Source: Timaviella obliquedivisa GSE-PSE-MK23-08B (GTDB taxonomy: Bacteria > Cyanobacteriota > Cyanobacteriia > Elainellales > Elainellaceae). Taken from it: a stretch of 64,000 bases of DNA. The stretch lies in assembly GCA_019358855.1 (NCBI GenBank), contig JAHHII010000002.1, forward strand, positions 1-64,000, given 5' to 3'. Of this stretch, positions 1 through 64,000 are shown piece by piece. Positions within the stretch are counted from its first letter, which is position 1, and every line of letters begins with the position of its first letter. Made by a program: the position numbers and the translations under genes. The notes below the pieces were generated by a model. That model was not told the DNA's origin and ran no database searches. It worked only from the letters and a program-made list of their open reading frames with translations.

Positions 1-364
<364 letters not shown>

Positions 365-584
365 TGTGTGACTAACTTAGATAAATCTAGATTAATCATC
401 TTGAGTTTAACGGCTCCGATCTCTCAATCGGTTTGTTATCTCGATTGTTTGAGTACGAATACTCTCTTCTATTGCATTCACGAATATTAAATGCTATTCT
501 GACTCTCAAAACTATATAGATTTTTCTAGGTTCGGAAGTCGACTCCCGCTTCGCTTTCGCTTGGCTTCCCTCGACCGCTTTATG

Positions 585-614
585 AATATAGCCCACCTTC
601 TCTCTCTCTGTCAA
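585..614 (-). promoter_or_regulatory. sigma70-type promoter of the rRNA operon
   Basis: On the minus strand TTGACA (609-614) is followed after 18 nt by TATATT (585-590), a near-consensus -35/-10 pair. Transcription would start near 578 and run leftwards into the 16S gene. The purine-rich spacer (GAGAGAGAGAAGG) is unusual. Position and orientation fit an rRNA promoter; no experiment is implied. Confidence 0.65.
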
Positions 615-677
615 CTCCTGGCTATGAAGTTTTCTCTCTGAATCTTTAGATGCTTCTTTTTGAATCGTTATGCATAC

Positions 678-687
678 GTGGTTAAGG
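678..687. repeat. target-site duplication, left copy (GTGGTTAAGG)
   Basis: The ten bases GTGGTTAAGG directly left of the insertion sequence are repeated exactly at 1846-1855 on its right. A duplication of 8-10 bp is the known hallmark of ISAs1-family insertion. The perfect match suggests a fairly recent event. Confidence 0.9.
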
Positions 688-1845
688 GCAGGGCTGATCC
701 TTTAATCAAAGAAAATAGACACTAGAGAAATCCCCTTGATTGGACTCTAAGCTTTATGAGCCTGATTCAACATCTGCAAACCGTTCGAGATTATCGCACT
801 CAACCGGATTACCCGCTCTGGGTGATCTTAGTTTTAATCCTCATGGGCACGATGAGTGGTTGCACCGGATACCGCTCCTTGGCTGACTTTGTCAGTCGCC
901 ATCAAGCCACCTTACTCGAGATCATGGAACTGCCTTATGAGCGACTACCGGGCTTTTCCACCCTGCGGCGGACTATGGTGCGAATTGATTTTGTCTCCTT
1001 TACGGAAGCCTTTAATCGCTGGGCACAAGAACACTGTCCACCCGCCCCTACCGAGCAAGTTGCAGTGGATGGCAAAGGCATTAGAGCCAGCCTGCGTGAT
1101 TATGACCAGTCGTACCAAGACTTTGTCAGCGTCGTCTCCGCCTTCAGTGTCCAGCAAGGCGTGGTGCTGGGTTTAGAGTCAATGCGTAATGGTGAGTGTA
1201 GTGAAATCAAGACCGCTCAAGTGTTGCTAGAGAAACTGCAACTCCAAGGCGTTTGCTTCAGTCTCGATGCCCTCCATACTCAAAAAAAACAACGCAGCAG
1301 ATCACTGCCAGTGGCAATGATTACTTAATTACCGTCAAAGGCAATCAGCAGACTTTGTTTAACCAGTTGCAGACTCAGTTTGAACAACTGCCGCCCCTCA
1401 GTGTTGACCATCAAAGTGAACGGACGCGGGATCGAGTGACGCACCGCAGGGTCAGCGTTTTAGACCAAATTCCAGCCATCGATCCGCAATGGGTCGGCAT
1501 CCAACGGATTGTTCGAGTCGAGCGAACGGGCAGCCGTGCGGGCAAACCCTATGACGAGACGATGTTCTACATCAGTTCTTTGAGGTTAGATGCGGCTGGC
1601 TTCGCCCAACAGATTCGAGCGCACTGGCAGATTGAGAATCGGCTGCATTGGGTCAAAGATGTGGTGTTGAAAGAGGATGAATCGCCCCTCTGTGATGGCA
1701 ATGCCCTGGTCAATTTTGGAATTGTCCGCACTTTCGGAGTCAATCTTTTTCGGCTGAATGGGTTTGATTCCATCACGAAAGGACTACCGTTCTTAGCGCA
1801 TGATGTCAGGAAACTATTTTCCTTCTTTCAATAGATCAGCCCTGC
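688..1845 (+). mobile_element. ISAs1-family insertion sequence, complete, 1158 bp
   Basis: The element is bounded by inverted ends that begin GCAGGGCTGATC (688-699) and end GATCAGCCCTGC (1834-1845), with imperfect pairing further in. Perfect 10-bp duplications flank it. It contains one transposase reading rightwards that is split into two frames. Length, end structure, duplication length and transposase type all fit ISAs1. It has inserted about 75 bp upstream of the rRNA promoter -35 box without breaking the promoter. A short derivative with the same right end lies at 56918-57053. Confidence 0.92.
756..1834 (+). pseudogene. ISAs1-family DDE transposase, frame-split at an A8 tract
   Basis: The first frame (756-1328) carries the N-terminal DDE_Tnp_1-associated domain and the catalytic Asp in AVDGKG (residue 105) and in FSLDALH (residue 171). 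The second frame, read from about 1288 to 1834, carries the rest, including the HWQIENRLHWVKD block with the catalytic Glu. The two join smoothly at eight adenines (1282-1289); a ninth A, or a -1 slip on A_AAA_AAA, restores about 365 residues, the family's normal length. It may be a one-base deletion, a sequencing slip in a homopolymer, or translational frameshifting. ISAs1 elements are not generally known for programmed frameshifting, so inactivation is my default reading. Confidence 0.85.
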
Positions 1846-1855
1846 GTGGTTAAGG
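1846..1855. repeat. target-site duplication, right copy
   Basis: This is the exact repeat of 678-687 (GTGGTTAAGG), directly abutting the right inverted end of the insertion sequence. Confidence 0.9.
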
Positions 1856-2163
1856 GGGGTTTAAGGTACTTTACTTTTTCCATCCTCAAAAATAAAGTAT
1901 GGCAAGTTGCTACATAGGACAAATTCTTAAGAGAATTTGTCCTATGTAGTTTAGGATATATGACTAAAAAGGGGTCAGAAGATGCCGATCGCCCTCATAG
2001 GTTTAATAAGTGACGCTTAGTATGCCTGTCACAACCAACCTTTTGAAATGCTTAGATGACCTTTTCTACTAAAATGAGCAAATTCTACTAGCTAACCTAG
2101 ATCAGCCCCGGGTAGTTGGAGAGGACAAGACATTTTGTGAAACTAGATAAAAGGTAGGTTTTT
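1856..2163. other. intergenic region upstream of glyQ
   Basis: No coding sequence is seen. The region holds a perfect 18-bp-arm palindrome (1910-1949) and the sequence leading to glyQ. Before the insertion sequence arrived, this stretch would have joined directly to the rRNA promoter region. No clear -35/-10 pair for glyQ could be fixed. Confidence 0.6.
1910..1949. repeat. perfect inverted repeat, 18-bp arms, 4-nt loop
   Basis: CTACATAGGACAAATTCT (1910-1927) pairs completely with 1932-1949 around TAAG. As RNA it would be a strong hairpin, but no T-run follows on either strand, so it is not an obvious intrinsic terminator. It may be a small mobile palindrome or a protein site; I cannot assign a role. 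Confidence 0.8.
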
Positions 2164-3051
2164 GTGAATTTCCAATCGGTTATTGCTACGTTGCATCAGT
2201 TCTGGAGCGATCGCAACTGCATCATTGTTCAGCCCTACGATACAGAAAAGGGGGCTGGTACAATGAGTCCACATACTTTTCTACGGGCTATTGGACCAGA
2301 GCCTTGGGCTGTAGCATATGTTGAACCTTGTCGTAGACCTACAGATGGACGATATGGGGAAAATCCAAACCGTTATCAATCCTATTATCAGTACCAAGTT
2401 TTAATTAAGCCTTCGCCTGAGAACATTCAAGACATTTATCTAGACTCGTTGCGGGCTTTAGGAATTCGTCCTGAAGACCACGACATTCGATTTGTAGAAG
2501 ATAATTGGGAATCACCGACGTTAGGAGCTTGGGGGGTAGGGTGGGAGGTCTGGCTAGATGGAATGGAGGTGACTCAGTTTACCTATTTTCAGCAGTGCGG
2601 TGGAATTGATTGTCGCCCAGTGTCTATTGAAATCACGTATGGGCTAGAGCGATTAACGATGTATTTGCAGGAGGTCGATGCTTTTACTAAGATTCAATGG
2701 AACGAGCAGGTGACCTATGGCGATGTTCATCTTCAAGGAGAGATTGAACACTCTATTTATAACTTTGAGGCATCAAACGCAGAGATGCTGTTCAACTTGT
2801 TCGGTCTATATGAACAGGAAGCAAGACAGCTAATTGAGAAGAAATTAGTTTTGCCTGCTCAAGATTATGTATTGAAGTGCTCTCATACCTTTAACTTATT
2901 AGATGCTAGAGGTGTCATTTCTGTGACAGAGCGAACACGCTATATCGGGCGAATTCGTACTTTGGCGCGACACATAGCTGGGCTATATTTGGGACAGCGA
3001 GAAGAGCTAGGATTTCCACTACTAAAAGATAATGAAGGAAAAGCTGCTTAG
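2164..3051 (+). CDS. glyQ: glycyl-tRNA synthetase, alpha subunit
   Basis: This class II aminoacyl-tRNA synthetase subunit works with GlyS (beta, not in the window) as a tetramer that charges tRNA-Gly with glycine in the cytoplasm. The 295-residue length is normal for GlyQ. The sequence is typical throughout: N-terminal [12 protein letters not shown], the [14 protein letters not shown] motif near residue 23, [23 protein letters not shown] near 48, and the motif-3-like ITYGLERL near 160. The start is GTG at 2164, preceded by a purine-rich AAAAGGTAGG; no in-frame ATG fits better. A stem-loop near 3070-3130 probably ends the transcript. The gene is single and lies beside the rRNA operon. Confidence 0.97.
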
Positions 3052-3392
3052 TAGGTTTAGTGAACAGAAAAGGAGGGTAGTTGCAGTTAAGATTAACTTT
3101 TCAGTCTCTTAAGGTACAACTACTCCTCCGCAGCATTCATTCACCTGTTCATTTAAGTTACTCGTAGGGTTTGTCGATTCTGTTATGTCGATGTGAAGTT
3201 TAGATGACAAGTTGAGTTAGGAGTTTATGCGGGCTAAAAGATAAATCTTAGAGCAGGATAAGGCGATCGTTCCTCTCTAAAAAATTCACATTTTTGAAAT
3301 CACCCTGACATTTCTTTGCCATATGGGCTAAGTATTCTAGCTATTATCGAAGCATATTCCACTTTTGAATTATCTGGGTAACCAACCCGACT
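3052..3392. other. glyQ-htrA intergenic region with probable terminator hairpin
   Basis: Near 3070-3130 the sequence GGAGGGTAGTTG is followed by an imperfect complement ending ACTACTCCTCC. This could fold into a hairpin that ends glyQ transcription, although the T-run is poor. The remaining bases up to 3392 should hold the promoter of the protease gene; I could not fix its boxes. No small gene is supported. Confidence 0.5.
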
Positions 3393-4637
3393 ATGACTAA
3401 CATAAGTACTCGTAAGTTTCTGTTCCAACGTCCTATTACTTATCTATCTTTAGTTTTGCTAGGAGCAGGAGGCGCTTTTGGAGGCAGCCGTTTATTAGCT
3501 TCTACAGCGCAAGCTGAGCAAAAGTCTGTGACTCAGTCATTAGTTAGTCAAGTGCCTGCTGCAAGCTCAGGCAATCTAAATAACTCAGGTGGATCGGGAC
3601 GGCTCCTGAGTGCAGTAAATCCAAATTTTATCGCAGAGGCGGCTCAGAAGGTGGGTCCGGCAGTTGTGCGAATTGACTCGAAGCGCCAAGTGGTCAGTCG
3701 AGGTGTACCAGACGAATTTTCTAATGACCCGACGTTGCGGCGTTTCTTTGGAAATCGAAATCCCCAGCGACCCTTCTCTAGAGTTGAAGAAGGGACTGGC
3801 TCTGGGTTCATTGTCGATGCGAGTGGTCTGATTTTAACTAATGCCCATGTTGTTGATGGGGCGGATCAGGTGAGCGTACTTTTGAAAGATGGTCGCAGGC
3901 TGGAGGGTAGAGTTTTAGGTGCAGATCCAGTAACTGATGTTGCAGTAGTGAAGGTTGAAGCCAGTAACCTGCCCGCAGTGAGCTTAGGCAATTCAGAATT
4001 GCTTCAGCCAGGAGAATGGGCGATCGCCATTGGAAACCCCTTGGGATTGGACAACACCGTCACAGCAGGAATCATTAGTGCAACAGGTCGATCAAGTGCT
4101 GATATTGGCGTGGGCGATCGGCGGGTAGGCTTTATTCAAACTGATGCAGCCATCAATCCAGGGAACTCTGGAGGTCCACTCCTCAATGAAAAAGGGGAAG
4201 TAGTAGGCATGAATACGGCAATCATCAGCGGCGCACAGGGCTTAGGTTTTGCAGTTCCTGTTAACACTGCCAAACGAATTTCTGACCTATTAATTGCCAA
4301 TGGAAAGGTGGATCATCCTTATTTAGGGATTCAGATGGCAACCATTACCCCCGACTTAAAGCAGAGGTTGAGCGATGATCCTAATAGTCCAATCAGCGTT
4401 CAGGAAGACAAAGGAATTGTTGTCCTCAAAGTCGTTCCAGATTCTCCAGCCGCAAAAGCAGGGTTAAAGGCAGGGGATGTGATCACGAAAATTGGAGGAC
4501 AGGATGCAGCTAGTGCTGAGGTGATCCAGCAGAAGGTTGAAGAGAGTAAAGTCGGAGGGGATTTGGCGATCGAGCTACGTCGTCAAGGGCAAACCCTAGA
4601 CCTATCGATTCAGCCAGGAATCCTTCCGGCTCAATAG
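3393..4637 (+). CDS. Deg/HtrA-family trypsin-like serine protease with PDZ domain
   Basis: This is a periplasmic or thylakoid-lumen quality-control protease that degrades misfolded proteins. The N-terminus has a basic start and a hydrophobic segment (about residues 15-32) with an AQA-like cleavage region near 41. The protease domain shows the triad His152 (TNAHVVDG), Asp182 (PVTDVAVV) and Ser259 (NPGNSGGPLL). A PDZ domain spans about 300-405. At 414 residues with one PDZ domain it matches the cyanobacterial HhoA/HhoB/HtrA group; which of the three it is cannot be told from sequence alone. It is probably a single-gene unit, ending at a strong hairpin at 4663-4711. Confidence 0.95.
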   Translation: MTNISTRKFLFQRPITYLSLVLLGAGGAFGGSRLLASTAQAEQKSVTQSLVSQVPAASSGNLNNSGGSGRLLSAVNPNFIAEAAQKVGPAVVRIDSKRQVVSRGVPDEFSNDPTLRRFFGNRNPQRPFSRVEEGTGSGFIVDASGLILTNAHVVDGADQVSVLLKDGRRLEGRVLGADPVTDVAVVKVEASNLPAVSLGNSELLQPGEWAIAIGNPLGLDNTVTAGIISATGRSSADIGVGDRRVGFIQTDAAINPGNSGGPLLNEKGEVVGMNTAIISGAQGLGFAVPVNTAKRISDLLIANGKVDHPYLGIQMATITPDLKQRLSDDPNSPISVQEDKGIVVLKVVPDSPAAKAGLKAGDVITKIGGQDAASAEVIQQKVEESKVGGDLAIELRRQGQTLDLSIQPGILPAQ

Positions 4638-4662
4638 GGAGTAAGGATAGGCTTAATAGGAA

Positions 4663-4711
4663 GGGGCATTTTAAGCATAAGGATTGACTCACTAATGCTC
4701 TAAAATGCCCT
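4663..4711. terminator. bidirectional terminator hairpin
   Basis: The arm GGGCATTTTA (4664-4673) pairs with TAAAATGCCC (4701-4710), and an inner TAAGCAT/ATGCT pairing extends the stem. It lies between the converging protease gene and the oxidoreductase gene at 4731, so it could serve both. The T-run is weak. Confidence 0.6.
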
Positions 4712-4730
4712 GCTTAAAGTAAAGGTCTAT

Positions 4731-5816
4731 TTAGGAATGAGCAGTTTGAGCGATCGCCGTTTCTGGATACAGCGAACTCAAATCAGGTTCATGCCAAACT
4801 TTACCATCTAAAGCCATTTGCTCAATAAGGCTTGCCAACCGTAAAGCCTTGAGAGCCTGCTCACCCCCAACTGACGGTTGCTTGCCACCTCGGACGCAGC
4901 TGACAAAATGTTCTAGTTCGGCATGAAGCGGTTCAATATTGCTAGTGTAGACTTTCTCAATCAAACCATCCTGGCGATAGAGAACTTGCCCATGATCAGT
5001 GAGACAGTTGTAAGTTGTCTGGCGATGTATCAGAATCTCATTGTTGAGAAAATTTGCTTCTGTTAAAGAGTTTTTGCAGTGGGCTGAAATCCGGCGAATC
5101 TTGCGATGGGTGACCTTGCTGGCAGTCAGGGTTGCTACGATGCCATTGGCAAATCCTAGAATAGCGGTGACGTAATCTAGATATCCTGAATCTGAGGCAC
5201 GGCTACCACTAGCAGTCAGTTTGATGACGGGCGAGCCTGCTAGCTCCATCATTAAATCGATGTCATGAATCATTAAGTCCAAAACGACAGAGACATCGTT
5301 TGCACGGTCAGAATAAGGACTCATGCGATGAGCCTCTAAAGCTAGTAGCTCCTCATTTCTGAGAACTTTGTGAAGCTCTTGGAAAGCTGGGTTAAAGCGT
5401 TCGATGTGACCGACTTGCAGGATACAGTGATACTCAGCAGCAGCATTGACTAAGGACTCAGCCTCAACAATGTTGGCAGCGATCGGCTTTTCAATAAGGA
5501 CATGAACGCCTGCTTGCAAACAGGTCATACCCACAGGATGATGCAGACGAGTCGGAACAGCGATACAAACTGCTTCAACATGATTCAGCATGTCCCGATA
5601 ATCTTCAAAAAAACGAACTCGGTACTTGCTGGCTGTATCTAGTCCTCGCTCCACATTAATATCAGATACGCCGACTAATTCTACATCTTTGAGCAAGCTT
5701 AGAATGCGAGTATGGTGCTGCCCCATGTTGCCTACGCCAATGACACCAATGCGGATAGGCTCCAAATGATAACGCTGTCCCTGAGCAGTTACCTGCCCCT
5801 CTGATAAATTCTCCAC
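4731..5816 (-). CDS. Gfo/Idh/MocA-family NAD(P)-dependent oxidoreductase
   Basis: An N-terminal Rossmann fold begins IRIGVIGVGNMGQHHTRIL (about residues 22-40). The family's EKPIA motif lies near residue 115 and the alpha/beta substrate domain follows, with a DLMIHDIDLM segment. Members oxidise or reduce sugars and sugar derivatives, often nucleotide sugars or inositols, in the cytosol. The substrate here is unknown; similarity to UDP-sugar 3-dehydrogenases is possible but unproven. Length (361) is typical. It converges on the protease gene and stands alone. A second, distant member of the family lies at 60203-61330. Confidence 0.9.
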   Translation of the reverse strand: MENLSEGQVTAQGQRYHLEPIRIGVIGVGNMGQHHTRILSLLKDVELVGVSDINVERGLDTASKYRVRFFEDYRDMLNHVEAVCIAVPTRLHHPVGMTCLQAGVHVLIEKPIAANIVEAESLVNAAAEYHCILQVGHIERFNPAFQELHKVLRNEELLALEAHRMSPYSDRANDVSVVLDLMIHDIDLMMELAGSPVIKLTASGSRASDSGYLDYVTAILGFANGIVATLTASKVTHRKIRRISAHCKNSLTEANFLNNEILIHRQTTYNCLTDHGQVLYRQDGLIEKVYTSNIEPLHAELEHFVSCVRGGKQPSVGGEQALKALRLASLIEQMALDGKVWHEPDLSSLYPETAIAQTAHS

Positions 5817-6097
5817 TCCTGATCTCCCCTACACCACACCTTCACAGTAAAGATAACTTGAATCTATATGAAGAATTCTAAAGTTACCTCCAAACCCATC
5901 CTATCAGGCGATCATATTTTCTGAGGTTAGCTATGTCGCCGTATGGAGCAGTGTGTCAGTTCTTATCCTGTCCATCGCTTTTCTCCTCATAGTCTCGATC
6001 GCAGCAGCTAGGAAGGGAGTGTGTTAGATTTACCCACGAAAAAACTCTTGTTACTGATACGCTAATAGCTAACTCTCAACGGTTCCTGAACTCCCTC

Positions 6098-6757
6098 GTG
6101 TCTATGCCTTTGACTATATTGATTGTCGATGATGACTTGGGGATACGGTTATCGGTTAGCGATTCCCTGGAAATGGCAGGCTATTCGGTAGTGATGTCCG
6201 AAAACGGTCAAAGTGCGCTGGAAATGGTGAGTCAGTATCAACCCCATTTGATTGTGACAGATGTCACGATGCCCCAAATGGATGGGTATGAATTAATTCG
6301 TCGGGTGCGTCGTCAGCCTGCCTTTCGATTATTGCCAGTCATTTTTTTAACGGCGCGAACGAATACCCAAGAACGGATTAAAGGCTATCAGTTGGGATGT
6401 GATGCTTACTTGCCAAAACCCTTTGAACTAAACGAATTAGTGGCGGTCGTGCGGAATTTATTAGAACGATCGCAAATGATGGAATCGGAGTGGCGACTGC
6501 GATTGCGATCGGTCGAGGCAGAAGAACAGCCGCTGTTCGATAAAAACAATGCGATGTTGGCGCTTGAACTTACTCAAAGAGAGCAAGAGGTTTTGGCAGA
6601 ATTGGTTGAGGGCTTATCGAATGGACAAATTGGCGATCGCCTCCACCTTAGCCCCCGCACTATTGAGAAGCATGTTAGTAGCCTCTTGCGCAAAACCCAA
6701 ACCAGTAACCGAGCAGAACTTGTTCGGTTTGCCATGGATCATGGCTTAGTCAATTAG
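6098..6757 (+). CDS. rre1: NarL/FixJ-type response regulator, Ycf29/Rre1-like
   Basis: The receiver domain (residues 5-122) has the acidic pocket DDD (11-13), phosphoacceptor Asp55 in LIVTDVTMP, Thr85 and Lys107 (YLPKPFE). A LuxR-type helix-turn-helix fills about 150-215 (TQREQEVLAELVEGLSNGQIGDRL, then SPRTIEKHVSSLLRKT). It is a phosphorylation-controlled DNA-binding regulator. The beginning (MPLTILIVDDDLGIRLS) and overall layout resemble cyanobacterial Rre1, the counterpart of plastid Ycf29; that assignment rests on recalled similarity. Translation starts at GTG 6098 or ATG 6104. No sensor kinase gene is adjacent. The 3' end overlaps the converging metalloprotease gene by 8 bp. Confidence 0.85.
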   Translation: MSMPLTILIVDDDLGIRLSVSDSLEMAGYSVVMSENGQSALEMVSQYQPHLIVTDVTMPQMDGYELIRRVRRQPAFRLLPVIFLTARTNTQERIKGYQLGCDAYLPKPFELNELVAVVRNLLERSQMMESEWRLRLRSVEAEEQPLFDKNNAMLALELTQREQEVLAELVEGLSNGQIGDRLHLSPRTIEKHVSSLLRKTQTSNRAELVRFAMDHGLVN

Positions 6758-8060
6758 GCACCAAATTTGGTGAATTTACTAGGCGACTCAAATCACTAGA
6801 ACCGATCGTGTTCATCTGAGATGATATCATGCAACTCAGGCACCCGCAGCGTCCATAAGTAATAGCAGCAGCAGTCCGAGCGTTCATAGATTGATTACGA
6901 TACACTGCATCGTAATTAATGGTGTAGCCGACATCATCTAAAATCGCAGCGTCCAGAATTGTGGGCAGTTGCCGTCCACCCGAACTGCTAGTTGGATCCA
7001 TCAAAGTTTCGCCTGAACCCCCAAACTCGTAGCCGTCTCGGATATGCGCACCGCCTGGTTGCAGAGGAAGGGGGTTTCCACCGTTGACCCTTAATACATT
7101 AGTGCCCACAAAGGAATCGTTTACCACTAGGTTGTTAAAGGCACTTGCAGAGCGGTTAAATCCAAGAATATGACCTACCTCATGGACAGCCGTAGAGATA
7201 AAGTCAGTCTGGTTTAGGGGAATGTCTGTTGCAGTATTAGGGGTGGGATCAAAGAACCAGTTGGTGTTGTCATTAAAGGAAATTGATCCTAGCCAAGGCT
7301 CGAAATCGCTGCCATTGTAGCGAGCTTCATTGGTGTAGTTTCCTGACGGTGCGCCTACTGCTAGAGTCGCCCCACCCAAACCTCTGGCTCCGACAAAAAT
7401 AGTGACATCATCAATCGGGGTATCGGTAGTGAAGATATTGTTGTTGCCAACGTATTCGTTAGTTTCAGGATTGAGGACAAAAGGGGTGGCTGTGCCTATA
7501 GGAGTATCAGGAAATTCATCGGCAATAATACTTTCCCAAATGCGGGCGGCGGCTTCTAGGGAAGCTTTACGAGCAGGAGTAAACCAGCCTTGAGTGTCAA
7601 ATCGGTAGTCGAACTGGATATTGAAAGAGCCAGCGGGCTTCAGCGCGATCGCGGCTGGAACGGGTTCAGGAGAACTTGACGCAGAGAGTACAGCAGGTTC
7701 AGCCGATGTTTGAAGCCTGTAGCGAGTGCGAATGTTTTGTCCACTTTTTCCCCTTCCGCCTGCAAAAACTCGAATGTGGTAAATTCCTTGTTCTAAAACA
7801 GTGGTGATTATTTTATTACTCGTATTGCTTTTAAGCGAAGGACGCAGAATCACCTGTCCCCGATCGCCCAAAAGTTGAATATTAGCATTTGCTTTTAATC
7901 TGCTCAGAGATAGGCTGATGCTGCTACGGCTACCTAGAACAAAGCGAAAGAAGTCGTTTTTATTACTACCGCTGAGCCGATCGCCAATATTTTGTTTGCC
8001 ATTGGCTAAATTAATGAGTGTCGCTTGCCTCAACGTTTTTCCCACACGATCGCCAGACAT
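6750..8060 (-). CDS. metzincin-like zinc metalloprotease with N-terminal pre-peptidase-type domain
   Basis: The zinc site is HEVGHILGF (His293, Glu294, His297), followed about 60 residues later by ETLMDP, a probable Met-turn. Together these mark a secreted, reprolysin-like metalloprotease. Residues 10-120 resemble the beta-rich pre-peptidase domain (NDFFRFVLG, then GIYHIRVFAG), and a similar domain opens the gene at 23535. There is no classical signal peptide; proteins with this N-terminal domain may be exported by other routes. The tail carries a tight CGCLSC cluster after the catalytic domain. Substrate is unknown. The gene overlaps the end of the response regulator and is divergent from the membrane-protein gene at 8430. 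Confidence 0.82.
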   Translation of the reverse strand: MSGDRVGKTLRQATLINLANGKQNIGDRLSGSNKNDFFRFVLGSRSSISLSLSRLKANANIQLLGDRGQVILRPSLKSNTSNKIITTVLEQGIYHIRVFAGGRGKSGQNIRTRYRLQTSAEPAVLSASSSPEPVPAAIALKPAGSFNIQFDYRFDTQGWFTPARKASLEAAARIWESIIADEFPDTPIGTATPFVLNPETNEYVGNNNIFTTDTPIDDVTIFVGARGLGGATLAVGAPSGNYTNEARYNGSDFEPWLGSISFNDNTNWFFDPTPNTATDIPLNQTDFISTAVHEVGHILGFNRSASAFNNLVVNDSFVGTNVLRVNGGNPLPLQPGGAHIRDGYEFGGSGETLMDPTSSSGGRQLPTILDAAILDDVGYTINYDAVYRNQSMNARTAAAITYGRCGCLSCMISSQMNTIGSSDLSRLVNSPNLVPN

Positions 8061-8429
8061 GTTCTACCTCAGTATCAAAAAATACTAAGAATAGAGTGCC
8101 CGATACGGTCAAGGGTGCGACATCTCACCTTCTCGTAAAACAGCTAAAGCTTTTTAGATAGGCGAATAAAAACACAGGGATCAATCTATGCCTCTCGATC
8201 CATGACACGAGGTAAAGATTAAGGAATAATTTTTTATACTTAATCTGTGCAATCTTACGGAGTCTTCGTCTCTAGAAGGTAAGTGATATCTAAAGCGAGC
8301 GCCTTAGCCTCTTCAACCTCCAAGTTTTGCTCTCAGCCAACTTTAATGTTTGACTCAGACGCGCATCATTCTCTCAGCAAATAATGCTTTACAGTAAAAG
8401 CGTGCTCCTCCATCTCAACGACATTAGCC
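8061..8429. other. divergent promoter region
   Basis: This stretch separates the leftward metalloprotease gene from the rightward TVP38 gene and should contain both promoters. It is AT-rich around 8215-8250. I see no open frame with coding character, no RNA gene and no convincing operator palindrome. Confidence 0.5.
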
Positions 8430-9191
8430 ATGAGAATTCAGTCTGCGTTCCCTGTCTTTTCAAGAACCTTGAGAAGAATCTTGAAAACCCTTGGATTTGT
8501 AGCTGTGGCGCTTGGGACGGCAACCGCTCCAGCTTTCGCAGGTGCTGAGTTTAGTCCACAAAGTTTCCTACAGGATGCCTTGGCGCAGATGGAAGGGTTA
8601 GGAATACTAGGAGCGATCGCTTTCATCGTCCTGTACATTATTGCCACAGTCTTGTTCTTACCCGGCTCTGCTCTCACCTTAGGAGCAGGCGTAGTATTTG
8701 GAGTGGTGCAAGGCTCTATCTATGTCTTTGTGGGTGCTACCTTAGGCGCTACTCTTGCCTTCTTAGTGGGTCGCTATGTTGCACGCGGTTGGGTTTCTAA
8801 AAAGATTGAAGGCAATCAAAAATTCAAGGCGATCGATCGGGCTGTTGGACAAGACGGCTTCAGAATTGTCTTACTAACTCGCCTATCCCCTGTTTTTCCA
8901 TTCAACTTGTTGAACTATGCTTTGGGTATCACCCAGGTTTCTCTACGTGACTATTTCTTTGGTTCTGTCGGCATGATTCCTGGCACCATTCTGTATGTTT
9001 ATATCGGTTCACTTGCTCACGATTTAACCCTGATTGGCTCAGCAGAGCAGCCGACCGATCCTGTGGTGCAATGGGCAACTCGGCTCATTAGCTTTATCGC
9101 TACAGTTGCGGTCACCTTCTATATCACAAGAGTTGCTCAAAAAGCACTAGCAGAGAGTGTGATATCTGAGGGAGTGCCAGACCGAAGTTAA
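8430..9191 (+). CDS. TVP38/TMEM64 (DedA-superfamily) membrane protein
   Basis: After a signal-like hydrophobic N-terminus (residues 15-40) the protein has the SNARE-associated (TVP38) core: FLPGSALTLGAGVVFG near residue 75, the re-entrant GATLGATLAFLVGRYVARG, and FPFNLLNYALGIT near 165. Several membrane helices and a final one near 230 place it in the plasma or thylakoid membrane. Family members are linked to lipid handling; the exact role is unknown. Length (253) is normal. The flavoprotein gene begins 49 bp downstream on the same strand, so the two are probably co-transcribed. Confidence 0.9.
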   Translation: MRIQSAFPVFSRTLRRILKTLGFVAVALGTATAPAFAGAEFSPQSFLQDALAQMEGLGILGAIAFIVLYIIATVLFLPGSALTLGAGVVFGVVQGSIYVFVGATLGATLAFLVGRYVARGWVSKKIEGNQKFKAIDRAVGQDGFRIVLLTRLSPVFPFNLLNYALGITQVSLRDYFFGSVGMIPGTILYVYIGSLAHDLTLIGSAEQPTDPVVQWATRLISFIATVAVTFYITRVAQKALAESVISEGVPDRS

Positions 9192-9240
9192 TTGTCCCAT
9201 TGATTATTAGAATGCAGTAACCATTCAGGGAGAAAAAACT

Positions 9241-10788
9241 ATGGCTCAGTCTGCCTTTCAGGGTGTAACCGTCTTACCAATGGATGAATACAATCAAACC
9301 CTGGTTTCCCAGGTTCATCCGCCAGATTGGGTGAACCCGGCTCCGGCAAGCTGTTATGACTTAGTTGTTATTGGTGCAGGCACAGCAGGGTTAGTTGTAG
9401 CGGCAGGTGCAGCAGGGTTAGGAGTGGGCTTGAAAGTAGCGCTGATTGAACGACATTTGATGGGTGGCGATTGCCTAAATGTGGGTTGTGTGCCTTCTAA
9501 GTGCTTGATTCGATCTTCACGAGTGGTGGCTGATATGCGAGATTCTAAGCCTTTTGGGATTGAGCCTCCTGATCAGATTGCGATCGATTTTCCAGCAGTG
9601 ATGGCTCGAATGCGACAGATACGAGCAGGCATCAGCCCCAATGACTCGGCTTCAAGATTTCAGAACATTGGAGTAGATGTCTTTTTAGGGGACGGGCGGT
9701 TTACTAGTGAGCGAAGTATACAAGTCGGTAATCAGACCCTTCGCTTCAAAAAAGCGGCGATCGCCACGGGCGCACGCGCTACCAGTCCTTCCATTCCTGG
9801 CATTGAGGAAGCGGGATACTTAACCAACGAAACTGTCTTTTCCTTGACCGATCGCCCTAATCGCCTAGCTGTGATCGGTGGCGGGCCCATTGGCTGCGAG
9901 TTAGCACAGACGTTTCAAAGGTTAGGGTGCGAGGTAACTCTGATCCACAAAGGCTCTCATCTACTTGACAAAGAAGATGCTGATGCGGCAGAAATTGTGC
10001 AGCAAAATTTTATTCGTGAAGGCGTTCGCTTAATGTTAAATGCTCAGATTGAGCGGGTAGAAAAAACGACAGATGGCAAAGTGATTACATTCAAGTCGCA
10101 GAACCAAGAAGACGCTATTACCGTAGACGAAATTTTAGTAGGGGCGGGACGATCGCCCAACATAGAAGGACTTAATCTAGAAGGAGTCGGGGTAGACTAT
10201 GACCCCAAAAAGGGCGTATTAGTCAATGATTATCTGCAAACTACTAATCCTAAAATCTACGCGGCAGGCGATATTTGCATGGATTGGAAGTTCACCCATG
10301 CGGCAGATGCGGCGGCGCGAATTGTGATTAAAAATATGTTCTTCTCGCCCTTGGGTTTAGGTCGCTCAAAGTTGAGTGGTTTAGTGATGCCTTGGGTTAC
10401 TTATACCGATCCAGAGATTGCCCATGTCGGACTCTATGAGTCTCAGGCACGACAGCAAGGTATTGAGATCAGCACAATACAAATCCCTTTTAAGGAGGTC
10501 GATCGGGCGATCGTTGATGGTGAATTAGAAGGTTTCATCAAAATTCTTCACCAAAAAAGCAGCGACAAAATTTTAGGAGCAACCATTGTCGCCAGACACG
10601 CCGGAGAGATGATTAGCGAAATTACCACTGCCATGATTGGAAACGTTGGACTTGGCAAGCTTTCAAGCGTCATTCATCCGTATCCAACCCAAGCCGAAGG
10701 GATTAAAAAAGCAGCAGATGCCTATCGTCGGACTCTACTAACGCCCCAGATTAAAGCGTTTCTAAAAATCCTGACGAGGATTTCTTAA
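9241..10788 (+). CDS. FAD-dependent pyridine nucleotide-disulfide oxidoreductase, MerA-like
   Basis: The flavin-binding GAGTAGL motif lies near residue 45, the redox pair is Cys78/Cys83 (GGDCLNVGCVPSKC), and the NAD(P)-binding GGGPIGCELAQ lies near 220. The C-terminal dimerisation domain carries HPYPTQAEG. This is the class I disulfide reductase architecture of mercuric and lipoamide reductases. It lacks the N-terminal metal-binding domain and the C-terminal cysteine pair of true MerA, so mercury reduction is unlikely; the substrate is unknown. It has a good ribosome site (CAGGGAGAAAA) before ATG 9241. Pairing or fusion with TVP38 proteins is recurrent in bacteria and suggests a joint membrane-redox role. 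Confidence 0.9.
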   Translation: MAQSAFQGVTVLPMDEYNQTLVSQVHPPDWVNPAPASCYDLVVIGAGTAGLVVAAGAAGLGVGLKVALIERHLMGGDCLNVGCVPSKCLIRSSRVVADMRDSKPFGIEPPDQIAIDFPAVMARMRQIRAGISPNDSASRFQNIGVDVFLGDGRFTSERSIQVGNQTLRFKKAAIATGARATSPSIPGIEEAGYLTNETVFSLTDRPNRLAVIGGGPIGCELAQTFQRLGCEVTLIHKGSHLLDKEDADAAEIVQQNFIREGVRLMLNAQIERVEKTTDGKVITFKSQNQEDAITVDEILVGAGRSPNIEGLNLEGVGVDYDPKKGVLVNDYLQTTNPKIYAAGDICMDWKFTHAADAAARIVIKNMFFSPLGLGRSKLSGLVMPWVTYTDPEIAHVGLYESQARQQGIEISTIQIPFKEVDRAIVDGELEGFIKILHQKSSDKILGATIVARHAGEMISEITTAMIGNVGLGKLSSVIHPYPTQAEGIKKAADAYRRTLLTPQIKAFLKILTRIS

Positions 10789-10914
10789 AGTTTTTTTGTG
10801 CTTTGCAGATAGTTTTCTGAAGGCAGCCTATTCTTCTGGCACATTCAAGTTAAAGCCATAGAAGTTAAGGACTATAAATTAGACTTGTCGTAAAGTTGGG
10901 TTGGCATCTGGCTC

Positions 10915-12156
10915 ATGGCTTCTATCGCCCGCAAAAATTTATTTGAAGACATTCCCCGTTTCTTAGTCGCGCAAGCAGGGATCATGTTTGCAGTGAGCTT
11001 GGTGACGATTCAAACTGGAATTCTTAACGGCTTTACTCGCTCTACAGGCGTTTTGATCGATCGCTCCCAAGCTGATATTTGGGTGACCAGCAAAGACATG
11101 GTTTACCTAGAACTAACGTTGCCCATGCCTGCTGGCAATCTTAACCAAGCGCTTAAAATTCCGGGTGTAGCCAGAGCCGAACCGCTGCTGTTAGGCGGTG
11201 GAATTTGGCGTAACCCTGAAGGGAAACTGAGCACCACTCGCATTTTTGGCTTTGATCCGGCAGGGCAACTGTTCAACGCTTTTGAAGTTACGGAAGGCAG
11301 CTTAGATGCACTGAAGCAGCCTTACTCGATCATGGTTGACCGTGCCAACCTCAAAAACCTGAACATTGAGAAAGTGGGTGATACTGCCACCATCGGCGCA
11401 CTCAGCCTTGAGGTGGTCGGGATGACCCAAGGATCTCAGTCGATCGCTTCGGGCAACTTTCTGTTTGCATCCATCGAAAATACGAAAGCTTACGCCACCG
11501 GAAATCGGACTGCCAACCTCAACTGCCGTACGGAAGCCGACCAGTTTCTCTGCACCAATGTGTATGAACAGTCGCCTGCCTCGAATCCTGCCACGATCGC
11601 CCCAACGCCTCTAACCGCGACCGATCCTATTAGCTACATCCTAGTGCGCGCCCAACCCGGACAAGATCTAGAAGCACTTAAGCGCCAACTCGAAGCCAAC
11701 CTGCCCGACACTCGCGCTTACACCCGCGCTGAAATGGCGCAGATCACTCGCAGCTATTGGCTCCGTCGAACTGGAGTGGGTTTTATTTTGGGGCTAGGAG
11801 CCACGGTGGGCTTCATTGTAGGGGTAGTGATTGTCGGACAAATTCTTTATTCCTCAGTGTCTGATCACTTAAAAGAGTTTGCCACCCTGAAAGCGATGGG
11901 TGTATCTGACCGGGTGCTTTACAGCATTATTATTGAACAGTCTTTGTGGATGGCAGTACTGGGTTATCTTCCCAGTATGGCGATTTGCTTGGGGCTTGGA
12001 GCTTGGACATTTGCGACCCAGGGGGTAACGATTTTAGTAACGCCGCTGATGGCAACTGGCGTGTTAGGAATTACTGTTTTTATGTGTGTGGGTTCGGCGG
12101 TGTTTGCGATTCAGAAGGTAACTCATGTTGACCCTGCGGTAGTTTTCAAGTCATAG
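10915..12156 (+). CDS. devC: DevC-type ABC transporter permease (FtsX/MacB fold)
   Basis: The protein has a short N-terminal helix (about residues 20-40), a large extracytoplasmic MacB-like domain (about 45-280) and three C-terminal helices forming an FtsX-like module, ending HVDPAVVFKS. With a DevA ATPase and a DevB membrane-fusion protein, DevC forms an export pump; in heterocyst-formers it moves envelope glycolipids, and paralogues export other substrates. At 413 residues it is slightly longer than classic DevC (about 385), with an insert near residue 195-220 containing several cysteines. The ATPase gene follows at 12454. No devB lies nearby. Confidence 0.9.
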   Translation: MASIARKNLFEDIPRFLVAQAGIMFAVSLVTIQTGILNGFTRSTGVLIDRSQADIWVTSKDMVYLELTLPMPAGNLNQALKIPGVARAEPLLLGGGIWRNPEGKLSTTRIFGFDPAGQLFNAFEVTEGSLDALKQPYSIMVDRANLKNLNIEKVGDTATIGALSLEVVGMTQGSQSIASGNFLFASIENTKAYATGNRTANLNCRTEADQFLCTNVYEQSPASNPATIAPTPLTATDPISYILVRAQPGQDLEALKRQLEANLPDTRAYTRAEMAQITRSYWLRRTGVGFILGLGATVGFIVGVVIVGQILYSSVSDHLKEFATLKAMGVSDRVLYSIIIEQSLWMAVLGYLPSMAICLGLGAWTFATQGVTILVTPLMATGVLGITVFMCVGSAVFAIQKVTHVDPAVVFKS

Positions 12157-12453
12157 ACGTTGAAAAGAAGATGTTATGTAGTATTCAGTTTCGAGTCCGG
12201 ATTGGAGGCGATCGTCCTAGAAGGATTGACAACTCATCCCAGCAAATTTAGATGGAACAGTTTAACGTCCTGCACATTCATAGATAGAGATTGAACATTT
12301 TGCCTCAATACTAAAACATAAGTCTAAAGCCATTGGTTTAAGAGACTTGGTCAAAATAAACAGGGTTCACTCAATTTAAGGATCTACCTCAAATCCGGTA
12401 GCCCGATAGACTAAAGATCTGAATATCTGCACCCCCTACTCAACTAAACGCGA
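12157..12453. other. devC-devA intergenic spacer
   Basis: Nearly 300 bp separate the permease from its ATPase, much more than in a compact operon. No reading frame with coding character or clear terminator was found. A separate promoter for devA is possible; I could not fix one. Confidence 0.45.
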
Positions 12454-13224
12454 ATGACTGCCACGCCGATTCAATTTCAAGTCGATCTAACAGAGCCTCC
12501 CACAGTTCTGAGTTCAAGTTCTCACGAGATACTTGACCCATTCATGGGAACAAGGGCGATTGTTGCTAGGGGTGTAGAAATGGTTTTTCAGAGTGGCAAC
12601 CAGAAATATCACGCCCTCAAAACTATCAATCTAGATGTTTACCGAGGTGATATTCAACTCTTGATGGGCCCTTCAGGCTCTGGCAAAACGACGCTTTTGT
12701 CAATTTTGGGTGGAATTTTAACTCCAACATCAGGCAGCGTTTGCCTAGCAGGACAAGACTTGACTAAAATGTCGCGATCGCAGCTTGCTAAGTTCCGGCT
12801 CAAAAATATTGGCTTTATTTTTCAAGAATTTAACCTTTTTCCGGCTCTGACAGCAGTTGAGAACGTAGAAGTTGCCCTGAAGCTCAAAGGGTTTAAGGGA
12901 GGAGCAGTGCATAAGGAGGGGCTGTTTTTACTAGAACAGGTGGGGCTAGCCGATAAAGCGAAGAGTCTTCCCCGCGATCTGTCAGGTGGACAAAAGCAGC
13001 GAGTGGCGATCGCCCGTGCCCTCGCCGGAAGTCCTCAGTTCATCATGGCAGATGAACCGACAGCAGCCTTAGATTCTCAAAGCGGTCATGCGGTCATTAC
13101 GCTCTTGCGTCAACTTGCAAAAGAGCATAATCGGACAGTGTTAATGGTGACCCACGATCCACGAATTATGGATGTAGCCGATCGGGTAACAAACTTAGAA
13201 GATGGTGTTTTGCAGACTGTTTAG
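12454..13224 (+). CDS. devA: DevA-type ABC transporter ATP-binding protein
   Basis: This is a cytoplasmic ATPase that powers the DevC-type exporter. It shows Walker A GPSGSGKTT near residue 73, Q-loop FQEFNLF, signature LSGGQKQRVAIARAL, Walker B FIMADEPTAALD and H-loop THD. Length 256 is typical for MacB/LolD/DevA ATPases. About 45 N-terminal residues precede the domain and look divergent, so an internal start (for example the ATG at about 12544) is possible. It lies 297 bp after devC on the same strand. Confidence 0.92.
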   Translation: MTATPIQFQVDLTEPPTVLSSSSHEILDPFMGTRAIVARGVEMVFQSGNQKYHALKTINLDVYRGDIQLLMGPSGSGKTTLLSILGGILTPTSGSVCLAGQDLTKMSRSQLAKFRLKNIGFIFQEFNLFPALTAVENVEVALKLKGFKGGAVHKEGLFLLEQVGLADKAKSLPRDLSGGQKQRVAIARALAGSPQFIMADEPTAALDSQSGHAVITLLRQLAKEHNRTVLMVTHDPRIMDVADRVTNLEDGVLQTV

Positions 13225-13271
13225 GTCGCTAATTTGTGCCATCTTAATTTGTGCCAGCTAGTATCTTATCG

Positions 13272-14237
13272 CTACCGTTTTAGAGATTGCCGCAAGGTTT
13301 CTTCTACCGATCGAGGATTCCAGCCTAATTCTTTTCTGGCTTTATCACCGCTGACTCGAACACAGCGATCGTAAATATAATGAACCCGCTCCCGGCTGAT
13401 AGGCGGCTGCCAACTCAGTAAGTGTCCAATGGGTTCAAGAATATTGCCGACCAGTCGAACGACAGGTTGAGGAACCTCTGTGGGGGCAGGAATGCCAGTC
13501 TCTTGACTCAAAAATTGGAACATTGCACGAGTAGAAAGATCCCCAGTAGAAATAATGTAGTGAGAACCTGAGGGAGCATGGTCGGCAGCAAGAATCATAG
13601 CACTAACCAAATCATCGACATGGACGATACCTGTAATGCGATCGCCCCCTGCCCAAACTTTCAATTTGCCGTTCAGAAACGTATCCATTACTGGACCAAA
13701 GTGCGGATCATCGGCTCCAAAGATTCCCGATGGCATCACGCTGACAACCGGAAAACCCACTACGGCAAATTGATCGACGATCTGCTGTGCCTGGTATTTA
13801 GTCGAGTCGTAAGCAGAGGAAAACCCTTGTTGTTGACGCTCAAAAGTTTCATCAATAATTTGACCTTGCGTATCGCCATATACGCCAATGGTGCTGCAAT
13901 AGACCATCTTTTGAACACCCACAGCTTGTGCCGCTTCCAAAACATTGCGAGTTCCCTCAACATTAATGCGCTCCATCCGGGCAGCATCAACGATTCCCAG
14001 TTCTACATAGGCGGCAGTGTGGAACACGCGATCGACCCCTTGCATGGCGGACTGAAGAGAGGCGCGATCGGTGATATCGCCGTAGGCTAGTTGGACATTG
14101 GTAGGAGTGAGGCGGGAAAGATCGCTAGTTTTGCGGACAAGGGCAATGATAGTATGACTCGGCTCACTCTGCTCTACAAGAGCTTTGACCAAGTGGGAGC
14201 CTGTAAAACCGTTGGCTCCAGTGATGAGAGTTTTCAT
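13272..14237 (-). CDS. extended SDR-family NAD(P)-dependent epimerase/dehydratase-like protein
   Basis: It begins with the Rossmann motif TGANGFTGSH (residues 6-15). The active-site block is STIGVYGD near residue 115, with the catalytic pair YDSTK (Tyr and Lys) near 142-146. It is most like dihydroflavonol-4-reductase or sugar-epimerase type extended SDRs (321 residues, typical). The substrate is unknown. The acetyltransferase gene ends 17 bp upstream on the same strand, so both are likely co-transcribed. It converges with devA. Confidence 0.88.
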   Translation of the reverse strand: MKTLITGANGFTGSHLVKALVEQSEPSHTIIALVRKTSDLSRLTPTNVQLAYGDITDRASLQSAMQGVDRVFHTAAYVELGIVDAARMERINVEGTRNVLEAAQAVGVQKMVYCSTIGVYGDTQGQIIDETFERQQQGFSSAYDSTKYQAQQIVDQFAVVGFPVVSVMPSGIFGADDPHFGPVMDTFLNGKLKVWAGGDRITGIVHVDDLVSAMILAADHAPSGSHYIISTGDLSTRAMFQFLSQETGIPAPTEVPQPVVRLVGNILEPIGHLLSWQPPISRERVHYIYDRCVRVSGDKARKELGWNPRSVEETLRQSLKR

Positions 14238-14254
14238 AAAGTAAAAGGAGAGGG

Positions 14255-15400
14255 CTAGAGAGCTTTTTCGTAAATGCGGTAGGTTTTATAGATGGTGCCG
14301 CCAGAAGCTTCGATGAGTTTTCGGGAGGGCATGTTGTCTTCAAAAACCCAGGAAAGTTCGGCGCGTTTGTAGGGCTTGCCTTTCTGAATACCGCCTTTCA
14401 TGCCGAGGTAAATGAGGGCGAGAGGAACAAGTTTGCGGCGATATTCGGGCAAAGAACAAACAGCAATGACTCGACCTTGGTCAATTTGCCGACGATACCA
14501 GAGGAATTTGAGAACGCCTAACCAGTTCAGCTTGCCATTAATATGTTTGAGAGCAATATTATAATCAGGCAGCGCCATCCAAAAGCCAATCATTTCACCG
14601 TTATATTCGGCGATCGGAAAGATATCAGGATCAACTAAACTTTGTAGATCTTTGGCTTCTTCTAAAAATTCTGCTTGAGTACGAGGCGTTGAACTCCAAT
14701 TGCCCGAAAAAGCTTTATTAAATAAGTTATAGAGGGCAATGCAGTCTTGCTCGAAGCCATCGCCTTTAAGACGCAATGGGCGAAAGGTAACACCAGATTT
14801 GCAAGCAATGCGGTAGGACTTGGCAAACTGTTCGGTGAGATTGTGGTTAAGGGGAAGGTCGTAGGCATAAGCATCTTTGGCTTTTCCCCAGCCGTCTTGT
14901 TCCATAAATTTGGGGTAGTAAGACGGGTTATAAGGCATCATCACCATCGGCGGCGAGTCGAAGCCATCCACTAACAAGAGGCAGTTGTTGTGGGTAGACA
15001 GATCGATCGGGCCTCGAGCGATCGCCATTCCCTCGCCTCTCAGCCAATCACTCGCCGCTTGGAACAATGCCTGCGCTACTGCAAAATCTTCAATACACTC
15101 GAAATAGCCAAATAGTCCAATGTTTACGCCTTCGCGTTGAATGAGGCGATCATTAATTGCTGCAACAATGCGCCCTACAACTTCTTGGGTTTGGGGCACA
15201 ACGGCAATAAATTGTTGTAGCCTGCCATATTGAAAGAAAGTATTTTGAGGAGAAAGCTGTTTAGCAATGCTGCTGCGCAACGGTGGCACCCAGTTGGGGT
15301 CGTTTTTATAAATTTTGGCAGGCAGATCGAGGAAGCGATCGCCATCTGCGGCTGTGGTAACGGGTCGGATTTCAATTTGAGCGTTGGCGGTTGCAACCAT
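14255..15400 (-). CDS. GNAT-like N-acetyltransferase family protein
   Basis: The 381-residue product resembles a conserved bacterial family annotated as GNAT acetyltransferases: an early FLDLPAKIYKNDPNWVPPL block, a central RGPIDLSTHNNCLLLVDGFD block, and a C-terminal region ending in ELSWVFEDNMPSRKLIEASGG that matches the acetyl-CoA-binding end of the fold. The substrate is unknown. I chose ATG 15400 (MVATANAQIEIRPV), because the 39 extra residues from a possible ATG at 15517 look non-conserved and basic. It precedes the SDR gene by 17 bp. Confidence 0.75.
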   Translation of the reverse strand: MVATANAQIEIRPVTTAADGDRFLDLPAKIYKNDPNWVPPLRSSIAKQLSPQNTFFQYGRLQQFIAVVPQTQEVVGRIVAAINDRLIQREGVNIGLFGYFECIEDFAVAQALFQAASDWLRGEGMAIARGPIDLSTHNNCLLLVDGFDSPPMVMMPYNPSYYPKFMEQDGWGKAKDAYAYDLPLNHNLTEQFAKSYRIACKSGVTFRPLRLKGDGFEQDCIALYNLFNKAFSGNWSSTPRTQAEFLEEAKDLQSLVDPDIFPIAEYNGEMIGFWMALPDYNIALKHINGKLNWLGVLKFLWYRRQIDQGRVIAVCSLPEYRRKLVPLALIYLGMKGGIQKGKPYKRAELSWVFEDNMPSRKLIEASGGTIYKTYRIYEKAL

Positions 15401-15714
15401 GGTTAACTTGCTGAACTCTTTTAGAGACTTTACCAAACAACCTGACCCTAGCTGCGATCGAAATTTACCTCCACGACCCCGAAGATACGCAGAAAGTTTG
15501 TGGAGATCTATCAACATTAACGTAACATGCCAAAAGATTCTTGCGATCCACCTTAATTAGAGTGATATGCAAAACGTTTCTCTCTAAAAAGAAGTTATGC
15601 CGCAAGCTTATTAGAAGAGGAAACATTTGAAGCCTGCCTATTGCCACCCCAAGGCAAGTTACTTTGAAATTGCCTGTGGGAAATACTTTCAGATTGTTTG
15701 TGGGATGCTTGACA
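15401..15714. other. intergenic region with dispersed repeat
   Basis: The region separates the leftward acetyltransferase from the rightward AT-rich gene. It contains about 90 bp (15531-15620) that recur in altered form at 27284-27400. Beyond the repeat no gene or clear promoter is recognised. Confidence 0.6.
15531..15620. repeat. dispersed repeat, copy A
   Basis: The block begins AAAGATTCTTGCGATCCACC and continues with ATTAGAGTGAT, an A-rich stretch and AAGAAGTTA near its end. The same words occur in the same order at 27284-27400. There are no inverted ends or target duplication. Its nature is unknown. Confidence 0.65.
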
Positions 15715-16308
15715 ATGGATTCAGACTCTAGCCAGAGATTGAAATATCTTTACAAAGAATATGTAAGACTCAATGATAAGGCAGATGATCTTATCAAAAG
15801 CACTTTTGAGGATTTCAAGTTATTTGGAGTAGTAGGTGCAGTTATCCTTATTTGGAAGCCTATTGCTGAACTCACTTTACCCGCAAGCCCAAGGCTCAAT
15901 TCCAGTCTATTTCTATTTTTAGGCTTTCTGAGTCTGCTTACAGTTCTAGGATTAATTGCACTATCAAACTTAATTAAACAATCCTATGCATGGTACTTTG
16001 TGCATAATTTACAAGCTTATGAGATGGAGATTAAAAAAGAATTAGGTGAGGTAGAAGACTCACAAATTTTTAACTTTAATATGGGCAAAGAAGAAGCAAA
16101 ATTTATTATTTCATCTTACCAATTATCATACAGAACATTTACCATTTCATTTGCTATCGTCGTTACTCTTCTACCGTTCATAATTCTGTGTTATTCAAAT
16201 ATTTTTTATGCATTACTTTATCTATTAATATCATTTTTTGGTTTTGCACTGTATTTGCAAATTTTCAGGAGAATGGTCAAGCAATATTCTAATCAAAAAC
16301 TCTTATAA
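15715..16308 (+). CDS. uncharacterised four-helix membrane protein
   Basis: I do not recognise this 197-residue protein. After a charged N-terminus (MDSDSSQRLKYLYKEYVRL) there are two pairs of hydrophobic helices (about residues 35-55 and 65-85, then about 140-185), separated by a polar, charged middle. That layout is seen in several small membrane-effector and sensor families, but I see no diagnostic motif. ATG 15715 is preferred over an upstream TTG at 15664. The gene is clearly more AT-rich than its neighbours and contains almost no HIP1 sites, which suggests transfer. The sequence just after its stop resembles a cassette-type recombination site (see findings). Confidence 0.6.
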   Translation: MDSDSSQRLKYLYKEYVRLNDKADDLIKSTFEDFKLFGVVGAVILIWKPIAELTLPASPRLNSSLFLFLGFLSLLTVLGLIALSNLIKQSYAWYFVHNLQAYEMEIKKELGEVEDSQIFNFNMGKEEAKFIISSYQLSYRTFTISFAIVVTLLPFIILCYSNIFYALLYLLISFFGFALYLQIFRRMVKQYSNQKLL

Positions 16309-16494
16309 ATCGAATTCAAATAGCCTGCGTGAAACTCGAAAGCAGTGAACATGACAAAGCAATGGTGTATTGAACGGCTTAGCACCACAAGTTCAATAAA
16401 GCGGCATGACACTTCGGTCGGAGCGGACTGTTGGAGCGAACCAGCGAGAGAGCTTGGTGGTGATGCAAAAGTTATTTGCTGCTCAACCAGAACG
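16309..16494. other. short non-coding segment with attC-like end
   Basis: The segment contains TATTGAAC/GTTCAATA arms around a 15-nt loop and ends in a block (about 16464-16500) with TGCAAAAGTTATTTGC and AACGTTAGG. A related block occurs near 29038-29080. The end resembles the 3' half of integron attC sites, but the matching 5' core (RYYYAAC) is not clear. Confidence 0.35.
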
Positions 16495-18225
16495 TTAGGG
16501 CGATGGCGACGGGCTGATGCTTGGACTGACACTCGGGGCTGGCACTGCCTCACTAGTCTGAGAGTTTTGTAGTAAAACCTGGGTGTCAAATCGGAAGGTG
16601 CGCCCATCTTGCACCGCAGACGTTACTCCGATCGCCCGAATTGCATTTAAAAGCGCCCGATTGTCGGTTGGCAAAATGGGAAAAGGTAAGTTTGTGTTAT
16701 TTGCCAACGGCTGCACATTCAAGAAAAAATGACCATTGTTGGCTGCTAAATTAGTCGCCGTTGCTTTTCGGAATAGGTCAGCTTCTGCCAATGTTTTTCC
16801 GGCTGCGGGGGCAACTAGGCTGGAGACACCCGGCCCGATCGCCAAGTACAGCACATTCCCATCCAGCCAACCGTGGGTTGCATTTAACGCCGTAAATTGA
16901 GACACCCATTTAACGACTCCAGCATCATTCTGGCTAATTTGGAACTGGTAGCGATCTCTCATCACTTGATCAAGCTTTTTGAGCGTTTGCTCAGCAGCAG
17001 GGCGATCGCTCACCTGCATTAGCAGCATAATCCCAGCCGTGGGAGTGGGATCTAAGTTGGCTGGCGCTGTAATTAAGCCCAGCGCAAATTCTCCATCCAT
17101 CCAAGGCAGAAAATCCTTTTCCACATTCATGCCCGTCAAATTTTCTAACCCTGATTGCACAGCGTTAGTGCTGTAGCCTAAGGTACGAGGAGCAGGATTT
17201 TTTTCATTCTTCTGGCTTGTCTCCTGCCAAAACTGCTTAAGGCTGCCGCCCGAAGTCATCATGACAGTTTGAGCAGGCAACAGGCTGGGCATTCGTTGGG
17301 CTTTGTTATCGGTTCGATACCGTACTTTACTGTTAGCATCAACCCACGACAAGCCCTGCATTCTCATGCCTTCTTGCCCCAAATTGACCGTGCTGATCAT
17401 GCCCTGATTGTTGTGGAGCAAGCTGAGGGCTTGGGGTGGAATCGGCAACGCAGGGTTACTAATTGCCATGTTCTCAGCGGCAGGTACGTTGACATATAGC
17501 CGCATGAAAGGTGCAACAGTTTTAAGCTGCTTGAACGACTGGTTATACTCTGAAATGCGCGATAAAGGCGGCTTACCTTTGAAGGTGTCGATGACCTGCT
17601 CAATGGCTTTGGCGCTGGGCGATACGACGACAAGGCGATTATTGACGACTGTAGCAGCGTAGGCGGGTTCTTCTTTGCCGTGGACTTCTCGGATTTTTTG
17701 TCCTTTATAGTCGCGCTCTACCCATTCTTGTCCGGCAGCGGTTTTGGGAGTTGCCATCAGCGCTTGAGCTTTGGCAGGATTGGCGATCGGTAGGATAAAC
17801 ACGGGTGGCGTATCTACCAATCCGTTCGGGTTAGAGGATTGGATAGCAGGTGAGTTATTTTCTGCTATGGGCGGCAGAAACGCCACGGTCACTTCTTGCC
17901 CAACCCAGGGCTTAATGTCGCGGTTATAGTCCAGCCCGTTGGCAGTGAGGTAGCGATCGCGCAATTTAGCAAAATTTTCTGCTAGAGCTGCCTTCGTATC
18001 CGGATTGCCAAACTGTTGAAGCTGCTGCCATTGGGTTTCGTTAGTGGTAAAAGCTAAGGTCATTGCCGTGGATTGGGGCAAGATTTCCGAACCCACGGGC
18101 AACCCTTCCACCGGAGTGTTTTGTTGCACTACCCACCACAGCGCTATACCCCCACCCGTTAGGGCGATCGCGGCACTCAGGGGCACAAGAGATTTCAGCT
18201 TTTTATTAAATAATTTTTTTATCAT
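16495..18225 (-). CDS. DUF3352 domain-containing protein
   Basis: The 576-residue product matches the cyanobacterial DUF3352 family, whose function is unknown. One N-terminal membrane anchor (about residues 12-32, LVPLSAAIALTGGGIALWW) is followed by a large extracytoplasmic part with ILPQSTAMTLAFTTNETQW near 48 and repeated alpha/beta segments. The C-terminus is a short Ser/Pro-rich tail. The protein is probably periplasmic or lumenal and membrane-tethered. It stands alone on the minus strand, upstream of the recombinase gene's 3' end, with 66 bp between the two. Confidence 0.85.
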   Translation of the reverse strand: MIKKLFNKKLKSLVPLSAAIALTGGGIALWWVVQQNTPVEGLPVGSEILPQSTAMTLAFTTNETQWQQLQQFGNPDTKAALAENFAKLRDRYLTANGLDYNRDIKPWVGQEVTVAFLPPIAENNSPAIQSSNPNGLVDTPPVFILPIANPAKAQALMATPKTAAGQEWVERDYKGQKIREVHGKEEPAYAATVVNNRLVVVSPSAKAIEQVIDTFKGKPPLSRISEYNQSFKQLKTVAPFMRLYVNVPAAENMAISNPALPIPPQALSLLHNNQGMISTVNLGQEGMRMQGLSWVDANSKVRYRTDNKAQRMPSLLPAQTVMMTSGGSLKQFWQETSQKNEKNPAPRTLGYSTNAVQSGLENLTGMNVEKDFLPWMDGEFALGLITAPANLDPTPTAGIMLLMQVSDRPAAEQTLKKLDQVMRDRYQFQISQNDAGVVKWVSQFTALNATHGWLDGNVLYLAIGPGVSSLVAPAAGKTLAEADLFRKATATNLAANNGHFFLNVQPLANNTNLPFPILPTDNRALLNAIRAIGVTSAVQDGRTFRFDTQVLLQNSQTSEAVPAPSVSPSISPSPSP

Positions 18226-18291
18226 TTGTCTCTAGCCAGAAAAGGATGGGCGACACCTGCGACAGAATTTTAGCGCAGGGACGATAGTTAT

Positions 18292-19587
18292 TTAGAAAAT
18301 AAAAACGAGTTGAATGTTCCAGCTTTCCTCGGTTCGCACTAGCCGAATCTGCCGCAGAAATTCCCTAAAATAAAATCGTCGTTCTGCCTCGGATAAATCT
18401 AACCAGAATTGCGGCAACGACACGACCTGGGCGATCGCTTTCAGGTTATCGGGCGGTAACTGTGCGGCTCTTGCCTGCAACGCCGCCATCTCTGTCCGCA
18501 CCTTATAAGCTCGTAGCTCTGCCGTTTCGCCATCCAGCACGCCGCTCGTTACCAATGCCGGAATCTGTTCTAGAATTCCTTGCTTTGACGCAATCTGAGC
18601 CGTGATCCCCGACTTTATGCCATCAAAACTGGGCACATGACCCACTGCTACAGGCAAATCCTGACAAATCTGGTAGATCGTTTTTTCCAGCACCTCATCG
18701 TAGGCGATCGCCTGACATTTAGGCTGGTTGGGGCAAGTAGTTGGACGCAGATAAAGATATTCTGCCTTGCGAGAGGTCGTCCGGCTAATGGTCATGGGAG
18801 ATTGACAAGTGCCACAGGTGACTAAGCCAGAGAGCGATCGCGGGGCACTGGCAGTTCGGGGCGGCATTTGCCGATTGCGCCGCAGCAACCGATCGATCTG
18901 CGCTGCCTCATCTCGCGATAGAATTGCAGTGTGAGTATCGGGCACTATTTCACCATTTTGGTAAGCCAAGTCGCCTCGGTAAACTGGACTGGTCAGCCAC
19001 CGTTGCCCCGTCGAAGCTGAGATTTTCTTGCTATATTTCTTTTGCAGATACCGGACGCTGCCTCGAAGCGAGCCATAAAGCAGGAAATGATCAAAAAACT
19101 CCTTGACGACCGGAGCCGTGCTGCGATCGAGCGTGTAGCGATCTTTGCCCCGACGGTAGCCATAGGGCGCTTTCCCTGGCGGCGGGAGTGCCTTCACCCG
19201 ATTACGGGCGTGTCCTTGCTGCAATCGTTGACTGCGTTGGCTGTCCTGTACAGTCTTTAATACATGGAGTAAGTCCGATCGCCGCAAAGGTTGATCATTA
19301 CTGCCCACCGATTCTTCAATGGCAATTAAATGAATGTCTAAAGTTTCTAATTGGGCGAGGCGATCGCCCACCTCTGCCACTGAGTCACCCAACTCTGCCA
19401 GCCGTCGGACTAATAAGTAGGCTCCTGAGTATTGCTGACAATCTTGCAGTAGCTTTTGTAACTGAAATCGTCCCCCCAAATCCTGATACACTCTATCAAT
19501 TTCCCAGCCCCAAGCTGAGGCATCTGGCGCAGCGCTAATCAGGGGATTGCTATAGGAGTAGGCAAAGATTTTTAAATCGTTCTTCAT
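18292..19587 (-). CDS. XisF-like large serine recombinase family protein
   Basis: The protein has the layout of a large serine recombinase: an N-terminal resolvase-like domain (residues 5-135), a Recombinase domain (about 150-235: GKAPYGYRRGKDRYTLD, then TGQRWLTSPVYRG), and a zinc-ribbon (CGTCQSP, then CPNQPKC, about 255-295). In Anabaena XisF excises the fdxN element during heterocyst development. Here the N-terminus reads FAYSYSNPL instead of the usual YxRVS, so the normal catalytic context is altered; relatives in other cyanobacteria share this form in my recollection. No excisable element is visible around it. It is divergent from ppc. Confidence 0.82.
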   Translation of the reverse strand: MKNDLKIFAYSYSNPLISAAPDASAWGWEIDRVYQDLGGRFQLQKLLQDCQQYSGAYLLVRRLAELGDSVAEVGDRLAQLETLDIHLIAIEESVGSNDQPLRRSDLLHVLKTVQDSQRSQRLQQGHARNRVKALPPPGKAPYGYRRGKDRYTLDRSTAPVVKEFFDHFLLYGSLRGSVRYLQKKYSKKISASTGQRWLTSPVYRGDLAYQNGEIVPDTHTAILSRDEAAQIDRLLRRNRQMPPRTASAPRSLSGLVTCGTCQSPMTISRTTSRKAEYLYLRPTTCPNQPKCQAIAYDEVLEKTIYQICQDLPVAVGHVPSFDGIKSGITAQIASKQGILEQIPALVTSGVLDGETAELRAYKVRTEMAALQARAAQLPPDNLKAIAQVVSLPQFWLDLSEAERRFYFREFLRQIRLVRTEESWNIQLVFIF

Positions 19588-19725
19588 CCTTGCTTTCTCC
19601 TCGCTTTCTCCTGTAGATATCTAGCTAGTGGACATCTAGATAGACAACGCTCATCCCCACTATTCTTTGACTCCCAAAGACCATAAAATTATCACACTGC
19701 CCGGATAACTATCATAGGCGACCCC

Positions 19726-22700
19726 ATGAGTTCTACCCTTCACTCTTCTGATGATGCTTTTCGGATTGGCACCGTGACAGAACCCCTAAACGCACAAAAT
19801 CTAAACCTGGAAATTGCGTCAGCCGCTGAGCTATTTCTGCGCCATCGCCTCAAGATTGTGGAAGATCTGTGGCAGTCGGTGTTACAGCAGGAGTGTGGGC
19901 AAGAGTTAGTAGACCTATTACGGCAATTGCGATCGCTCTGTTCGCCTGAAGGGCAGGTGCCAGCGGCGATCGGTTCAGAGGCGCTCAAAGTGGTGGAAAA
20001 CCTTGACCTGAATGAAGCCATTCGCGCTGCCCGCGCCTTCGCTCTCTATTTTCAGCTGATCAACATTGTCGAGCAACACTACGAACAGCGCGGACAACAG
20101 CAGCAATACCGCGCTACCTACGAGCAGCAAGCGAACGATAACGGTAAAAGCGCCTCGTTCTTTGCCTCCAATCCGATTAAGTATATAGGCGATCCTGAAG
20201 AATGTCAGGGCGCTCTGCAAGCCGACATGCTAGAAAAAAGTATGCAGGATACGACTAGTTGGCGAGAAGCCGGAACGCTGCAAACCCTCTTCCCCAAGTT
20301 GCTGCGGCTAAACGTTCCCCCGCGCCAAATTCAGCAGTTGATCGATAATCTCGATGTACGCCTCGTGTTTACCGCACACCCTACCGAAATTGTCCGCCAC
20401 ACCATTCGTGATAAGCAGCGCCGCATTGCCAAAATTTTGCGCCAGCTTGACCAGGCAGAAGAAGGAATGCAAACGATGGGGCATTCTGCGTCTTGGGAAG
20501 CCAACGAGCTACGGGAGCAGTTGACCGAAGAAATTCGCCTCTGGTGGCGCACCGACGAGCTACACCAGTTCAAGCCTACTGTATTAGATGAAGTGGACTA
20601 CACCCTCCACTATTTCCAAGAGGTCTTGTTTGACGCGATCCCCCAGCTTTATCATCGCTTCTGTCGATCGCTCTCAGCCACATTCCCCAGCCTTCGCCCG
20701 CCTAGCCAAAACTTTTGTAAATTCGGCTCGTGGGTAGGTTCCGATCGCGATGGCAACCCGTCCGTCACACCCGAAATTACCTGGAAAACCGCTGGCTATC
20801 AGCGCAACCTGGTACTGGGTAAGTACATTAGCTCGATGGGATATTTGACTAACCTGCTCAGTCTTAGCCTGCACTGGAGCGATGTCTTGCCAGAGCTACT
20901 GGAATCATTGGAGCAAGACCAAATGCAGCTTCCAGAGGTCTACGAAAGCCTAGCAATTCGCTATCGGCAGGAGCCTTATCGACTGAAGCTAGCTTACATT
21001 CAAAAGCGGCTGGAAAATACGCGCGATCGCAGCATTCAGCTTTACAACGGTGACTGCTTCCATACCGAAATTCCCGAAATCAACCCCGCTACAACCTACG
21101 GTTCCGGTGCCGATCTCCTAGCCGAACTCGACTTGATCCACCGCAACCTCCATGAAACCGGGCTGCAATGCCGCGAGCTAGAAAACCTGATTTGCCAAGT
21201 CGAAGTGTATGGCTTCAACCTGGCATACCTGGACGTGCGCCAAGAAAGCACGCGCCACTCCGATGCCCTTAGCGAAATTGCCGACTATCTACAAATCCTG
21301 CCCCGCTCCTACAACGACCTCTCAGAAGAGCAACGTCTCGTCTGGCTCTGCACCGAGCTACAAACTCGTCGTCCACTCATTCCAGGTGAACTGCCCTTCT
21401 CCGAAAAAACTGTCGAAACCATCCGCACCTTCCGCATGGTGCGCCGTCTGCAACAGGAGTTTGGTTCTGCCATCTGCGAAACCTACGTCATCAGTATGAG
21501 CCACAGCGCCAGTGATATGTTGGAGGTATTGCTCCTAGCCAAAGAATCAGGACTTTACGACCCATCAACCAGTTCTGGCAGTCTCAACGTCGTCCCCTTG
21601 TTTGAAACCGTCGAAGATTTGCAGCGCGCCCCAGCCGTAATGAAGGAAATTTTTGAACTCCCCTTCTATCGCGCCATGCTGTCGGGCGGCTACAGCGGTG
21701 AGCCAGATTCGCCAACCCTAGTTCCCCAGCCCATTCAAGAAGTCATGCTGGGTTACTCTGACAGCAACAAAGACTCAGGCTTCCTCAGCAGCAACTGGGA
21801 AATTCATAAAGCCCAGCAAGCCCTTCAAAAAATTGCCGAGCAGTATGGCGTTGCCCTGCGGATTTTCCACGGACGGGGCGGTTCGGTGGGTCGGGGCGGT
21901 GGTCCGGCATACGACGCAATTCTGGCGCAACCCGGTAGCAGCATTGACGGGCGCATTAAAATTACGGAGCAAGGGGAGGTGCTGGCATCGAAGTACAATA
22001 TGCCCGAACTGGCACTGTATAACCTGGAAACAGTGACTACTGCTGTATTACAAGCCAGCCTGTTACGCAACGGGTTTGATGATATTCAACCCTGGCACGA
22101 AATTATGGAAGAGCTTGCCACGCGATCGCGCAGTCACTATCGCAACCTGATCTACGAACAACCTGACTTTATTGATTTTTTCCACCAAGTCACGCCGATT
22201 GAAGAAATCAGCCAACTCCAAATTAGCTCTCGTCCGGCTCGTCGCGGCGGTAAAAAAGATCTCGCTAGCCTCCGAGCTATTCCTTGGGTGTTTAGCTGGA
22301 CTCAAACCCGCTTCTTGCTGCCTTCTTGGTATGGAGTCGGCACTGCCCTGCAAAGCTTTTTGACGGAAGCACCCGAAGAGAACTTAAAGCTACTGCGCTA
22401 TTTCTACTACAAATGGCCTTTCTTTAAAATGGTGATTTCCAAATGCGAAATGACGCTCTCGAAGGTAGATTTGGAGATTGCTCACCATTATGTCAATGAA
22501 CTCAGCCACACCGAAGACCGCGATCGCCTGGAAGCAGTGTTCGCCCAAATTGCTCAAGAGTTTTACCTCACCCGCGAACTGGTGCTAGCCATCACCGGGC
22601 ACAAACGATTACTCGATGGCGACCCCGACTTACAGCGATCGGTGCAGCTTCGTAATGGCACCATTGTTCCCCTGGGCTTTTTGCAAGTCTCGCTAATCAA

Positions 22701-22830
22701 GCGTCTGCGCCAACACAAAACTAACGCCGCCTCTGGAGCCATTCGCTCTCGCTATAGCCGGGGTGAATTACTCCGAGGTGCATTGCTCACCATTAATGGC
22801 ATTGCTGCCGGAATGCGCAATACGGGCTGA
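19726..22830 (+). CDS. ppc: phosphoenolpyruvate carboxylase
   Basis: The enzyme adds bicarbonate to phosphoenolpyruvate to make oxaloacetate, feeding the TCA branch and amino-acid synthesis in the cytoplasm. The 1034-residue length matches cyanobacterial PEPC. Key sites are present: [14 protein letters not shown] (catalytic His region), [41 protein letters not shown] and the C-terminal end GMRNTG. The ATG at 19726 lies about 140 bp from the divergent recombinase gene. The rhomboid gene begins 91 bp downstream. Confidence 0.98.
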
Positions 22831-22921
22831 GCAGTCGGCTCTAAAAAATCCTGGCTAGAATTAGGCTAGTCGTCGCATCATTTAACTTAACGACACTAGC
22901 AGCAGTTACTCCAGGAGATCC

Positions 22922-23515
22922 ATGAGCAGGAATGAAATGAAGGGACTTGCGAACGAACTCAAAACCCAGCTTTTAACTTTGGGCGGACTCGTTGCTTTAA
23001 TGTGGGCGATCGAAATCATCGATCAGCTTCCTGGTATAAACCTGGATCTGTACGGCATTATTCCTCGTAGGATCATTGGACTGCGGGGAATTGCATTTGC
23101 GCCATTTTTACATGGGAACTTCCCTCACTTAATTGCGAATACAGTGCCTTTTTTAACTTTAGGATGGTTAGTGATGTTGCGTCGCACTAGCGACTTTTGG
23201 ATTGTAACGGCGATCGCTGCCCTCATTGGCGGGTTGGGCACTTGGTTGATTGCGCCCTCTTTCTCTATTCATATTGGTGCCAGCGGTATCATTTTCGGCT
23301 ACTTAGGCTTCCTGCTCTTCCGAGGATACTTCGAGCGCAACTTTGCCTCTATGGCATTGTCTGTCACCGTTGGAGTATTGTATGGAGGGTTACTTTGGGG
23401 TGTTCTACCACAACAGCCAGGAATTTCCTGGCAGGGGCACTTATTTGGGTTCATTGGGGGCGTAGTGGCAGCCCGTATTTTGGCTGCACCTAGGAAGCCG
23501 CCCAAAGCTTACTAA
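22922..23515 (+). CDS. rhomboid-family intramembrane serine protease
   Basis: Rhomboids cut membrane proteins within or near their membrane helices. The catalytic dyad is visible: Ser121 in IGASGIIFGYLG and His173 in GHLFGFIGG. The conserved His69/Asn73 pair (HGNFPHLIANT) of helix 2 is also present. Six hydrophobic segments fit in 197 residues, a compact rhomboid. A ribosome site (CCAGGAGATCC) precedes ATG 22922. It follows ppc on the same strand; any functional link to ppc is unknown. Confidence 0.9.
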   Translation: MSRNEMKGLANELKTQLLTLGGLVALMWAIEIIDQLPGINLDLYGIIPRRIIGLRGIAFAPFLHGNFPHLIANTVPFLTLGWLVMLRRTSDFWIVTAIAALIGGLGTWLIAPSFSIHIGASGIIFGYLGFLLFRGYFERNFASMALSVTVGVLYGGLLWGVLPQQPGISWQGHLFGFIGGVVAARILAAPRKPPKAY

Positions 23516-23534
23516 ATTTAAAAGGTAGAACAAG

Positions 23535-24770
23535 ATGAAAGATTTCGCAGGTAATACTCTGGCATCTGCTAAAAAACTGGGCAGCTTGGGTGCCAAAACG
23601 TTAAACTTCAAAGATTCTATAGGTTCAGGCGATCGCGATGATCTGTATACCTTCAGCGTGGGTAGCAGCAGTGGGCTGAACGTGAACTTTTCAGGAGCGA
23701 TCGCGGCTGAACTGTTTACCCTAAAGAATCGCAAAGCTATTAAAAAAATCGGTAAAATAGATTTCAGCAACCTTAAAAGAAAAGATATTCGCAAAAATCT
23801 TATCCGCGTTGCTCGTTCTGGTAGCAGCAACGTTCCCCAAATCAGTATTGCCACATTAAATCCTGGTGATTATTATTTGCGGGTGCGATCGTCTAAAAAT
23901 AAAATAAATTACAGCGTTGCTATTAGCAGCCCGACCGCGATCGCTGATCCTGAACCGCTCCCGACTTTCGATCCCAATCCCATTCCAAATCCAGTTCCGA
24001 TTCCCCCTGTTTTAGTTCCAATTCCCAATTCACTTCCTACTCTTGGAATCACCACATCCCTTTTCAGCGGCACTGGATTGCCTAAAACGCAAGGCTGGCT
24101 AGACTTTAACCAAATTCCAATCTCTTCCCTGATCAATCAACCGCCCTTTCTGTCAAACACTGCTAAAACTGTTGTTCAAACTTCAGGTACAACGGGTGTC
24201 ACGTTCAAAACCGATGAAGGTATTGCGACAACCGCAGATCTGAATAAAGGCTATGCAGGCTACAGCAACTACACCGCCACGATTGCAACTCCATTTCCTT
24301 TGACCTTTAAATCTGCAAAGGTTAACCCAGCCTTCCCAACGCTCGATCGCACTGCAGGTTACAGTCTCTCATTTAGGCTTGCTGTGACTTCAGAAGTGAG
24401 TAATCCTGATCGGGCAGGGTTTAGCATTACTTTAATTAGCGAAGATGCTAAGGGAATTGAATTAGGATTTAAGAGCGATCGCATTTTTGCTCAATCCAGC
24501 ACTTTTACCGAATCTGAAACCGCTATTTTTAGCACCAATATCTTTACTAATTACAAACTCGCAGTGAAGGGCGACGGCTACGAACTGTTTGCCAACAACG
24601 CCTCTATCCTTAAAGGGGCACTCCGAACCTACGAGTTTAATCCCGCAACTAGCAATCCGCCGCTGCCTGCTAGCCCATACGTCTTACCTAGCTTTTTGTT
24701 TCTGGGCGATAACACCGATCAGGGAAGAGCAACCGTAACTTTAGGGGCGATCGACATTACTCAAGGTTGA
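23535..24770 (+). CDS. probable surface or secreted protein with pre-peptidase-type N-terminal domain
   Basis: Function is unknown. Residues 1-135 form a beta-rich pre-peptidase C-terminal-like domain (AGNTLASAKKLG, then GDRDDLYTFSVG, then NPGDYYLRVRSS). A proline-rich linker follows (about 140-172, with repeated PxP units). The rest is a 235-residue beta-rich domain with features of a concanavalin-like fold (YSLSFRLAVTSE, then FLFLGDNTDQGRATVTLGAI). There is no classical signal peptide. The N-terminal domain resembles that of the metalloprotease at 6750. A ribosome site (AAAGGTAGAAC) precedes ATG 23535, 19 bp after the rhomboid gene, so the two may form an operon. Confidence 0.65.
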   Translation: MKDFAGNTLASAKKLGSLGAKTLNFKDSIGSGDRDDLYTFSVGSSSGLNVNFSGAIAAELFTLKNRKAIKKIGKIDFSNLKRKDIRKNLIRVARSGSSNVPQISIATLNPGDYYLRVRSSKNKINYSVAISSPTAIADPEPLPTFDPNPIPNPVPIPPVLVPIPNSLPTLGITTSLFSGTGLPKTQGWLDFNQIPISSLINQPPFLSNTAKTVVQTSGTTGVTFKTDEGIATTADLNKGYAGYSNYTATIATPFPLTFKSAKVNPAFPTLDRTAGYSLSFRLAVTSEVSNPDRAGFSITLISEDAKGIELGFKSDRIFAQSSTFTESETAIFSTNIFTNYKLAVKGDGYELFANNASILKGALRTYEFNPATSNPPLPASPYVLPSFLFLGDNTDQGRATVTLGAIDITQG

Positions 24771-24803
24771 TCAGAAATACCAAATAGTCTCCTTCTCAAT
24801 CCG

Positions 24804-25553
24804 CTAATTCCTCTTATTTTTTGAATATGAGGAAACAATAAACGTCCAACTTGCCACGTATGTTCCAGAAAACTGACTTAAGTAGTCAGCAGTACTGTCT
24901 GGAACAAACCAATCAGGAACCACCTCTTGCTGTTGAATCTTTTCGTTCAAGCCAATTTGCAACGACATATTTTCATAAGCAATGTTTGCTTTTGCGGTTC
25001 TCAGCATTGTTCCGACTAACTTATACAGCCATTCTGCTCGAACAAACAGACTATGTGCTGGATGGTCACCATAATTGAATCCCACAATAATAATTAAGTA
25101 TCCACTCTCGCTGACAATCCTATCTAAACAAAATTGAATAATTTGTTGCTCATCCTTATGCTGCTGACTTTCCTTATCAACGGTATGGAATATCATTCCA
25201 CCTAGTAGCACTACGTCAAACTTTCTGCCTTCCGCAGCTAGTTTCCGCAGAAAGACCCATAAGTCTTGGCAAACAAAGGTTCGATCAGGATGTTTAGTTG
25301 AACAGTATTCAATAGCATATGCACTATGATCAATCCCCAAGTATTCGCATTGAGAAGATAAATATTTGAGCAAAGCCCCATTTCCACAGCCCAAGTCTAA
25401 CAAAGAGTATGGTTTCTCTCTAAATGCTTCCTCTATAAAGTGAACGGCTGGCGTATAACGAGTGGCATTTTCTGGCTGTTCAAAGTAGGCAAAATAGTCA
25501 GACTGAAATCGCTCTTCTTCAGACATTTTACGTACAGGGTAATTGCTGTGCAT
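24804..25553 (-). CDS. class I SAM-dependent methyltransferase
   Basis: The SAM-binding motif I LLDLGCGNGALLKYL lies near residue 52, an acidic motif-II segment YLGIDHSAYAIEY near 75, and a motif-IV-like FDVVLLGGMIFH near 115, giving the Rossmann-like methyltransferase fold. The substrate is not predictable. Length is 249. It converges on the surface-protein gene and appears to be alone. It begins MHSNYPVRKMSEEERFQ; an internal Met at residue 10 is a possible alternative start. Confidence 0.85.
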   Translation of the reverse strand: MHSNYPVRKMSEEERFQSDYFAYFEQPENATRYTPAVHFIEEAFREKPYSLLDLGCGNGALLKYLSSQCEYLGIDHSAYAIEYCSTKHPDRTFVCQDLWVFLRKLAAEGRKFDVVLLGGMIFHTVDKESQQHKDEQQIIQFCLDRIVSESGYLIIIVGFNYGDHPAHSLFVRAEWLYKLVGTMLRTAKANIAYENMSLQIGLNEKIQQQEVVPDWFVPDSTADYLSQFSGTYVASWTFIVSSYSKNKRN

Positions 25554-26064
25554 ATCGTAAGGAGGTTATGAAGTAAAGGTAGTATCTAGATTCTAGATTG
25601 GAGTTGCAATTAGTTCTGCTAAATAGTGGACGATTACCTACGATCGCCCTCAGACTAATCACAAAATTGATCTTAAAGCGATCGCCTTTACCAGACAGTT
25701 TCTACTGACATAAAATATCGTTATCAACGTAGCTAAGTAATCGATACAACCGTCTTTGGATGATTAAAGTTAAAGTTTCTGAAAGCTCTAAGCGCTGGAA
25801 TGAACACTAGTTTAAGACGTTGTTAATTTCTTGTTAAGAACTTTGTGCGATCGCTAGAAAATCTAACTTTTTTACAGAAGAGCGATCGCGCTAACTACAG
25901 GACTAACAGAGAAAACCCTTGTTGCAACAGAGTTTTCTCTTCTTCGGCGCTGAGGAGAGAATTCAAAGTTTCTCAAGATTATTTAGCAAAATTTTAGGGT
26001 TACACTTTTTGTTAAAAGTACGTTACATTGTAACGGTCTACGCAAAACAAACTAGGTAAAACGC
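25554..26064. other. intergenic region upstream of the fasciclin gene
   Basis: No gene is supported. The region carries a hairpin (25908-25940, arms AGAGAAAAC/GTTTTCTCT) and a 13-bp palindrome GTTACATTGTAAC (26022-26034) 31 bp before the fasciclin start. The long leader and these symmetries suggest regulation of the downstream gene, but the control protein is unknown. Confidence 0.5.
25908..25940. other. hairpin with 9-bp arms
   Basis: AGAGAAAAC (25908-25916) pairs with GTTTTCTCT (25932-25940). It could be a 5' leader hairpin of the fasciclin transcript or a terminator for rightward transcription (TTCTCTTCTTC follows). No upstream rightward gene is present, so a leader role is more likely. 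Confidence 0.4.
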
Positions 26065-26466
26065 ATGGCTGATATTATTGATACCGCTGTTGGTGCTGGC
26101 TCTTTTAGCACCCTAGTAACTGCAATTAAAGCTGCTGGTTTAGTAGAAACTCTTAAAGGCGCAGGTCCCTTTACTGTTTTCGCTCCTTCTGATGAAGCAT
26201 TCGCTAAACTTCCTGCTGGAACAGTTGAGAGTCTGCTTGGAGATATTCCTAAGCTCAAGCAGATCTTGACTTACCACGTTGTCTCAGGCAAGGTAATGGC
26301 GGCTGATGTTGTTAAGCTGAAAACGGCGACAACAGTTGAAGGCTCAGATGTTAAAATTGATGCTTCTAACGGCGTTAAAATTAATGATTCTACAGTTGTA
26401 ACACCTGATGTTGCTGCTGATAATGGCGTTATTCATATTATTGATACAGTATTGCTTCCTGCATAA
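26065..26466 (+). CDS. fasciclin-domain (FAS1) protein
   Basis: A single FAS1 domain fills almost all of the 133 residues: the H1 motif [19 protein letters not shown] near residue 34 and the YHVVSGK box near 72, ending in [14 protein letters not shown]. Cyanobacterial proteins of this type are small extracellular or cell-associated adhesion-like proteins. No signal peptide is present. The gene has a long leader and its own strong terminator at 26528, so it is probably a single-gene unit. Confidence 0.93.
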
Positions 26467-26493
26467 GCAACCGCTTAAATAGCATCAAAACTC

Positions 26494-26522
26494 GTTAACG
26501 TTAACAAGTTGTTAACGTTAAC
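26494..26522. repeat. GTTAACGTTAAC inverted repeat
   Basis: Two identical GTTAACGTTAAC words (26494-26505 and 26511-26522), each itself palindromic, flank AAGTT. The four GTTAAC units can form one hairpin or act as clustered protein sites. It lies 28 bp after the fasciclin stop codon and just before the terminator. Confidence 0.7.
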
Positions 26523-26527
26523 TAAGT

Positions 26528-26568
26528 GTGGGTCATAGCTTTTAGCAGCTACTGACCCACTTTGTTTA
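26528..26568 (+). terminator. intrinsic terminator after the fasciclin gene
   Basis: GTGGGTCA (26528-26535) pairs with TGACCCAC (26553-26560), extended by TAGCT/AGCTA inside, and is followed by TTTGTTT. The stem is strong and correctly placed for rightward transcription. Confidence 0.85.
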
Positions 26569-26875
26569 GGGATACTTGTGCAACTAAGCAAGTACAAGAA
26601 CACAAACAACTTTAGAACTTGTGTTTAGGGTAAGGCGAAGCAATCAACATCACATTCACTTTTCACCCCAAGGTTTTCTAAACTAAAGCTTTGAGATTCT
26701 TAGTTATCAATTTTTAAGGGAAATGTAATCGAAGAGTTCAGTGTTGTTTCATGAGATTTTCAAAGAAATAAATATCATTTTGTGGAGCGACATCATGCTA
26801 GTCGAAGGCGAGACTTTGAGCTAATCTATCAGTGTCTTTTGAAAAAATCGCTTCAATGAAACGAGAGGAATTTGG

Positions 26876-27150
26876 ATAACAACGTACTTAATTACGGGTG
26901 CAAATCGGGGCATTGGTTATGAGTACTACCCTCAACTGCGAGCACGGCAAGAAACTGTCGTTTCTAGTCTGTCGTCATTGCATCTAAGGAATTGCAGCAG
27001 CTAGGAGGACGGGTTGAGGAGGGCATTGATATTATCTCAGATGCTTTTGTAGCAGATTTGCAAACCTGTCGAAGAAATATTGCGATCGCGCTTTAGCATC
27101 TAACGGTAGGCAAAATCAACATCCTTGACTCGCAAGCACAAGGTACACAG
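26876..27150 (+). pseudogene. decayed short-chain dehydrogenase (SDR) gene
   Basis: Conceptual translation from 26880 gives TTYLITGANRGIGYEY, a clear SDR nucleotide-binding motif (TGxxxGIG), then runs into a stop. In another frame 26975-27090 continues with ASKELQQLGGRVEEGIDI and VADLQ, as in the next part of such enzymes, and then another stop. No active-site YxxxK block remains. At least one frameshift and several stops show that it is dead. It is not a fragment of the intact SDR at 27499, which is on the other strand and differs in sequence. Confidence 0.75.
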
Positions 27151-27498
27151 GCGCAGTCTAACCCCGTAGAGAAACTGTCACCATCAAAGTTTTTTCGAGT
27201 GTGGCTCTATCAGCACTTGAGCCAAAGCAATAGCTATGTGCTTGATGATACTCACATATAACCGTACAAACCTGAAAATGTGCGGAAAGATTCTTGCGAT
27301 CCACCGGATTTAGGGAGATCGGCAGAAGAATTCTTGCGATCGACCTAAATTAGAGTGATGTACGGAAAAACTCTCTCAAAAGAAGTTACGCTGCTCAAGC
27401 TATTGATGAAGGCGTAACCATGGGGTGAGAGGCGATCGCTCTAACGGTAAATAATGCAGAGCGATCGCGCTTTAGTCAAGTAACAGTCCAACTTAGCT
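27151..27498. other. non-coding region with dispersed repeat
   Basis: It contains copy B of the repeat (27284-27400) and several GATCGC words around 27430-27475. No gene is recognised. The converging-type boundary with the SDR gene end at 27499 has no obvious terminator. Confidence 0.5.
27284..27400. repeat. dispersed repeat, copy B
   Basis: The block begins AAAGATTCTTGCGATCCACC, identical to copy A at 15531. ATTCTTGCGATC recurs about 40 bp later, so this copy has an internal partial duplication. It continues with ATTAGAGTGAT and AAAAGAAGTTA as in copy A. Confidence 0.65.
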
Positions 27499-28248
27499 TC
27501 AAACGTTCATAAACCCACCATCAACGACGAGATCTGCTGCTGTCATATAGGAAGACTCATCACTGGCAAGAAAAACGACACCCGCAGCAATCTCCTCTGG
27601 TTTCCCAAACCGCCCCAAAGGGGCAGACTGCTTAACATAGTCACCAAAGCTATTCAGTGCTTCTGGTGGCAATCCCATTTTGCTTTGAAAATTCGTGGGC
27701 ACAAAACCAGGGCTGATGGCATTGACTCGGATCTGACGGGATGCTAGTTCAGCCGCCAGAGTTCGAGCCAACGATCGTACTGCCGCCTTTGTGGCAAAGT
27801 ATACGCTGCCCATTGCTGCGCCCTTCTCATTCACAGCGGATGCGTTCAAAATCACCCTTGCCCTGTCATTCAGGAGTTCAGCAAGTTTCTGCACGGTAAA
27901 AAACACGCCTTTCACGTTGATGTCAAACTGGTCATCATAGAACACTTCGTCGATCGCAGCGAGTGGAGCAAACAAGCCAATGCCTGCATTTGCAAACAGA
28001 ATGTCGAGCGTACCAAATTCTACTTTGACCCGTGCTGCTAATGCGTCCAAGTCCCGGAGGGAGCGAACATCTGCTTGAACCGAAATCACCGCTTCACCGA
28101 GTTCATTGACAGCAGTTTGCAGACGTTCCTCGTTCTGTCCAGTAATCATCACTTGTGCCCCTTCCGCGACAAACTGTTTGGCAGTTTCAAACCCGATCCC
28201 TGTCGTTCCTCCAGTGATCAGGGCTGTTTTGTTCGTCAAGCGTGCCAT
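27499..28248 (-). CDS. classical SDR-family oxidoreductase
   Basis: At 249 residues it has the classical SDR length. It shows TGGTTGIG (residues 12-19), the NAG motif (FANAGIG near 90), Ser in NASAVN near 137, and the catalytic YFATK (Tyr/Lys near 150-154), with RVNAISPGFV near 175. It is most like 3-oxoacyl-ACP-reductase or glucose-dehydrogenase type enzymes often found beside TetR regulators. The substrate is unknown. The TetR gene lies 60 bp upstream on the same strand, and a perfect palindromic operator (28273-28296) sits in that gap, so the enzyme is probably repressed by its neighbour and induced by a small molecule. Confidence 0.9.
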   Translation of the reverse strand: MARLTNKTALITGGTTGIGFETAKQFVAEGAQVMITGQNEERLQTAVNELGEAVISVQADVRSLRDLDALAARVKVEFGTLDILFANAGIGLFAPLAAIDEVFYDDQFDINVKGVFFTVQKLAELLNDRARVILNASAVNEKGAAMGSVYFATKAAVRSLARTLAAELASRQIRVNAISPGFVPTNFQSKMGLPPEALNSFGDYVKQSAPLGRFGKPEEIAAGVVFLASDESSYMTAADLVVDGGFMNV

Positions 28249-28272
28249 AGTTGTACCTCATAAATGATAACA

Positions 28273-28296
28273 AACTTAGACTGATTGGTCTAAGTT
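28273..28296. promoter_or_regulatory. probable TetR operator upstream of the SDR gene
   Basis: AACTTAGAC and GTCTAAGTT form perfect arms around the 6-nt centre TGATTG. A related site lies upstream of the tetR gene (28917-28938), matching at about 16 of 22 positions. The TAGACnnnnnGGTCTA pattern resembles operators of LmrA/YxaF-type TetR proteins (recalled). Confidence 0.75.
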
Positions 28297-28308
28297 AAGG
28301 CAAAAAAT

Positions 28309-28899
28309 TTAACCGGTTTTGAGCAGTGCCAACGTCGCCTCTACGGTGCTATGCAAAAGCGTTTCATCTTCCAAGACCCGACCGATTAAAGCCATTCCCT
28401 GGGTTGTACAAAGCAACAGACGGGCAAGGTTGCGGGGGATGATGACTGCACTGATTTCACCTGCTTTTTGAGCACGATCAATGACGACGCAATAAGCATC
28501 TTCCAGTCCTTGAAGATGGTGACGCAAAATGGATGCAATCTCCGTCTCCTCTGTATCGAAATCAGCAATATTAGTGCCTAACATACAGCCTTGACTTCTA
28601 GGTAATGAATGTCGGTGCTGCAAATTTTGTAGAACTTGCTCTAGGTTTGCTAGGGGCGACCCCGGAGCCGAAAGCTGATTCCGAATGGACTTTACCTCTG
28701 TGTGGACATAGTGGTCTAATGCCTTGAGAAAAAGCGATCGCTTGTTGCCAAACGTATCGTAGAGACTCTTTTTGCCAATTCCCATGTGTTCCAGCAGTTC
28801 AGAAAGGCTTGCTGCCTCATATCCTCGTGCCCAAAACACATCCATTGCCTTTGAAAGGGCAACTTCAGGATCAAATTGCTTCTCAGGCCCTCTGGTCAT
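28309..28899 (-). CDS. TetR/AcrR-family transcriptional regulator
   Basis: The N-terminal helix-turn-helix is plain: ALSKAMDVFWARGYEAASLSELLEHMGIGKKSLYDTFGNKRSLF (residues 14-58). The remaining ligand-binding part is divergent, as usual. Length is 196. It lies upstream of and in line with the SDR gene; operators occur both between the two genes and directly before its own start, which implies autoregulation plus control of the SDR. The inducer is unknown. Its ATG at 28899 follows the operator by 17 bp. Confidence 0.93.
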   Translation of the reverse strand: MTRGPEKQFDPEVALSKAMDVFWARGYEAASLSELLEHMGIGKKSLYDTFGNKRSLFLKALDHYVHTEVKSIRNQLSAPGSPLANLEQVLQNLQHRHSLPRSQGCMLGTNIADFDTEETEIASILRHHLQGLEDAYCVVIDRAQKAGEISAVIIPRNLARLLLCTTQGMALIGRVLEDETLLHSTVEATLALLKTG

Positions 28900-29227
28900 G
28901 ATGGCATAGTAGCATTACCTAAACCGAATGGTCAATGTTTTTTGTAAATGGCATACGACAGACCTTTAAGATGCAATCAGTTGACTGGTGGCGATCGCCG
29001 CATAAAGTCGCTGCACCGGAACGTTGCCATTTAATTGGTGAGTTGCAAAAGTTATCTGCGTCTGGTGAACTTGGTCGTTAGACGGCTTTAGTTGCCGATC
29101 GCTACCCTCTTTCACTCACCGCTAAAACTACCGTCACTGATCATTACGGGCTGATTGAGATGCTGTTGTAGAAATGATATAAGAACGTTCCCAACTTAGT
29201 TGGCAGTAACGTTTTGAACCTTTATTT
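28900..29227. other. intergenic region, tetR operator and attC-like block
   Basis: It holds the tetR operator (28917-28938) and a block (about 29038-29082) with TGCAAAAGTTATCTGC and GTTAGAC related to the sequence at 16464-16500. No gene is supported; a short translated stretch near 29090-29170 may be a degraded coding remnant but is not identifiable. Confidence 0.5.
28917..28938. promoter_or_regulatory. probable TetR operator upstream of tetR
   Basis: ACCTAAACCGAATGGTCAATGT aligns with the perfect palindrome at 28273-28296 and retains a partial dyad (GACC/GGTC type centre). It lies 17 bp upstream of the tetR ATG, where autorepression is usual. Confidence 0.55.
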
Positions 29228-30592
29228 TTAACGAGACTGAGCCTCTAGCATTACTCCCCGAATGGAATAATCTAGCAAGCGAATAGGATGAATGACAGCG
29301 ACCCCTTGCAGGTTTCTCGAAGAGATCGCTTTTCCCTTCTTCTCTAAATGCTTCATGATTTGTAGCGAACATCCAGGGTTAGAAGATGCGATTAATGTTG
29401 CTCCTGTGTTCAGCAAATTATCTACCTTCTGCTGCCCTAACTCGTCTGCCACTTCGGGTTGCAGCATATTGTAAACGCCAGCGCTTCCGCAACATAATGC
29501 TGCATCAATAGGATCTCGTACCGTTACACCGGGAATTTGACGCAAGAGTTGACGCGGTTGAAGACTAATTTTTTGACCATGTAAAAGATGGCAAGCATCT
29601 TGATAAACCATAGTTAACGGCTCTGTTTGCAATGGAGAAAGCTTGGCAGTTAAACCTACGTCTGCCAGAAACTCTTGCACATCTCTAACCTTGCTAACAA
29701 ACGACTTTGCCTTATCTCGGTATTCCGGGTCGTCTTGCAAAATATGATCATATTCTTTTAGCGTATGCCCACAGCCTGCTGCATTAATGATGATGGCATC
29801 GACATTTGTGTGTTCAAAACTATCGATCATTTGTCTCGCCAAAGCCTGTGCTTGGTCAGTTTGTCCTTGGTGTTGGGGCAGTGCCGCACAACAGCCTTGG
29901 CTTTTAGGAATGACGACCTCGCAACCGTTGGCGCTCAGGACTCTAGCGGTAGCTTCATTAACATCGCTGAAGAATAGCCGCTGGACGCAACCCAAAATCA
30001 TGCCGACGCGGTAACGCTGTTTGCCCTGTGCCAGCACGACATCAGGTAGGTTGTCTTGAAACGATCGCGCGGTGACAGCAGGCAGCAACGACTCCATTGC
30101 AGCAAGACGAGGCGATAAGCGCTGAAGTAATCCGCTAGAGCGAATGAGTTTGGGTAGTCCTAGCCATTGATAAACGGCAAGGGGAACGAGGAAAAGGCGA
30201 AGGCGATCGGGATAGGGAAACAGCGAGAAGATGAGTTGACGGAAGAGGCGATCGCCCAGCCCGCGTTCATGATTCCGCTCGATTTGTGGGCGAGTGGCGG
30301 CAATGAGTTGGTCGTACTGCACACCAGAGGGGCAAGTGGTGACGCAAGCCAAACACCCCAGGCAAGAGTCAAAATGCTGCACCGATGTGGGCGATAAAGG
30401 GGCTTCGCCTTCGTTAATCGCATCCATTAAATAAATGCGTCCCCTGGGGGAGTCCATCTCTGTGCCTAATACCCGATAGCTGGGACAAGTGGAAAGGCAA
30501 AAGCCACAGTGAACGCAAGCATCGATGAGCTTAGGGTCGGGGGGATAATTGGGGTCAAACTTGGGGCTAGTTGGATCGGCAGTTTGAGTCAT
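29228..30592 (-). CDS. glcF: glycolate oxidase iron-sulfur subunit
   Basis: With GlcD and GlcE this subunit oxidises glycolate to glyoxylate in photorespiration. Two [4Fe-4S] motifs are clear, CVHCGFCLSTCP and CLGCLACVTTCP, followed by two CCG-type domains (GCCAALPQHQGQ and CCGSAGVYN). I start it at ATG 30592 (MTQTADPTSPKF), 2 bp after the glcE stop, rather than at an upstream 30697 start that would overlap glcE. The length of 454 residues fits GlcF. glcE is directly upstream on the same strand; glcD is not in the window. Confidence 0.93.
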   Translation of the reverse strand: MTQTADPTSPKFDPNYPPDPKLIDACVHCGFCLSTCPSYRVLGTEMDSPRGRIYLMDAINEGEAPLSPTSVQHFDSCLGCLACVTTCPSGVQYDQLIAATRPQIERNHERGLGDRLFRQLIFSLFPYPDRLRLFLVPLAVYQWLGLPKLIRSSGLLQRLSPRLAAMESLLPAVTARSFQDNLPDVVLAQGKQRYRVGMILGCVQRLFFSDVNEATARVLSANGCEVVIPKSQGCCAALPQHQGQTDQAQALARQMIDSFEHTNVDAIIINAAGCGHTLKEYDHILQDDPEYRDKAKSFVSKVRDVQEFLADVGLTAKLSPLQTEPLTMVYQDACHLLHGQKISLQPRQLLRQIPGVTVRDPIDAALCCGSAGVYNMLQPEVADELGQQKVDNLLNTGATLIASSNPGCSLQIMKHLEKKGKAISSRNLQGVAVIHPIRLLDYSIRGVMLEAQSR

Positions 30593-30594
30593 TG

Positions 30595-31914
30595 TTAAAT
30601 TCCGCCGACAAACCGACGGGGACTGAGGAGATTTTTGGGGTCGAACTGGGTTTTGATTTTTCGCATCAGTTCCAGGGCATTGCCAGAGTAGCCCCAAACA
30701 TCTACGGTTTGCTTGAGCGAAATGGGTGCTTCTAAAACGGTGAGAAAACCTCCTTGCGCCTGGCAGAGATCTCGAAGCCTAAGCAGGGCTGGGGCAGTTA
30801 GATTGCTGAACCGGAGCATTCCTAAACCGCTACCTGCGTAAATACAGCCTGTGACGGAAGCGATCGCCCTCATCTGCACTAATGTCTCGACTGCTTTCGA
30901 TGGGAGTACTCCTATTTTGCAGGCAATGGGAAAAGCGGGGGTGTGCGTCTCTATTTGTTCTTGCAATTGCTGCCATAACTGGGCTTCCTCGATGCCTGCC
31001 CAGGCTTGCCCTTTTAGCCCTAGCGCTTCACCCACTTGGAGCAGTCGGGCGGCTTGTTGTTCGACGCTGACCTCAATATTTTGGAAGCGGATCAAAAGTC
31101 CCATGCTATCTACCCCTATTTGAGCCGGGAGGAGGGCGATCGCAGTTGGTGTTAACGCCGAAGCGAGCAGGATTTTCGTGACTTCAGCGATCGCCCCCGC
31201 ATCACCCTGTAACATCACTGTCCGGGCTGCGGCTGGCAAAGGATAAACCCGAAAAGTGACCTGATTGATAATGCCCAAGGTGCCATAGGAGCCTGTAAAT
31301 AACTTCATCAGGTCGTACCCAGCAACGTTCTTGACCACGCGACCGCCAGCTTTAGCGATCGCCCCATCACTGCGCACAAAGGAAAGCCCAATCAGCATAT
31401 CTCGAATGCCACCATATCGTTGTCGTAGTGCGCCAGTATCGCCTGTTGCCACAATGCCACCGAGGGTTGCAGTCGCAGAGTATGAGGGATCGATCGCCAA
31501 AAACTGCCCCCCTTTCGCCAGTTCTAACTGCAAGTCTGCTACCTTCATGCCCGCTTCAGCCGTTACGGTCAAATCGCCCACAGCATGGTCAATCAGCCGA
31601 TTTAGCCGCGCTGTGCTAACCCCTAGATCGACCTCTCCTAAACCGCCCCAGTGCAGCTTACTACCCTGACCGCAAGGCAAAACTCGCCAGCGGTTCGCAT
31701 CAGCACAAGCGAGAACTTCCGATAGCTCTTCTAAGGTTTTAGGGTAGGCGATGCATTGAACTAGGGAGTTCGGGGCAAGGGCTGCGATCAGGCACGTGCT
31801 CTGCGAGCTACCTGCAAGGAGTCGCTCTTCACCTTTCAAATTTTCCCAGGTCTTTACTCCTGATGATCCAACAATGCTTTCTAACGTTTGGGCAATCCCG
31901 CTCACGTCACTCAT
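30595..31914 (-). CDS. glcE: glycolate oxidase FAD-binding subunit
   Basis: This is a flavoprotein partner of GlcD/GlcF. An FAD-binding type 4 domain is visible: VLPCGQGSKLHWGG near residue 95, the LGGIVATGDTG block near 150 and GRVVKNVAGYDLMKLFTGSYGTLG near 190. The C-terminal part is shorter than in GlcD and ends FDPKNLLSPRRFVGGI. It overlaps nothing but is 2 bp from glcF, so the two are translated as a unit. Map lies 36 bp upstream on the same strand and may be co-transcribed. Confidence 0.92.
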   Translation of the reverse strand: MSDVSGIAQTLESIVGSSGVKTWENLKGEERLLAGSSQSTCLIAALAPNSLVQCIAYPKTLEELSEVLACADANRWRVLPCGQGSKLHWGGLGEVDLGVSTARLNRLIDHAVGDLTVTAEAGMKVADLQLELAKGGQFLAIDPSYSATATLGGIVATGDTGALRQRYGGIRDMLIGLSFVRSDGAIAKAGGRVVKNVAGYDLMKLFTGSYGTLGIINQVTFRVYPLPAAARTVMLQGDAGAIAEVTKILLASALTPTAIALLPAQIGVDSMGLLIRFQNIEVSVEQQAARLLQVGEALGLKGQAWAGIEEAQLWQQLQEQIETHTPAFPIACKIGVLPSKAVETLVQMRAIASVTGCIYAGSGLGMLRFSNLTAPALLRLRDLCQAQGGFLTVLEAPISLKQTVDVWGYSGNALELMRKIKTQFDPKNLLSPRRFVGGI

Positions 31915-31950
31915 GCTCCTGATAAACCAGTGCTCTCTGAAATCAACGGC

Positions 31951-32748
31951 TCAAACGCTGGGGGTGAGAGCGGGTAACAACGTGAGGATTTCGACACCTG
32001 TGGGGGTGACGGCGATCGTATGTTCAAACTGCGCTGAGAGCTTGCGATCTTTTGTTAGAGCCGTCCATTGGTCGGGCATTACCTCAACTTCCCAGGTGCC
32101 CTCATTAATCATTGGCTCGATAGTAAACACCATGCCAGGTCTAAACTTTTTGCCCTTCCCACGAATGCCATAGTGAGGAATTTGGGGAGCCGTATGGAAA
32201 ATTCTACTCACTCCGTGTCCCACGAAATCACGCACGACCGAGAAGCCTTGGGATTCTGCATAAGCCTGAATGGCTGCCCCAATGTCGCCGACTCTGCCTC
32301 CGGGTTTCACAGCAGCAATGCCACGCATTAAACACTCTTGGGTCACTTCTACGAGCCGTCGCGCTGTTGGTGAAGGGGTTCCAACAAAGAAGGTGCGAGA
32401 GACATCGCCATGATATCCCTCAACCAAGGGCGTAACATCAATGTTGATAATGTCGCCATCTCGCAAAATTTCTTTGGCGTTGGGAATGCCGTGACAAACA
32501 ACCTCGTTAACGCTGGTGCAAATCGATCGCGGGAAAGGATTATCGCTTCCTGCCGGATAACCCAAAGGCGCACTCTTCGCTCCTCGTGCTTGCGTCCAAG
32601 CTTCGGCGGCTTGATCTAGGGCTAGGGTACTCACTCCTGGCTTAACCATCGGTTCCAAGTAGTCGAGTAGTTCAGCCGCAACGCGCCCCGCCTGACGCAT
32701 CTTTTCAATCTCTCGGCTCGACAAAAGGACAATCTGTTCGTTATCCAT
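31951..32748 (-). CDS. map: methionine aminopeptidase, type I
   Basis: It removes the initiator Met from new proteins in the cytoplasm. Metal-ligand regions are visible: INIDVTPLVEGYHGDVSRTF (two Asp ligands), GHGVSRIFHTAPQIPHYG (His ligand), FTIEPMIN (Glu) and QFEHTIAVT (Glu). The length of 265 is typical of a type Ia enzyme. It is divergent from thiD with about 130 bp between starts and lies upstream of glcE in the same direction. Confidence 0.96.
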   Translation of the reverse strand: MDNEQIVLLSSREIEKMRQAGRVAAELLDYLEPMVKPGVSTLALDQAAEAWTQARGAKSAPLGYPAGSDNPFPRSICTSVNEVVCHGIPNAKEILRDGDIINIDVTPLVEGYHGDVSRTFFVGTPSPTARRLVEVTQECLMRGIAAVKPGGRVGDIGAAIQAYAESQGFSVVRDFVGHGVSRIFHTAPQIPHYGIRGKGKKFRPGMVFTIEPMINEGTWEVEVMPDQWTALTKDRKLSAQFEHTIAVTPTGVEILTLLPALTPSV

Positions 32749-32881
32749 GAATCTCTAATGTTTCTATCTTTCTATCACTGTTACTCATCTTAGACGGAAA
32801 TGTTGAATGGCTGCGTTGATTGAGAACGCTAAAGGTTTTACACTATCCTTCTACTACCTCTTCAGGTCAGATTACTTATTT

Positions 32882-33697
32882 ATGACTGCCATATCTTCCT
32901 CAACCGTCCCTGTTGCCATGACTATTGCGGGGTCAGATAGCGGCGGTGGGGCAGGCATTCAAGCTGATTTACGAACCTTTGCCTTTCACCAAGTTCATGG
33001 TACCTGCGCTCTCACCTGTGTCACGGCTCAAAATACAATGGGCGTGACACGGGTTGATGCATTGCCGCCTGCTGCGGTAGTCGCTCAGATCCTTGCCGTG
33101 GTTGAGGACATTGGTATTCAGGCGGCAAAAACTGGAATGCTGCTGAATCAGGAAATTATTGCGGCGGTTGCAAGCCAAATCGAGGCGCTGGAGTTACCTA
33201 ATATTGTTGTTGATCCGGTGATGGTTTCCCGCACTGGAGCGCAGTTAATTGATGATGAGGCGATCGCCACCCTGCGCGATCGTCTTATCCCCTTCGCCAC
33301 TGTCCTCACGCCCAACCGCTACGAAGCCCAAATTCTCAGCGGCATTGACATTGATACTTTGGCAGAAATGAAAACTGCTGCCGAAAAAATATTTACCTTG
33401 GGGGCAAAAGCCGTTTTGGTCAAAGGCGGCGGCATGGCGAATGAGCTACGGGGATTAGATGTGTGGTTTGATGGCGATCGCCTGGAGATTCTTCAAACCG
33501 AGACGGTGGATACCACTGATACCCATGGCACAGGCTGCACTTTAGCAGCCGCGATCGCCGCTAATCTTGCCCTGGGTCATGTTCCTTTCGCCGCTACCCA
33601 GGCTGCCAAGATCTACGTCACCCATGCTCTCCGCCATGCCCTCCGAATTGGAAAAGGGCAAGGTCCCGTCGGACATTTCTTCCCGCTCCTCTCTTAA
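32882..33697 (+). CDS. thiD: hydroxymethylpyrimidine/phosphomethylpyrimidine kinase
   Basis: The enzyme phosphorylates HMP and HMP-P in thiamin synthesis. It has TIAGSDSGGGAGIQADLRTF near the N-terminus, VVDPVMVSRTGAQL, LTPNRYEAQIL, VLVKGGG and the ribokinase-type DTHGTGCTLAAAI active site. ATG 32882 (MTAISSS) is chosen over an upstream ATG at 32807, whose extra 25 residues are unrelated to the family. Length then is 271, which is standard. No TPP riboswitch was found in its leader. Confidence 0.95.
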   Translation: MTAISSSTVPVAMTIAGSDSGGGAGIQADLRTFAFHQVHGTCALTCVTAQNTMGVTRVDALPPAAVVAQILAVVEDIGIQAAKTGMLLNQEIIAAVASQIEALELPNIVVDPVMVSRTGAQLIDDEAIATLRDRLIPFATVLTPNRYEAQILSGIDIDTLAEMKTAAEKIFTLGAKAVLVKGGGMANELRGLDVWFDGDRLEILQTETVDTTDTHGTGCTLAAAIAANLALGHVPFAATQAAKIYVTHALRHALRIGKGQGPVGHFFPLLS

Positions 33698-33757
33698 GTC
33701 CTTCCAAATCCCCAAAAACCTCCACTAATATGGAGTCAACAATCCTAGTGCTATTTA

Positions 33758-34426
33758 ATGCTGTATCTCAAGAATCTCGTTTACCACCCGCCCGCCACTC
33801 CATCAGCAATTCTTAAATCTATCAACCTTGAGTTAGCACCTCAGCAAATGGGCTTAATTGTGGGCCCTAGTGGTTCTGGGAAAAGCACGCTTCTCGAGAT
33901 TTTGGCAGGCTTGGCGAAGAAAACATCGGGCACAATCTTGTGGCGCGATCAAGAACTCAGTCCTGATCATCTTCAGCAGTTGGGCGGTTTGGTGTTTCAA
34001 TTTCCTGAACGCCATTTTTGTGGACACACTATCCTGTCAGAGCTCCGGTTAGGACATCCTGAATTGGGGAAGGAACGGATTGATCAGGCGCTGGCTGCGG
34101 TTCGCCTGAGTCATCTTGCGCTGGGCACTTCGCCCCGTTCCCTCAGCGGTGGGCAGCAGCGGCGGTTGGCTTTGGCAGTGCAATTAATTCGGCAGCCTTA
34201 TCTCCTTTTGCTAGATGAACCAACAGCGGGGCTAGATTGGTCGATGCGGCAGCAGTTGATTAGCTTGCTAGGGGAACTAAAAAAGGAGTGGACGTTGCTT
34301 ATTGTGTCTCACGAGCCAGGAGAATTAATGGCGATCGCCGATCGCTGCTGGACGCTAGAGCATGGAGAGTTAGCTACTGCTGATCCTGCAAGTTTTGTCA
34401 CCAAGCAACCCGTCGTGCAAGGGTAG
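33758..34426 (+). CDS. ABC transporter ATP-binding protein, CbiO/ECF-like
   Basis: This is a stand-alone nucleotide-binding protein: Walker A GPSGSGKST near residue 36, VFQFPERHFCG (the Q-loop in the form typical of cobalt/ECF-type ATPases), signature LSGGQQRRLALAVQL, Walker B LLLLDEPTAGLD and SHE switch region. Length is 222. No permease is adjacent, so the partner is elsewhere. Plant plastids have related NAP-type proteins linked to metal or ECF-like transport (recalled). It lies between thiD and rsmG, all on the plus strand. Confidence 0.88.
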   Translation: MLYLKNLVYHPPATPSAILKSINLELAPQQMGLIVGPSGSGKSTLLEILAGLAKKTSGTILWRDQELSPDHLQQLGGLVFQFPERHFCGHTILSELRLGHPELGKERIDQALAAVRLSHLALGTSPRSLSGGQQRRLALAVQLIRQPYLLLLDEPTAGLDWSMRQQLISLLGELKKEWTLLIVSHEPGELMAIADRCWTLEHGELATADPASFVTKQPVVQG

Positions 34427-34458
34427 TGGGATGATAGGTGGGGCAAAAAGGAGAGTTC

Positions 34459-35259
34459 ATGTCGGATTTATCGCAGCCTGATTTTTTAGAGCCTGATTTA
34501 CCACAGCCCGATTCAGTACAGCCTGATTTGCCAGCGCTGCATGAGGTTTGGCATCAGACTTTAGGGTGGCAACCGACTGAGGCTCAGCAAAGTCAGTTTC
34601 AGAAGCTTTATGAGCAAATTCTAGAGGGGAATCGGCTGCTGAATCTGACCCGAATTACCGAGCCGCAAGAGTTTTGGGAGAAGCATCTGTGGGATTCTTT
34701 AGTGGGGATTAAGCCTTGGCTAACAGATATTGCAGAGGCAGAGGTGGCTTCTGAAGATCCTCAAGTTCTCTATAAGGTGATTGATATTGGGACAGGTTGT
34801 GGGTTTCCAGGGGTGCCTGTGGCGATCGCTCGTCCTGACTGGTTCGTGACTCTGCTAGATTCCACGCGTAAAAAACTGGTCTTCCTCGATTCATTGTTAG
34901 CTTCGCTAGGCATTACGAATGCTCAAACTTGGGTAGAACGCGCCGAGCAGTTAGGCAAAAGTGCTGAGCATCGAGAGCAGTATGATTTGGTACTGATTCG
35001 AGCGGTGGCAAGTGCAGTAGTTTGTGCTCAGTATTGTTTGCCGCTGTTAAAGGTGGGCGGTACAGCGGTGCTCTATCGAGGACAGTGGACAGAGGAAGAG
35101 GCGATCGCTCTAAAATCTGTCGTTATAAAACTGGGTGGAGAGGTTGAGGCAGTGGAGGCGGTAACGACACCTCTGAGTCAAGGAGTTCGGCACTGTGTTC
35201 ATCTTAAAAAAGTCTTGACTGTGCAGAAAAAGTTACCGCAGAGGCGAGATATTGAGTAG
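34459..35259 (+). CDS. rsmG: 16S rRNA (guanine-527-N7)-methyltransferase
   Basis: It methylates G527 of 16S rRNA. The core is clear: NLTRI..PQEFWEKHLWDSL near residue 55-80, SAM site VIDIGTGCGFPGVPVAI near 105, LLDSTRKKLVFLDSL, and RAVAS near 180. ATG 34459 follows a strong ribosome site (AAAAGGAGAG) and is preferred to an upstream GTG at 34438. The first 20 residues contain repeated PDL/QPD units and are probably disordered. The gene lies 32 bp after the ATPase gene. Confidence 0.95.
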   Translation: MSDLSQPDFLEPDLPQPDSVQPDLPALHEVWHQTLGWQPTEAQQSQFQKLYEQILEGNRLLNLTRITEPQEFWEKHLWDSLVGIKPWLTDIAEAEVASEDPQVLYKVIDIGTGCGFPGVPVAIARPDWFVTLLDSTRKKLVFLDSLLASLGITNAQTWVERAEQLGKSAEHREQYDLVLIRAVASAVVCAQYCLPLLKVGGTAVLYRGQWTEEEAIALKSVVIKLGGEVEAVEAVTTPLSQGVRHCVHLKKVLTVQKKLPQRRDIE

Positions 35260-35289
35260 GGCAATCGCTCTACCTTTTTAGCCAAACCC

Positions 35290-36471
35290 ATGACTTTCCT
35301 CAAAGATCTTTCTGCCTCTGCTATTATTGCGGGCTTCGTCACTGTGCTCGTTGGCTTTACAAGCTCTGCGGTCATTGTTTTCCAGGCTGCCCAAACCCTC
35401 AACGCCTCACCCACTCAAATTGGTTCCTGGATGTTTGCCCTAGGAATGGGCATGGGGTCAACCTGCATTCTGCTCTCCTGGCGATATCGGGTGCCAGTCG
35501 TCACTGCCTGGTCTACGCCAGGTGCCGCCATGCTGATCACAACGGTAGCTGGAGTCTCGATGGAAGAAGCGATCGGGGCGTTTCTAGTCTCAGGGCTACT
35601 CATTACCCTTTGTGGCTTCAGCGGCTGGTTTGAGCGCATTATTAACCGGATTCCTCTGGCGATCGCATCAGGAATGCTATCGGGGGTGCTGTTGCGATTT
35701 GGTTTAGATGTGTTTGTTGCCATGAAAACGCAGTTTGTGATGACGTTTGCTATGTTTTTGCTGTACCTTGTGGCTCGTCGCTGGATTCCACGCTATGCCG
35801 TGATTTCTGCTTTAGGGTTGGGGCTGCTCATTGCTGGCGTTAAAGGACTGCTGCATTTTGAGACAGTCAGCTTGCAATGGGCACAGCCTGTTTTCACTTC
35901 GCCCCAATTCTCGGTCAGTGCGCTGGTGGGGGTGGCATTACCTTTATTTGTGGTCACAATGGCATCTCAAAATGTGCCTGGGGTTGCGATAATTCGCGCA
36001 TCTGGCTACTCAGTGCCCATCTCGCCTCTCATTGGTTGGACAGGCGCAGCCACGATCGCCCTCTCCCCTTTTGGAGCTTTTGCCCTTAGCCTCGCTGCCA
36101 TTACTGCTGCAATTTGTATGGGCAGAGAAGCCCATGAAGATCCTGGCAAGCGCTATGTGGCGGCGATCGCGGCAGGAGTATTCTATCTGTTGATTGGAGT
36201 TTTGGGCGGAACAGTCGGTGCGGTGTTTGCAGCACTGCCCAAAGAATTGGTGTTGGCGATCGCGGGTCTAGCGCTCCTAGGAACCATTGGCAATGGACTC
36301 GCCGCCGCCCTCGCTCATGAGAAAGACCGAGAACCCGCCCTTATCACTTTCCTGGTGACGGCATCAGGCGTGACGTTGTTTGGCATTGGAGCCGCGTTTT
36401 GGGGATTGATTGCAGGAACACTAGCACTAGGAATATTGCAGCTTAAAAAAGCTAACTCCTCTGGCTGCTAA
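35290..36471 (+). CDS. benE: BenE-family benzoate/H+ symporter
   Basis: A 393-residue polytopic inner-membrane protein of about twelve helices. Family blocks are visible: FTSSAVIVFQAA near residue 22, TAWSTPGAAML near 78, GMLSGVLLRFG near 132, and TMASQNVPGVAIIRASGY near 224. BenE transports aromatic acids such as benzoate with protons; the true substrate in cyanobacteria is not established. It follows rsmG by 30 bp on the same strand, which may be co-transcription without related function. Confidence 0.9.
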   Translation: MTFLKDLSASAIIAGFVTVLVGFTSSAVIVFQAAQTLNASPTQIGSWMFALGMGMGSTCILLSWRYRVPVVTAWSTPGAAMLITTVAGVSMEEAIGAFLVSGLLITLCGFSGWFERIINRIPLAIASGMLSGVLLRFGLDVFVAMKTQFVMTFAMFLLYLVARRWIPRYAVISALGLGLLIAGVKGLLHFETVSLQWAQPVFTSPQFSVSALVGVALPLFVVTMASQNVPGVAIIRASGYSVPISPLIGWTGAATIALSPFGAFALSLAAITAAICMGREAHEDPGKRYVAAIAAGVFYLLIGVLGGTVGAVFAALPKELVLAIAGLALLGTIGNGLAAALAHEKDREPALITFLVTASGVTLFGIGAAFWGLIAGTLALGILQLKKANSSGC

Positions 36472-36909
36472 TTTTCCTGACTAAAATCCTGCACCTGTGT
36501 TTCCGACAATCCGATGAGATCAGCCACTTGAGATACTGCCATCCCAGTAGCTAACAGATTTCGGGTTACCTGCCGCAATTGTGCTTGTGCTTGGTTTTTA
36601 TTCGAGTTGCGCCTGTTCTTTTTGACGTTGGGCTTGTTCTTTTTCGAGTTGCGCCTGTTCTTTTTGACGTTGGGCTTGTTCTTTTTCGAGTTGTGCCTGT
36701 TCGTTTTGACGTTGCGCTTGTTCTCTTTCCCGTTCTTCTTGTTCTGTGTCAGTCAAGAGCCAGTTACCTTGGCGATCGCACCATCGCAACCAATGACCAG
36801 TAACTCCGTCACTAAGCTTTGGCGATCGAGCGTACTAAGCTGGGTTTCTAGTTCCTGGCGCAGAAATTCATCTTTGCAGGAATAGAAGCAAAAGAGGCGA
36901 ATTTGCATG
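36472..36909 (-). pseudogene. decayed gene: short TIR-like start and Uma2/Rpn-like coiled-coil tail
   Basis: Read leftwards, three frames contribute. A start at 36909 gives MQIRLFCFYSCKDEFLRQEL, which resembles the beginning of a TIR-domain protein. A second frame gives GHWLRWCDRQGNWLLTDTEQ and the alternating QAQLEKE/QAQRQKE coiled coil common at the end of Uma2 nucleases. After a stop at 36598 a third frame gives QVTRNLLATGMAVSQVADL, a tail seen in Rpn/Uma2 relatives. The whole is broken by frameshifts; the parts may come from different genes. A 42-bp tandem repeat (36602-36727) forms the coiled coil. Confidence 0.55.
36602..36727. repeat. 42-bp tandem repeat, three copies
   Basis: Units start at 36602, 36644 and 36686 with TCGAGTTG. 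The first two are nearly identical; the third has drifted. Each encodes 14 residues (QAQLEKEQAQRQKE type) on the minus strand. Confidence 0.85.
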
Positions 36910-37145
36910 AATCAGCAGGAGACAAAGAGGCAGAGGCTAACCTTAAAGGATGTCTGAGAAGTATCAAAGATTCTTACACTCGCCCCCCAACCCCCATTTT
37001 GGGGCGACTTCCGAGCCACTCCTTCTTCAAAGTCCCCCAAAATGGGGGATTTAGGAGGCGGATTGGATAGCAAGCTAGACTTCTCAGACAACCTCTTAAA
37101 ACAATTCAATAATCTGAGCGTTCCCCAAACTCAACTCATCGTTTT
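36910..37145. other. intergenic region with palindromic repeat
   Basis: No gene is supported. The main content is a C-rich palindromic repeat at 36981-37060, annotated separately. Confidence 0.6.
36981..37060. repeat. C-rich palindromic interspersed repeat, copy 1
   Basis: CCCCCATTTTGGGG (36991-37004) and CCCCCAAAATGGGGG (37034-37048) are inner palindromes, and the outer arms (CGCCCCCCAACCCCC and GGGGGATTTAGGAGGCG) pair across the whole unit. Repeats of this type are common in filamentous cyanobacteria (recalled). A second copy, split by a MITE, lies at 56892-57107. Confidence 0.8.
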
Positions 37146-37637
37146 TTATATCACCTGCTTTTGCTTTTCAACGTACTGCATCAGCCCTTCGCAAGCATCT
37201 AACAGCAGATCAATGACATAGTTAAACCCATCAGAACCGCCGTAATACGGATCAGGCACTTCCTGGTCATTGTACGTACCGCAAAAATCGCACATTAGTT
37301 TTACCTTGTGCCAGTACTTGCCCTGCGGGTCAAGCGCCAAAATATCCTGGTAATTGGCTTGATCCATTGCCAAAATTAAATCAAACGCCTCAAAGTCACT
37401 TTTTTGAAATTGTCTGGCACGTCCCAAAAGCGTAATGCCTCGGCGCATTGCTGCTGCTGCCATGCGGCGATCGGGCGGATTACCAATGTGATAGCTACCT
37501 GTTCCGGCAGAGTCGCATTCAATTTGGCTTTGCAGATGATTCTGCTCAACCAAATGGTTCATGATACTTTCGGCAGAAGGCGATCGGCAGATGTTGCCAA
37601 GGCAGACGAATAGAAGCTTGTAGGGCGTTTGGGTCAT
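37146..37637 (-). CDS. low-molecular-weight protein-tyrosine phosphatase
   Basis: It removes phosphate from tyrosine (and possibly arginine) in proteins. The P-loop VCLGNICRSPSAE holds nucleophile Cys12 and Arg18, and the general-acid motif is VPDPYYGG. Length 163 is typical. It is a single gene in the cytosol, divergent from the tRNA-Arg gene 38 bp away. No cognate tyrosine kinase is adjacent. Confidence 0.95.
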   Translation of the reverse strand: MTQTPYKLLFVCLGNICRSPSAESIMNHLVEQNHLQSQIECDSAGTGSYHIGNPPDRRMAAAAMRRGITLLGRARQFQKSDFEAFDLILAMDQANYQDILALDPQGKYWHKVKLMCDFCGTYNDQEVPDPYYGGSDGFNYVIDLLLDACEGLMQYVEKQKQVI

Positions 37638-37675
37638 AGTATCTTAAAAGTGCGCTATACTCTCTAAAGGTTTGA

Positions 37676-37748
37676 GGGCATGTAGCTCAGTGGATAGAGC
37701 ACCAGGTTCCGGTCCTGGGTGTCGGGGGTTCGAGTCCCTCCATGCTCG
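37676..37748 (+). tRNA. tRNA-Arg (anticodon CCG)
   Basis: A 73-nt cloverleaf: acceptor GGGCATG/CATGCTC with one G-U pair and discriminator G, D-arm with AGCTCAGTGGATAGAGC, anticodon stem CCAGG/CCTGG around TTCCGGT, and T-arm GGGGGTTCGAGTCCCTC. The anticodon CCG reads CGG arginine codons. CCA is not encoded. A TATACT -10 box lies about 20 bp upstream. Confidence 0.95.
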
Positions 37749-38014
37749 TTTTAGCTCTTAATGCCAGCCAAAGACAGAATAGCCTATGTTCTGGAATTAT
37801 TAAAACCATTGAGGTAGTACTGATCTTTTCGGGGCGATCGCCCATAATTTCCTGCTTTTTCCCTCAAAACGCGTCAAGATTAAGTGACATAGCTCACTCA
37901 ACCAAGAGAAACTTGTTAAAGAAATATGGGAAAACTGACAGCAGGATAGTCCAATTGCACAGCCACTGGCGGTGCGGGGACTCCTGCCCAGTTCTCCTCT
38001 ATCGCCTATTGGTC

Positions 38015-38191
38015 ATGCCTAAAATCAACAAAATCAACTTCCCGGTTTGGCAGTATCTAACCCAATCGTTGTTTGATGAACATTGTCCGGCAATCCTGAG
38101 TCCTCGCTTGTATTTTCACTTGTATCAAGTTCGTTATTTAGAAAAGTGCTGGAGCCGCCTTCACCGTCCAGAGGAGCGTTTTCAGAACTGA
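38015..38191 (+). CDS. small hypothetical protein (58 aa), doubtful
   Basis: The ORF starts at ATG 38015 (MPKINKINFPVWQYLTQSLF) and gives a 58-residue basic, aromatic-rich peptide with no membrane helix. I do not recognise it. It lies downstream of tRNA-Arg, where foreign DNA often enters, and may be a fragment of a larger gene. The region 37749-38014 before it is otherwise empty. No strong ribosome site is seen. Confidence 0.35.
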   Translation: MPKINKINFPVWQYLTQSLFDEHCPAILSPRLYFHLYQVRYLEKCWSRLHRPEERFQN

Positions 38192-38307
38192 GGATGTTAG
38201 CAGTTTTAATCACTATTCGTTATCGCTTATTAAAAGGAAAGGGGCATAGAATTCTATGTCCCTTTATCTTTGCCCCTTTATTTTTGAAAGCTAGGAGTTC
38301 TGAACCT

Positions 38308-39372
38308 TTAGTTAAGCTGCAAACAGTTCTGAGTGACTGATTTAGCCAGCGATCGCAACATGCTTGTTGTCGTTCCAAAATCAACGCAGGCATCTGTAAT
38401 ACTTTGCCCGTAGGTCAACTGGCTGAGGTTTTTGGGAATCGACTGCTTGCCTGCAACCAAGTGACTTTCTACCATGACTCCCATAATTGACTTGGAGCCA
38501 TTCGTTAATTGTTCAGCAATGTCTTGGAGCACAACAGGTTGGCGATTGTGATCCTTGGCGGCATTATCGTGGCTACAATCTACCATCATGCGAGGATTCA
38601 CACCCAGCTTAGTTAGCTCATTGACTGCCTTTTGCACATGGTCGGCACCGTAATTAGGGCCTTGCTTGCCGCCTCGTAAAACCAGGTGACAGTCGGGGTT
38701 GCCCGTTGTGGTGACAATGCTGGCAAGTCCATCGGTGTTGATGCCTAAGAAGCTATGGGATTGGCTGGCGCTCAGCATGGCGTTGGTAGCGGCGCTGATA
38801 GCACCATCGGTGTTATTTTTAAAGCCGATCGGCATAGACAGCCCAGAAGCCATTTCCCGATGGGTTTGGCTTTCGGTCGTCCGAGCGCCGATCGCCGTCC
38901 AAGCAATCATATCGGCAAGGTATTGCGCGGTAATCGGGTCGAGCATTTCGGTAGCAGCAGGTAAGCCCAGGTCTGCTAAGCCAATTAGAAGCTGCCGCGC
39001 CAGACGTAGACCTGTGTTGATGTCGTAGCTATCGTCTAGGTGAGGATCATTGATTAGCCCTTTCCAGCCTACGGTCGTGCGGGGCTTCTCAAAATAAACT
39101 CGCATAACAATTTCGAGATCGTCTTCTAATTCTTTGCGGAGCGCGATCAGCTTTTCGCCATATTCATAGGCAGCGTTAATGTCGTGAACCGAGCAAGGCC
39201 CCACAATCACCAACAGGCGATGGTCTTCGTTTTGGAGGATGTTGCGAATGCGATCGCGGGTTTGGGTCACCAGTGCCGCTGCCGTCTCGGTAATGGGGAA
39301 TTCGCTATGGAGAGTTGCTGGACTAATCAGCGGGCGGGTTTCTACCACATGGAGATCAAAAGTCTTATGCAT
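38308..39372 (-). CDS. aroG: 3-deoxy-7-phosphoheptulonate (DAHP) synthase, class I
   Basis: This is the first step of the shikimate pathway, joining PEP and erythrose-4-phosphate. The type I AroG/AroF-like sequence has LLVIVGPCSVHD near residue 54, MRVYFEKPRTTVGWKGLINDP near 91, GARTTESQTHRE near 164 and the HLVLRGGKQGPNY and DCSHDNAAKDH blocks. Length 354 is standard. Feedback specificity (Tyr, Phe or Trp) cannot be read from the sequence. It stands alone. Confidence 0.95.
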   Translation of the reverse strand: MHKTFDLHVVETRPLISPATLHSEFPITETAAALVTQTRDRIRNILQNEDHRLLVIVGPCSVHDINAAYEYGEKLIALRKELEDDLEIVMRVYFEKPRTTVGWKGLINDPHLDDSYDINTGLRLARQLLIGLADLGLPAATEMLDPITAQYLADMIAWTAIGARTTESQTHREMASGLSMPIGFKNNTDGAISAATNAMLSASQSHSFLGINTDGLASIVTTTGNPDCHLVLRGGKQGPNYGADHVQKAVNELTKLGVNPRMMVDCSHDNAAKDHNRQPVVLQDIAEQLTNGSKSIMGVMVESHLVAGKQSIPKNLSQLTYGQSITDACVDFGTTTSMLRSLAKSVTQNCLQLN

Positions 39373-39496
39373 GATTGGGGTTCAGTCAGTTCATTTCTCG
39401 TCGCTCAACCTCAGACATTGTACTCAAAAGTACTGAGGGTTAGTTTTTTTGTTTACTGAGGTTTACCGTCCCAGACGGTTTACCGATTGAGGCTGC

Positions 39497-40156
39497 TTAC
39501 CGATTTAGAAAGTCATGAGCTTGCTGGGCTACGGCTTCCACTTCATCATGAGATAGGCTTTCTAGGGCTGTCCGAATTTCTGGGCGATCGAAGTGTCCTA
39601 AGGCTTGGGCGGTGCGGTGACGGACTTGCCAATCAGGGTCAGTGACTAAGGGTAGGAGCAGAGGGATGGCGCGATCGTCACCCAGTTCGCCTAAAGAGCC
39701 GATCGCAGCGGCTTTAACTAATTCTGTTCCAGAGTGAAGCGCAGTTTCTAGAAGCTCAAACGCTCTGGTGTCGCCCAGTTCTCCTAAGGCAGCAATAATA
39801 CTGAACCTAACTAGCCACTCAGAACTACGGTGGTAAAGGTTTTGCAAGTCTTCAAAGGCAGCAGTTAGTTGCAATCCTCCTAGAGCATCTGCGGCAGCGG
39901 CTTGAACATCGGGTTCAGGGTCTTCGAGGAGGCAGCGCCGCAATATATCTAAAGCCAATGTGAGGTTCTGCTTGCCCAAGGTTGATACTTGGCTGACAGC
40001 AGCATAGCGAACTCGGACGTTTTTATCAGCGATCGCGGGTTGAATCATGGCGAATGCCAACTCTGGATCAAGCGTCCGCAGTTGATTAATCCCGCTTAAT
40101 CGTTTGCCAAAATCTTCTGAACTTAACAACTCTTGAACGGCTTCGGGGGTTGTCAT
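39497..40156 (-). CDS. nblB: HEAT-repeat protein, NblB-like
   Basis: The 219-residue protein consists of about six HEAT/PBS-lyase repeats (for example VRVRYAAVSQVSTLG, DVQAAAADALGGL, LVRFSIIAALGELGD, LVKAAAIGSLGELGD, WQVRHRTAQALGHF). Its size and pattern match NblB, a phycobilin-lyase-related protein needed for phycobilisome breakdown under starvation. It has no catalytic motif; NblB probably interacts with bilins or phycobiliproteins. Assignment as NblB rests on length and resemblance, since related HEAT proteins (CpcE/F-like) occur elsewhere. It is a single gene on the minus strand. Confidence 0.75.
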   Translation of the reverse strand: MTTPEAVQELLSSEDFGKRLSGINQLRTLDPELAFAMIQPAIADKNVRVRYAAVSQVSTLGKQNLTLALDILRRCLLEDPEPDVQAAAADALGGLQLTAAFEDLQNLYHRSSEWLVRFSIIAALGELGDTRAFELLETALHSGTELVKAAAIGSLGELGDDRAIPLLLPLVTDPDWQVRHRTAQALGHFDRPEIRTALESLSHDEVEAVAQQAHDFLNR

Positions 40157-40242
40157 GGGTTGCTCTCTTAATATTTTTATTCGCTGTATGCTTTTTTAAC
40201 CAGCTGCTTTTAGCCAGTCGCTTTTTATAGGGGTGGCAGCTT

Positions 40243-40707
40243 TTATTGCTTAGCTGCCATGAATCGAATGATGTCGCCTCGGGTCAAAATCCCAATCACT
40301 TTGCCATTGGCATCAACAACGGGTAGACGATGTATTTTGTGCTCATGCATCATCTGAGCCGCATCTCGAACAGCGCGATCGGGCTTAATGGTCACAATGT
40401 CCTTCCCCGTCATGACTTCTCCCACAGTTTGCCCCAGCGCCTTATGGAGTTCGCGTTCGTGTTTGGCAGGGTTTTCCAAATAAATGACGCTATCGAGCAG
40501 CATAAAATAAGGTGCCTGGGTGACTCCTGTTTCTTGCCACATCAAATCAGTTTCGGAGATGACTCCGACTAACTTCCCAACGGCATTGATCACGGGTAGA
40601 CCGCTAATACGTTTTTCAGCCAAAATTTTGATGGCTTCATTGAGCGGGGTTTCAGGACTAACCACGATAGGATCGGGTGTCATGATGTCGGCAACGGTTT
40701 GAGACAT
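40243..40707 (-). CDS. paired-CBS-domain protein
   Basis: Two CBS motifs form a Bateman module: residues 2-60 (VADIMTPDPIVVSPETPL, then EKRISGLPVINAVGKLVGVISETDL) and 90-150 (VGEVMTGKDIVTIKPDRAV, then IHRLPVVDANGKVIGILTRGDI). Such modules bind adenine nucleotides and sense energy state. No effector domain is fused (154 residues), so it acts as a regulatory partner of an unknown protein. Confidence 0.93.
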   Translation of the reverse strand: MSQTVADIMTPDPIVVSPETPLNEAIKILAEKRISGLPVINAVGKLVGVISETDLMWQETGVTQAPYFMLLDSVIYLENPAKHERELHKALGQTVGEVMTGKDIVTIKPDRAVRDAAQMMHEHKIHRLPVVDANGKVIGILTRGDIIRFMAAKQ

Positions 40708-40975
40708 GAGGGTTACAGGGGAAAACGATCGGGTATCTGAGTATGAAGTGAGGCTGAGATCTAGGGATCAGTCTCTATTTCTATATTTTAGAGAATGTGG
40801 GCACTAAAAAGTTTTGCGTTTTGTTCAGTTGAATGAGGTGATCCACCGTTGTTTGTTTCGTCCTACGCTTTCTTTCGGGCGCATGGGTAGGAAGCGTGTT
40901 GAGGGGCGCACAAAAAAACCTAGACTTTCAGCTACAATCGTTAGCGTCTCAAATCCATCATCACAAGAGAAACCG

Positions 40976-41488
40976 ATGAGTAATCTTCTCCGTAATATTT
41001 TGGCGGGTGCAGGTATCGCTACCGTTGGGGCGATCGGCACCAAAGTTGCTGTCGATTATTTTAAGAACAAAGGTGAAGAAGCTACACCCGATGAGGCTCA
41101 GGGTGATCAAGCCCCCGCTTCTGCTGAAGAAGTTAGCTATGCCAAGGTAGAAGATGCTTCTCTACAGAAATTCCTAGATGTGAGCTTTGGCGATCCAGGG
41201 CGCTATGTTCCTGTGCGACCCGCTAAAGTATTTGACTATCAAAGCAAGCAGTACATGGTTGTCTGGGCTAAAGATACCGAAAAGAACAAAAACCAAATGA
41301 TGGCGTTTACCTACACGCCTGAAGGTCGCAAAATGATTGCCAGTGTGGGATACACCAATCAAACCACTGACTACAACCTCAACTTGGCAGGGACTCCCTT
41401 TGCTGTGGAAGTGGGCAGTCAAAAATTGGCTTCAGGACAAGGCGAAACTGAAGGAACGGGCGATGTTGACTTTGTGTTAAGCACTTAG
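40976..41488 (+). CDS. conserved hypothetical protein
   Basis: Function unknown. From ATG 40976 (MSNLLRNILAGAGIATVGAIG), after CAAGAGAAACC, it is 170 residues: a short hydrophobic N-terminal segment (about 5-28), an acidic Ala/Glu-rich linker, and a globular domain with PGRYVPVRPAKVFDYQSKQYMVVWAKD and YTNQTTDYNLNLAGTPFAVEV. An upstream frame from 40814 reads basic and unlike a real N-terminus. It may be a membrane-anchored or export-related protein. Its last codons form the first unit of a 14-bp tandem repeat that continues past the stop. Confidence 0.7.
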   Translation: MSNLLRNILAGAGIATVGAIGTKVAVDYFKNKGEEATPDEAQGDQAPASAEEVSYAKVEDASLQKFLDVSFGDPGRYVPVRPAKVFDYQSKQYMVVWAKDTEKNKNQMMAFTYTPEGRKMIASVGYTNQTTDYNLNLAGTPFAVEVGSQKLASGQGETEGTGDVDFVLST

Positions 41489-41529
41489 TGTTAAGCACTT
41501 AGTGTTAAGCGCTTAGTGTTAAGAACTTA
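41474..41529. repeat. 14-bp tandem repeat, four copies
   Basis: GTGTTAAGCACTTA occurs at 41474 and 41488, with single changes at 41502 (AAGCGC) and 41516 (AAGAAC). The first unit overlaps the last codons and stop of the preceding gene. Confidence 0.9.
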
Positions 41530-41558
41530 AATTTGGCTTAGGTTTAATTTCAACTTAG

Positions 41559-41587
41559 GAGCCTCTAGGATCTCGGAGGCTCTTTTT
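41559..41587 (+). terminator. intrinsic terminator
   Basis: GAGCCTC (41559-41565) pairs with GAGGCTC (41576-41582) and is followed by TTTTT. It is placed to end transcription of the hypothetical gene before the converging crr6 gene. Confidence 0.85.
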
Positions 41588-41601
41588 CATCTTAACTACT
41601 G

Positions 41602-42075
41602 TTAGATTCCGACCAGTTCAAAAAAGCCATCATCTAGCTCATAGCCCAACATTTGGGTCATAAATTTAAGCTTAGTGCGGCTCGTAATATTGTGTTGTTG
41701 CATCCAGTTGGCTAAGACAAAGACTTTATGCATCATGAAAATTTCTAGCGCTTCGGGGTTGAACTGAATGCCCTCAGAGGGGCTGAACTGGTGGGGCACC
41801 AGCATGGCAACGTAGCGAGCTAGTTCTCCGCCTTCCCAGTCTAAAACGTAGGGAAGCCAGGGATATTGGGCATCCAGGCGAATGAACCAGAGACGAACTT
41901 CAGGGATCTCGGAGAGTTCGCGGGGATCGTTGGGTTCGCGGGGGAGAGCGATCGCAAAGCTAATCTTGGGGTCTTGGGTAGCACCGTCTGGCAGTAAGGG
42001 CTCGATAATGGCTTGGGCAGGGGCAAGATCGAGGTTTTCGAGGTGAGAAGCAGTGAGGGTGATGGTCGTTGGCAT
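41602..42075 (-). CDS. crr6: CRR6-like NDH-1 assembly factor (DUF1817)
   Basis: The 157-residue protein resembles cyanobacterial and plastid CRR6, which helps mature the NdhI subunit of NDH-1. Characteristic stretches include EVRLWFIRLDAQYPWLPYVLDW near residue 60 and RYVAMLVPHQFSP near 88, and an N-terminal half rich in acidic residues. There is no membrane segment, in line with a stromal/cytosolic role. Identification is by recalled family resemblance and length. It is divergent from rplI. Confidence 0.8.
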   Translation of the reverse strand: MPTTITLTASHLENLDLAPAQAIIEPLLPDGATQDPKISFAIALPREPNDPRELSEIPEVRLWFIRLDAQYPWLPYVLDWEGGELARYVAMLVPHQFSPSEGIQFNPEALEIFMMHKVFVLANWMQQHNITSRTKLKFMTQMLGYELDDGFFELVGI

Positions 42076-42202
42076 GGCGATGGAAATATCGTAGAAAGAC
42101 GTTTGGTAGAATCTCTAGATAGGGGATTGCGATCGCCCCATCCGTTTCGCTACTATACTAGACTGTGTGAAAAATCAAGGGACATAGCGTAAGGTAAGGT
42201 TC

Positions 42203-42664
42203 ATGGCGAAGAAGCGGACTCAGTTAGTTCTCAGTAAAGATGTTAGTAAGCTTGGCAATTCGGGTGACTTGGTAGAAGTGGCTCAAGGCTATGCTCGCAA
42301 CTTCCTCATGCCTCAAGGGCTGGCAGTGCGGGTGACTCCAGGCATTTTGAAGCAGGTTGAGCGCAGACGCGAAATAGAGCGGGTTAGGCTTTTGGAACTT
42401 AAAAAAGTTGCTGAAGCTCAAAAGGCAACCCTCGAAAAATCAGGTCAGTTCTCAATTGAGAAGCAAGTGGGCGAAAATGACGCTATTTTTGGAACCGTGA
42501 CGAATCAAGAAGTTTCGGATGTGATTAAAGCTGTCACAGGTCTAGAAATCGATCGCCGGGGCATTACAGTTCCCGAAATTCATAGCGTGGGGACTTATCG
42601 GATTGAGCTTAAGCTGCATCCTGAAATCAGCGCTACGATTGAGATTCAGGTGGTTTCTAACTAA
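42203..42664 (+). CDS. rplI: 50S ribosomal protein L9
   Basis: It is a structural protein of the large ribosomal subunit that binds 23S rRNA. The N-terminal domain ([34 protein letters not shown] in pattern; residues 7-42), the long connecting helix ([23 protein letters not shown]) and the C-terminal domain ([18 protein letters not shown]) are all present. Length 153 is typical. dnaB follows after a terminator, a gene order common in bacteria. Confidence 0.97.
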
Positions 42665-42695
42665 ACTTTCAGCCGAGGTTTCAACCTTGTTTTAG

Positions 42696-42728
42696 CACCC
42701 TGACCTCTTTCAGAAGTCGGGGTGTTTT
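42696..42728 (+). terminator. intrinsic terminator after rplI
   Basis: CACCCTGAC pairs with GTCGGGGTG (one wobble), followed by TTTT. It separates rplI from dnaB, so dnaB likely has its own promoter in 42729-42848. Confidence 0.8.
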
Positions 42729-42848
42729 AAGGTGAGGTATGATGCTGACCTAGCATTACGTTGTGTAACGGAGTAGGGAGAGACGCAGGAAGTAAGCAAG
42801 TTACAATACTCGGACTGCCGATCCTTCATTCTTTACTTTTTCACTCCA

Positions 42849-44201
42849 ATGGTTCAAGAACTCAGCTTCCAGGGTTACAGCGATCGCATCCCGCCCCAAA
42901 ACGTCGATGCCGAGGAAGCGATCCTGGGCGGCATTTTACTTGACCCAGAGGCGATCGGTCGAGTTACGGAGCTATTACGTCCTGAGGCGTTCTACACAAG
43001 CGCTCACCAAGAAATTTATAAGGCGGCGATCGCGCTTCAAGCTCAGGGTAGACCCACTGACCTGATGAGCATTACAAGCTGGCTGAGCGATCGGGGCATT
43101 CTTGACAAAATTGGTGGGCAGGGACGTTTGGCGCAATTGGTCGATCGCACCATTAGCGCTGTCAACATTGACCAATACGCCCAGCTTGTTACTGAAAAAT
43201 ACACTCGTCGTAAGCTGATTCAAGCCGGGACAGAAATTGTCCAGCTGGGCTACGACACAAATTCTTCCCTTGAGAAAGTTCTAGATCAATCGGAGCAAAA
43301 AGTATTTAGTCTGGCTCAAGATCGAGGAAATCGGGGGCTGGCTGCTACTGCCGATATTTTGACCTCCACTTTCTCGGATATTGAAAGTCGCTCGTTGGGA
43401 TTGGTGCTGCCTGGAATTTCCTGCGGGTTTTATGATCTGGATGCGATGACTCAGGGATTTCAGCGATCGGACTTGATTATTGCAGCGGCGCGTCCGGCAA
43501 TGGGAAAGACATCATTCGTTTTGAACATCGCTCGGAACATTGCCGCTTTCCACAAAATCCCGATCGCTGTTTTTAGTTTGGAAATGTCTAAAGAACAGTT
43601 AGTTTACCGCTTATTATCCAGTGAAGCACAGGTGGAAAGCGGACGGCTGCGCGCAGGCAGAATTAGCCAAACCGAGTGGGAGCCACTAGGTCATGCCATC
43701 AGCGTCTTATCTCAACTGCCTTTATTTATCGATGATACGCCCAACATTACCGTCTCAGAAATGCGCTCTAAGGCACGGCGATTGCAAGCCGAAAATGGCG
43801 GAGCGTTGGGGCTGATTATGATTGATTACTTGCAGTTGATGGAAGGCGGCGGCGATAACCGGGTGCAAGAATTGTCAAAAATTACGCGATCGCTGAAAGG
43901 GCTTGCCCGCGAATTAAACGTGCCTATCATTGCCCTCTCTCAGCTTAGCCGAGGCGTAGAATCTCGCACCAACAAGCGCCCCATGATGTCAGACCTGAGA
44001 GAAAGTGGCTCAATTGAGCAAGACGCAGACCTGATTATCATGCTGTATCGGGATGAATACTATAACGAAGATACGCCCGATCGCGGCATTGCCGAAGTGA
44101 TTATTACGAAACATCGAAACGGTCCGGTTGGAACAGTCAAAGTTCTATTCGAGCCACAGTTTACGCGATTCCGCAACTTAGCCTCTCCTAACCGCCCCTA
44201 A
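42849..44201 (+). CDS. dnaB: replicative DNA helicase DnaB
   Basis: The hexameric helicase that unwinds DNA at the replication fork. The N-terminal domain begins DRIPPQNVDAEEAILGGILLDP; the RecA-like domain has Walker A AARPAMGKTSFVLNIA, the FSLEMSKEQL block, Walker B LIMIDYLQLM and the SQLSRGVESR and ESGSIEQDADLI motifs. Length is 450 with no intein, worth noting because cyanobacterial DnaB often carries one. Confidence 0.97.
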   Translation: MVQELSFQGYSDRIPPQNVDAEEAILGGILLDPEAIGRVTELLRPEAFYTSAHQEIYKAAIALQAQGRPTDLMSITSWLSDRGILDKIGGQGRLAQLVDRTISAVNIDQYAQLVTEKYTRRKLIQAGTEIVQLGYDTNSSLEKVLDQSEQKVFSLAQDRGNRGLAATADILTSTFSDIESRSLGLVLPGISCGFYDLDAMTQGFQRSDLIIAAARPAMGKTSFVLNIARNIAAFHKIPIAVFSLEMSKEQLVYRLLSSEAQVESGRLRAGRISQTEWEPLGHAISVLSQLPLFIDDTPNITVSEMRSKARRLQAENGGALGLIMIDYLQLMEGGGDNRVQELSKITRSLKGLARELNVPIIALSQLSRGVESRTNKRPMMSDLRESGSIEQDADLIIMLYRDEYYNEDTPDRGIAEVIITKHRNGPVGTVKVLFEPQFTRFRNLASPNRP

Positions 44202-44214
44202 TTAAAACCTGAGC

Positions 44215-44529
44215 TTAAAACGGTTTGACGCGGTGCGCTGTGGGCACCGATAGAGCATCAGAAACATAGCAAACACCACCATACTTATCAAGAATTGGCT
44301 TAACGGCATCCACAATCAGCTGCATCTTTTCTTCAGGGCAGAACGAGATGATGTAAGAGTTGCCTAACATGGTCACGGGTAAATCATCATCGACGCTACC
44401 CCACTGGCTTTTACCAGCCACATCTCGAATAAGGGTATAGCCTGGAGCGCCTGCTTTTTCCATGCGCTCTAAAATGCGACTGGTTTCATGGGAACTGGCA
44501 ATAATTTCGATTCGTTTAACAGGTTGCAT
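44215..44529 (-). CDS. sbtB: PII-like protein SbtB
   Basis: A small (104 residues) PII-like regulator that binds adenine nucleotides and the SbtA bicarbonate transporter. The fold starts VKRIEIIASSHETSRILERMEKAG, with a T-loop-like stretch (RDVAGKSQWGSVDDDLPVTMLG) and IISFCPEEKMQLIVDAVKPIL. The C-terminus ends CYVSDALSVPTAHRVKPF and lacks the CGPxGC R-loop motif of Synechocystis SbtB. sbtA lies immediately upstream with a 3-bp gap. Confidence 0.92.
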   Translation of the reverse strand: MQPVKRIEIIASSHETSRILERMEKAGAPGYTLIRDVAGKSQWGSVDDDLPVTMLGNSYIISFCPEEKMQLIVDAVKPILDKYGGVCYVSDALSVPTAHRVKPF

Positions 44530-44532
44530 AGT

Positions 44533-45501
44533 CTATCTCCAGAGCAAGTTGATACACGATAGGTATAATGGAATGCCGATAATAATATTGAACGGAAAAG
44601 TGATGGCAAGGGCACTCGTTACATAGAGGCTGGGGTTAGCCTCTGGAACTGTCATTCGCATTGCGGCTGGAACGGCAATGTAAGAAGCACTGGCACACAA
44701 AACTGCAAACAGCAGTGCATCGCCTTTGTTCATACCTAACATCATTGCTAACAATACTCCAACCACAGCATTAAGCAGTGGAATTAGAACAGCAAACGAA
44801 ATTAAAAACGTACCTGATTTTCCTAAGTCTTTGATTCTTCTGGCTGCTACCAAGCCCATGTCGAGCAAGAAAAAGGTTAAGACTCCGTAAAAAATATCGT
44901 AGGCGAATGGTTTCAAGACTTCTTGACCATGCTCACCTGTTAATACGCCAATTACTAAACTGCCTACTAACAAAAACACTGAACTATTGAGAAACGCTTC
45001 TCGTAAAACCTCCGACCAAGACACCTCGCCTTTGTTACGATCGCTCAATAGATTAACCAAAATCAATCCGACAATAATCGCAGGCGATTCCATTAGCGCT
45101 AAGGCAGCAACCATGTAGCCATCGAACGGAATGTTGAGTCCGTCTAGAAAAGAACTAGCGGTGATGAAAGTGACTGCGCTAATGGAACCATAAGTTGAGG
45201 CGATCGCCGCTGCATTGTAGGTGTCAAATTTTATTTTGAGGATGAAGAAGGTATAGAGCGGTACCACGCAAGCCATCAGAATAGATGCCAAAATGGTTAA
45301 AAATACGGTTTGGCTGAGTCCGCTTTTGGCTAGCTCAACCCCTCCCTTGAAGCCAATGGCAAATAGCAAATAGAGGGAAAATAACTTGGGTAACGGCTGC
45401 GGAATTTCTAAATCTGATTTTACGGCTACCGCCAGCATTCCTAAAAAGAAAAATAAAATGGGCGGACTTAAAAAATTCGACAAAATCAGATTGATATCCA
45501 T
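44533..45501 (-). CDS. sbtA: sodium-dependent bicarbonate transporter SbtA (short form)
   Basis: A polytopic membrane protein for high-affinity Na+/HCO3- uptake in the carbon-concentrating mechanism. It begins MDINLILSNFLSPPILFFFLGMLA and shows the SbtA pattern of ten helices with two inverted halves, including KFDTYNAAAIASTYGSISAVTF and ASASYIAVPAAMRM. At 322 residues it is shorter than the classic 374-residue protein, as in some paralogues. It is co-transcribed with sbtB. Transport direction and affinity are not readable from sequence. Confidence 0.93.
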   Translation of the reverse strand: MDINLILSNFLSPPILFFFLGMLAVAVKSDLEIPQPLPKLFSLYLLFAIGFKGGVELAKSGLSQTVFLTILASILMACVVPLYTFFILKIKFDTYNAAAIASTYGSISAVTFITASSFLDGLNIPFDGYMVAALALMESPAIIVGLILVNLLSDRNKGEVSWSEVLREAFLNSSVFLLVGSLVIGVLTGEHGQEVLKPFAYDIFYGVLTFFLLDMGLVAARRIKDLGKSGTFLISFAVLIPLLNAVVGVLLAMMLGMNKGDALLFAVLCASASYIAVPAAMRMTVPEANPSLYVTSALAITFPFNIIIGIPLYLSCINLLWR

Positions 45502-45609
45502 TCAAGCCTTTCTCCGGTTGGGTAGGGGATCAAGTTAACGATTTATTTGTATATGATCTAATGTACGCCAATATGGACGACCTGCACGGGCACGCTGCTG
45601 CTGCTAATG

Positions 45610-47382
45610 TTACTCCGATCGCTTCACTTGAGACTCTAAAATAGCGCCATATAGAGGACTAGTTTGCATTAGTTGCTCGTGATTTCCTTGTGCCACTAGC
45701 CGTCCTTTGTCAATTAGAAGAATGCGATCGGCGTTTTGCACGGTACTGATCCGCTGTGCTACCACAAACGTAGTGCAAGCTTTTTGCTGCATTAAATCAT
45801 CAAGCGCGGCTTGGATCTGGGCGGCGGTTTGGGCATCCACTGCTGAAGTGCTGTCATCTAAAATTAGGATGCTGTAATTTGTGAGCAGGGTACGGGCGAT
45901 CGCAATTCGCTGTTTTTGCCCACCCGATAAACCCACGCCTCGTTCCCCCACGACGGTTTCATAGCCTTCAGGCAAGCCCATAATAAAGTCGTGCATTTGG
46001 GCAGTCTTTGCCACCGCAATCACTTCTTCTAACGATGCGTTGGCTTTGGCGTAGGCAATATTTTCTCGAAGTGTGCCTGAAAATAACGTGGTTTCTTGAA
46101 ACACAATGCCAATTTGCGATCGCAGGCTTGCTAAGGTAAAATCTCGCACGTCTCGCCCATCAATTCGCACTGAGCCAGCCGTCACATCATAAAAGCGAGG
46201 AATCAGGTTCATGATGGTGCTTTTTCCCGAAGCCGTCATGCCTAAAACGGCAATGAGTTCTTTAGGCTTGGTTTCAAAAGAGACGGCTTTGAGGGCTTCG
46301 GTGGTGGCTCCCGGATAGCGGAAGGAAACGTGCTCGAAGGTAATTCGACCACTACAGCTTGTGAACGGGGTGGCGTTGGGGCGATCGCGGATTTCGATTT
46401 CGGCATCAACTACTTCGTAAATCCGTTCGGCAGAAGCCGCAGCTTGGGCGATCGCGGGGGCAGCAAATCCTAGCAACAAAACGGGCTGAAGGATCAGCAG
46501 GAGGTAAGAGTTAAACGCCACCAGTTCGCCAATAGAAAACTGCCCGTTAATAACTTCCGAACCGCCATAGCCAAAGACGACGAGCGTTACTAAGTTGCTG
46601 AGTAAAAAGATGAGGGGGAAGGTATTGCGAATTGCCCGAATCGTTTTCATGTTTGTCCTAACAAGGACATGATTGAGATCGGTATAGCGCTGTGCCTCGG
46701 TTTTTTCTCGGACAAAAGCTTTGACGACACGAATACCTACTAGATTTTCTTGTAGTACCGCATTAAGGTCACTTAACTGTTCTTGAACTTGTCGAAATAG
46801 ATCACCGTTTTGTGTAAAAAATCGAGCCAGTAACCATCCGGCAGCCGGTACAACGGTGAGGGTAATGATGGCTAACTGCCAGTTCATAATCAGCAGCACG
46901 ATCGCTATTGCCACCAACGTCACAATAGAGCTTACAACTTGAACCAGACTCGTTCCCAAAAACGTTCTCACTTGTTCAATATCGCTAGTCACGCGAGTCA
47001 GCAATTGCGAGGTCTGAGACTGGTCATGATAGCTAAAGCTGAGGTTCTGAATTTTGCTGAAAATCTTATTGCGCAAATCATAAGCTACGCCCTGTGATGC
47101 AGCTTCTGCCCAAAAGCTTTGCCCAAAGTTGAACAAGCCCCGGGCGATCGCGGCAATCACCATTGCTCCAGCCCCATACAGCACCACCTGCAAATCTTTT
47201 TTAGCAATGCCCTCGTCAATGCCCCACCGGAAAAGCTGTGGCGTAGCAGCATTAGCCACCGTCAACAGCAGCAAACTTGCCACTGCACCTAAGGAAAGCC
47301 AACGGTATGCCCCCAGACTTTTGAGGACGCGCTGGAGCGATCGCATGGATGATGTTTCAGATGCTTCAAGTTGCTGTGCCAC
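45610..47382 (-). CDS. ABC exporter half-transporter (type IV, MsbA-like)
   Basis: A fused membrane domain (residues about 20-325, six helices) and ATPase domain. The ATPase shows Walker A LGMTASGKST, Q-loop GIVFQETTLFSG, signature GVGLSGGQKQRIAIARTL, and Walker B LILDDSTSAVD. The residue after the Walker B Asp is Asp rather than the catalytic Glu, as in the degenerate site of heterodimeric exporters, so it may need a partner subunit. None is adjacent. Length 590 is typical. Substrate is unknown. Confidence 0.92.
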   Translation of the reverse strand: MAQQLEASETSSMRSLQRVLKSLGAYRWLSLGAVASLLLLTVANAATPQLFRWGIDEGIAKKDLQVVLYGAGAMVIAAIARGLFNFGQSFWAEAASQGVAYDLRNKIFSKIQNLSFSYHDQSQTSQLLTRVTSDIEQVRTFLGTSLVQVVSSIVTLVAIAIVLLIMNWQLAIITLTVVPAAGWLLARFFTQNGDLFRQVQEQLSDLNAVLQENLVGIRVVKAFVREKTEAQRYTDLNHVLVRTNMKTIRAIRNTFPLIFLLSNLVTLVVFGYGGSEVINGQFSIGELVAFNSYLLLILQPVLLLGFAAPAIAQAAASAERIYEVVDAEIEIRDRPNATPFTSCSGRITFEHVSFRYPGATTEALKAVSFETKPKELIAVLGMTASGKSTIMNLIPRFYDVTAGSVRIDGRDVRDFTLASLRSQIGIVFQETTLFSGTLRENIAYAKANASLEEVIAVAKTAQMHDFIMGLPEGYETVVGERGVGLSGGQKQRIAIARTLLTNYSILILDDSTSAVDAQTAAQIQAALDDLMQQKACTTFVVAQRISTVQNADRILLIDKGRLVAQGNHEQLMQTSPLYGAILESQVKRSE

Positions 47383-47477
47383 GGAAACCTCGCCAGAAAT
47401 TGGGCTGCTCTTAGATTACCGTCTTCTTCCCCTTAGCACCTGTTAAAATTAGCCCAGGCGCGTTCTAAATACTCCCT

Positions 47478-48209
47478 ATGACTTCGCTATTACCGCTCCC
47501 GCAAACTGCAATCTCTCAAAGGGCTGAAGTCGTTTATCCAAGCTCGGATGGTGAACCTTTGGCTGAAACTTCTGTGCATATTGACGCAATTATTAACGCA
47601 GTGGTGGCGTTGCGAAATTATGTAGAAGGGCAGCAGGCGATCGTCTTAGCTGATCAATTTCTTTACTACGTTCAGGGGTTTCCCAAGTTTCGTGTGGCAC
47701 CTGATGTCATGGTAATTTTTAACGTTCCACCCGGAGCGCGAGACAACTACAAGGTTTGGGAAGAAGCACAGGTGCCTTCGGTCATTTTTGAAATGACTTC
47801 TGCGGGAACGAAGGATCGGGATGAGGTCGTCAAGAAAGATTTATATGAAAGTCTGGATGTGCCGGAGTATTGGCAGTTTGACCCGAAGGGAGAGTGGATT
47901 CTAGAGAAGCTGAGGGGATATCGATTACGCGATGGCGTTTATGTTCCTATCACCGATGGTCGCAGTGAGCCATTGCAATTGCGCCTGGAAGTGGATGAGT
48001 CGCTGATTGCTTTTTACCGGGAAGACACTGGGGAGAAACTATTGGCTTCAGATGAGTTGGTGCAAGCATTGCGGCAAGAAACTTTGGCACGGCAAGAGGC
48101 TGAGGCTTTGTTAGTGCAAGAGCAGCAGCGGGCGGATCAAGAGCAACAGCGGGGCGATCGATTAGCGGCAAGGTTACGAGAACTGGGAGAAGATCCAGAT
48201 CTAATCTGA
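47478..48209 (+). CDS. Uma2-family endonuclease-like protein
   Basis: This belongs to the cyanobacterial Uma2 (DUF820) restriction-endonuclease-like fold. Visible: the N-terminal YPSSDGEPLAETSVHIDAI, the PD motif in FRVAPDVMVIF, VIFEMTSAGTKDRDEVVKKDLYESLDVPEYWQFD (PD-(D/E)XK-like core), and a C-terminal Gln/Arg/Glu-rich coiled coil (about residues 190-240). Role is uncertain; the family is highly amplified in cyanobacteria. It is a single gene, divergent from the ABC exporter. Confidence 0.88.
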   Translation: MTSLLPLPQTAISQRAEVVYPSSDGEPLAETSVHIDAIINAVVALRNYVEGQQAIVLADQFLYYVQGFPKFRVAPDVMVIFNVPPGARDNYKVWEEAQVPSVIFEMTSAGTKDRDEVVKKDLYESLDVPEYWQFDPKGEWILEKLRGYRLRDGVYVPITDGRSEPLQLRLEVDESLIAFYREDTGEKLLASDELVQALRQETLARQEAEALLVQEQQRADQEQQRGDRLAARLRELGEDPDLI

Positions 48210-48244
48210 TCAATGTTTATCCGAGGGCTGAGCCAAAGGGCCTC

Positions 48245-49711
48245 CTAAATCTGCTGCTTAATCAAATACCCCAATGTCTGCATTGCCCGCTCAATTTCAG
48301 CAGACCAAGGCAGACCACAGTTAAGCCGAAAACAGTTACGATAGCTTCCTGAAGCTGAGAAAACAACGCCGGGAGCAATACTAATATGATGTTGAAGAGC
48401 TTCCTGAAACAGGATCACTGAGTCGAAGCTAGGAAGTAATTCTACCCATAGGACTTGTCCACCTGTGGGGCGCGTAACTTTAGTTTCAGTAGGAAAGTAG
48501 GTACAGATAGCTTGGGTGATATGTGCCATTTGAGTTTGGTAGGCGTGGCGCAGTTGGCGGAGGTGGCGATCGTAGCCGCCATTAGCCAGAAATGCTGCGA
48601 TCGCCAGCTGAGGTGCGATCGCAGTCGTTTGATTAATCACCCATTTCAATTGCTCTACTTTCATTTGATATCGTCCTGGCAATGCCCAGCCAATTCGCAT
48701 TCCGGGCGACAAAATTTTGCTGTACGAGGCGCAGTACAAAACGAGTCCCTCTCGATCAAATGCTTTAAGCGCTTTAGGGCGAGTTCCTTCAAAATAAAGA
48801 TCGCCATAAATATCATCTTCAATTAATGGCACTTGATATTGCGTAATCAGTTCAACTAACTGTTTCTTCTTAAGGTCATCCATGCAGCTTCCTAAAGGAT
48901 TACTGAAGTTGGAGACTACTGCACAAGCTGCCACTTGGTTTTTCTCTAACGCTGCTTCTAAATGGGGCAAAGACATCCCCTCACGAGGATGGGTGGGCAG
49001 TTCTAACGCCTTAAGGTGCAGTACTTCTAAAGCTTCTAACAAACCGTAGTAAGTAGGAGATTCGATCGCCACTGTGTCGCCGGGCTTTGTGACTGCCTTA
49101 AGGGATAAATAAACCGCTTCAAAAGTGCCGTTAGTGGTAACAATTTGATCAGGGCTGACCGAGCAGCCAGCGGTTAATAATCGCCTTGCAACTTCATGGC
49201 GCAACGGTTCGCAGCCGGGCGGCACATCGTAGGAATGCGAAATCTCAGGCTGGTTTCGCAACACTTGCCCCATGAGCCGATTAAGAGCAGCGATCGGCAA
49301 AATTTCGCAGGAGGGAATGGCGCTGCCCAACTTAATGACTTTAGGATTATGACAGGTTCTGCTGACTTGGAACGCTAGAGAGGTATCAACGCTGTGTGCT
49401 TGACGGGAGGGCGTTGAAGGGTTGGGTTCAGCAGGTGCTAAGGACTGTTGAAGAGGTTGTTTGACGTAGTATCCCGACTGCGGGCGGGCACTGATAAAGC
49501 CTCGATCTTCTAAAAGTCGATAGGCTTCTAAGACAGTTGAAACGCTAACCGACCATTGTTCGCGGAGTTTGCGCACAGAAGGCAGCCGATCGCCCGGTTG
49601 CAGTGTTCCTTCTTTAATTAATCCGTGAATGCGATCGGCAACCTGTTCATACAAATTTTGATCTGGCGATGCTTCGATCACTTTGACCTTAATCATGTCC
49701 CATAACTCCAA
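48245..49711 (-). CDS. MocR/GntR-type PLP-dependent transcriptional regulator
   Basis: An N-terminal GntR helix-turn-helix (LIKEGTLQPGDRLPSVRKL, then VSVSTVLEAYRLLEDRGFI) is fused to an aminotransferase-like domain with the PLP-lysine region YCASYSKILSPGMRIGW. MocR proteins use PLP or amino acid derivatives as signals and usually control a divergent gene. Here the divergent genes are a small protein and a DMT transporter at 49880, and the gap carries AACTGTAT-type palindromes. Length is 488. Start at ATG 49711 or 49696. Whether it has residual enzymatic activity is unknown. Confidence 0.9.
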   Translation of the reverse strand: MELWDMIKVKVIEASPDQNLYEQVADRIHGLIKEGTLQPGDRLPSVRKLREQWSVSVSTVLEAYRLLEDRGFISARPQSGYYVKQPLQQSLAPAEPNPSTPSRQAHSVDTSLAFQVSRTCHNPKVIKLGSAIPSCEILPIAALNRLMGQVLRNQPEISHSYDVPPGCEPLRHEVARRLLTAGCSVSPDQIVTTNGTFEAVYLSLKAVTKPGDTVAIESPTYYGLLEALEVLHLKALELPTHPREGMSLPHLEAALEKNQVAACAVVSNFSNPLGSCMDDLKKKQLVELITQYQVPLIEDDIYGDLYFEGTRPKALKAFDREGLVLYCASYSKILSPGMRIGWALPGRYQMKVEQLKWVINQTTAIAPQLAIAAFLANGGYDRHLRQLRHAYQTQMAHITQAICTYFPTETKVTRPTGGQVLWVELLPSFDSVILFQEALQHHISIAPGVVFSASGSYRNCFRLNCGLPWSAEIERAMQTLGYLIKQQI

Positions 49712-49743
49712 GATTTTCGTATCGATCAGTTTCGTAGTGACCT

Positions 49744-49795
49744 ATACAGTTACCCGCTATTATCACCATAACAGTTTCAAAAAATTAAACTGTAT
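49744..49795. promoter_or_regulatory. probable MocR operator array
   Basis: ATACAGTT (49744-49751) is matched inversely by AACTGTAT (49788-49795). Between them ACAGTTT (49771-49777) and AAACTGT (49787-49793) form an inverted repeat with a 9-nt gap. Repeated half-sites in the divergent gap are typical for MocR/PdxR-type regulators. Confidence 0.65.
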
Positions 49796-49879
49796 TCATA
49801 ACAATTTAGCTTAATTGCATCTGTTCTGGTTAAAAGAGATCGATCAAGATAGAAGCTGGTGAATTTGGAGGGAGAGTTG

Positions 49880-50152
49880 ATGAAACTAGAAAATTTATTA
49901 CCATCTATTCGCGCTACCAGTACTGAGCATTCAACGCCAACGTTGCGCCCTTGGAAGGGCTTTGGGCTAGGGGAAATGGCTCAAAAACTGGTCAGTCTGT
50001 TATCTGGCGATCGGGAACCCAAGGTTTATCATCGGCGCGATCGCCAGGGATATTCTTACCTAGAAGTGTACGATCCCGCATCTCGCAAAACTCACACCTT
50101 CAAAACGACCCATGAAGCTAGAGTTTGGTTGGAGCGTCGCTATTATTCATGA
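49880..50152 (+). CDS. small uncharacterised protein in MocR-controlled operon
   Basis: The 90-residue product begins MKLENLLPSIRATSTE after a good ribosome site (GGAGGGAGAG). It has a basic C-terminal half with YHRRDRQGYSYLEVYDPASR and RVWLERRYYS, no membrane helix, and no family I recognise. Its stop overlaps the transporter start (ATGA), so the two are translationally coupled. It lies immediately after the MocR-operator region. Confidence 0.6.
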   Translation: MKLENLLPSIRATSTEHSTPTLRPWKGFGLGEMAQKLVSLLSGDREPKVYHRRDRQGYSYLEVYDPASRKTHTFKTTHEARVWLERRYYS

Positions 50153-51021
50153 AACAGGAAACACAAGCTTATCTCTGGGGGTTGTTAGGAGTAGTAGCAT
50201 TTGGACTAACATTACCCGCAACTAAAGCCGCAGTTCCCTTATTTGGATTTGTCACAGTGGGTTTAGGACGGGCAGTGATTGCTGGCATTTTAGGGCTAGT
50301 TTTGCTGGTTGCAACCCGCAGCAAAATACCCACAAAACAGCAGCTTTTGAGGCTGGCGATCGTGGCATTAGGCGTAGTCTTTGGCTTTCCCTTTTTTAGT
50401 GCCTATGCCATGAAATCTATTCCGGCTTCCCATGGGGCAATTATTACAGGGTTAATTCCGCTCTTTACAGCACTATTGGGCGTTTTGTTAGCGAAAGAAA
50501 AGCCCTCTGCTGGGTATTGGGTGGCAGGGTTAGTCGGAAGTGGAACTATTATTAGCTATTCCATTTATATAGGGGGTGGCGTTTTGCACATTGCCGATGC
50601 AGCGCTGTTACTAGCTGTGATTAGTGCGGCGATCGGCTATGCAGAAGGGGCGAGGCTTGCAAAAGAGTTAGGAAGCTGGCGTGTCATTTGCTATGCCTTA
50701 GTCATTTCACTTCCCATTACTTTACCTGTTACACTACTGTATTCTGAAATGAATTCTCAATACAATGTGCTACCTGCCTGGATTGGATTTATCTATGTCA
50801 GCGTAATTAGTATGTTTTTTGGGTTCTTTGCTTGGTACAAAGGTCTGCAAATGGGTGGAATTGCCAAGATTGGTCAAGTGCAATTATTGCAGCCATTCGT
50901 GACGTTTTTTGCATCTTCAATTCTGTTCAAAGAACAAATTTCGCCATTGATGTTTTTGGTATTAGCGATCGTTCTGACTTCTGTTCATTTTGGGCGGAAA
51001 GCAAAGGTTATCAGGGAATAA
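50149..51021 (+). CDS. EamA/DMT-superfamily transporter
   Basis: A ten-helix membrane transporter of the drug/metabolite type (EamA repeats, residues about 5-135 and 145-285). Visible: the first EamA helix pair near KQETQAYLWGLLGVVAFG, PASHGAIITGLIPLFTALLGVLLAKEKP, and the second-repeat equivalent GGIAKIGQVQLLQPFVTFFASSILF. Start ATG 50149 overlaps the upstream stop by 1-4 bp. With its MocR neighbour it likely exports an amino acid or vitamin B6-like compound; the substrate is unknown. Confidence 0.9.
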   Translation: MKQETQAYLWGLLGVVAFGLTLPATKAAVPLFGFVTVGLGRAVIAGILGLVLLVATRSKIPTKQQLLRLAIVALGVVFGFPFFSAYAMKSIPASHGAIITGLIPLFTALLGVLLAKEKPSAGYWVAGLVGSGTIISYSIYIGGGVLHIADAALLLAVISAAIGYAEGARLAKELGSWRVICYALVISLPITLPVTLLYSEMNSQYNVLPAWIGFIYVSVISMFFGFFAWYKGLQMGGIAKIGQVQLLQPFVTFFASSILFKEQISPLMFLVLAIVLTSVHFGRKAKVIRE

Positions 51022-51101
51022 GTTTAGCACTCTTTTATAGGTATCTCAAGACGATTCCTTGAATATATCCCGAAGAGTGTACTCACCTAAATATTTATGA
51101 G

Positions 51102-52319
51102 TTAACCTTTATCCATTGTGATTCTAATGATCGAATTAACAGGATTTGCACCGCCTGTCTCTTTTGCATCCTGCCGTCGTAACGCTAAGTTGCGATCGCC
51201 CGCTCCTTTCTTAGCGGAAATCGGTAGCGAAAACCGAAACGTGCTGCCTTTCCCCACCTGACTTTCTACCTCAATTGACCCGTTTTGCAACTCCACCAAG
51301 CGCCGACAAATCGCTAACCCAATGCCTGTGCCCCCAGAGTTGCGATCGCGCGATCGATCGGCTCGCCAAAATCGCTCAAACACATGGGGCAAATCTGCCG
51401 CCGCAATGCCCACTCCAGTATCGATCACGGCAATCCAAAGTTTGTCTGTTTCAGGCTTAACTGGAAGGCGCACCTGGACGGTAATAGAGCCATGGGGAGT
51501 GTAGCGCAAAGCGTTCCCAATTAGGTTCACCAAAATTTGTTCAACCCGTTCTGGATCTGCCAAAACTAAGGGCATATTAGGAGGATAATCCAGCAAGACT
51601 TGGGGACTATCTTCTGCCAAAAGCTGGTCAGCAAATTTTTGTACCACTGCCGAAAGTAAGGGCGTTAAATCAAGCGATCGCGCATTAATGGGTAAGTAAC
51701 CTGCTTCCATTTTAGAAAGCTCTTGCAGATCATTAACTAGCCGTTGCATTCGCACAATTTCACGAGATAAACGTTGATAAGTGTCGGGAGAAGGTTCGAT
51801 CGCCCCGTCTGCCAATCCTTCCAAATATCCCTTTAGCACTGTTAGCGGCGTGCGCAGTTCGTGGGTGAGGTCGCTGACTAATTCTCGACGGCGTTGCTCA
51901 ACCCCTTCTAACGTTGCCGCCATGCGGTTAAAGCTGCGAGCAAGCTGATTCACTTCTGGAATTTCGTTCGCCGGAACTCGCTCTTTCAAATGACCTTCAG
52001 CAAACTTTTGGGTGATTTCTTCCATCTGAATCAGCGGCTTTACAATGCGCTGAGTCACCAGATAACTCAACCCGCCTGCGGTCGTTGCACCAACTACCAT
52101 CGACCAAAATGCTCCCTGGTTCCAAGCATCTTCAAAGCTACGAATGAGTTGAGTACGAACTTGTCCTACGCTAAAGCCACCCACCTCAAACTGGCGCAGA
52201 GACAGGGCAAAGAACCGGGGAGACGAGATTTTGGCGATCGCAAATAGCGTTAGCAACCCCACCATCATCACTACGACATGGGAAAGAAATAATCGGGCGC
52301 GCAGTCCAACTTTAGCCAT
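51102..52319 (-). CDS. sensor histidine kinase with HAMP domain
   Basis: Two transmembrane helices (about residues 8-28 and 73-90) flank a short extracytoplasmic segment. A HAMP domain (VKPLIQMEEITQKFAEGHLKERVP), the H-box SDLTHELRTPLTVLKGY (phospho-acceptor His), N-box LVNLIGNALRYTPHG, and G boxes IDTGVGIAAADLP and GTGIGLAICRRLVELQNG follow. Length is 405. No response regulator is adjacent. The short sensor loop suggests a simple membrane or envelope stimulus. Confidence 0.93.
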   Translation of the reverse strand: MAKVGLRARLFLSHVVVMMVGLLTLFAIAKISSPRFFALSLRQFEVGGFSVGQVRTQLIRSFEDAWNQGAFWSMVVGATTAGGLSYLVTQRIVKPLIQMEEITQKFAEGHLKERVPANEIPEVNQLARSFNRMAATLEGVEQRRRELVSDLTHELRTPLTVLKGYLEGLADGAIEPSPDTYQRLSREIVRMQRLVNDLQELSKMEAGYLPINARSLDLTPLLSAVVQKFADQLLAEDSPQVLLDYPPNMPLVLADPERVEQILVNLIGNALRYTPHGSITVQVRLPVKPETDKLWIAVIDTGVGIAAADLPHVFERFWRADRSRDRNSGGTGIGLAICRRLVELQNGSIEVESQVGKGSTFRFSLPISAKKGAGDRNLALRRQDAKETGGANPVNSIIRITMDKG

Positions 52320-52420
52320 GGGTGAAGAAAGGGGAGTTATATTTATTTTGCCTTCTGCATTTTGCGTTGCTTTGACATTCGTATTTCAATCCTGTAACAA
52401 TCTTTTCGTTTTTGCAGTGG

Positions 52421-52990
52421 CTATTTCTTTCGGCTGTATTTTCCCATCAATTCACCTGTTGCTTTGACATGTCCGCCGATCGCCGCCAACACCTCTGCTT
52501 TCGTTGCTCCGGCTGGCAGATCTAGCAGCTTATCGAGCGCATACACCTTGAATATATAACGATGGGTGCCGTTTGGTGGGCAGGGGCCACCGTAGCCATA
52601 GCGACCGAAATCATTTTTGCCATGTCCGCCCCCCGTTGTCAAAAAAGGCTGAGGCGGCAAGCCTGCCGGGATCTGGCGAGTGTTGGGTGGCAGATCATAA
52701 AGCACCCAGTGAGTAAAGGGTTTAAATAGGGCATCTGGGTCTTGGGCAATAATGACAAGGCTTTTAGTATCAGCCGGAATACCTTCCCAAGCTAGGTCGG
52801 GCGACAGATCTTTGCCATCGCAGGTCTGTTGAACCGGAATCAGCGCCCCTGGAGCAAAGGCAGTGCTCGTGATCTGGATGGGTTCAGAACCTTGAGGCGG
52901 ACTAAGATTGGCAGCAGTCGTAGGATCACAGGCTGCGATCGCCACACTAGCCAACAAAACCATGCCAACTGTTAAAATTTGCTGTCTCAT
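52421..52990 (-). CDS. YbhB/YbcL-type (PEBP family) lipoprotein
   Basis: From ATG 52990 the N-terminus reads MRQQILTVGMVLLASVAIAAC, a lipoprotein signal with Cys21, so the protein is probably anchored in a membrane. The mature part shows the phosphatidylethanolamine-binding fold: CDGKDLSPDLAWEGIP, DPDALFKPFTHWVLYDLPP and the GGPCPPNGTHRY loop. Upstream codons from 53110 do not resemble the family, so the 189-residue form is preferred. The role of bacterial members is unclear. It is divergent from ycf23. Confidence 0.9.
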   Translation of the reverse strand: MRQQILTVGMVLLASVAIAACDPTTAANLSPPQGSEPIQITSTAFAPGALIPVQQTCDGKDLSPDLAWEGIPADTKSLVIIAQDPDALFKPFTHWVLYDLPPNTRQIPAGLPPQPFLTTGGGHGKNDFGRYGYGGPCPPNGTHRYIFKVYALDKLLDLPAGATKAEVLAAIGGHVKATGELMGKYSRKK

Positions 52991-53086
52991 GTCCCATTCA
53001 ACTGAATTAATTGACCCAATACTAGCGGCTCCATCGCAAAAGCATTCGGTTAATGTCAAAATGAACTGTCGAATTTGGAAAACTTT

Positions 53087-53827
53087 ATGGCGATTCATCC
53101 CACTCTTCAAATTGCCTTTCAGCAGAAAAAGGCTTTGAAAGTCATCAGTGGCTTAACTAACTTTGATGCAGCCAATGTTGCCACTATTGTTAAAGCGGCA
53201 GATCGAGGCGGCGCAACGTTTGTAGATATTGCAGCAGATGTTGATTTGGTGCGTCTAGCGAAGCAACTCACTAACCTTCCTGTTTGTGTATCCGCGATCG
53301 AACCCCATCAGCTGGCAGCAGCCGTGGCAGCCGGAGCCGATTTGGTTGAGATTGGTAACTTTGATGCCTTTTATGCTCAAGGGCGCAGATTTGAGGCGGC
53401 AGAAGTCCTAGCGCTAACTCGCCAAACGCGATCGCTCCTCCCGACCACAACCCTGTCTGTCACCGTCCCTCATATTCTCCCGCTCGATCAACAAGTGCAG
53501 TTAGCTGAAGCCCTCGTTCAAGCAGGAGCCGACATCATTCAAACCGAAGGCGGCACCAGCAGCCTACCCACCCACCCAGGCACCTTAGGGTTAATTGAAA
53601 AAGCTGCTCCCACCTTAGCCGCCGCCTTTGAGATTGCTCACGTGGTTAATGTGCCTGTACTGTGTGCCTCTGGGTTATCGAGCGTAACGGCACCGATGGC
53701 GATCGCAGCAGGTGCATCGGGCATTGGGGTTGGCTCGGCAATCAACAAACTCAGCAGCGAAATTGAAATGATTGCCGTAGTGCGGAGTTTGGTTGAAGCT
53801 TTGAGCACTGCAAAGGTAAAAGTGTAA
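53087..53827 (+). CDS. ycf23: Ycf23/DUF561 family protein
   Basis: The product (246 residues from ATG 53087) is a TIM-barrel-like protein conserved in cyanobacteria and red-lineage plastids; function unknown. Key segments are KALKVISGLTNFDAANVATIV, VEIGNFDAFYAQGRRF, VTVPHILPLDQQVQLAEALVQAGADIIQTEGG and ASGIGVGSAINKLSS. A TTG 12 bp upstream is a less likely start. A strong terminator follows at 53844. It is divergent from the PEBP gene by 96 bp. Confidence 0.92.
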   Translation: MAIHPTLQIAFQQKKALKVISGLTNFDAANVATIVKAADRGGATFVDIAADVDLVRLAKQLTNLPVCVSAIEPHQLAAAVAAGADLVEIGNFDAFYAQGRRFEAAEVLALTRQTRSLLPTTTLSVTVPHILPLDQQVQLAEALVQAGADIIQTEGGTSSLPTHPGTLGLIEKAAPTLAAAFEIAHVVNVPVLCASGLSSVTAPMAIAAGASGIGVGSAINKLSSEIEMIAVVRSLVEALSTAKVKV

Positions 53828-53843
53828 CCTGTTTGTAGGCAAT

Positions 53844-53884
53844 GACAAAGATGCAAGTAGGTAATGCTCACCTGCATCTTTGTC
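53844..53884 (+). terminator. intrinsic terminator after ycf23
   Basis: GACAAAGATGCA pairs exactly with TGCATCTTTGTC, with inner AGGT/ACCT pairing, in a 41-nt hairpin right after the stop. The T-run is short, but the stem is long. Confidence 0.8.
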
Positions 53885-54097
53885 CTATCTCTAAGCTAAG
53901 AAATCTAAGCTAAGAAGTTGAGCTTGGAAAAGTGATCCACTTTCATCAGCTAAATGACTTCAGCAAACCGCTTCAATACTTGTAATACGGTGAATAAATC
54001 ACCTGTTCGTCTAAGAATAAACTCCTCTGACAAGGCATAGCTTGGAATGGGTTGGTGCACGAGTTTGAGAAAGATAAAGTTACTCCCATTAGTAACC

Positions 54098-54427
54098 ATG
54101 CCATATACGAACGTTGACGCTCAGGAGTCGCCAGCATATACGTCAATGCCTGTGGAATTCCAGGTTCGAGTGATAGCGCAGAACACTTTGATTCAATTTC
54201 TAAAATCCAAACGCAAAACCATGCGTCAGAGTCTCAAAACCTTTTCAATTCAAGGCGTTTGGTCAGAAAGTTCTGCAATTGTATTATTGTTTGTAGGAAT
54301 TTTGCAGTTGCCGCAGTTAGGTTGGCAAGTGTTGTTATTTACCATAGGCGCGATCGCGATTCGCTTAATTCCTACGCGATATTTTCGCTATAAATACGGC
54401 AGTGCCTTTTACTCTGCACCTTCATAA
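54098..54427 (+). CDS. hypothetical membrane protein
   Basis: From ATG 54098 (MPYTNVDAQESPAYTSM) the 109-residue protein has a polar N-terminus, a basic stretch (FLKSKRKTMRQSLKTF) and one or two hydrophobic helices (about residues 60-95: SAIVLLFVGILQLPQLGWQVLLFTIGA type), ending basic and aromatic. I do not recognise it. It lies between ycf23 and the dehydrogenase; a reading frame from 54047 exists, but its N-terminal extension is unconvincing. Confidence 0.5.
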   Translation: MPYTNVDAQESPAYTSMPVEFQVRVIAQNTLIQFLKSKRKTMRQSLKTFSIQGVWSESSAIVLLFVGILQLPQLGWQVLLFTIGAIAIRLIPTRYFRYKYGSAFYSAPS

Positions 54428-54614
54428 TTTCATGAGCTTCAACTAGAGCAGCGGTACCTAGAAGTCGGTTAATCTTGTCGGTTAATCTTACATAAGCGAT
54501 CGCCCGTCTATAGTCAGTACAATAGTCCTTAGTCCTTGTCCTCCAGATGATCAACATCATTAAATATTATCGTTAAATATTTTAGTTCCTCAGAAGCTCT
54601 TGACAGAGGTAATT

Positions 54615-56087
54615 ATGGACAAACTGACTCATTATCCTATGGTGATTGGTGACGAACTCGTCACGACAGGCAACGAAGACTTGATTGAACCTGCTACCGG
54701 AAAACCTTTTGCGACCACTGCCTGGGGAACTCCCGTTGATGTCGATCGCGCCGTTGTTGCTGCAAAGCAAGCGCAAGTCGGTTGGGGCGCAATGTCCTAC
54801 GGCGAACGAAGTGTCGCTCTGATGAAGTTTGCCGATGCGCTAGAAGCCAAAAGCGAAATGCTGGCACAGCTAGAAAGCCAAAATGCGGGCAAACCCATGA
54901 AGCTAGCCGCAGGCGGAGATATTCCTTTTGCGATCGATAATTTGCGCTATTTTGCAGCCGTAGTACGTCGGCAAGATGGTACAGCAGCAGGCGAATATGT
55001 GGGTGGCTACACCAGCCTGATCCGGCGGGAACCCATTGGCGTGATCGGTGCCATTACGCCCTGGAATTACCCCTTTATGATGGCGATTTGGAAAATCGCC
55101 CCAGCGATCGCCGCAGGTAACGCGATCGTGATCAAGCCTGCTCCCAACACGCCTACAACTACAATTGAACTCGCAAAAATTGCATTGGAATGTGGCTTGC
55201 CCCCAGGCGTAATCAACGTTGTTACGGGCGGCGCAGAAGTGGGTGAAGCCCTTTGTACCCACACCGACGTGGGCATGATTAGCTTTACAGGCAGCACCCG
55301 TACAGGCAAACGTATTGCCGTCTTAGCCAGTTCTACCGTCAAGCGCGTCAGCCTGGAACTGGGCGGCAAAGCTCCCTTCGTTGTCTTTGCCGATGCTGAC
55401 CTGGAAGCCGCCGCCAGAGGCGCAATTCCAGCGGCATTTATGAACACGGGACAAGACTGCACCGCCGCCACCCGCATTTATGTGCAAGATGAAGTGTTTG
55501 ATCAATTCCTCAACCGCTTAATTGAACTGACAAATACGCTCAAAGTCGGTCATCCCGCCCACGCAGACACCGATATTGGGCCGCTCACCAGCGAAACCCA
55601 TCGGCTAAAGGTGCATAGTTTTGTTGAAGAAGCGCAGCAACAGGGCGTAAGGATTGCGGCAGGTGGAGTCATGCCGACCGATGCAGGGTATTTTTATCCG
55701 CCAACTATTCTAACGGAAGCACCCCAGTCTTCAAGCTGCGTTCAGGACGAAATCTTTGGGCCCGTCATTGTGGTCAATCGATTTAACAATGAGGCTGAAG
55801 CGGTTCAATTAGCAAACGATACGCCCTACGGCTTGGCAGGAAGTGTGTGGACACTAAACGTGCAGCGAGCCATGCGCATGGCAGCGGCAATGGAGTGCGG
55901 GACGGTGTGGATTAACGATCATTTGCCGATCGCCAGTGAAATGCCCCACGGCGGATTGAAGCAAAGTGGTTACGGCAAAGATATGTCGCACTATGCCCTG
56001 GAAGAATACACCGTTGTTAAACATGTCATGTTCGACATTACAGGCGACGCTAAAAAAGCATGGCACTCGGTAGTGTTCGACGCTTAA
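54615..56087 (+). CDS. patD: aldehyde dehydrogenase, gamma-aminobutyraldehyde/betaine-aldehyde type
   Basis: It oxidises an amino-aldehyde to the acid with NAD(P)+ in the cytosol. The domain order is complete: TPWNYPFMMAIWKIAPAIAAGN, SFTGSTRTGKRIA, catalytic Glu in LELGGKAP, catalytic Cys in NTGQDCTAATRI, EIFGPVI and the end SEMPHGGLKQSGYGKDMS. The sequence closely follows E. coli PatD (putrescine breakdown) in its Cys region and C-terminus, as I recall. ATG 54615 is chosen over an upstream TTG. The substrate in this strain is inferred, not shown. Confidence 0.85.
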   Translation: MDKLTHYPMVIGDELVTTGNEDLIEPATGKPFATTAWGTPVDVDRAVVAAKQAQVGWGAMSYGERSVALMKFADALEAKSEMLAQLESQNAGKPMKLAAGGDIPFAIDNLRYFAAVVRRQDGTAAGEYVGGYTSLIRREPIGVIGAITPWNYPFMMAIWKIAPAIAAGNAIVIKPAPNTPTTTIELAKIALECGLPPGVINVVTGGAEVGEALCTHTDVGMISFTGSTRTGKRIAVLASSTVKRVSLELGGKAPFVVFADADLEAAARGAIPAAFMNTGQDCTAATRIYVQDEVFDQFLNRLIELTNTLKVGHPAHADTDIGPLTSETHRLKVHSFVEEAQQQGVRIAAGGVMPTDAGYFYPPTILTEAPQSSSCVQDEIFGPVIVVNRFNNEAEAVQLANDTPYGLAGSVWTLNVQRAMRMAAAMECGTVWINDHLPIASEMPHGGLKQSGYGKDMSHYALEEYTVVKHVMFDITGDAKKAWHSVVFDA

Positions 56088-56197
56088 ATTTCGACGCTCA
56101 AATTCGGATATCCCTTATCCTCTCCTCAGCGATCGCTCAGCTTGGCAACGTAACATGGGAGATAATGTAAAGATACATATCGAAACCTGAGGAACCC

Positions 56198-56863
56198 ATG
56201 TCTTTATTTGGACTGTTTAACAAAAAGTCAGTGCTTCCTACTCCTGAAGAAGCGCTGACTGGACGGTCAGAAGCGATACCTGTTCCGGCTCGACATTTTG
56301 TCAACGGCAATCCGCTCCAGCCGCCCTTTCCTGCTGGCATAGAAACTGCTGTGTTTGGTCTAGGCTGCTTCTGGGGAGCAGAACGTAAGTTCTGGCAGGT
56401 CAAAGGCGTTTACACCACAGCCGTAGGCTATGCTGCCGGAATCACGCCTAACCCAAGCTATCAAGAAGTTTGTTCGGGCATGACAGGACATAATGAAGTT
56501 GTCTTAGTGGCGTTCGATCCCAAAGTGGTGAGCTACGAAGATCTGCTGAAAGTTTTCTGGGAAAGCCACAATCCTACCCAAGGAATGCAGCAGGGGAACG
56601 ATCGAGGAACTCAGTACCGTTCGGGCATCTATACCTATTCTGAGGCTCAGCGCAAAGCAGCAGAGGTTTCTAGAGAAATGTACCAAAAAGCATTGACAGA
56701 AGCAAAATACGGAGAGATTACCACCGAAATCGTAGCCGCTCCCACCTTTTACTACGCTGAAGAATATCACCAGCAATACCTGGCGAAAAACCCCGGTGGT
56801 TACTGTGGCTTAGGCGGCACGAATGTTTCTTGCCCTGTCATGGTCACTCGTTACGAAAGCTAA
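56198..56863 (+). CDS. msrA: peptide-methionine (S)-S-oxide reductase
   Basis: It repairs oxidised methionine in proteins. The active site [15 protein letters not shown] holds the catalytic Cys; GYAAG and the [13 protein letters not shown] tail follow, with the second resolving-type cysteines there. The N-terminal 40 residues ([15 protein letters not shown]) are the usual cyanobacterial extension. Length 221 is normal. It is a single gene just upstream of the repeat region at 56892. Confidence 0.96.
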
Positions 56864-56891
56864 GGGAGTTGCGATTAAATAACGCCCCGAA

Positions 56892-57107
56892 CCGCCCCCT
56901 AAATCCCCCATTCTGGGGCAGGGCTGATCTATTGATTAGAGGAAAACCTCATAACCCGCATTCTTGGGTTTGAGCTTATATGGGTGTCTACCAATACTCA
57001 ACAGAAGGATAAGGAGCAGAGGTATTTTCCTTCTTTCAATAGATCAGCCCTGCCATTCTGGGGGACTTCCGAACCTGTCAAAGTCCCCCAGAATAGGGGA
57101 TCTAGGG
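56892..57107. repeat. C-rich palindromic repeat, copy 2, interrupted
   Basis: The left arm (56892-56917, CCCCTAAATCCCCCATTC core) and right arm (57054-57107, with AAGTCCCCCAGAATAGGGG) together form one palindrome like the one at 36981-37060; both also share GACTTCCGA after the first inner stem. A 136-bp element has been inserted in the left inner stem. Confidence 0.8.
56918..57053. mobile_element. 136-bp MITE related to the ISAs1-family element
   Basis: Terminal inverted repeats begin GCAGGGCTGATCTATTGA on both sides (18 bp perfect), and the last 31 bp (57023-57053) are identical to the right end of the insertion sequence at 688-1845. CATTCTGGG (56909-56917 and 57054-57062) is duplicated at the edges. 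It has no coding capacity; its interior does not match the full-length element that I can see. It is probably moved by that transposase. Confidence 0.88.
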
Positions 57108-57181
57108 ATCTGATAAGTCAATGCATCCCATTGGGGTTTTATTTTCACGCAACTCCCTAACCTAATGCTTGATTTCTAGAA

Positions 57182-57229
57182 GGGTAGGCATCTAGTCTGA
57201 TTCAGTTTAGAAAAAGAAAATGCCTACCC
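57182..57229. terminator. terminator-like hairpin
   Basis: GGGTAGGCAT (57182-57191) pairs with ATGCCTACCC (57220-57229). It lies just past the stop of the leftward RibD-like gene and may end that transcript. Confidence 0.65.
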
Positions 57230-57236
57230 CTTTGAG

Positions 57237-57953
57237 TTATAAGACTTGGTAGTGGAGAAATACCTCTTGGGCGATCGCCTTTACCTCCAGCAATTCTAAT
57301 CGTGGTGCAATTCCCTCTAACACTCCCAGACCTTCTACAGGAGTGGGCGCGTCCTTCCCTCCCAGTAACAACGGACAAACCGTCAACCATAGTTCATCAA
57401 CTCCCCCTACCTCTAAGAGAGAAGCCACCACTTCACCACCACCAGTTACTACCAGCCGTTCCAAGCCCAACTGCCGCAACTGCTGTAATGCGTCTACCCA
57501 ATCTAACCCTGTTGCCCCCTGTTTTCCTTTGATCACTCGCTCAAACTTTTCTATCTGTAGCCGATTTGCTTGGGAGACTGTCGTTAGGAGCCAGCGGGGA
57601 ACAGCTTGCCGAAAAAAGAGGGAATGAGTGTCAAATTGGGCAGATTGAGAACAGACAATATGGACAGGTTGGGGGAATTTCCCTTGGTGTTGGCGGTGCT
57701 GGAGCAGATTGGGGTGAGTGATCCGTAGCGTACTGCCATAGGCACGAAGAGTGCCTGCTCCAAACAGTACGCCATCGGCTTGGGCAATTTGGGTTTCTAG
57801 GTGGCTTTTGTCTTGGGCAGACCCAAACCGAGCAGGCGATCGCCCAGCATCCGCAATTTTGCCATCTGCACTCATCGCCAGGACAACAGTAACGTGGGGG
57901 CGGTGCGTCTTAGAACCGTCAGGCTCTGGGAAAGCAGCTAGATTGGCAGCCAT
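57237..57953 (-). CDS. RibD C-terminal-domain (pyrimidine reductase-like) protein
   Basis: It is a 238-residue protein of the dihydrofolate-reductase-like fold of RibD. It begins with PHVTVVLAMSADGKIADAGRSPARFGS, which matches the RibD substrate loop, then LFGAGTLRAYGSTLRITH and VVTGGGEVVASLLEVGGVDELWLTVCPLLLGG. No deaminase domain is present. It probably reduces a riboflavin precursor or a related compound with NADPH. It is single and leftward. Confidence 0.88.
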   Translation of the reverse strand: MAANLAAFPEPDGSKTHRPHVTVVLAMSADGKIADAGRSPARFGSAQDKSHLETQIAQADGVLFGAGTLRAYGSTLRITHPNLLQHRQHQGKFPQPVHIVCSQSAQFDTHSLFFRQAVPRWLLTTVSQANRLQIEKFERVIKGKQGATGLDWVDALQQLRQLGLERLVVTGGGEVVASLLEVGGVDELWLTVCPLLLGGKDAPTPVEGLGVLEGIAPRLELLEVKAIAQEVFLHYQVL

Positions 57954-58183
57954 ATTATAAAGATGCGCTCTAATTCTTTACAAAATTCTCGATCGCTAGT
58001 TTGCATTTCTCTGTATCTTTGTGATTACATCTTTATGTGCATGAAGAAACATTGAAGAATCGTATTTTTACATACGGATGCCTCAGTTGTCCCATTGACT
58101 AGGGGAGTAAGCTGAATAGTAATACTTAGATGCAGCTTGCGGGTCTCTGTGCTAAGTCTGACACCTCAAGTCGAAATATCACT

Positions 58184-60196
58184 ATGGCTATGCTAGGTCA
58201 GTCCTCTTTTCGTCGAATTCTGCTGCTGCGGATTCTGCTGCTCAGTATTCCTATCTTATTCCTAGGCACAGGAGTAACCTTTCGCAAAGCGCGCGAAAGT
58301 CTACTCAGAACCGCCAAGGCTAATTTGGAGCAGAGCGCGGTGCGAAAAGCGGCAAGCATTCAAAGCCATATTGATGCTGTGGGAAACAATTTGGCGATCG
58401 CCAGTCAGACGGCAGCCCTCAAGAACGGATCCCCCATTTCCTCTAAAACATTTTTAACCCAACTCCTGCCCACCCTGTCTCCCGATGTTCGCTGCTTGCA
58501 AATGAAAGATCTTTGGGAAGGTCGGACAGTTGCCAGTACCTGCGGTAACCAAGTTTTCAACCTTGCTACGGCAAAAAGCTGGGCTAAGCAAGAAGACGCA
58601 ACTGACCCCGATCGCCTCAAAGTCCGAGCCGTTGAGTTCGATCGCACCCAGCGGGTCACCCAAACTGACAGAACCAGCCAGCTTAACCTGATTATCAGCA
58701 CTCCCATCTATACCCCCAGTGGGCAGCTTCGCTACAGCCTCTCAGCAGAAACGATCTTAAAGCAATTGGAAAGCGGTGGTGACTCGTTGCTAGAAGGCTA
58801 CACCGCCGTAATGGACGAAAATGGTACTTTCCTGGCTCACCCCTACCCCGATCGCGTGGGCAAACAACAGGTCAACACTCGCTTCCAAGACATTTTAAAT
58901 AACGTCAAAATAAACGAACCGGGCGTACGGCAAGTTTTTGGCATTTCAGATGCTGAAACCGAATGGGTAGCAGGATTTAGTCCCCTTACCTTGTCTAGCC
59001 CAACCAATGAAAACCGTAATTGGGCAGTGCTAGCCGTTACTACCACCGAAAGCGCCCTCCAAGGGCTAGAAAATATCAGGCAGAGCTTGCTAATTCTAAC
59101 GGCAGGGCTACTAGCGGCTCATTTGTTAGCCATGGTTTACATGGCACGTGATTTGGCACTACCCATTGAACAGCTAGGCAAATACGCCCTGCGAATTCAT
59201 CGGCGCAATTCCTCTGAACGAGCGCCTCGTAACTTTAGAATTCGTGAACTTAACCACTTGGCAGAAGTGCTAGACAACATGGTGGGGCGCTTAGAAGAAC
59301 GTGCCAAAGAGTTAGAGTCGGCGTGGCAAGAGGCAGAAGCCGCTAACCAAATTAAAAGCGAATTCCTCGCCAATACCTCCCATGAACTTCGGACTCCACT
59401 CAACGCTATTATCGGCTGCATTCGGCTCGTTAAAGACGGCTGCTGCGATAGCCATGAAGAAGAAGTAGAGTTTCTAGAGCAGGCAGATAAGGCAGCAATT
59501 CATCTACTGAAAATCATCAATGACCTCCTTGATATTCAAAGAATTGAAGAAGACAAGCTGCCCTTAGCCATTGAAACAATTGATATCCGGCAAATTCTTA
59601 AAGATGCAGTAGCGCTCGAAACCGTACAGACTAATCAGAAAGGTTTGCAGCTAATTGTTAAAGCTTGGCCCCAGCCCTTGATGGTGCGAGCAGACCCCGC
59701 GCGGTTGCGGCAAGTGTTGCTCAATGTGCTCTATAACGCTGCTAAGTTTACCGACGAAGGCAGCATTACGGTTGAGACTCGTATAGACTCGGCACCCTCG
59801 ATTCATGGCTCAGACCAAGGTGAGAAAATTCAGGGTGAGCAAAACGGGCATTCTGCCCATGCATCAGGAAAAAATTGGGTCATTCTCTCAGTGAAAGATA
59901 CGGGCATTGGCATCGATCCAGCCCAGCAGCACAAGTTATTCCGCCCGTTTGTGATGGTGGATGGCACCACTACTCGTAAGTTTGAAGGGACAGGGTTAGG
60001 GCTAGCAATTTCTCGGAACCTGATTGAGCTAATGGGGGGACGGATTAGTCTTTACAGTGATGGCATGGGGCTAGGGACAACGGTAAGGATTTCTTTACCC
60101 GTTTTTGAGACGGCTCAACCTATTGTGGTACCGCTTATAGAAGGGGACGAAATGAAGACAGCGATCGAGCCCTCGGTCATGAGCCAGCCAGGATAA
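58184..60196 (+). CDS. sensor histidine kinase with extracytoplasmic Cache-type domain
   Basis: Start ATG 58184 is preferred to 58130 because the signal-type hydrophobic helix (ILLLRILLLSIPILFLGTGVTF) then lies near the N-terminus. A dCache-like sensor domain (about residues 50-280) is followed by a second helix, a HAMP-like linker (LALPIEQLGKYALRIHRR), a coiled coil, the H-box LANTSHELRTPLNAIIG, N-box NVLYNAAKFTDEG and G boxes VKDTGIGIDP and GTGLGLAISRNLIELMGG. Length is about 670. No receiver domain is attached, and no partner is adjacent. It probably senses a small solute. Confidence 0.92.
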   Translation: MAMLGQSSFRRILLLRILLLSIPILFLGTGVTFRKARESLLRTAKANLEQSAVRKAASIQSHIDAVGNNLAIASQTAALKNGSPISSKTFLTQLLPTLSPDVRCLQMKDLWEGRTVASTCGNQVFNLATAKSWAKQEDATDPDRLKVRAVEFDRTQRVTQTDRTSQLNLIISTPIYTPSGQLRYSLSAETILKQLESGGDSLLEGYTAVMDENGTFLAHPYPDRVGKQQVNTRFQDILNNVKINEPGVRQVFGISDAETEWVAGFSPLTLSSPTNENRNWAVLAVTTTESALQGLENIRQSLLILTAGLLAAHLLAMVYMARDLALPIEQLGKYALRIHRRNSSERAPRNFRIRELNHLAEVLDNMVGRLEERAKELESAWQEAEAANQIKSEFLANTSHELRTPLNAIIGCIRLVKDGCCDSHEEEVEFLEQADKAAIHLLKIINDLLDIQRIEEDKLPLAIETIDIRQILKDAVALETVQTNQKGLQLIVKAWPQPLMVRADPARLRQVLLNVLYNAAKFTDEGSITVETRIDSAPSIHGSDQGEKIQGEQNGHSAHASGKNWVILSVKDTGIGIDPAQQHKLFRPFVMVDGTTTRKFEGTGLGLAISRNLIELMGGRISLYSDGMGLGTTVRISLPVFETAQPIVVPLIEGDEMKTAIEPSVMSQPG

Positions 60197-60202
60197 AGCC
60201 AC

Positions 60203-61330
60203 TTAGGGCAAGGAAATTGTCGATTTAACTTCTATGACTTGCCCATTCTGGTTGAGCGATCGCGTTAAAGCCGACAATACTTCTACTAACGCTGCACCCA
60301 ACCCACCCGACGAAATATGCGAGGGTTTATTTTGCTGAACGCAGTCTAAAAAATGCCGACAGACTTCTCGAAGCGGCTCAGTTTGAGCAAACTCCAAAAT
60401 TTGCTGTTGCTGATTCACTGGGGAAAACTGCTGCCCCATCGCCTCCAAGTGACCGCGCTGGAAAGTGAGCGGCGCAGCGGGCAAAAGCTCGTCAAAAACC
60501 AAGGTGCCGCGATCGCCCACCAAACACAGCCGCCGCTGCTTATCGGGGTTAGACCAGCACAGATGAATAAACGCCTGAAACCCGCTTGGGTAAGTTAACT
60601 TCACCCAAACCAAATCAGATAAGCCCTTAGGAAAAAGAGGCTCTGTTTGGGGCTGAAGCCAGACTGTACCCTGTGCCTGCACTTGGATTGGAGTTTCGTT
60701 GAGCCAGCAATTAAAAATAGCAATATCGTGAATTGCCAAATCCCAGAGCGCATCTACATCTTGACGGATGGGCCCTAAATGGGTGCGATCGGCATATCCA
60801 TACCGCAAACCGCCGAGCAATTGCTGTCTCATCACTTCTTGTCCGCGCTGGACGGCTGGATGGAAGAGATAGGTATGGTCAATCACAAGCTGCCGTTGCT
60901 GTGTCACCGCAAGTTGGCAAAGTTCAAGCGATTCAGCAGAATTGAGAGTAAGGGGCTTTTCGACAAGAACGTGGAGTCCCTGTTGAAGGGCAGCTTTGAT
61001 GAGAGGGTAATGAGTTGCGGCAGGAGTGGCGATCGCCACAGCCTCAAGACCTTGTAGCTGAATTGCCTTCAGCCAATCTGTGGTCAGTAACACCTGGCTA
61101 TCTAAACTAAACTTCTGCGCCAATTGCTCCAGCCGTTCTGCAAATGGGTCAACGATCGCCACCACATTGGCTGGAGGTAGCTCCAAAAAGTTTCGCAACA
61201 AATGCGTTCCCCAACGCCCACACCCAAGCAACGCCATCCCAATTGTACGAGAAGGGGGAAACGAAAAGCTTTGAGAAGTCGATACGACAGATTTAGTTTG
61301 AGTTGAGAAAACTTGAGGGCTGAGGGTCAA
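60203..61330 (-). CDS. Gfo/Idh/MocA-family oxidoreductase
   Basis: An N-terminal Rossmann motif MALLGCGRWGTHLLRNF near residue 32, VEKPLTLN near 125 (the family EKP motif), and ALWDLAIHDIAIFNCW. Length is 375. Substrate is unknown; it is more divergent than the copy at 4731-5816 and may act on a sugar-nucleotide. It converges on the sensor kinase with a 6-bp gap. The catalytic Lys of EKP is present. Confidence 0.88.
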   Translation of the reverse strand: MTLSPQVFSTQTKSVVSTSQSFSFPPSRTIGMALLGCGRWGTHLLRNFLELPPANVVAIVDPFAERLEQLAQKFSLDSQVLLTTDWLKAIQLQGLEAVAIATPAATHYPLIKAALQQGLHVLVEKPLTLNSAESLELCQLAVTQQRQLVIDHTYLFHPAVQRGQEVMRQQLLGGLRYGYADRTHLGPIRQDVDALWDLAIHDIAIFNCWLNETPIQVQAQGTVWLQPQTEPLFPKGLSDLVWVKLTYPSGFQAFIHLCWSNPDKQRRLCLVGDRGTLVFDELLPAAPLTFQRGHLEAMGQQFSPVNQQQQILEFAQTEPLREVCRHFLDCVQQNKPSHISSGGLGAALVEVLSALTRSLNQNGQVIEVKSTISLP

Positions 61331-61429
61331 AGTTGGGTTCTCCGTCGGTTTTCTCTAGATTCTGAATAAATCTAGAGGATGTCAGCCCAGTGTTCCCGAC
61401 CCATTTTTAGACGTAACGCCCGACCAAAT

Positions 61430-62176
61430 TTATTGAGACTCAGGTTGCGGCGGGGTAGAGGGTTGCGAGCCAGCCTCTTGCAGCCGGAAGTACGCCACCT
61501 GTGCCGCTGCCTGCTCTGCCGCTTTTTTAGATTGCCCTTTGCCCTGTCCCCAGGACTTGCCTTGAAACCAAACTTCTGCGGCAAACCGCTCTGCGTCTCC
61601 GTGTCCTTGCCCAACTTCAGTGACCCGGTACTCAGGCAAGGTTTGGTGATGAATTTGCGTCCATGCCTGAAGCGCACCCTTATAGTTTTGAAAGGCTGGG
61701 TCAAGCCGAATCGTTTCTGCCCATTCTTGTAGATGGGAGTCGAGCCAGGGACGGATTAGTTTAAGGTCATGGGTGCTGAGGTAAAGTGCTGCCAAAATTG
61801 CCTCAAGGGCAGCAGCCAGGCGACCTTCTTGTCCAGCTTTATCGCCCAATGCGCTGTCAGACATGAGCAGGTAGCGATCGAGTCCATAGCGGCTGGCAAT
61901 TTGTGATAAAACGCGATCGCTCACCACCATTCCTCGAATGGCCGACAGTTCACCCTCAGTTGCATCAGGATACATTTCAAATAAAAACTCTGCCGCAGTT
62001 AACCGAATCACAGCATCGCCCACAAACTCTAGCCGCTCATAGTTGGCTTCAGCAGAGAGAGTGGGATGGGTCAATGCCAAATCTAAAAGCTGCCAACGCA
62101 CAGCCGCAGGGTTGGCAATACCCAGTTTTTCAACCAGTCGATGCAGTTGGATTTGACGGCGCGAATCAAGCGGCAT
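61430..62176 (-). CDS. rnc: ribonuclease III
   Basis: It cuts double-stranded RNA in rRNA processing and antisense regulation. The signature NYERLEFVGDAVIRLTAAEFLF is present, with the following EGELSAIRGMVVSDRVLSQIA; a dsRNA-binding domain spans about residues 165-235 (NYKGALQAWTQ, FAAEVWFQG, SKKAAEQAAAQVA). Length 248 is normal. The RNase P RNA gene lies about 60 bp upstream on the same strand. Confidence 0.95.
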   Translation of the reverse strand: MPLDSRRQIQLHRLVEKLGIANPAAVRWQLLDLALTHPTLSAEANYERLEFVGDAVIRLTAAEFLFEMYPDATEGELSAIRGMVVSDRVLSQIASRYGLDRYLLMSDSALGDKAGQEGRLAAALEAILAALYLSTHDLKLIRPWLDSHLQEWAETIRLDPAFQNYKGALQAWTQIHHQTLPEYRVTEVGQGHGDAERFAAEVWFQGKSWGQGKGQSKKAAEQAAAQVAYFRLQEAGSQPSTPPQPESQ

Positions 62177-62231
62177 AGCATGTAAACGATCCAGAAGGTC
62201 GTTCTCTTCGAGCAGAGGAAAATGAGAGGGG

Positions 62232-62636
62232 AGAGGCAGACATAAGCCGGGTTCTGTCGAAGGACGGTTATCTATCTGGGATGCCTGTTACCAGACACCT
62301 CTAGCGGATTGCGCAAAGGCAGGTTGCCCTACCTTTACCCGAAGCGGGTAAAAGACCAACCCTTGCTCCGTTCAACCTTGCTTCCAACCGGGGTTTACCG
62401 AGCCAACGCCTCTCGACGTTGCTGGTGCGCTCTTACCGCACCTTTGCACCCTTACCTGGCTATTGTTAAATTTGAACTAAATCTAAAATTTAAAACTGAC
62501 CAGGCGGTATCTTTCTGTGGCACTATCCTCACGGTCACCCGCACTGGGCGTTACCCAGCAAGTTTGGTCTTTTGGAAGCCCGGACTTTCCTCAGGCAAAA
62601 GCCTGCAACCGCCAGTCTTCCTCTTCCCCTCAATCT
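62232..62636 (-). ncRNA. rnpB: RNase P RNA component
   Basis: Read leftwards, the 5' half shows GAGGAAAGTCCGGGCT and the 3' end ends in AACCCGGCTTATGTCTGCC, the universal RNase P motifs, with GGGTAACGCCCAGTGCGGG nearby. The specificity domain and an AT-rich cyanobacterial P12-type segment (62461-62505) lie between. RNase P trims 5' ends of pre-tRNA. The boundaries are estimated to within a few nucleotides. Confidence 0.95.
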
Positions 62637-62725
62637 AGTTTACAAGGCAGTGAGACAAGCGTACGCAGAGATGCTGAAGAACCAGGAGAAGCTGAGATGA
62701 TAGGGGCTTGTGTAGAAAGGAAAAA

Positions 62726-63676
62726 TCAAGCATTACCCAAGATCATTTGATGTAGCTGTTGCCGAAAATCAGACGATAAGTATTGTTGTCGAATGGGTTC
62801 CCAGTTAGCCATTGCTTGTCGTTGATCTTTGCTAATAGCGTCTTGCAATCCTGGTACTTCAACTTTTTGAGATCGCAATATTTCTAATAAGATGTAGCCA
62901 TCTTGAACTTTTCCTAAATTCTCTTGTAGTGTTTTCAACTCTTCAATCCAATTTTGAAAAGCAGAATCATAGAAAGTTTCAAAGAATTCTGATTGATAGC
63001 GCACTGCCTTAAAAGCTTTACGTAAATCGTGGAGCGTTATGTGAGCTTCCGTATCTTGTGACGGCTCTGGTAACTGAGCCGATATTAACCAACCAGGATG
63101 GAGCAATAGGGCAGACAAAAGTGGATTAACTAACTCGGGGATGGCGATCGCCAGGGGCAGTTGAGCGATCGCCCGATACTGTGGGCAGCTTAACCAGTCT
63201 TCGTAGGCTGCTTTAATTTTCTTGTAGGGCGATCGGGTCAATATTGTCTCTACTGCCGAAAAAGCTTGATGCCGATCTTTCTGAAGATGCTTAAGCAGCG
63301 TTTGGACAGTTTCTTGTTCCGAAGAATTGAGCAGTGGAGAATAATGATCTTTAACTGCGGCAGTTTGAACATCCAAATCACGAAGTTTGCCTAGAGCTTT
63401 TCCGAGGAAGCGAACTTGTTTAAGCTGGGCAGCTTTGGGTAACTCTATAACAGTATCAAACACTTGCAGAGCCGACTGTAATCGTCGAGCCGCAACCCGC
63501 ATTTTGTGTAAATGCTCTGGGTTTTGATCAGCTAAAACGTTCTGCTTTTGCTTCTTTAAAGCGTAAAACTGCTTGTTAATGATGGTGTAGGCGTAGTCAC
63601 CTAACGTGGTATTGACTGGGGAGGGGCGATCGACCAATTCAGACAAAGGTTGATCATGTAGCTGCAATTCAATCAT
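62726..63676 (-). CDS. CHAD-domain protein
   Basis: A 316-residue helical protein of the CHAD family, whose conserved histidines bind polyphosphate-like anions. Visible are HKMRVAARRLQSALQVFD near residue 56, the repeat-like partner HDLRKAFKAVRYQSEFFE near 217, and alternating charged helices. No CYTH domain is fused. It may be associated with polyphosphate granules. It is single; an ATG at 63676 follows an AGGAGGA-type ribosome site. Confidence 0.92.
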   Translation of the reverse strand: MIELQLHDQPLSELVDRPSPVNTTLGDYAYTIINKQFYALKKQKQNVLADQNPEHLHKMRVAARRLQSALQVFDTVIELPKAAQLKQVRFLGKALGKLRDLDVQTAAVKDHYSPLLNSSEQETVQTLLKHLQKDRHQAFSAVETILTRSPYKKIKAAYEDWLSCPQYRAIAQLPLAIAIPELVNPLLSALLLHPGWLISAQLPEPSQDTEAHITLHDLRKAFKAVRYQSEFFETFYDSAFQNWIEELKTLQENLGKVQDGYILLEILRSQKVEVPGLQDAISKDQRQAMANWEPIRQQYLSSDFRQQLHQMILGNA

Positions 63677-64000
63677 CTGGAAAAGTCCTCCTTTTCCTAA
63701 TCGTGTTTTTTAAGCGTTGCTGAATAGAAGGGTGAATCGATTCAAAGCCCTTTCCTAAAGGAGAGGAGTTGGGGGAGGTCTGGCTGCGTTGCCAACTCAA
63801 ACTATCCCTAGCCCTAACCTCACAGAAGAATAGGGTTTCAGACTTTCATTTCGCAACGCTTTTTTTTAATCACTTTTTCACAGTAAAACAGAAAATCCAG
63901 AGAAAGATACTACAGTGTAGCGATCTTCCTCTGGTTGGCTTTCCGGGTTCTGATACTTTTCAATGCAATTAATTAATCCAATTAGCGAGTAAATCAATTA
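63677..64000. other. intergenic region at the window edge
   Basis: I see no supported gene or RNA; the short open frame near 63769 has no recognisable content. The next gene presumably lies beyond the window edge. Confidence 0.5.

Follow-up and report, generated by a model that had tools for sequence, protein, structure and literature searches.

The 64,000-nucleotide stretch of DNA analysed here (the window) carries a short non-autonomous element, MITE-A, a MITE that the transposase of an ISAs1-family insertion sequence (IS) resident in the same genome very probably recognises by its ends and moves in trans. The ends, the target duplications, the set of copies, the target common to both elements, and the split transposase gene with its conservation were read from the sequence, and from these we infer the mobilisation in trans, the recoding of the transposase, the mechanism and the effect on rate. 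A first-pass annotation had described MITE-A as an active non-autonomous partner of the IS, an interpretation that matching ends, duplications of one size class and a common target support, with 'active' taken to mean recently mobile. MITE-A itself is an ordinary example of a kind already known; the part likeliest to surprise a specialist is the helper, whose transposase gene is split and which seems to need recoding. The coordinates of all features are collected in Table 1.

Table 1. Features of MITE-A, the surrounding MITE-B and the presumed helper IS, in window coordinates.
Feature	Coordinates	Strand
10-bp target duplication GTGGTTAAGG of IS, left	678..687	
Presumed helper IS of the ISAs1 family, 1158 bp	688..1845	+
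Transposase ORF1 (PF13808; N-terminal half of ISAs1 model), 190 aa	756..1328	+
Transposase ORF2, 193 aa, -1 frame, PF01609 and C-terminal half of ISAs1 model	1253..1834	+
A8 run at frame junction, putative recoding site	1282..1289	+
10-bp target duplication GTGGTTAAGG of IS, right	1846..1855	
TAA, 3-bp duplication of MITE-B, left; also stop codon of upstream ORF 56198-56863	56861..56863	
MITE-B, abundant second MITE, ends GGGAGTTGC/GCAACTCCC, contains MITE-A	56864..57157	
Left part of interrupted target palindrome, CCCCCATTCTGGG(GG)	56905..56917	
Target duplication CATTCTGGG of MITE-A, left copy	56909..56917	
MITE-A, 136-bp non-autonomous element, ISAs1-type ends	56918..57053	+
MITE-A left terminal inverted repeat, 18 bp	56918..56935	+
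31 bp identical to IS right end (1815-1845)	57023..57053	+
MITE-A right terminal inverted repeat, 18 bp	57036..57053	-
Target duplication CATTCTGGG of MITE-A, right copy	57054..57062	
Right part of interrupted target palindrome, CATTCTGGGGG	57054..57064	
TAA, 3-bp duplication of MITE-B, right	57158..57160	

On recheck, the coordinates first given for the 136-bp unit, its 18-bp perfect terminal inverted repeats (TIRs) and the flanking 9-bp duplication CATTCTGGG proved exact. No ORF of at least 40 aa lies wholly inside 56918-57053, in agreement with the description of the element as having no coding capacity, and its last 31 bp do match the right end of the 688-1845 IS at every position. The same 31-bp identity holds for the second resident IS, and the left ends correspond too, at 17 of 18 bases with the second IS and 15 of 18 with the window IS. 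Uninterrupted left-end identity to MITE-A extends over 17 bases in an IS of the sister species G001, 14 in the second resident IS and 12 in the window IS.

The interior, which had been judged unrelated to the IS, is so in the main, as no convincing local alignment to the ends or middles of the IS was obtained. Among 15 local alignments against five ISs, the middle of the second IS gave the best score; 1 of 200 shuffles did as well, and with 15 comparisons made we do not count this as homology. The score with the middle of the window IS was reached by 8 of 200. A derivation of the interior from the IS gained no support from these shuffled alignments, and a visual likeness between the 5' leader of the IS and the left half of MITE-A was dropped because the shuffle test did not support it. 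The interior recurs, diverged, in G001. MITE-A folds as a full-length hairpin (z of -7.9 and -7.4), which is largely predicted by its inverted ends, so that we claim no RNA function for it; a search of 56700-57400 returned no known RNA family up to E = 1.

A search of the whole host genome (4.91 Mb in 29 contigs), which the first-pass annotation had proposed so as to compare the ends of all copies, recovered four full MITE-As, on four contigs, and two full ISs, and all of their ends match. The MITE-A copies differ from one another at 1-5 of 136 bases, each is flanked by a perfect 9-10-bp target duplication, and the TIR is perfect over 18 bp in three of them, the C5 copy having 16 bp followed by one mismatch. 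Of the 13 matches to the 12-bp tip in the genome, 12 fall at ends of the four MITE-As and two ISs, and the reversed control has none; chance is excluded as the source of the shared tips. Four copies are nonetheless few for a successful MITE, which weighs against our explanation.

Across 60 genomes (its own included), the interior matches only its own genome and G001, the sole other genome of the genus in that set, and three further genomes match the end alone, over 31-34 bp; a scan of 388 genomes of the class, scored for two candidates per genome at E <= 1e-8, agrees. The MITE copies of G001, which are partial or lie at contig ends, are 72-87% identical to MITE-A over 60-127 matched bases. MITE-A was found on no plasmid, and its exact 18-base end on no viral contig. 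We infer that the family predates the split of the two species and that the four copies described here are recent. One of the four sites has an empty counterpart of the kind that the first-pass annotation had proposed to look for in related strains: at the site orthologous to that of the C10 copy, the matched flanks in G001 lie 13 bp apart, and both MITE-A and MITE-B, the second MITE that surrounds it, are absent. At the C2 site the G001 contig breaks within the palindrome, and its 16 edge bases form an uninterrupted palindrome; the left flank of the C4 site is mostly unaligned, and the right flank of the C5 site is matched by repeats only. The claim of activity thus stands in the sense of recent movement, on the few differences between copies, the perfect duplications at all four and the empty C10 site.

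The presumed helper is assigned to the ISAs1 family by the curated NCBIfam model NF033564, which scores the two transposase halves at 105.5 and 145.1 bits (cut-off 70). The first-pass annotation had called it a complete ISAs1-family element; its ends and family are as described, but its transposase gene is split over two frames. A single transposase ORF is usual in the ISAs1 family, and we read the two-ORF layout as a variant within ISAs1 because both halves score above the cut-off of the curated model. The two full ISs of the genome are identical at 1004 of 1158 aligned columns (87%, with 13% differing), and their target duplications of 10 and 9 bp fall within the 8-10 bp range of the family. 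Shortly downstream of the window IS, at 1910-1949, lies a strong hairpin, CTACATAGGACAAATTCT-TAAG-AGAATTTGTCCTATGTAG.

MITE-A and the IS also have an unusual target in common. The pattern CCCCCATTCTGGGGG, with two mismatches allowed, has 148 + 150 matches in the genome versus 3 + 3 for the control, and these palindromes are frequently arranged as inverted pairs. REPs of the REPIN/RAYT type are palindrome doublets linked to a RAYT transposase. In three of the four MITE-As and one of the two ISs, the duplication is CATTCTGGG or CATTTTGGG and occupies one and the same position of the palindrome, the C5 copy being in reverse-complement orientation. The fourth MITE-A (C4) sits in another sequence, CCCC-TCTCCAATGA-GGGG, with its own 10-bp duplication, and the window IS is followed by a G-run without having a C-run before it. 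In G001, the palindrome or one of its variants directly adjoins all six places that match MITE-A (three MITE and three IS ends). At one IS of that species (L036, on G001:C326), the two flanks are different palindrome variants with no common duplication, as if recombined through IS copies.

We collected 26 sites, comprising the four MITE-As and 22 insertions of related ISs with a perfect 8-10-bp duplication; 58 distinct IS insertions were scanned for duplications of 8-11 bp, with a shift of up to 2 tolerated in the end positions and rows missing either end skipped, and the 36 without a perfect duplication were left out of the count. That so few of the 58 have a perfect duplication counts against our explanation. 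A C-run (CCC before the insertion) is present at 17 sites, a G-run (GGG after it) at 19, both at 15 and neither at 5, the background for both runs being 0.18% of random positions and 0.54% of non-ORF positions. The one-sided sites are four with a G-run only (the window IS and three others) and two with a C-run only. The five that have neither run include sites whose ends match poorly; where the ends carry at most two mismatches (14 sites), both runs occur at 11 and the G-run at all 14. MITE-A and the IS favour insertion between a C-run and a G-run, as a preference and not a rule, and this target, together with the size class of the duplications, supports the proposed partnership.

The CCCCCATTCTGGGGG palindrome that mostly serves as target belongs to an abundant repeat, which would account for the nesting of this MITE-A copy within MITE-B. 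Without MITE-A and one copy of its duplication, MITE-B measures 149 bp. Its 27-bp end has 50 matches in the genome with three mismatches allowed (control, 0), and a scan of 39 sources gave 16 rows of paired ends, in which two loci account for two overlapping rows each; 10 of the 16 rows have an identical TAA or TTA on both sides. MITEs of the IS1031/IS5 type make a 3-bp duplication of TNA. The second IS copy also sits between MITE-B ends. The C2 copy of MITE-A lies 54 bp from the ATTAAATAAC end of MITE-B and the C10 copy 71 bp from the GTGAAAATAAAACC end, and we read the two as separate insertions because they occupy different arms; around the C5 copy, the same 39-source scan found no MITE-B end pair. 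Another inverted pair of the CCCCCATTTTGGGG palindrome is present at 36991-37048, where no MITE-B end pair was found, so that the palindrome doublet may be a separate repeat.

A rival reading is that MITE-A spread mainly by recombination, or by co-movement of MITE-B and other palindromic repeats that already carried it, instead of by ISAs1 transposition. Three of the four copies do share one position of a palindrome with 298 matches in the genome, and since the C10 locus of G001 lacks both MITEs, a joint arrival there is possible. We nevertheless consider this very unlikely, for the arm of MITE-B that holds the insertion is not the same at C2 and C10, the C4 copy has its own 10-bp duplication in another sequence, and no pair of MITE-B ends was found to bracket the C5 copy. 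A different question is whether the resident ISs are the right helpers, or bystanders to mobilisation by another ISAs1 relative, for example one like the IS of G001. The identity of the right end to both resident ISs over 31 bp, and the use of the same target spot by one of them, make this unlikely, even though the longest left-end identity is with the G001 IS (17 bases versus 14 and 12), the interior convincingly resembles no resident IS, and MITEs of the family, 72-87% alike over their matched parts, are found in G001.

We regard mobilisation of MITE-A in trans by this group of ISs as very likely. In the window IS, ORF1 and ORF2 overlap, and a -1 shift at the A8 run that follows a DALHTQ motif would be needed to join them; the second resident IS has the same run, with halves that are otherwise open despite the 13% of differing sites. 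The two Asp upstream of the junction and the Glu downstream of it are presumably catalytic, and if this assignment is right, ORF1 alone cannot be a transposase. Related elements were gathered from a set of contigs that spans 84,980 species (the best 80 of 98 relatives) and from the 388 class genomes, 28 of which had a match at E <= 1e-40, part of the matches being taken. As ORF2 served as the query, only elements with an ORF2 could be found; an aligned upstream half was required for a piece to be kept (a similar tally set aside 38 C-only pieces), and the 104 rows were reduced to 94 by a half-completeness filter and to 64 clusters at 95% DNA identity.

The transposase is split in 58 of these 64 clusters: 29 have A7 with the second ORF in +1, 25 have A8/-1, one has A5/+1 and three have A8/+1, a state in which the run includes the preceding base in L126 and L133 and the upstream alignment of L065 stops short. 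The other six are in frame, with A9 in three and A6, A4 and A8 in one each, the last (L093) being doubtful. A pure A-run of at least 7 is observed in 57 of the 58 split clusters versus 16 expected from codon usage elsewhere in the same genes. Since runs attract indels, this test is in part circular, and the openness of both halves and the wide distribution weigh more. The aligned halves contain no stop in 51 of the 58 clusters; to judge from the stops in the other seven, some copies are dead. On a quick tree of 46 near-full-length rows, in which 20 of 43 inner branches are well supported, the state (+1, -1 or in frame) changes at least 13 times. Cyanobacterial records and those assigned to other phyla have the split at a single, common codon position; the A7/A8 split (L038-L147) also occurs under the labels Bacteroidales, Saprospiraceae, Calditrichia and Desulfamplus. 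The records from other phyla are for the most part metagenome bins, which may be mislabelled. In the genome G224, eight matches score identically and have an open frame of 221 aa, the size of an ORF2, and the one copy sampled (L132) is an A7 split. In another record (L098), ISAs1-type ends face each other 561 bp apart at 2284-2844 with no exact duplication, possibly a larger deletion derivative.

That the split instead reflects decay, or sequencing error in a homopolymer, with the partner dead and MITE-A stranded, seems to us quite unlikely. A-runs are prone to indels, stops do interrupt an aligned half in seven split clusters, and in-frame relatives exist, in six clusters with one doubtful. 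Against this, two resident ISs that are 13% apart keep the same A8 and otherwise open halves, most split clusters (51 of 58) are free of stops in their aligned parts, one codon position is affected throughout this wide range of records, and G224 has its uniform set of matches, with an A7 split in the sampled copy. The conserved split suggests conserved recoding, for which we favour RNA polymerase slippage over ribosomal shifting, the latter being possible at A8. Plain -1 ribosomal frameshifting was rejected as the sole mechanism, as it fits the A8 elements and not those with A7, whose second ORF is in +1; A7 is short for polymerase slippage, which weighs against slippage in turn.

On the preferred reading, the transposase would bind the common end GCAGGGCTGATC... 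of the IS and MITE-A and would integrate either element by a 9-10-bp staggered cut, preferably between a C-run and a G-run, the target here being mostly the CCCCCATTCTGGGGG palindrome of the abundant repeat. A minority of transcripts or ribosomes would slip at A8 to yield full-length enzyme, and transposition would be correspondingly low; the excision ends expected of the element are GCAGGGCTG. The same ends, the 9-10-bp stagger and the palindrome targets would all follow from MITE-A riding on the ISAs1 enzyme. A broader reading, which in our judgement could equally well prove right or wrong, is that a wide ISAs1 branch (in cyanobacteria and metagenome records labelled Bacteroidota and Desulfamplus) obtains its transposase only through slippage on A7 or A8 directly after DALH(T/C)Q, with run length flipping between out-of-frame states, and that MITEs exploit the rare full enzyme while REP-like palindromes with a C-run and a G-run serve both IS and MITE as safe landing sites.

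A clean pair of helper and rider with a known landing site makes MITE mobilisation, REP targeting and recoding testable together. The target preference would help to account for the positions of such elements in cyanobacterial genomes, and, to judge from the conserved split, many ISAs1 transposases with the look of frameshifted pseudogenes may be functional.

In the open literature, subscription papers and ISfinder being mostly outside our reach, we found neither a report of an ISAs1 MITE nor one of recoding in an ISAs1 transposase. By description, MITE-A is like other IS-derived MITEs, such as the cyanobacterial Nezha (cited in PMC10969869 and PMC3733652), in being short and non-coding with IS-type inverted ends and target duplications; the text of the review PMC10969869 does not mention ISAs1, and the accessible parts of PMC3542288 and PMC9208149 describe no ISAs1 MITE. 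As for recoding, the portions available of PMC3281130 tie frameshifting to the IS3 and IS5 groups, and those of the review PMC5009743 give it for IS1, IS3, IS5 and IS630. The GeneTack transposases (PMC3711429, in its accessible part) are like those described here in having an A-run at the junction and both +1 and -1 members in one family, and variable shift direction within a family is the GeneTack criterion for transcriptional realignment. The clusters named there are HTH_Tnp_1, IS630, IS1 and Pfam DDE_Tnp_1, the last of which could include ISAs1 elements. Runs of eight As have been suggested to be productive in Nostoc (Baranov 2005, PMC1088944, accessible part), and ISAs1 is mentioned in the text of neither PMC3711429 nor PMC1088944.

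Insertion into extragenic palindromes is likewise shared with the REP-targeting ISs of Tobes and Pareja (2006, PMC1525189), which differ in belonging to the IS3, IS110, IS4, IS256 and IS5 families; the accessible text of that paper does not name ISAs1 and discusses no non-autonomous rider. ISPlr1, an ISAs1-family element of Planktothrix, comes closest in target: as far as the accessible text of PMC4766695 and PMC9366434 goes, within mcy it inserts only in GC-rich REP-like palindromes, and it resembles the IS and MITE-A in its ends (CAGGGCTGTTTCA, of the same type), its 10-bp duplications and its palindrome targets. Unlike MITE-A, it is an autonomous IS, and its transposase gene, for which the single length of 1092 bp is given, is apparently undivided; these texts describe no MITE partner for it. 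Because ISPlr1 was already reported to hit such palindromes, the target preference itself is not new, and the present analysis extends it to a MITE and to further members of the IS group.
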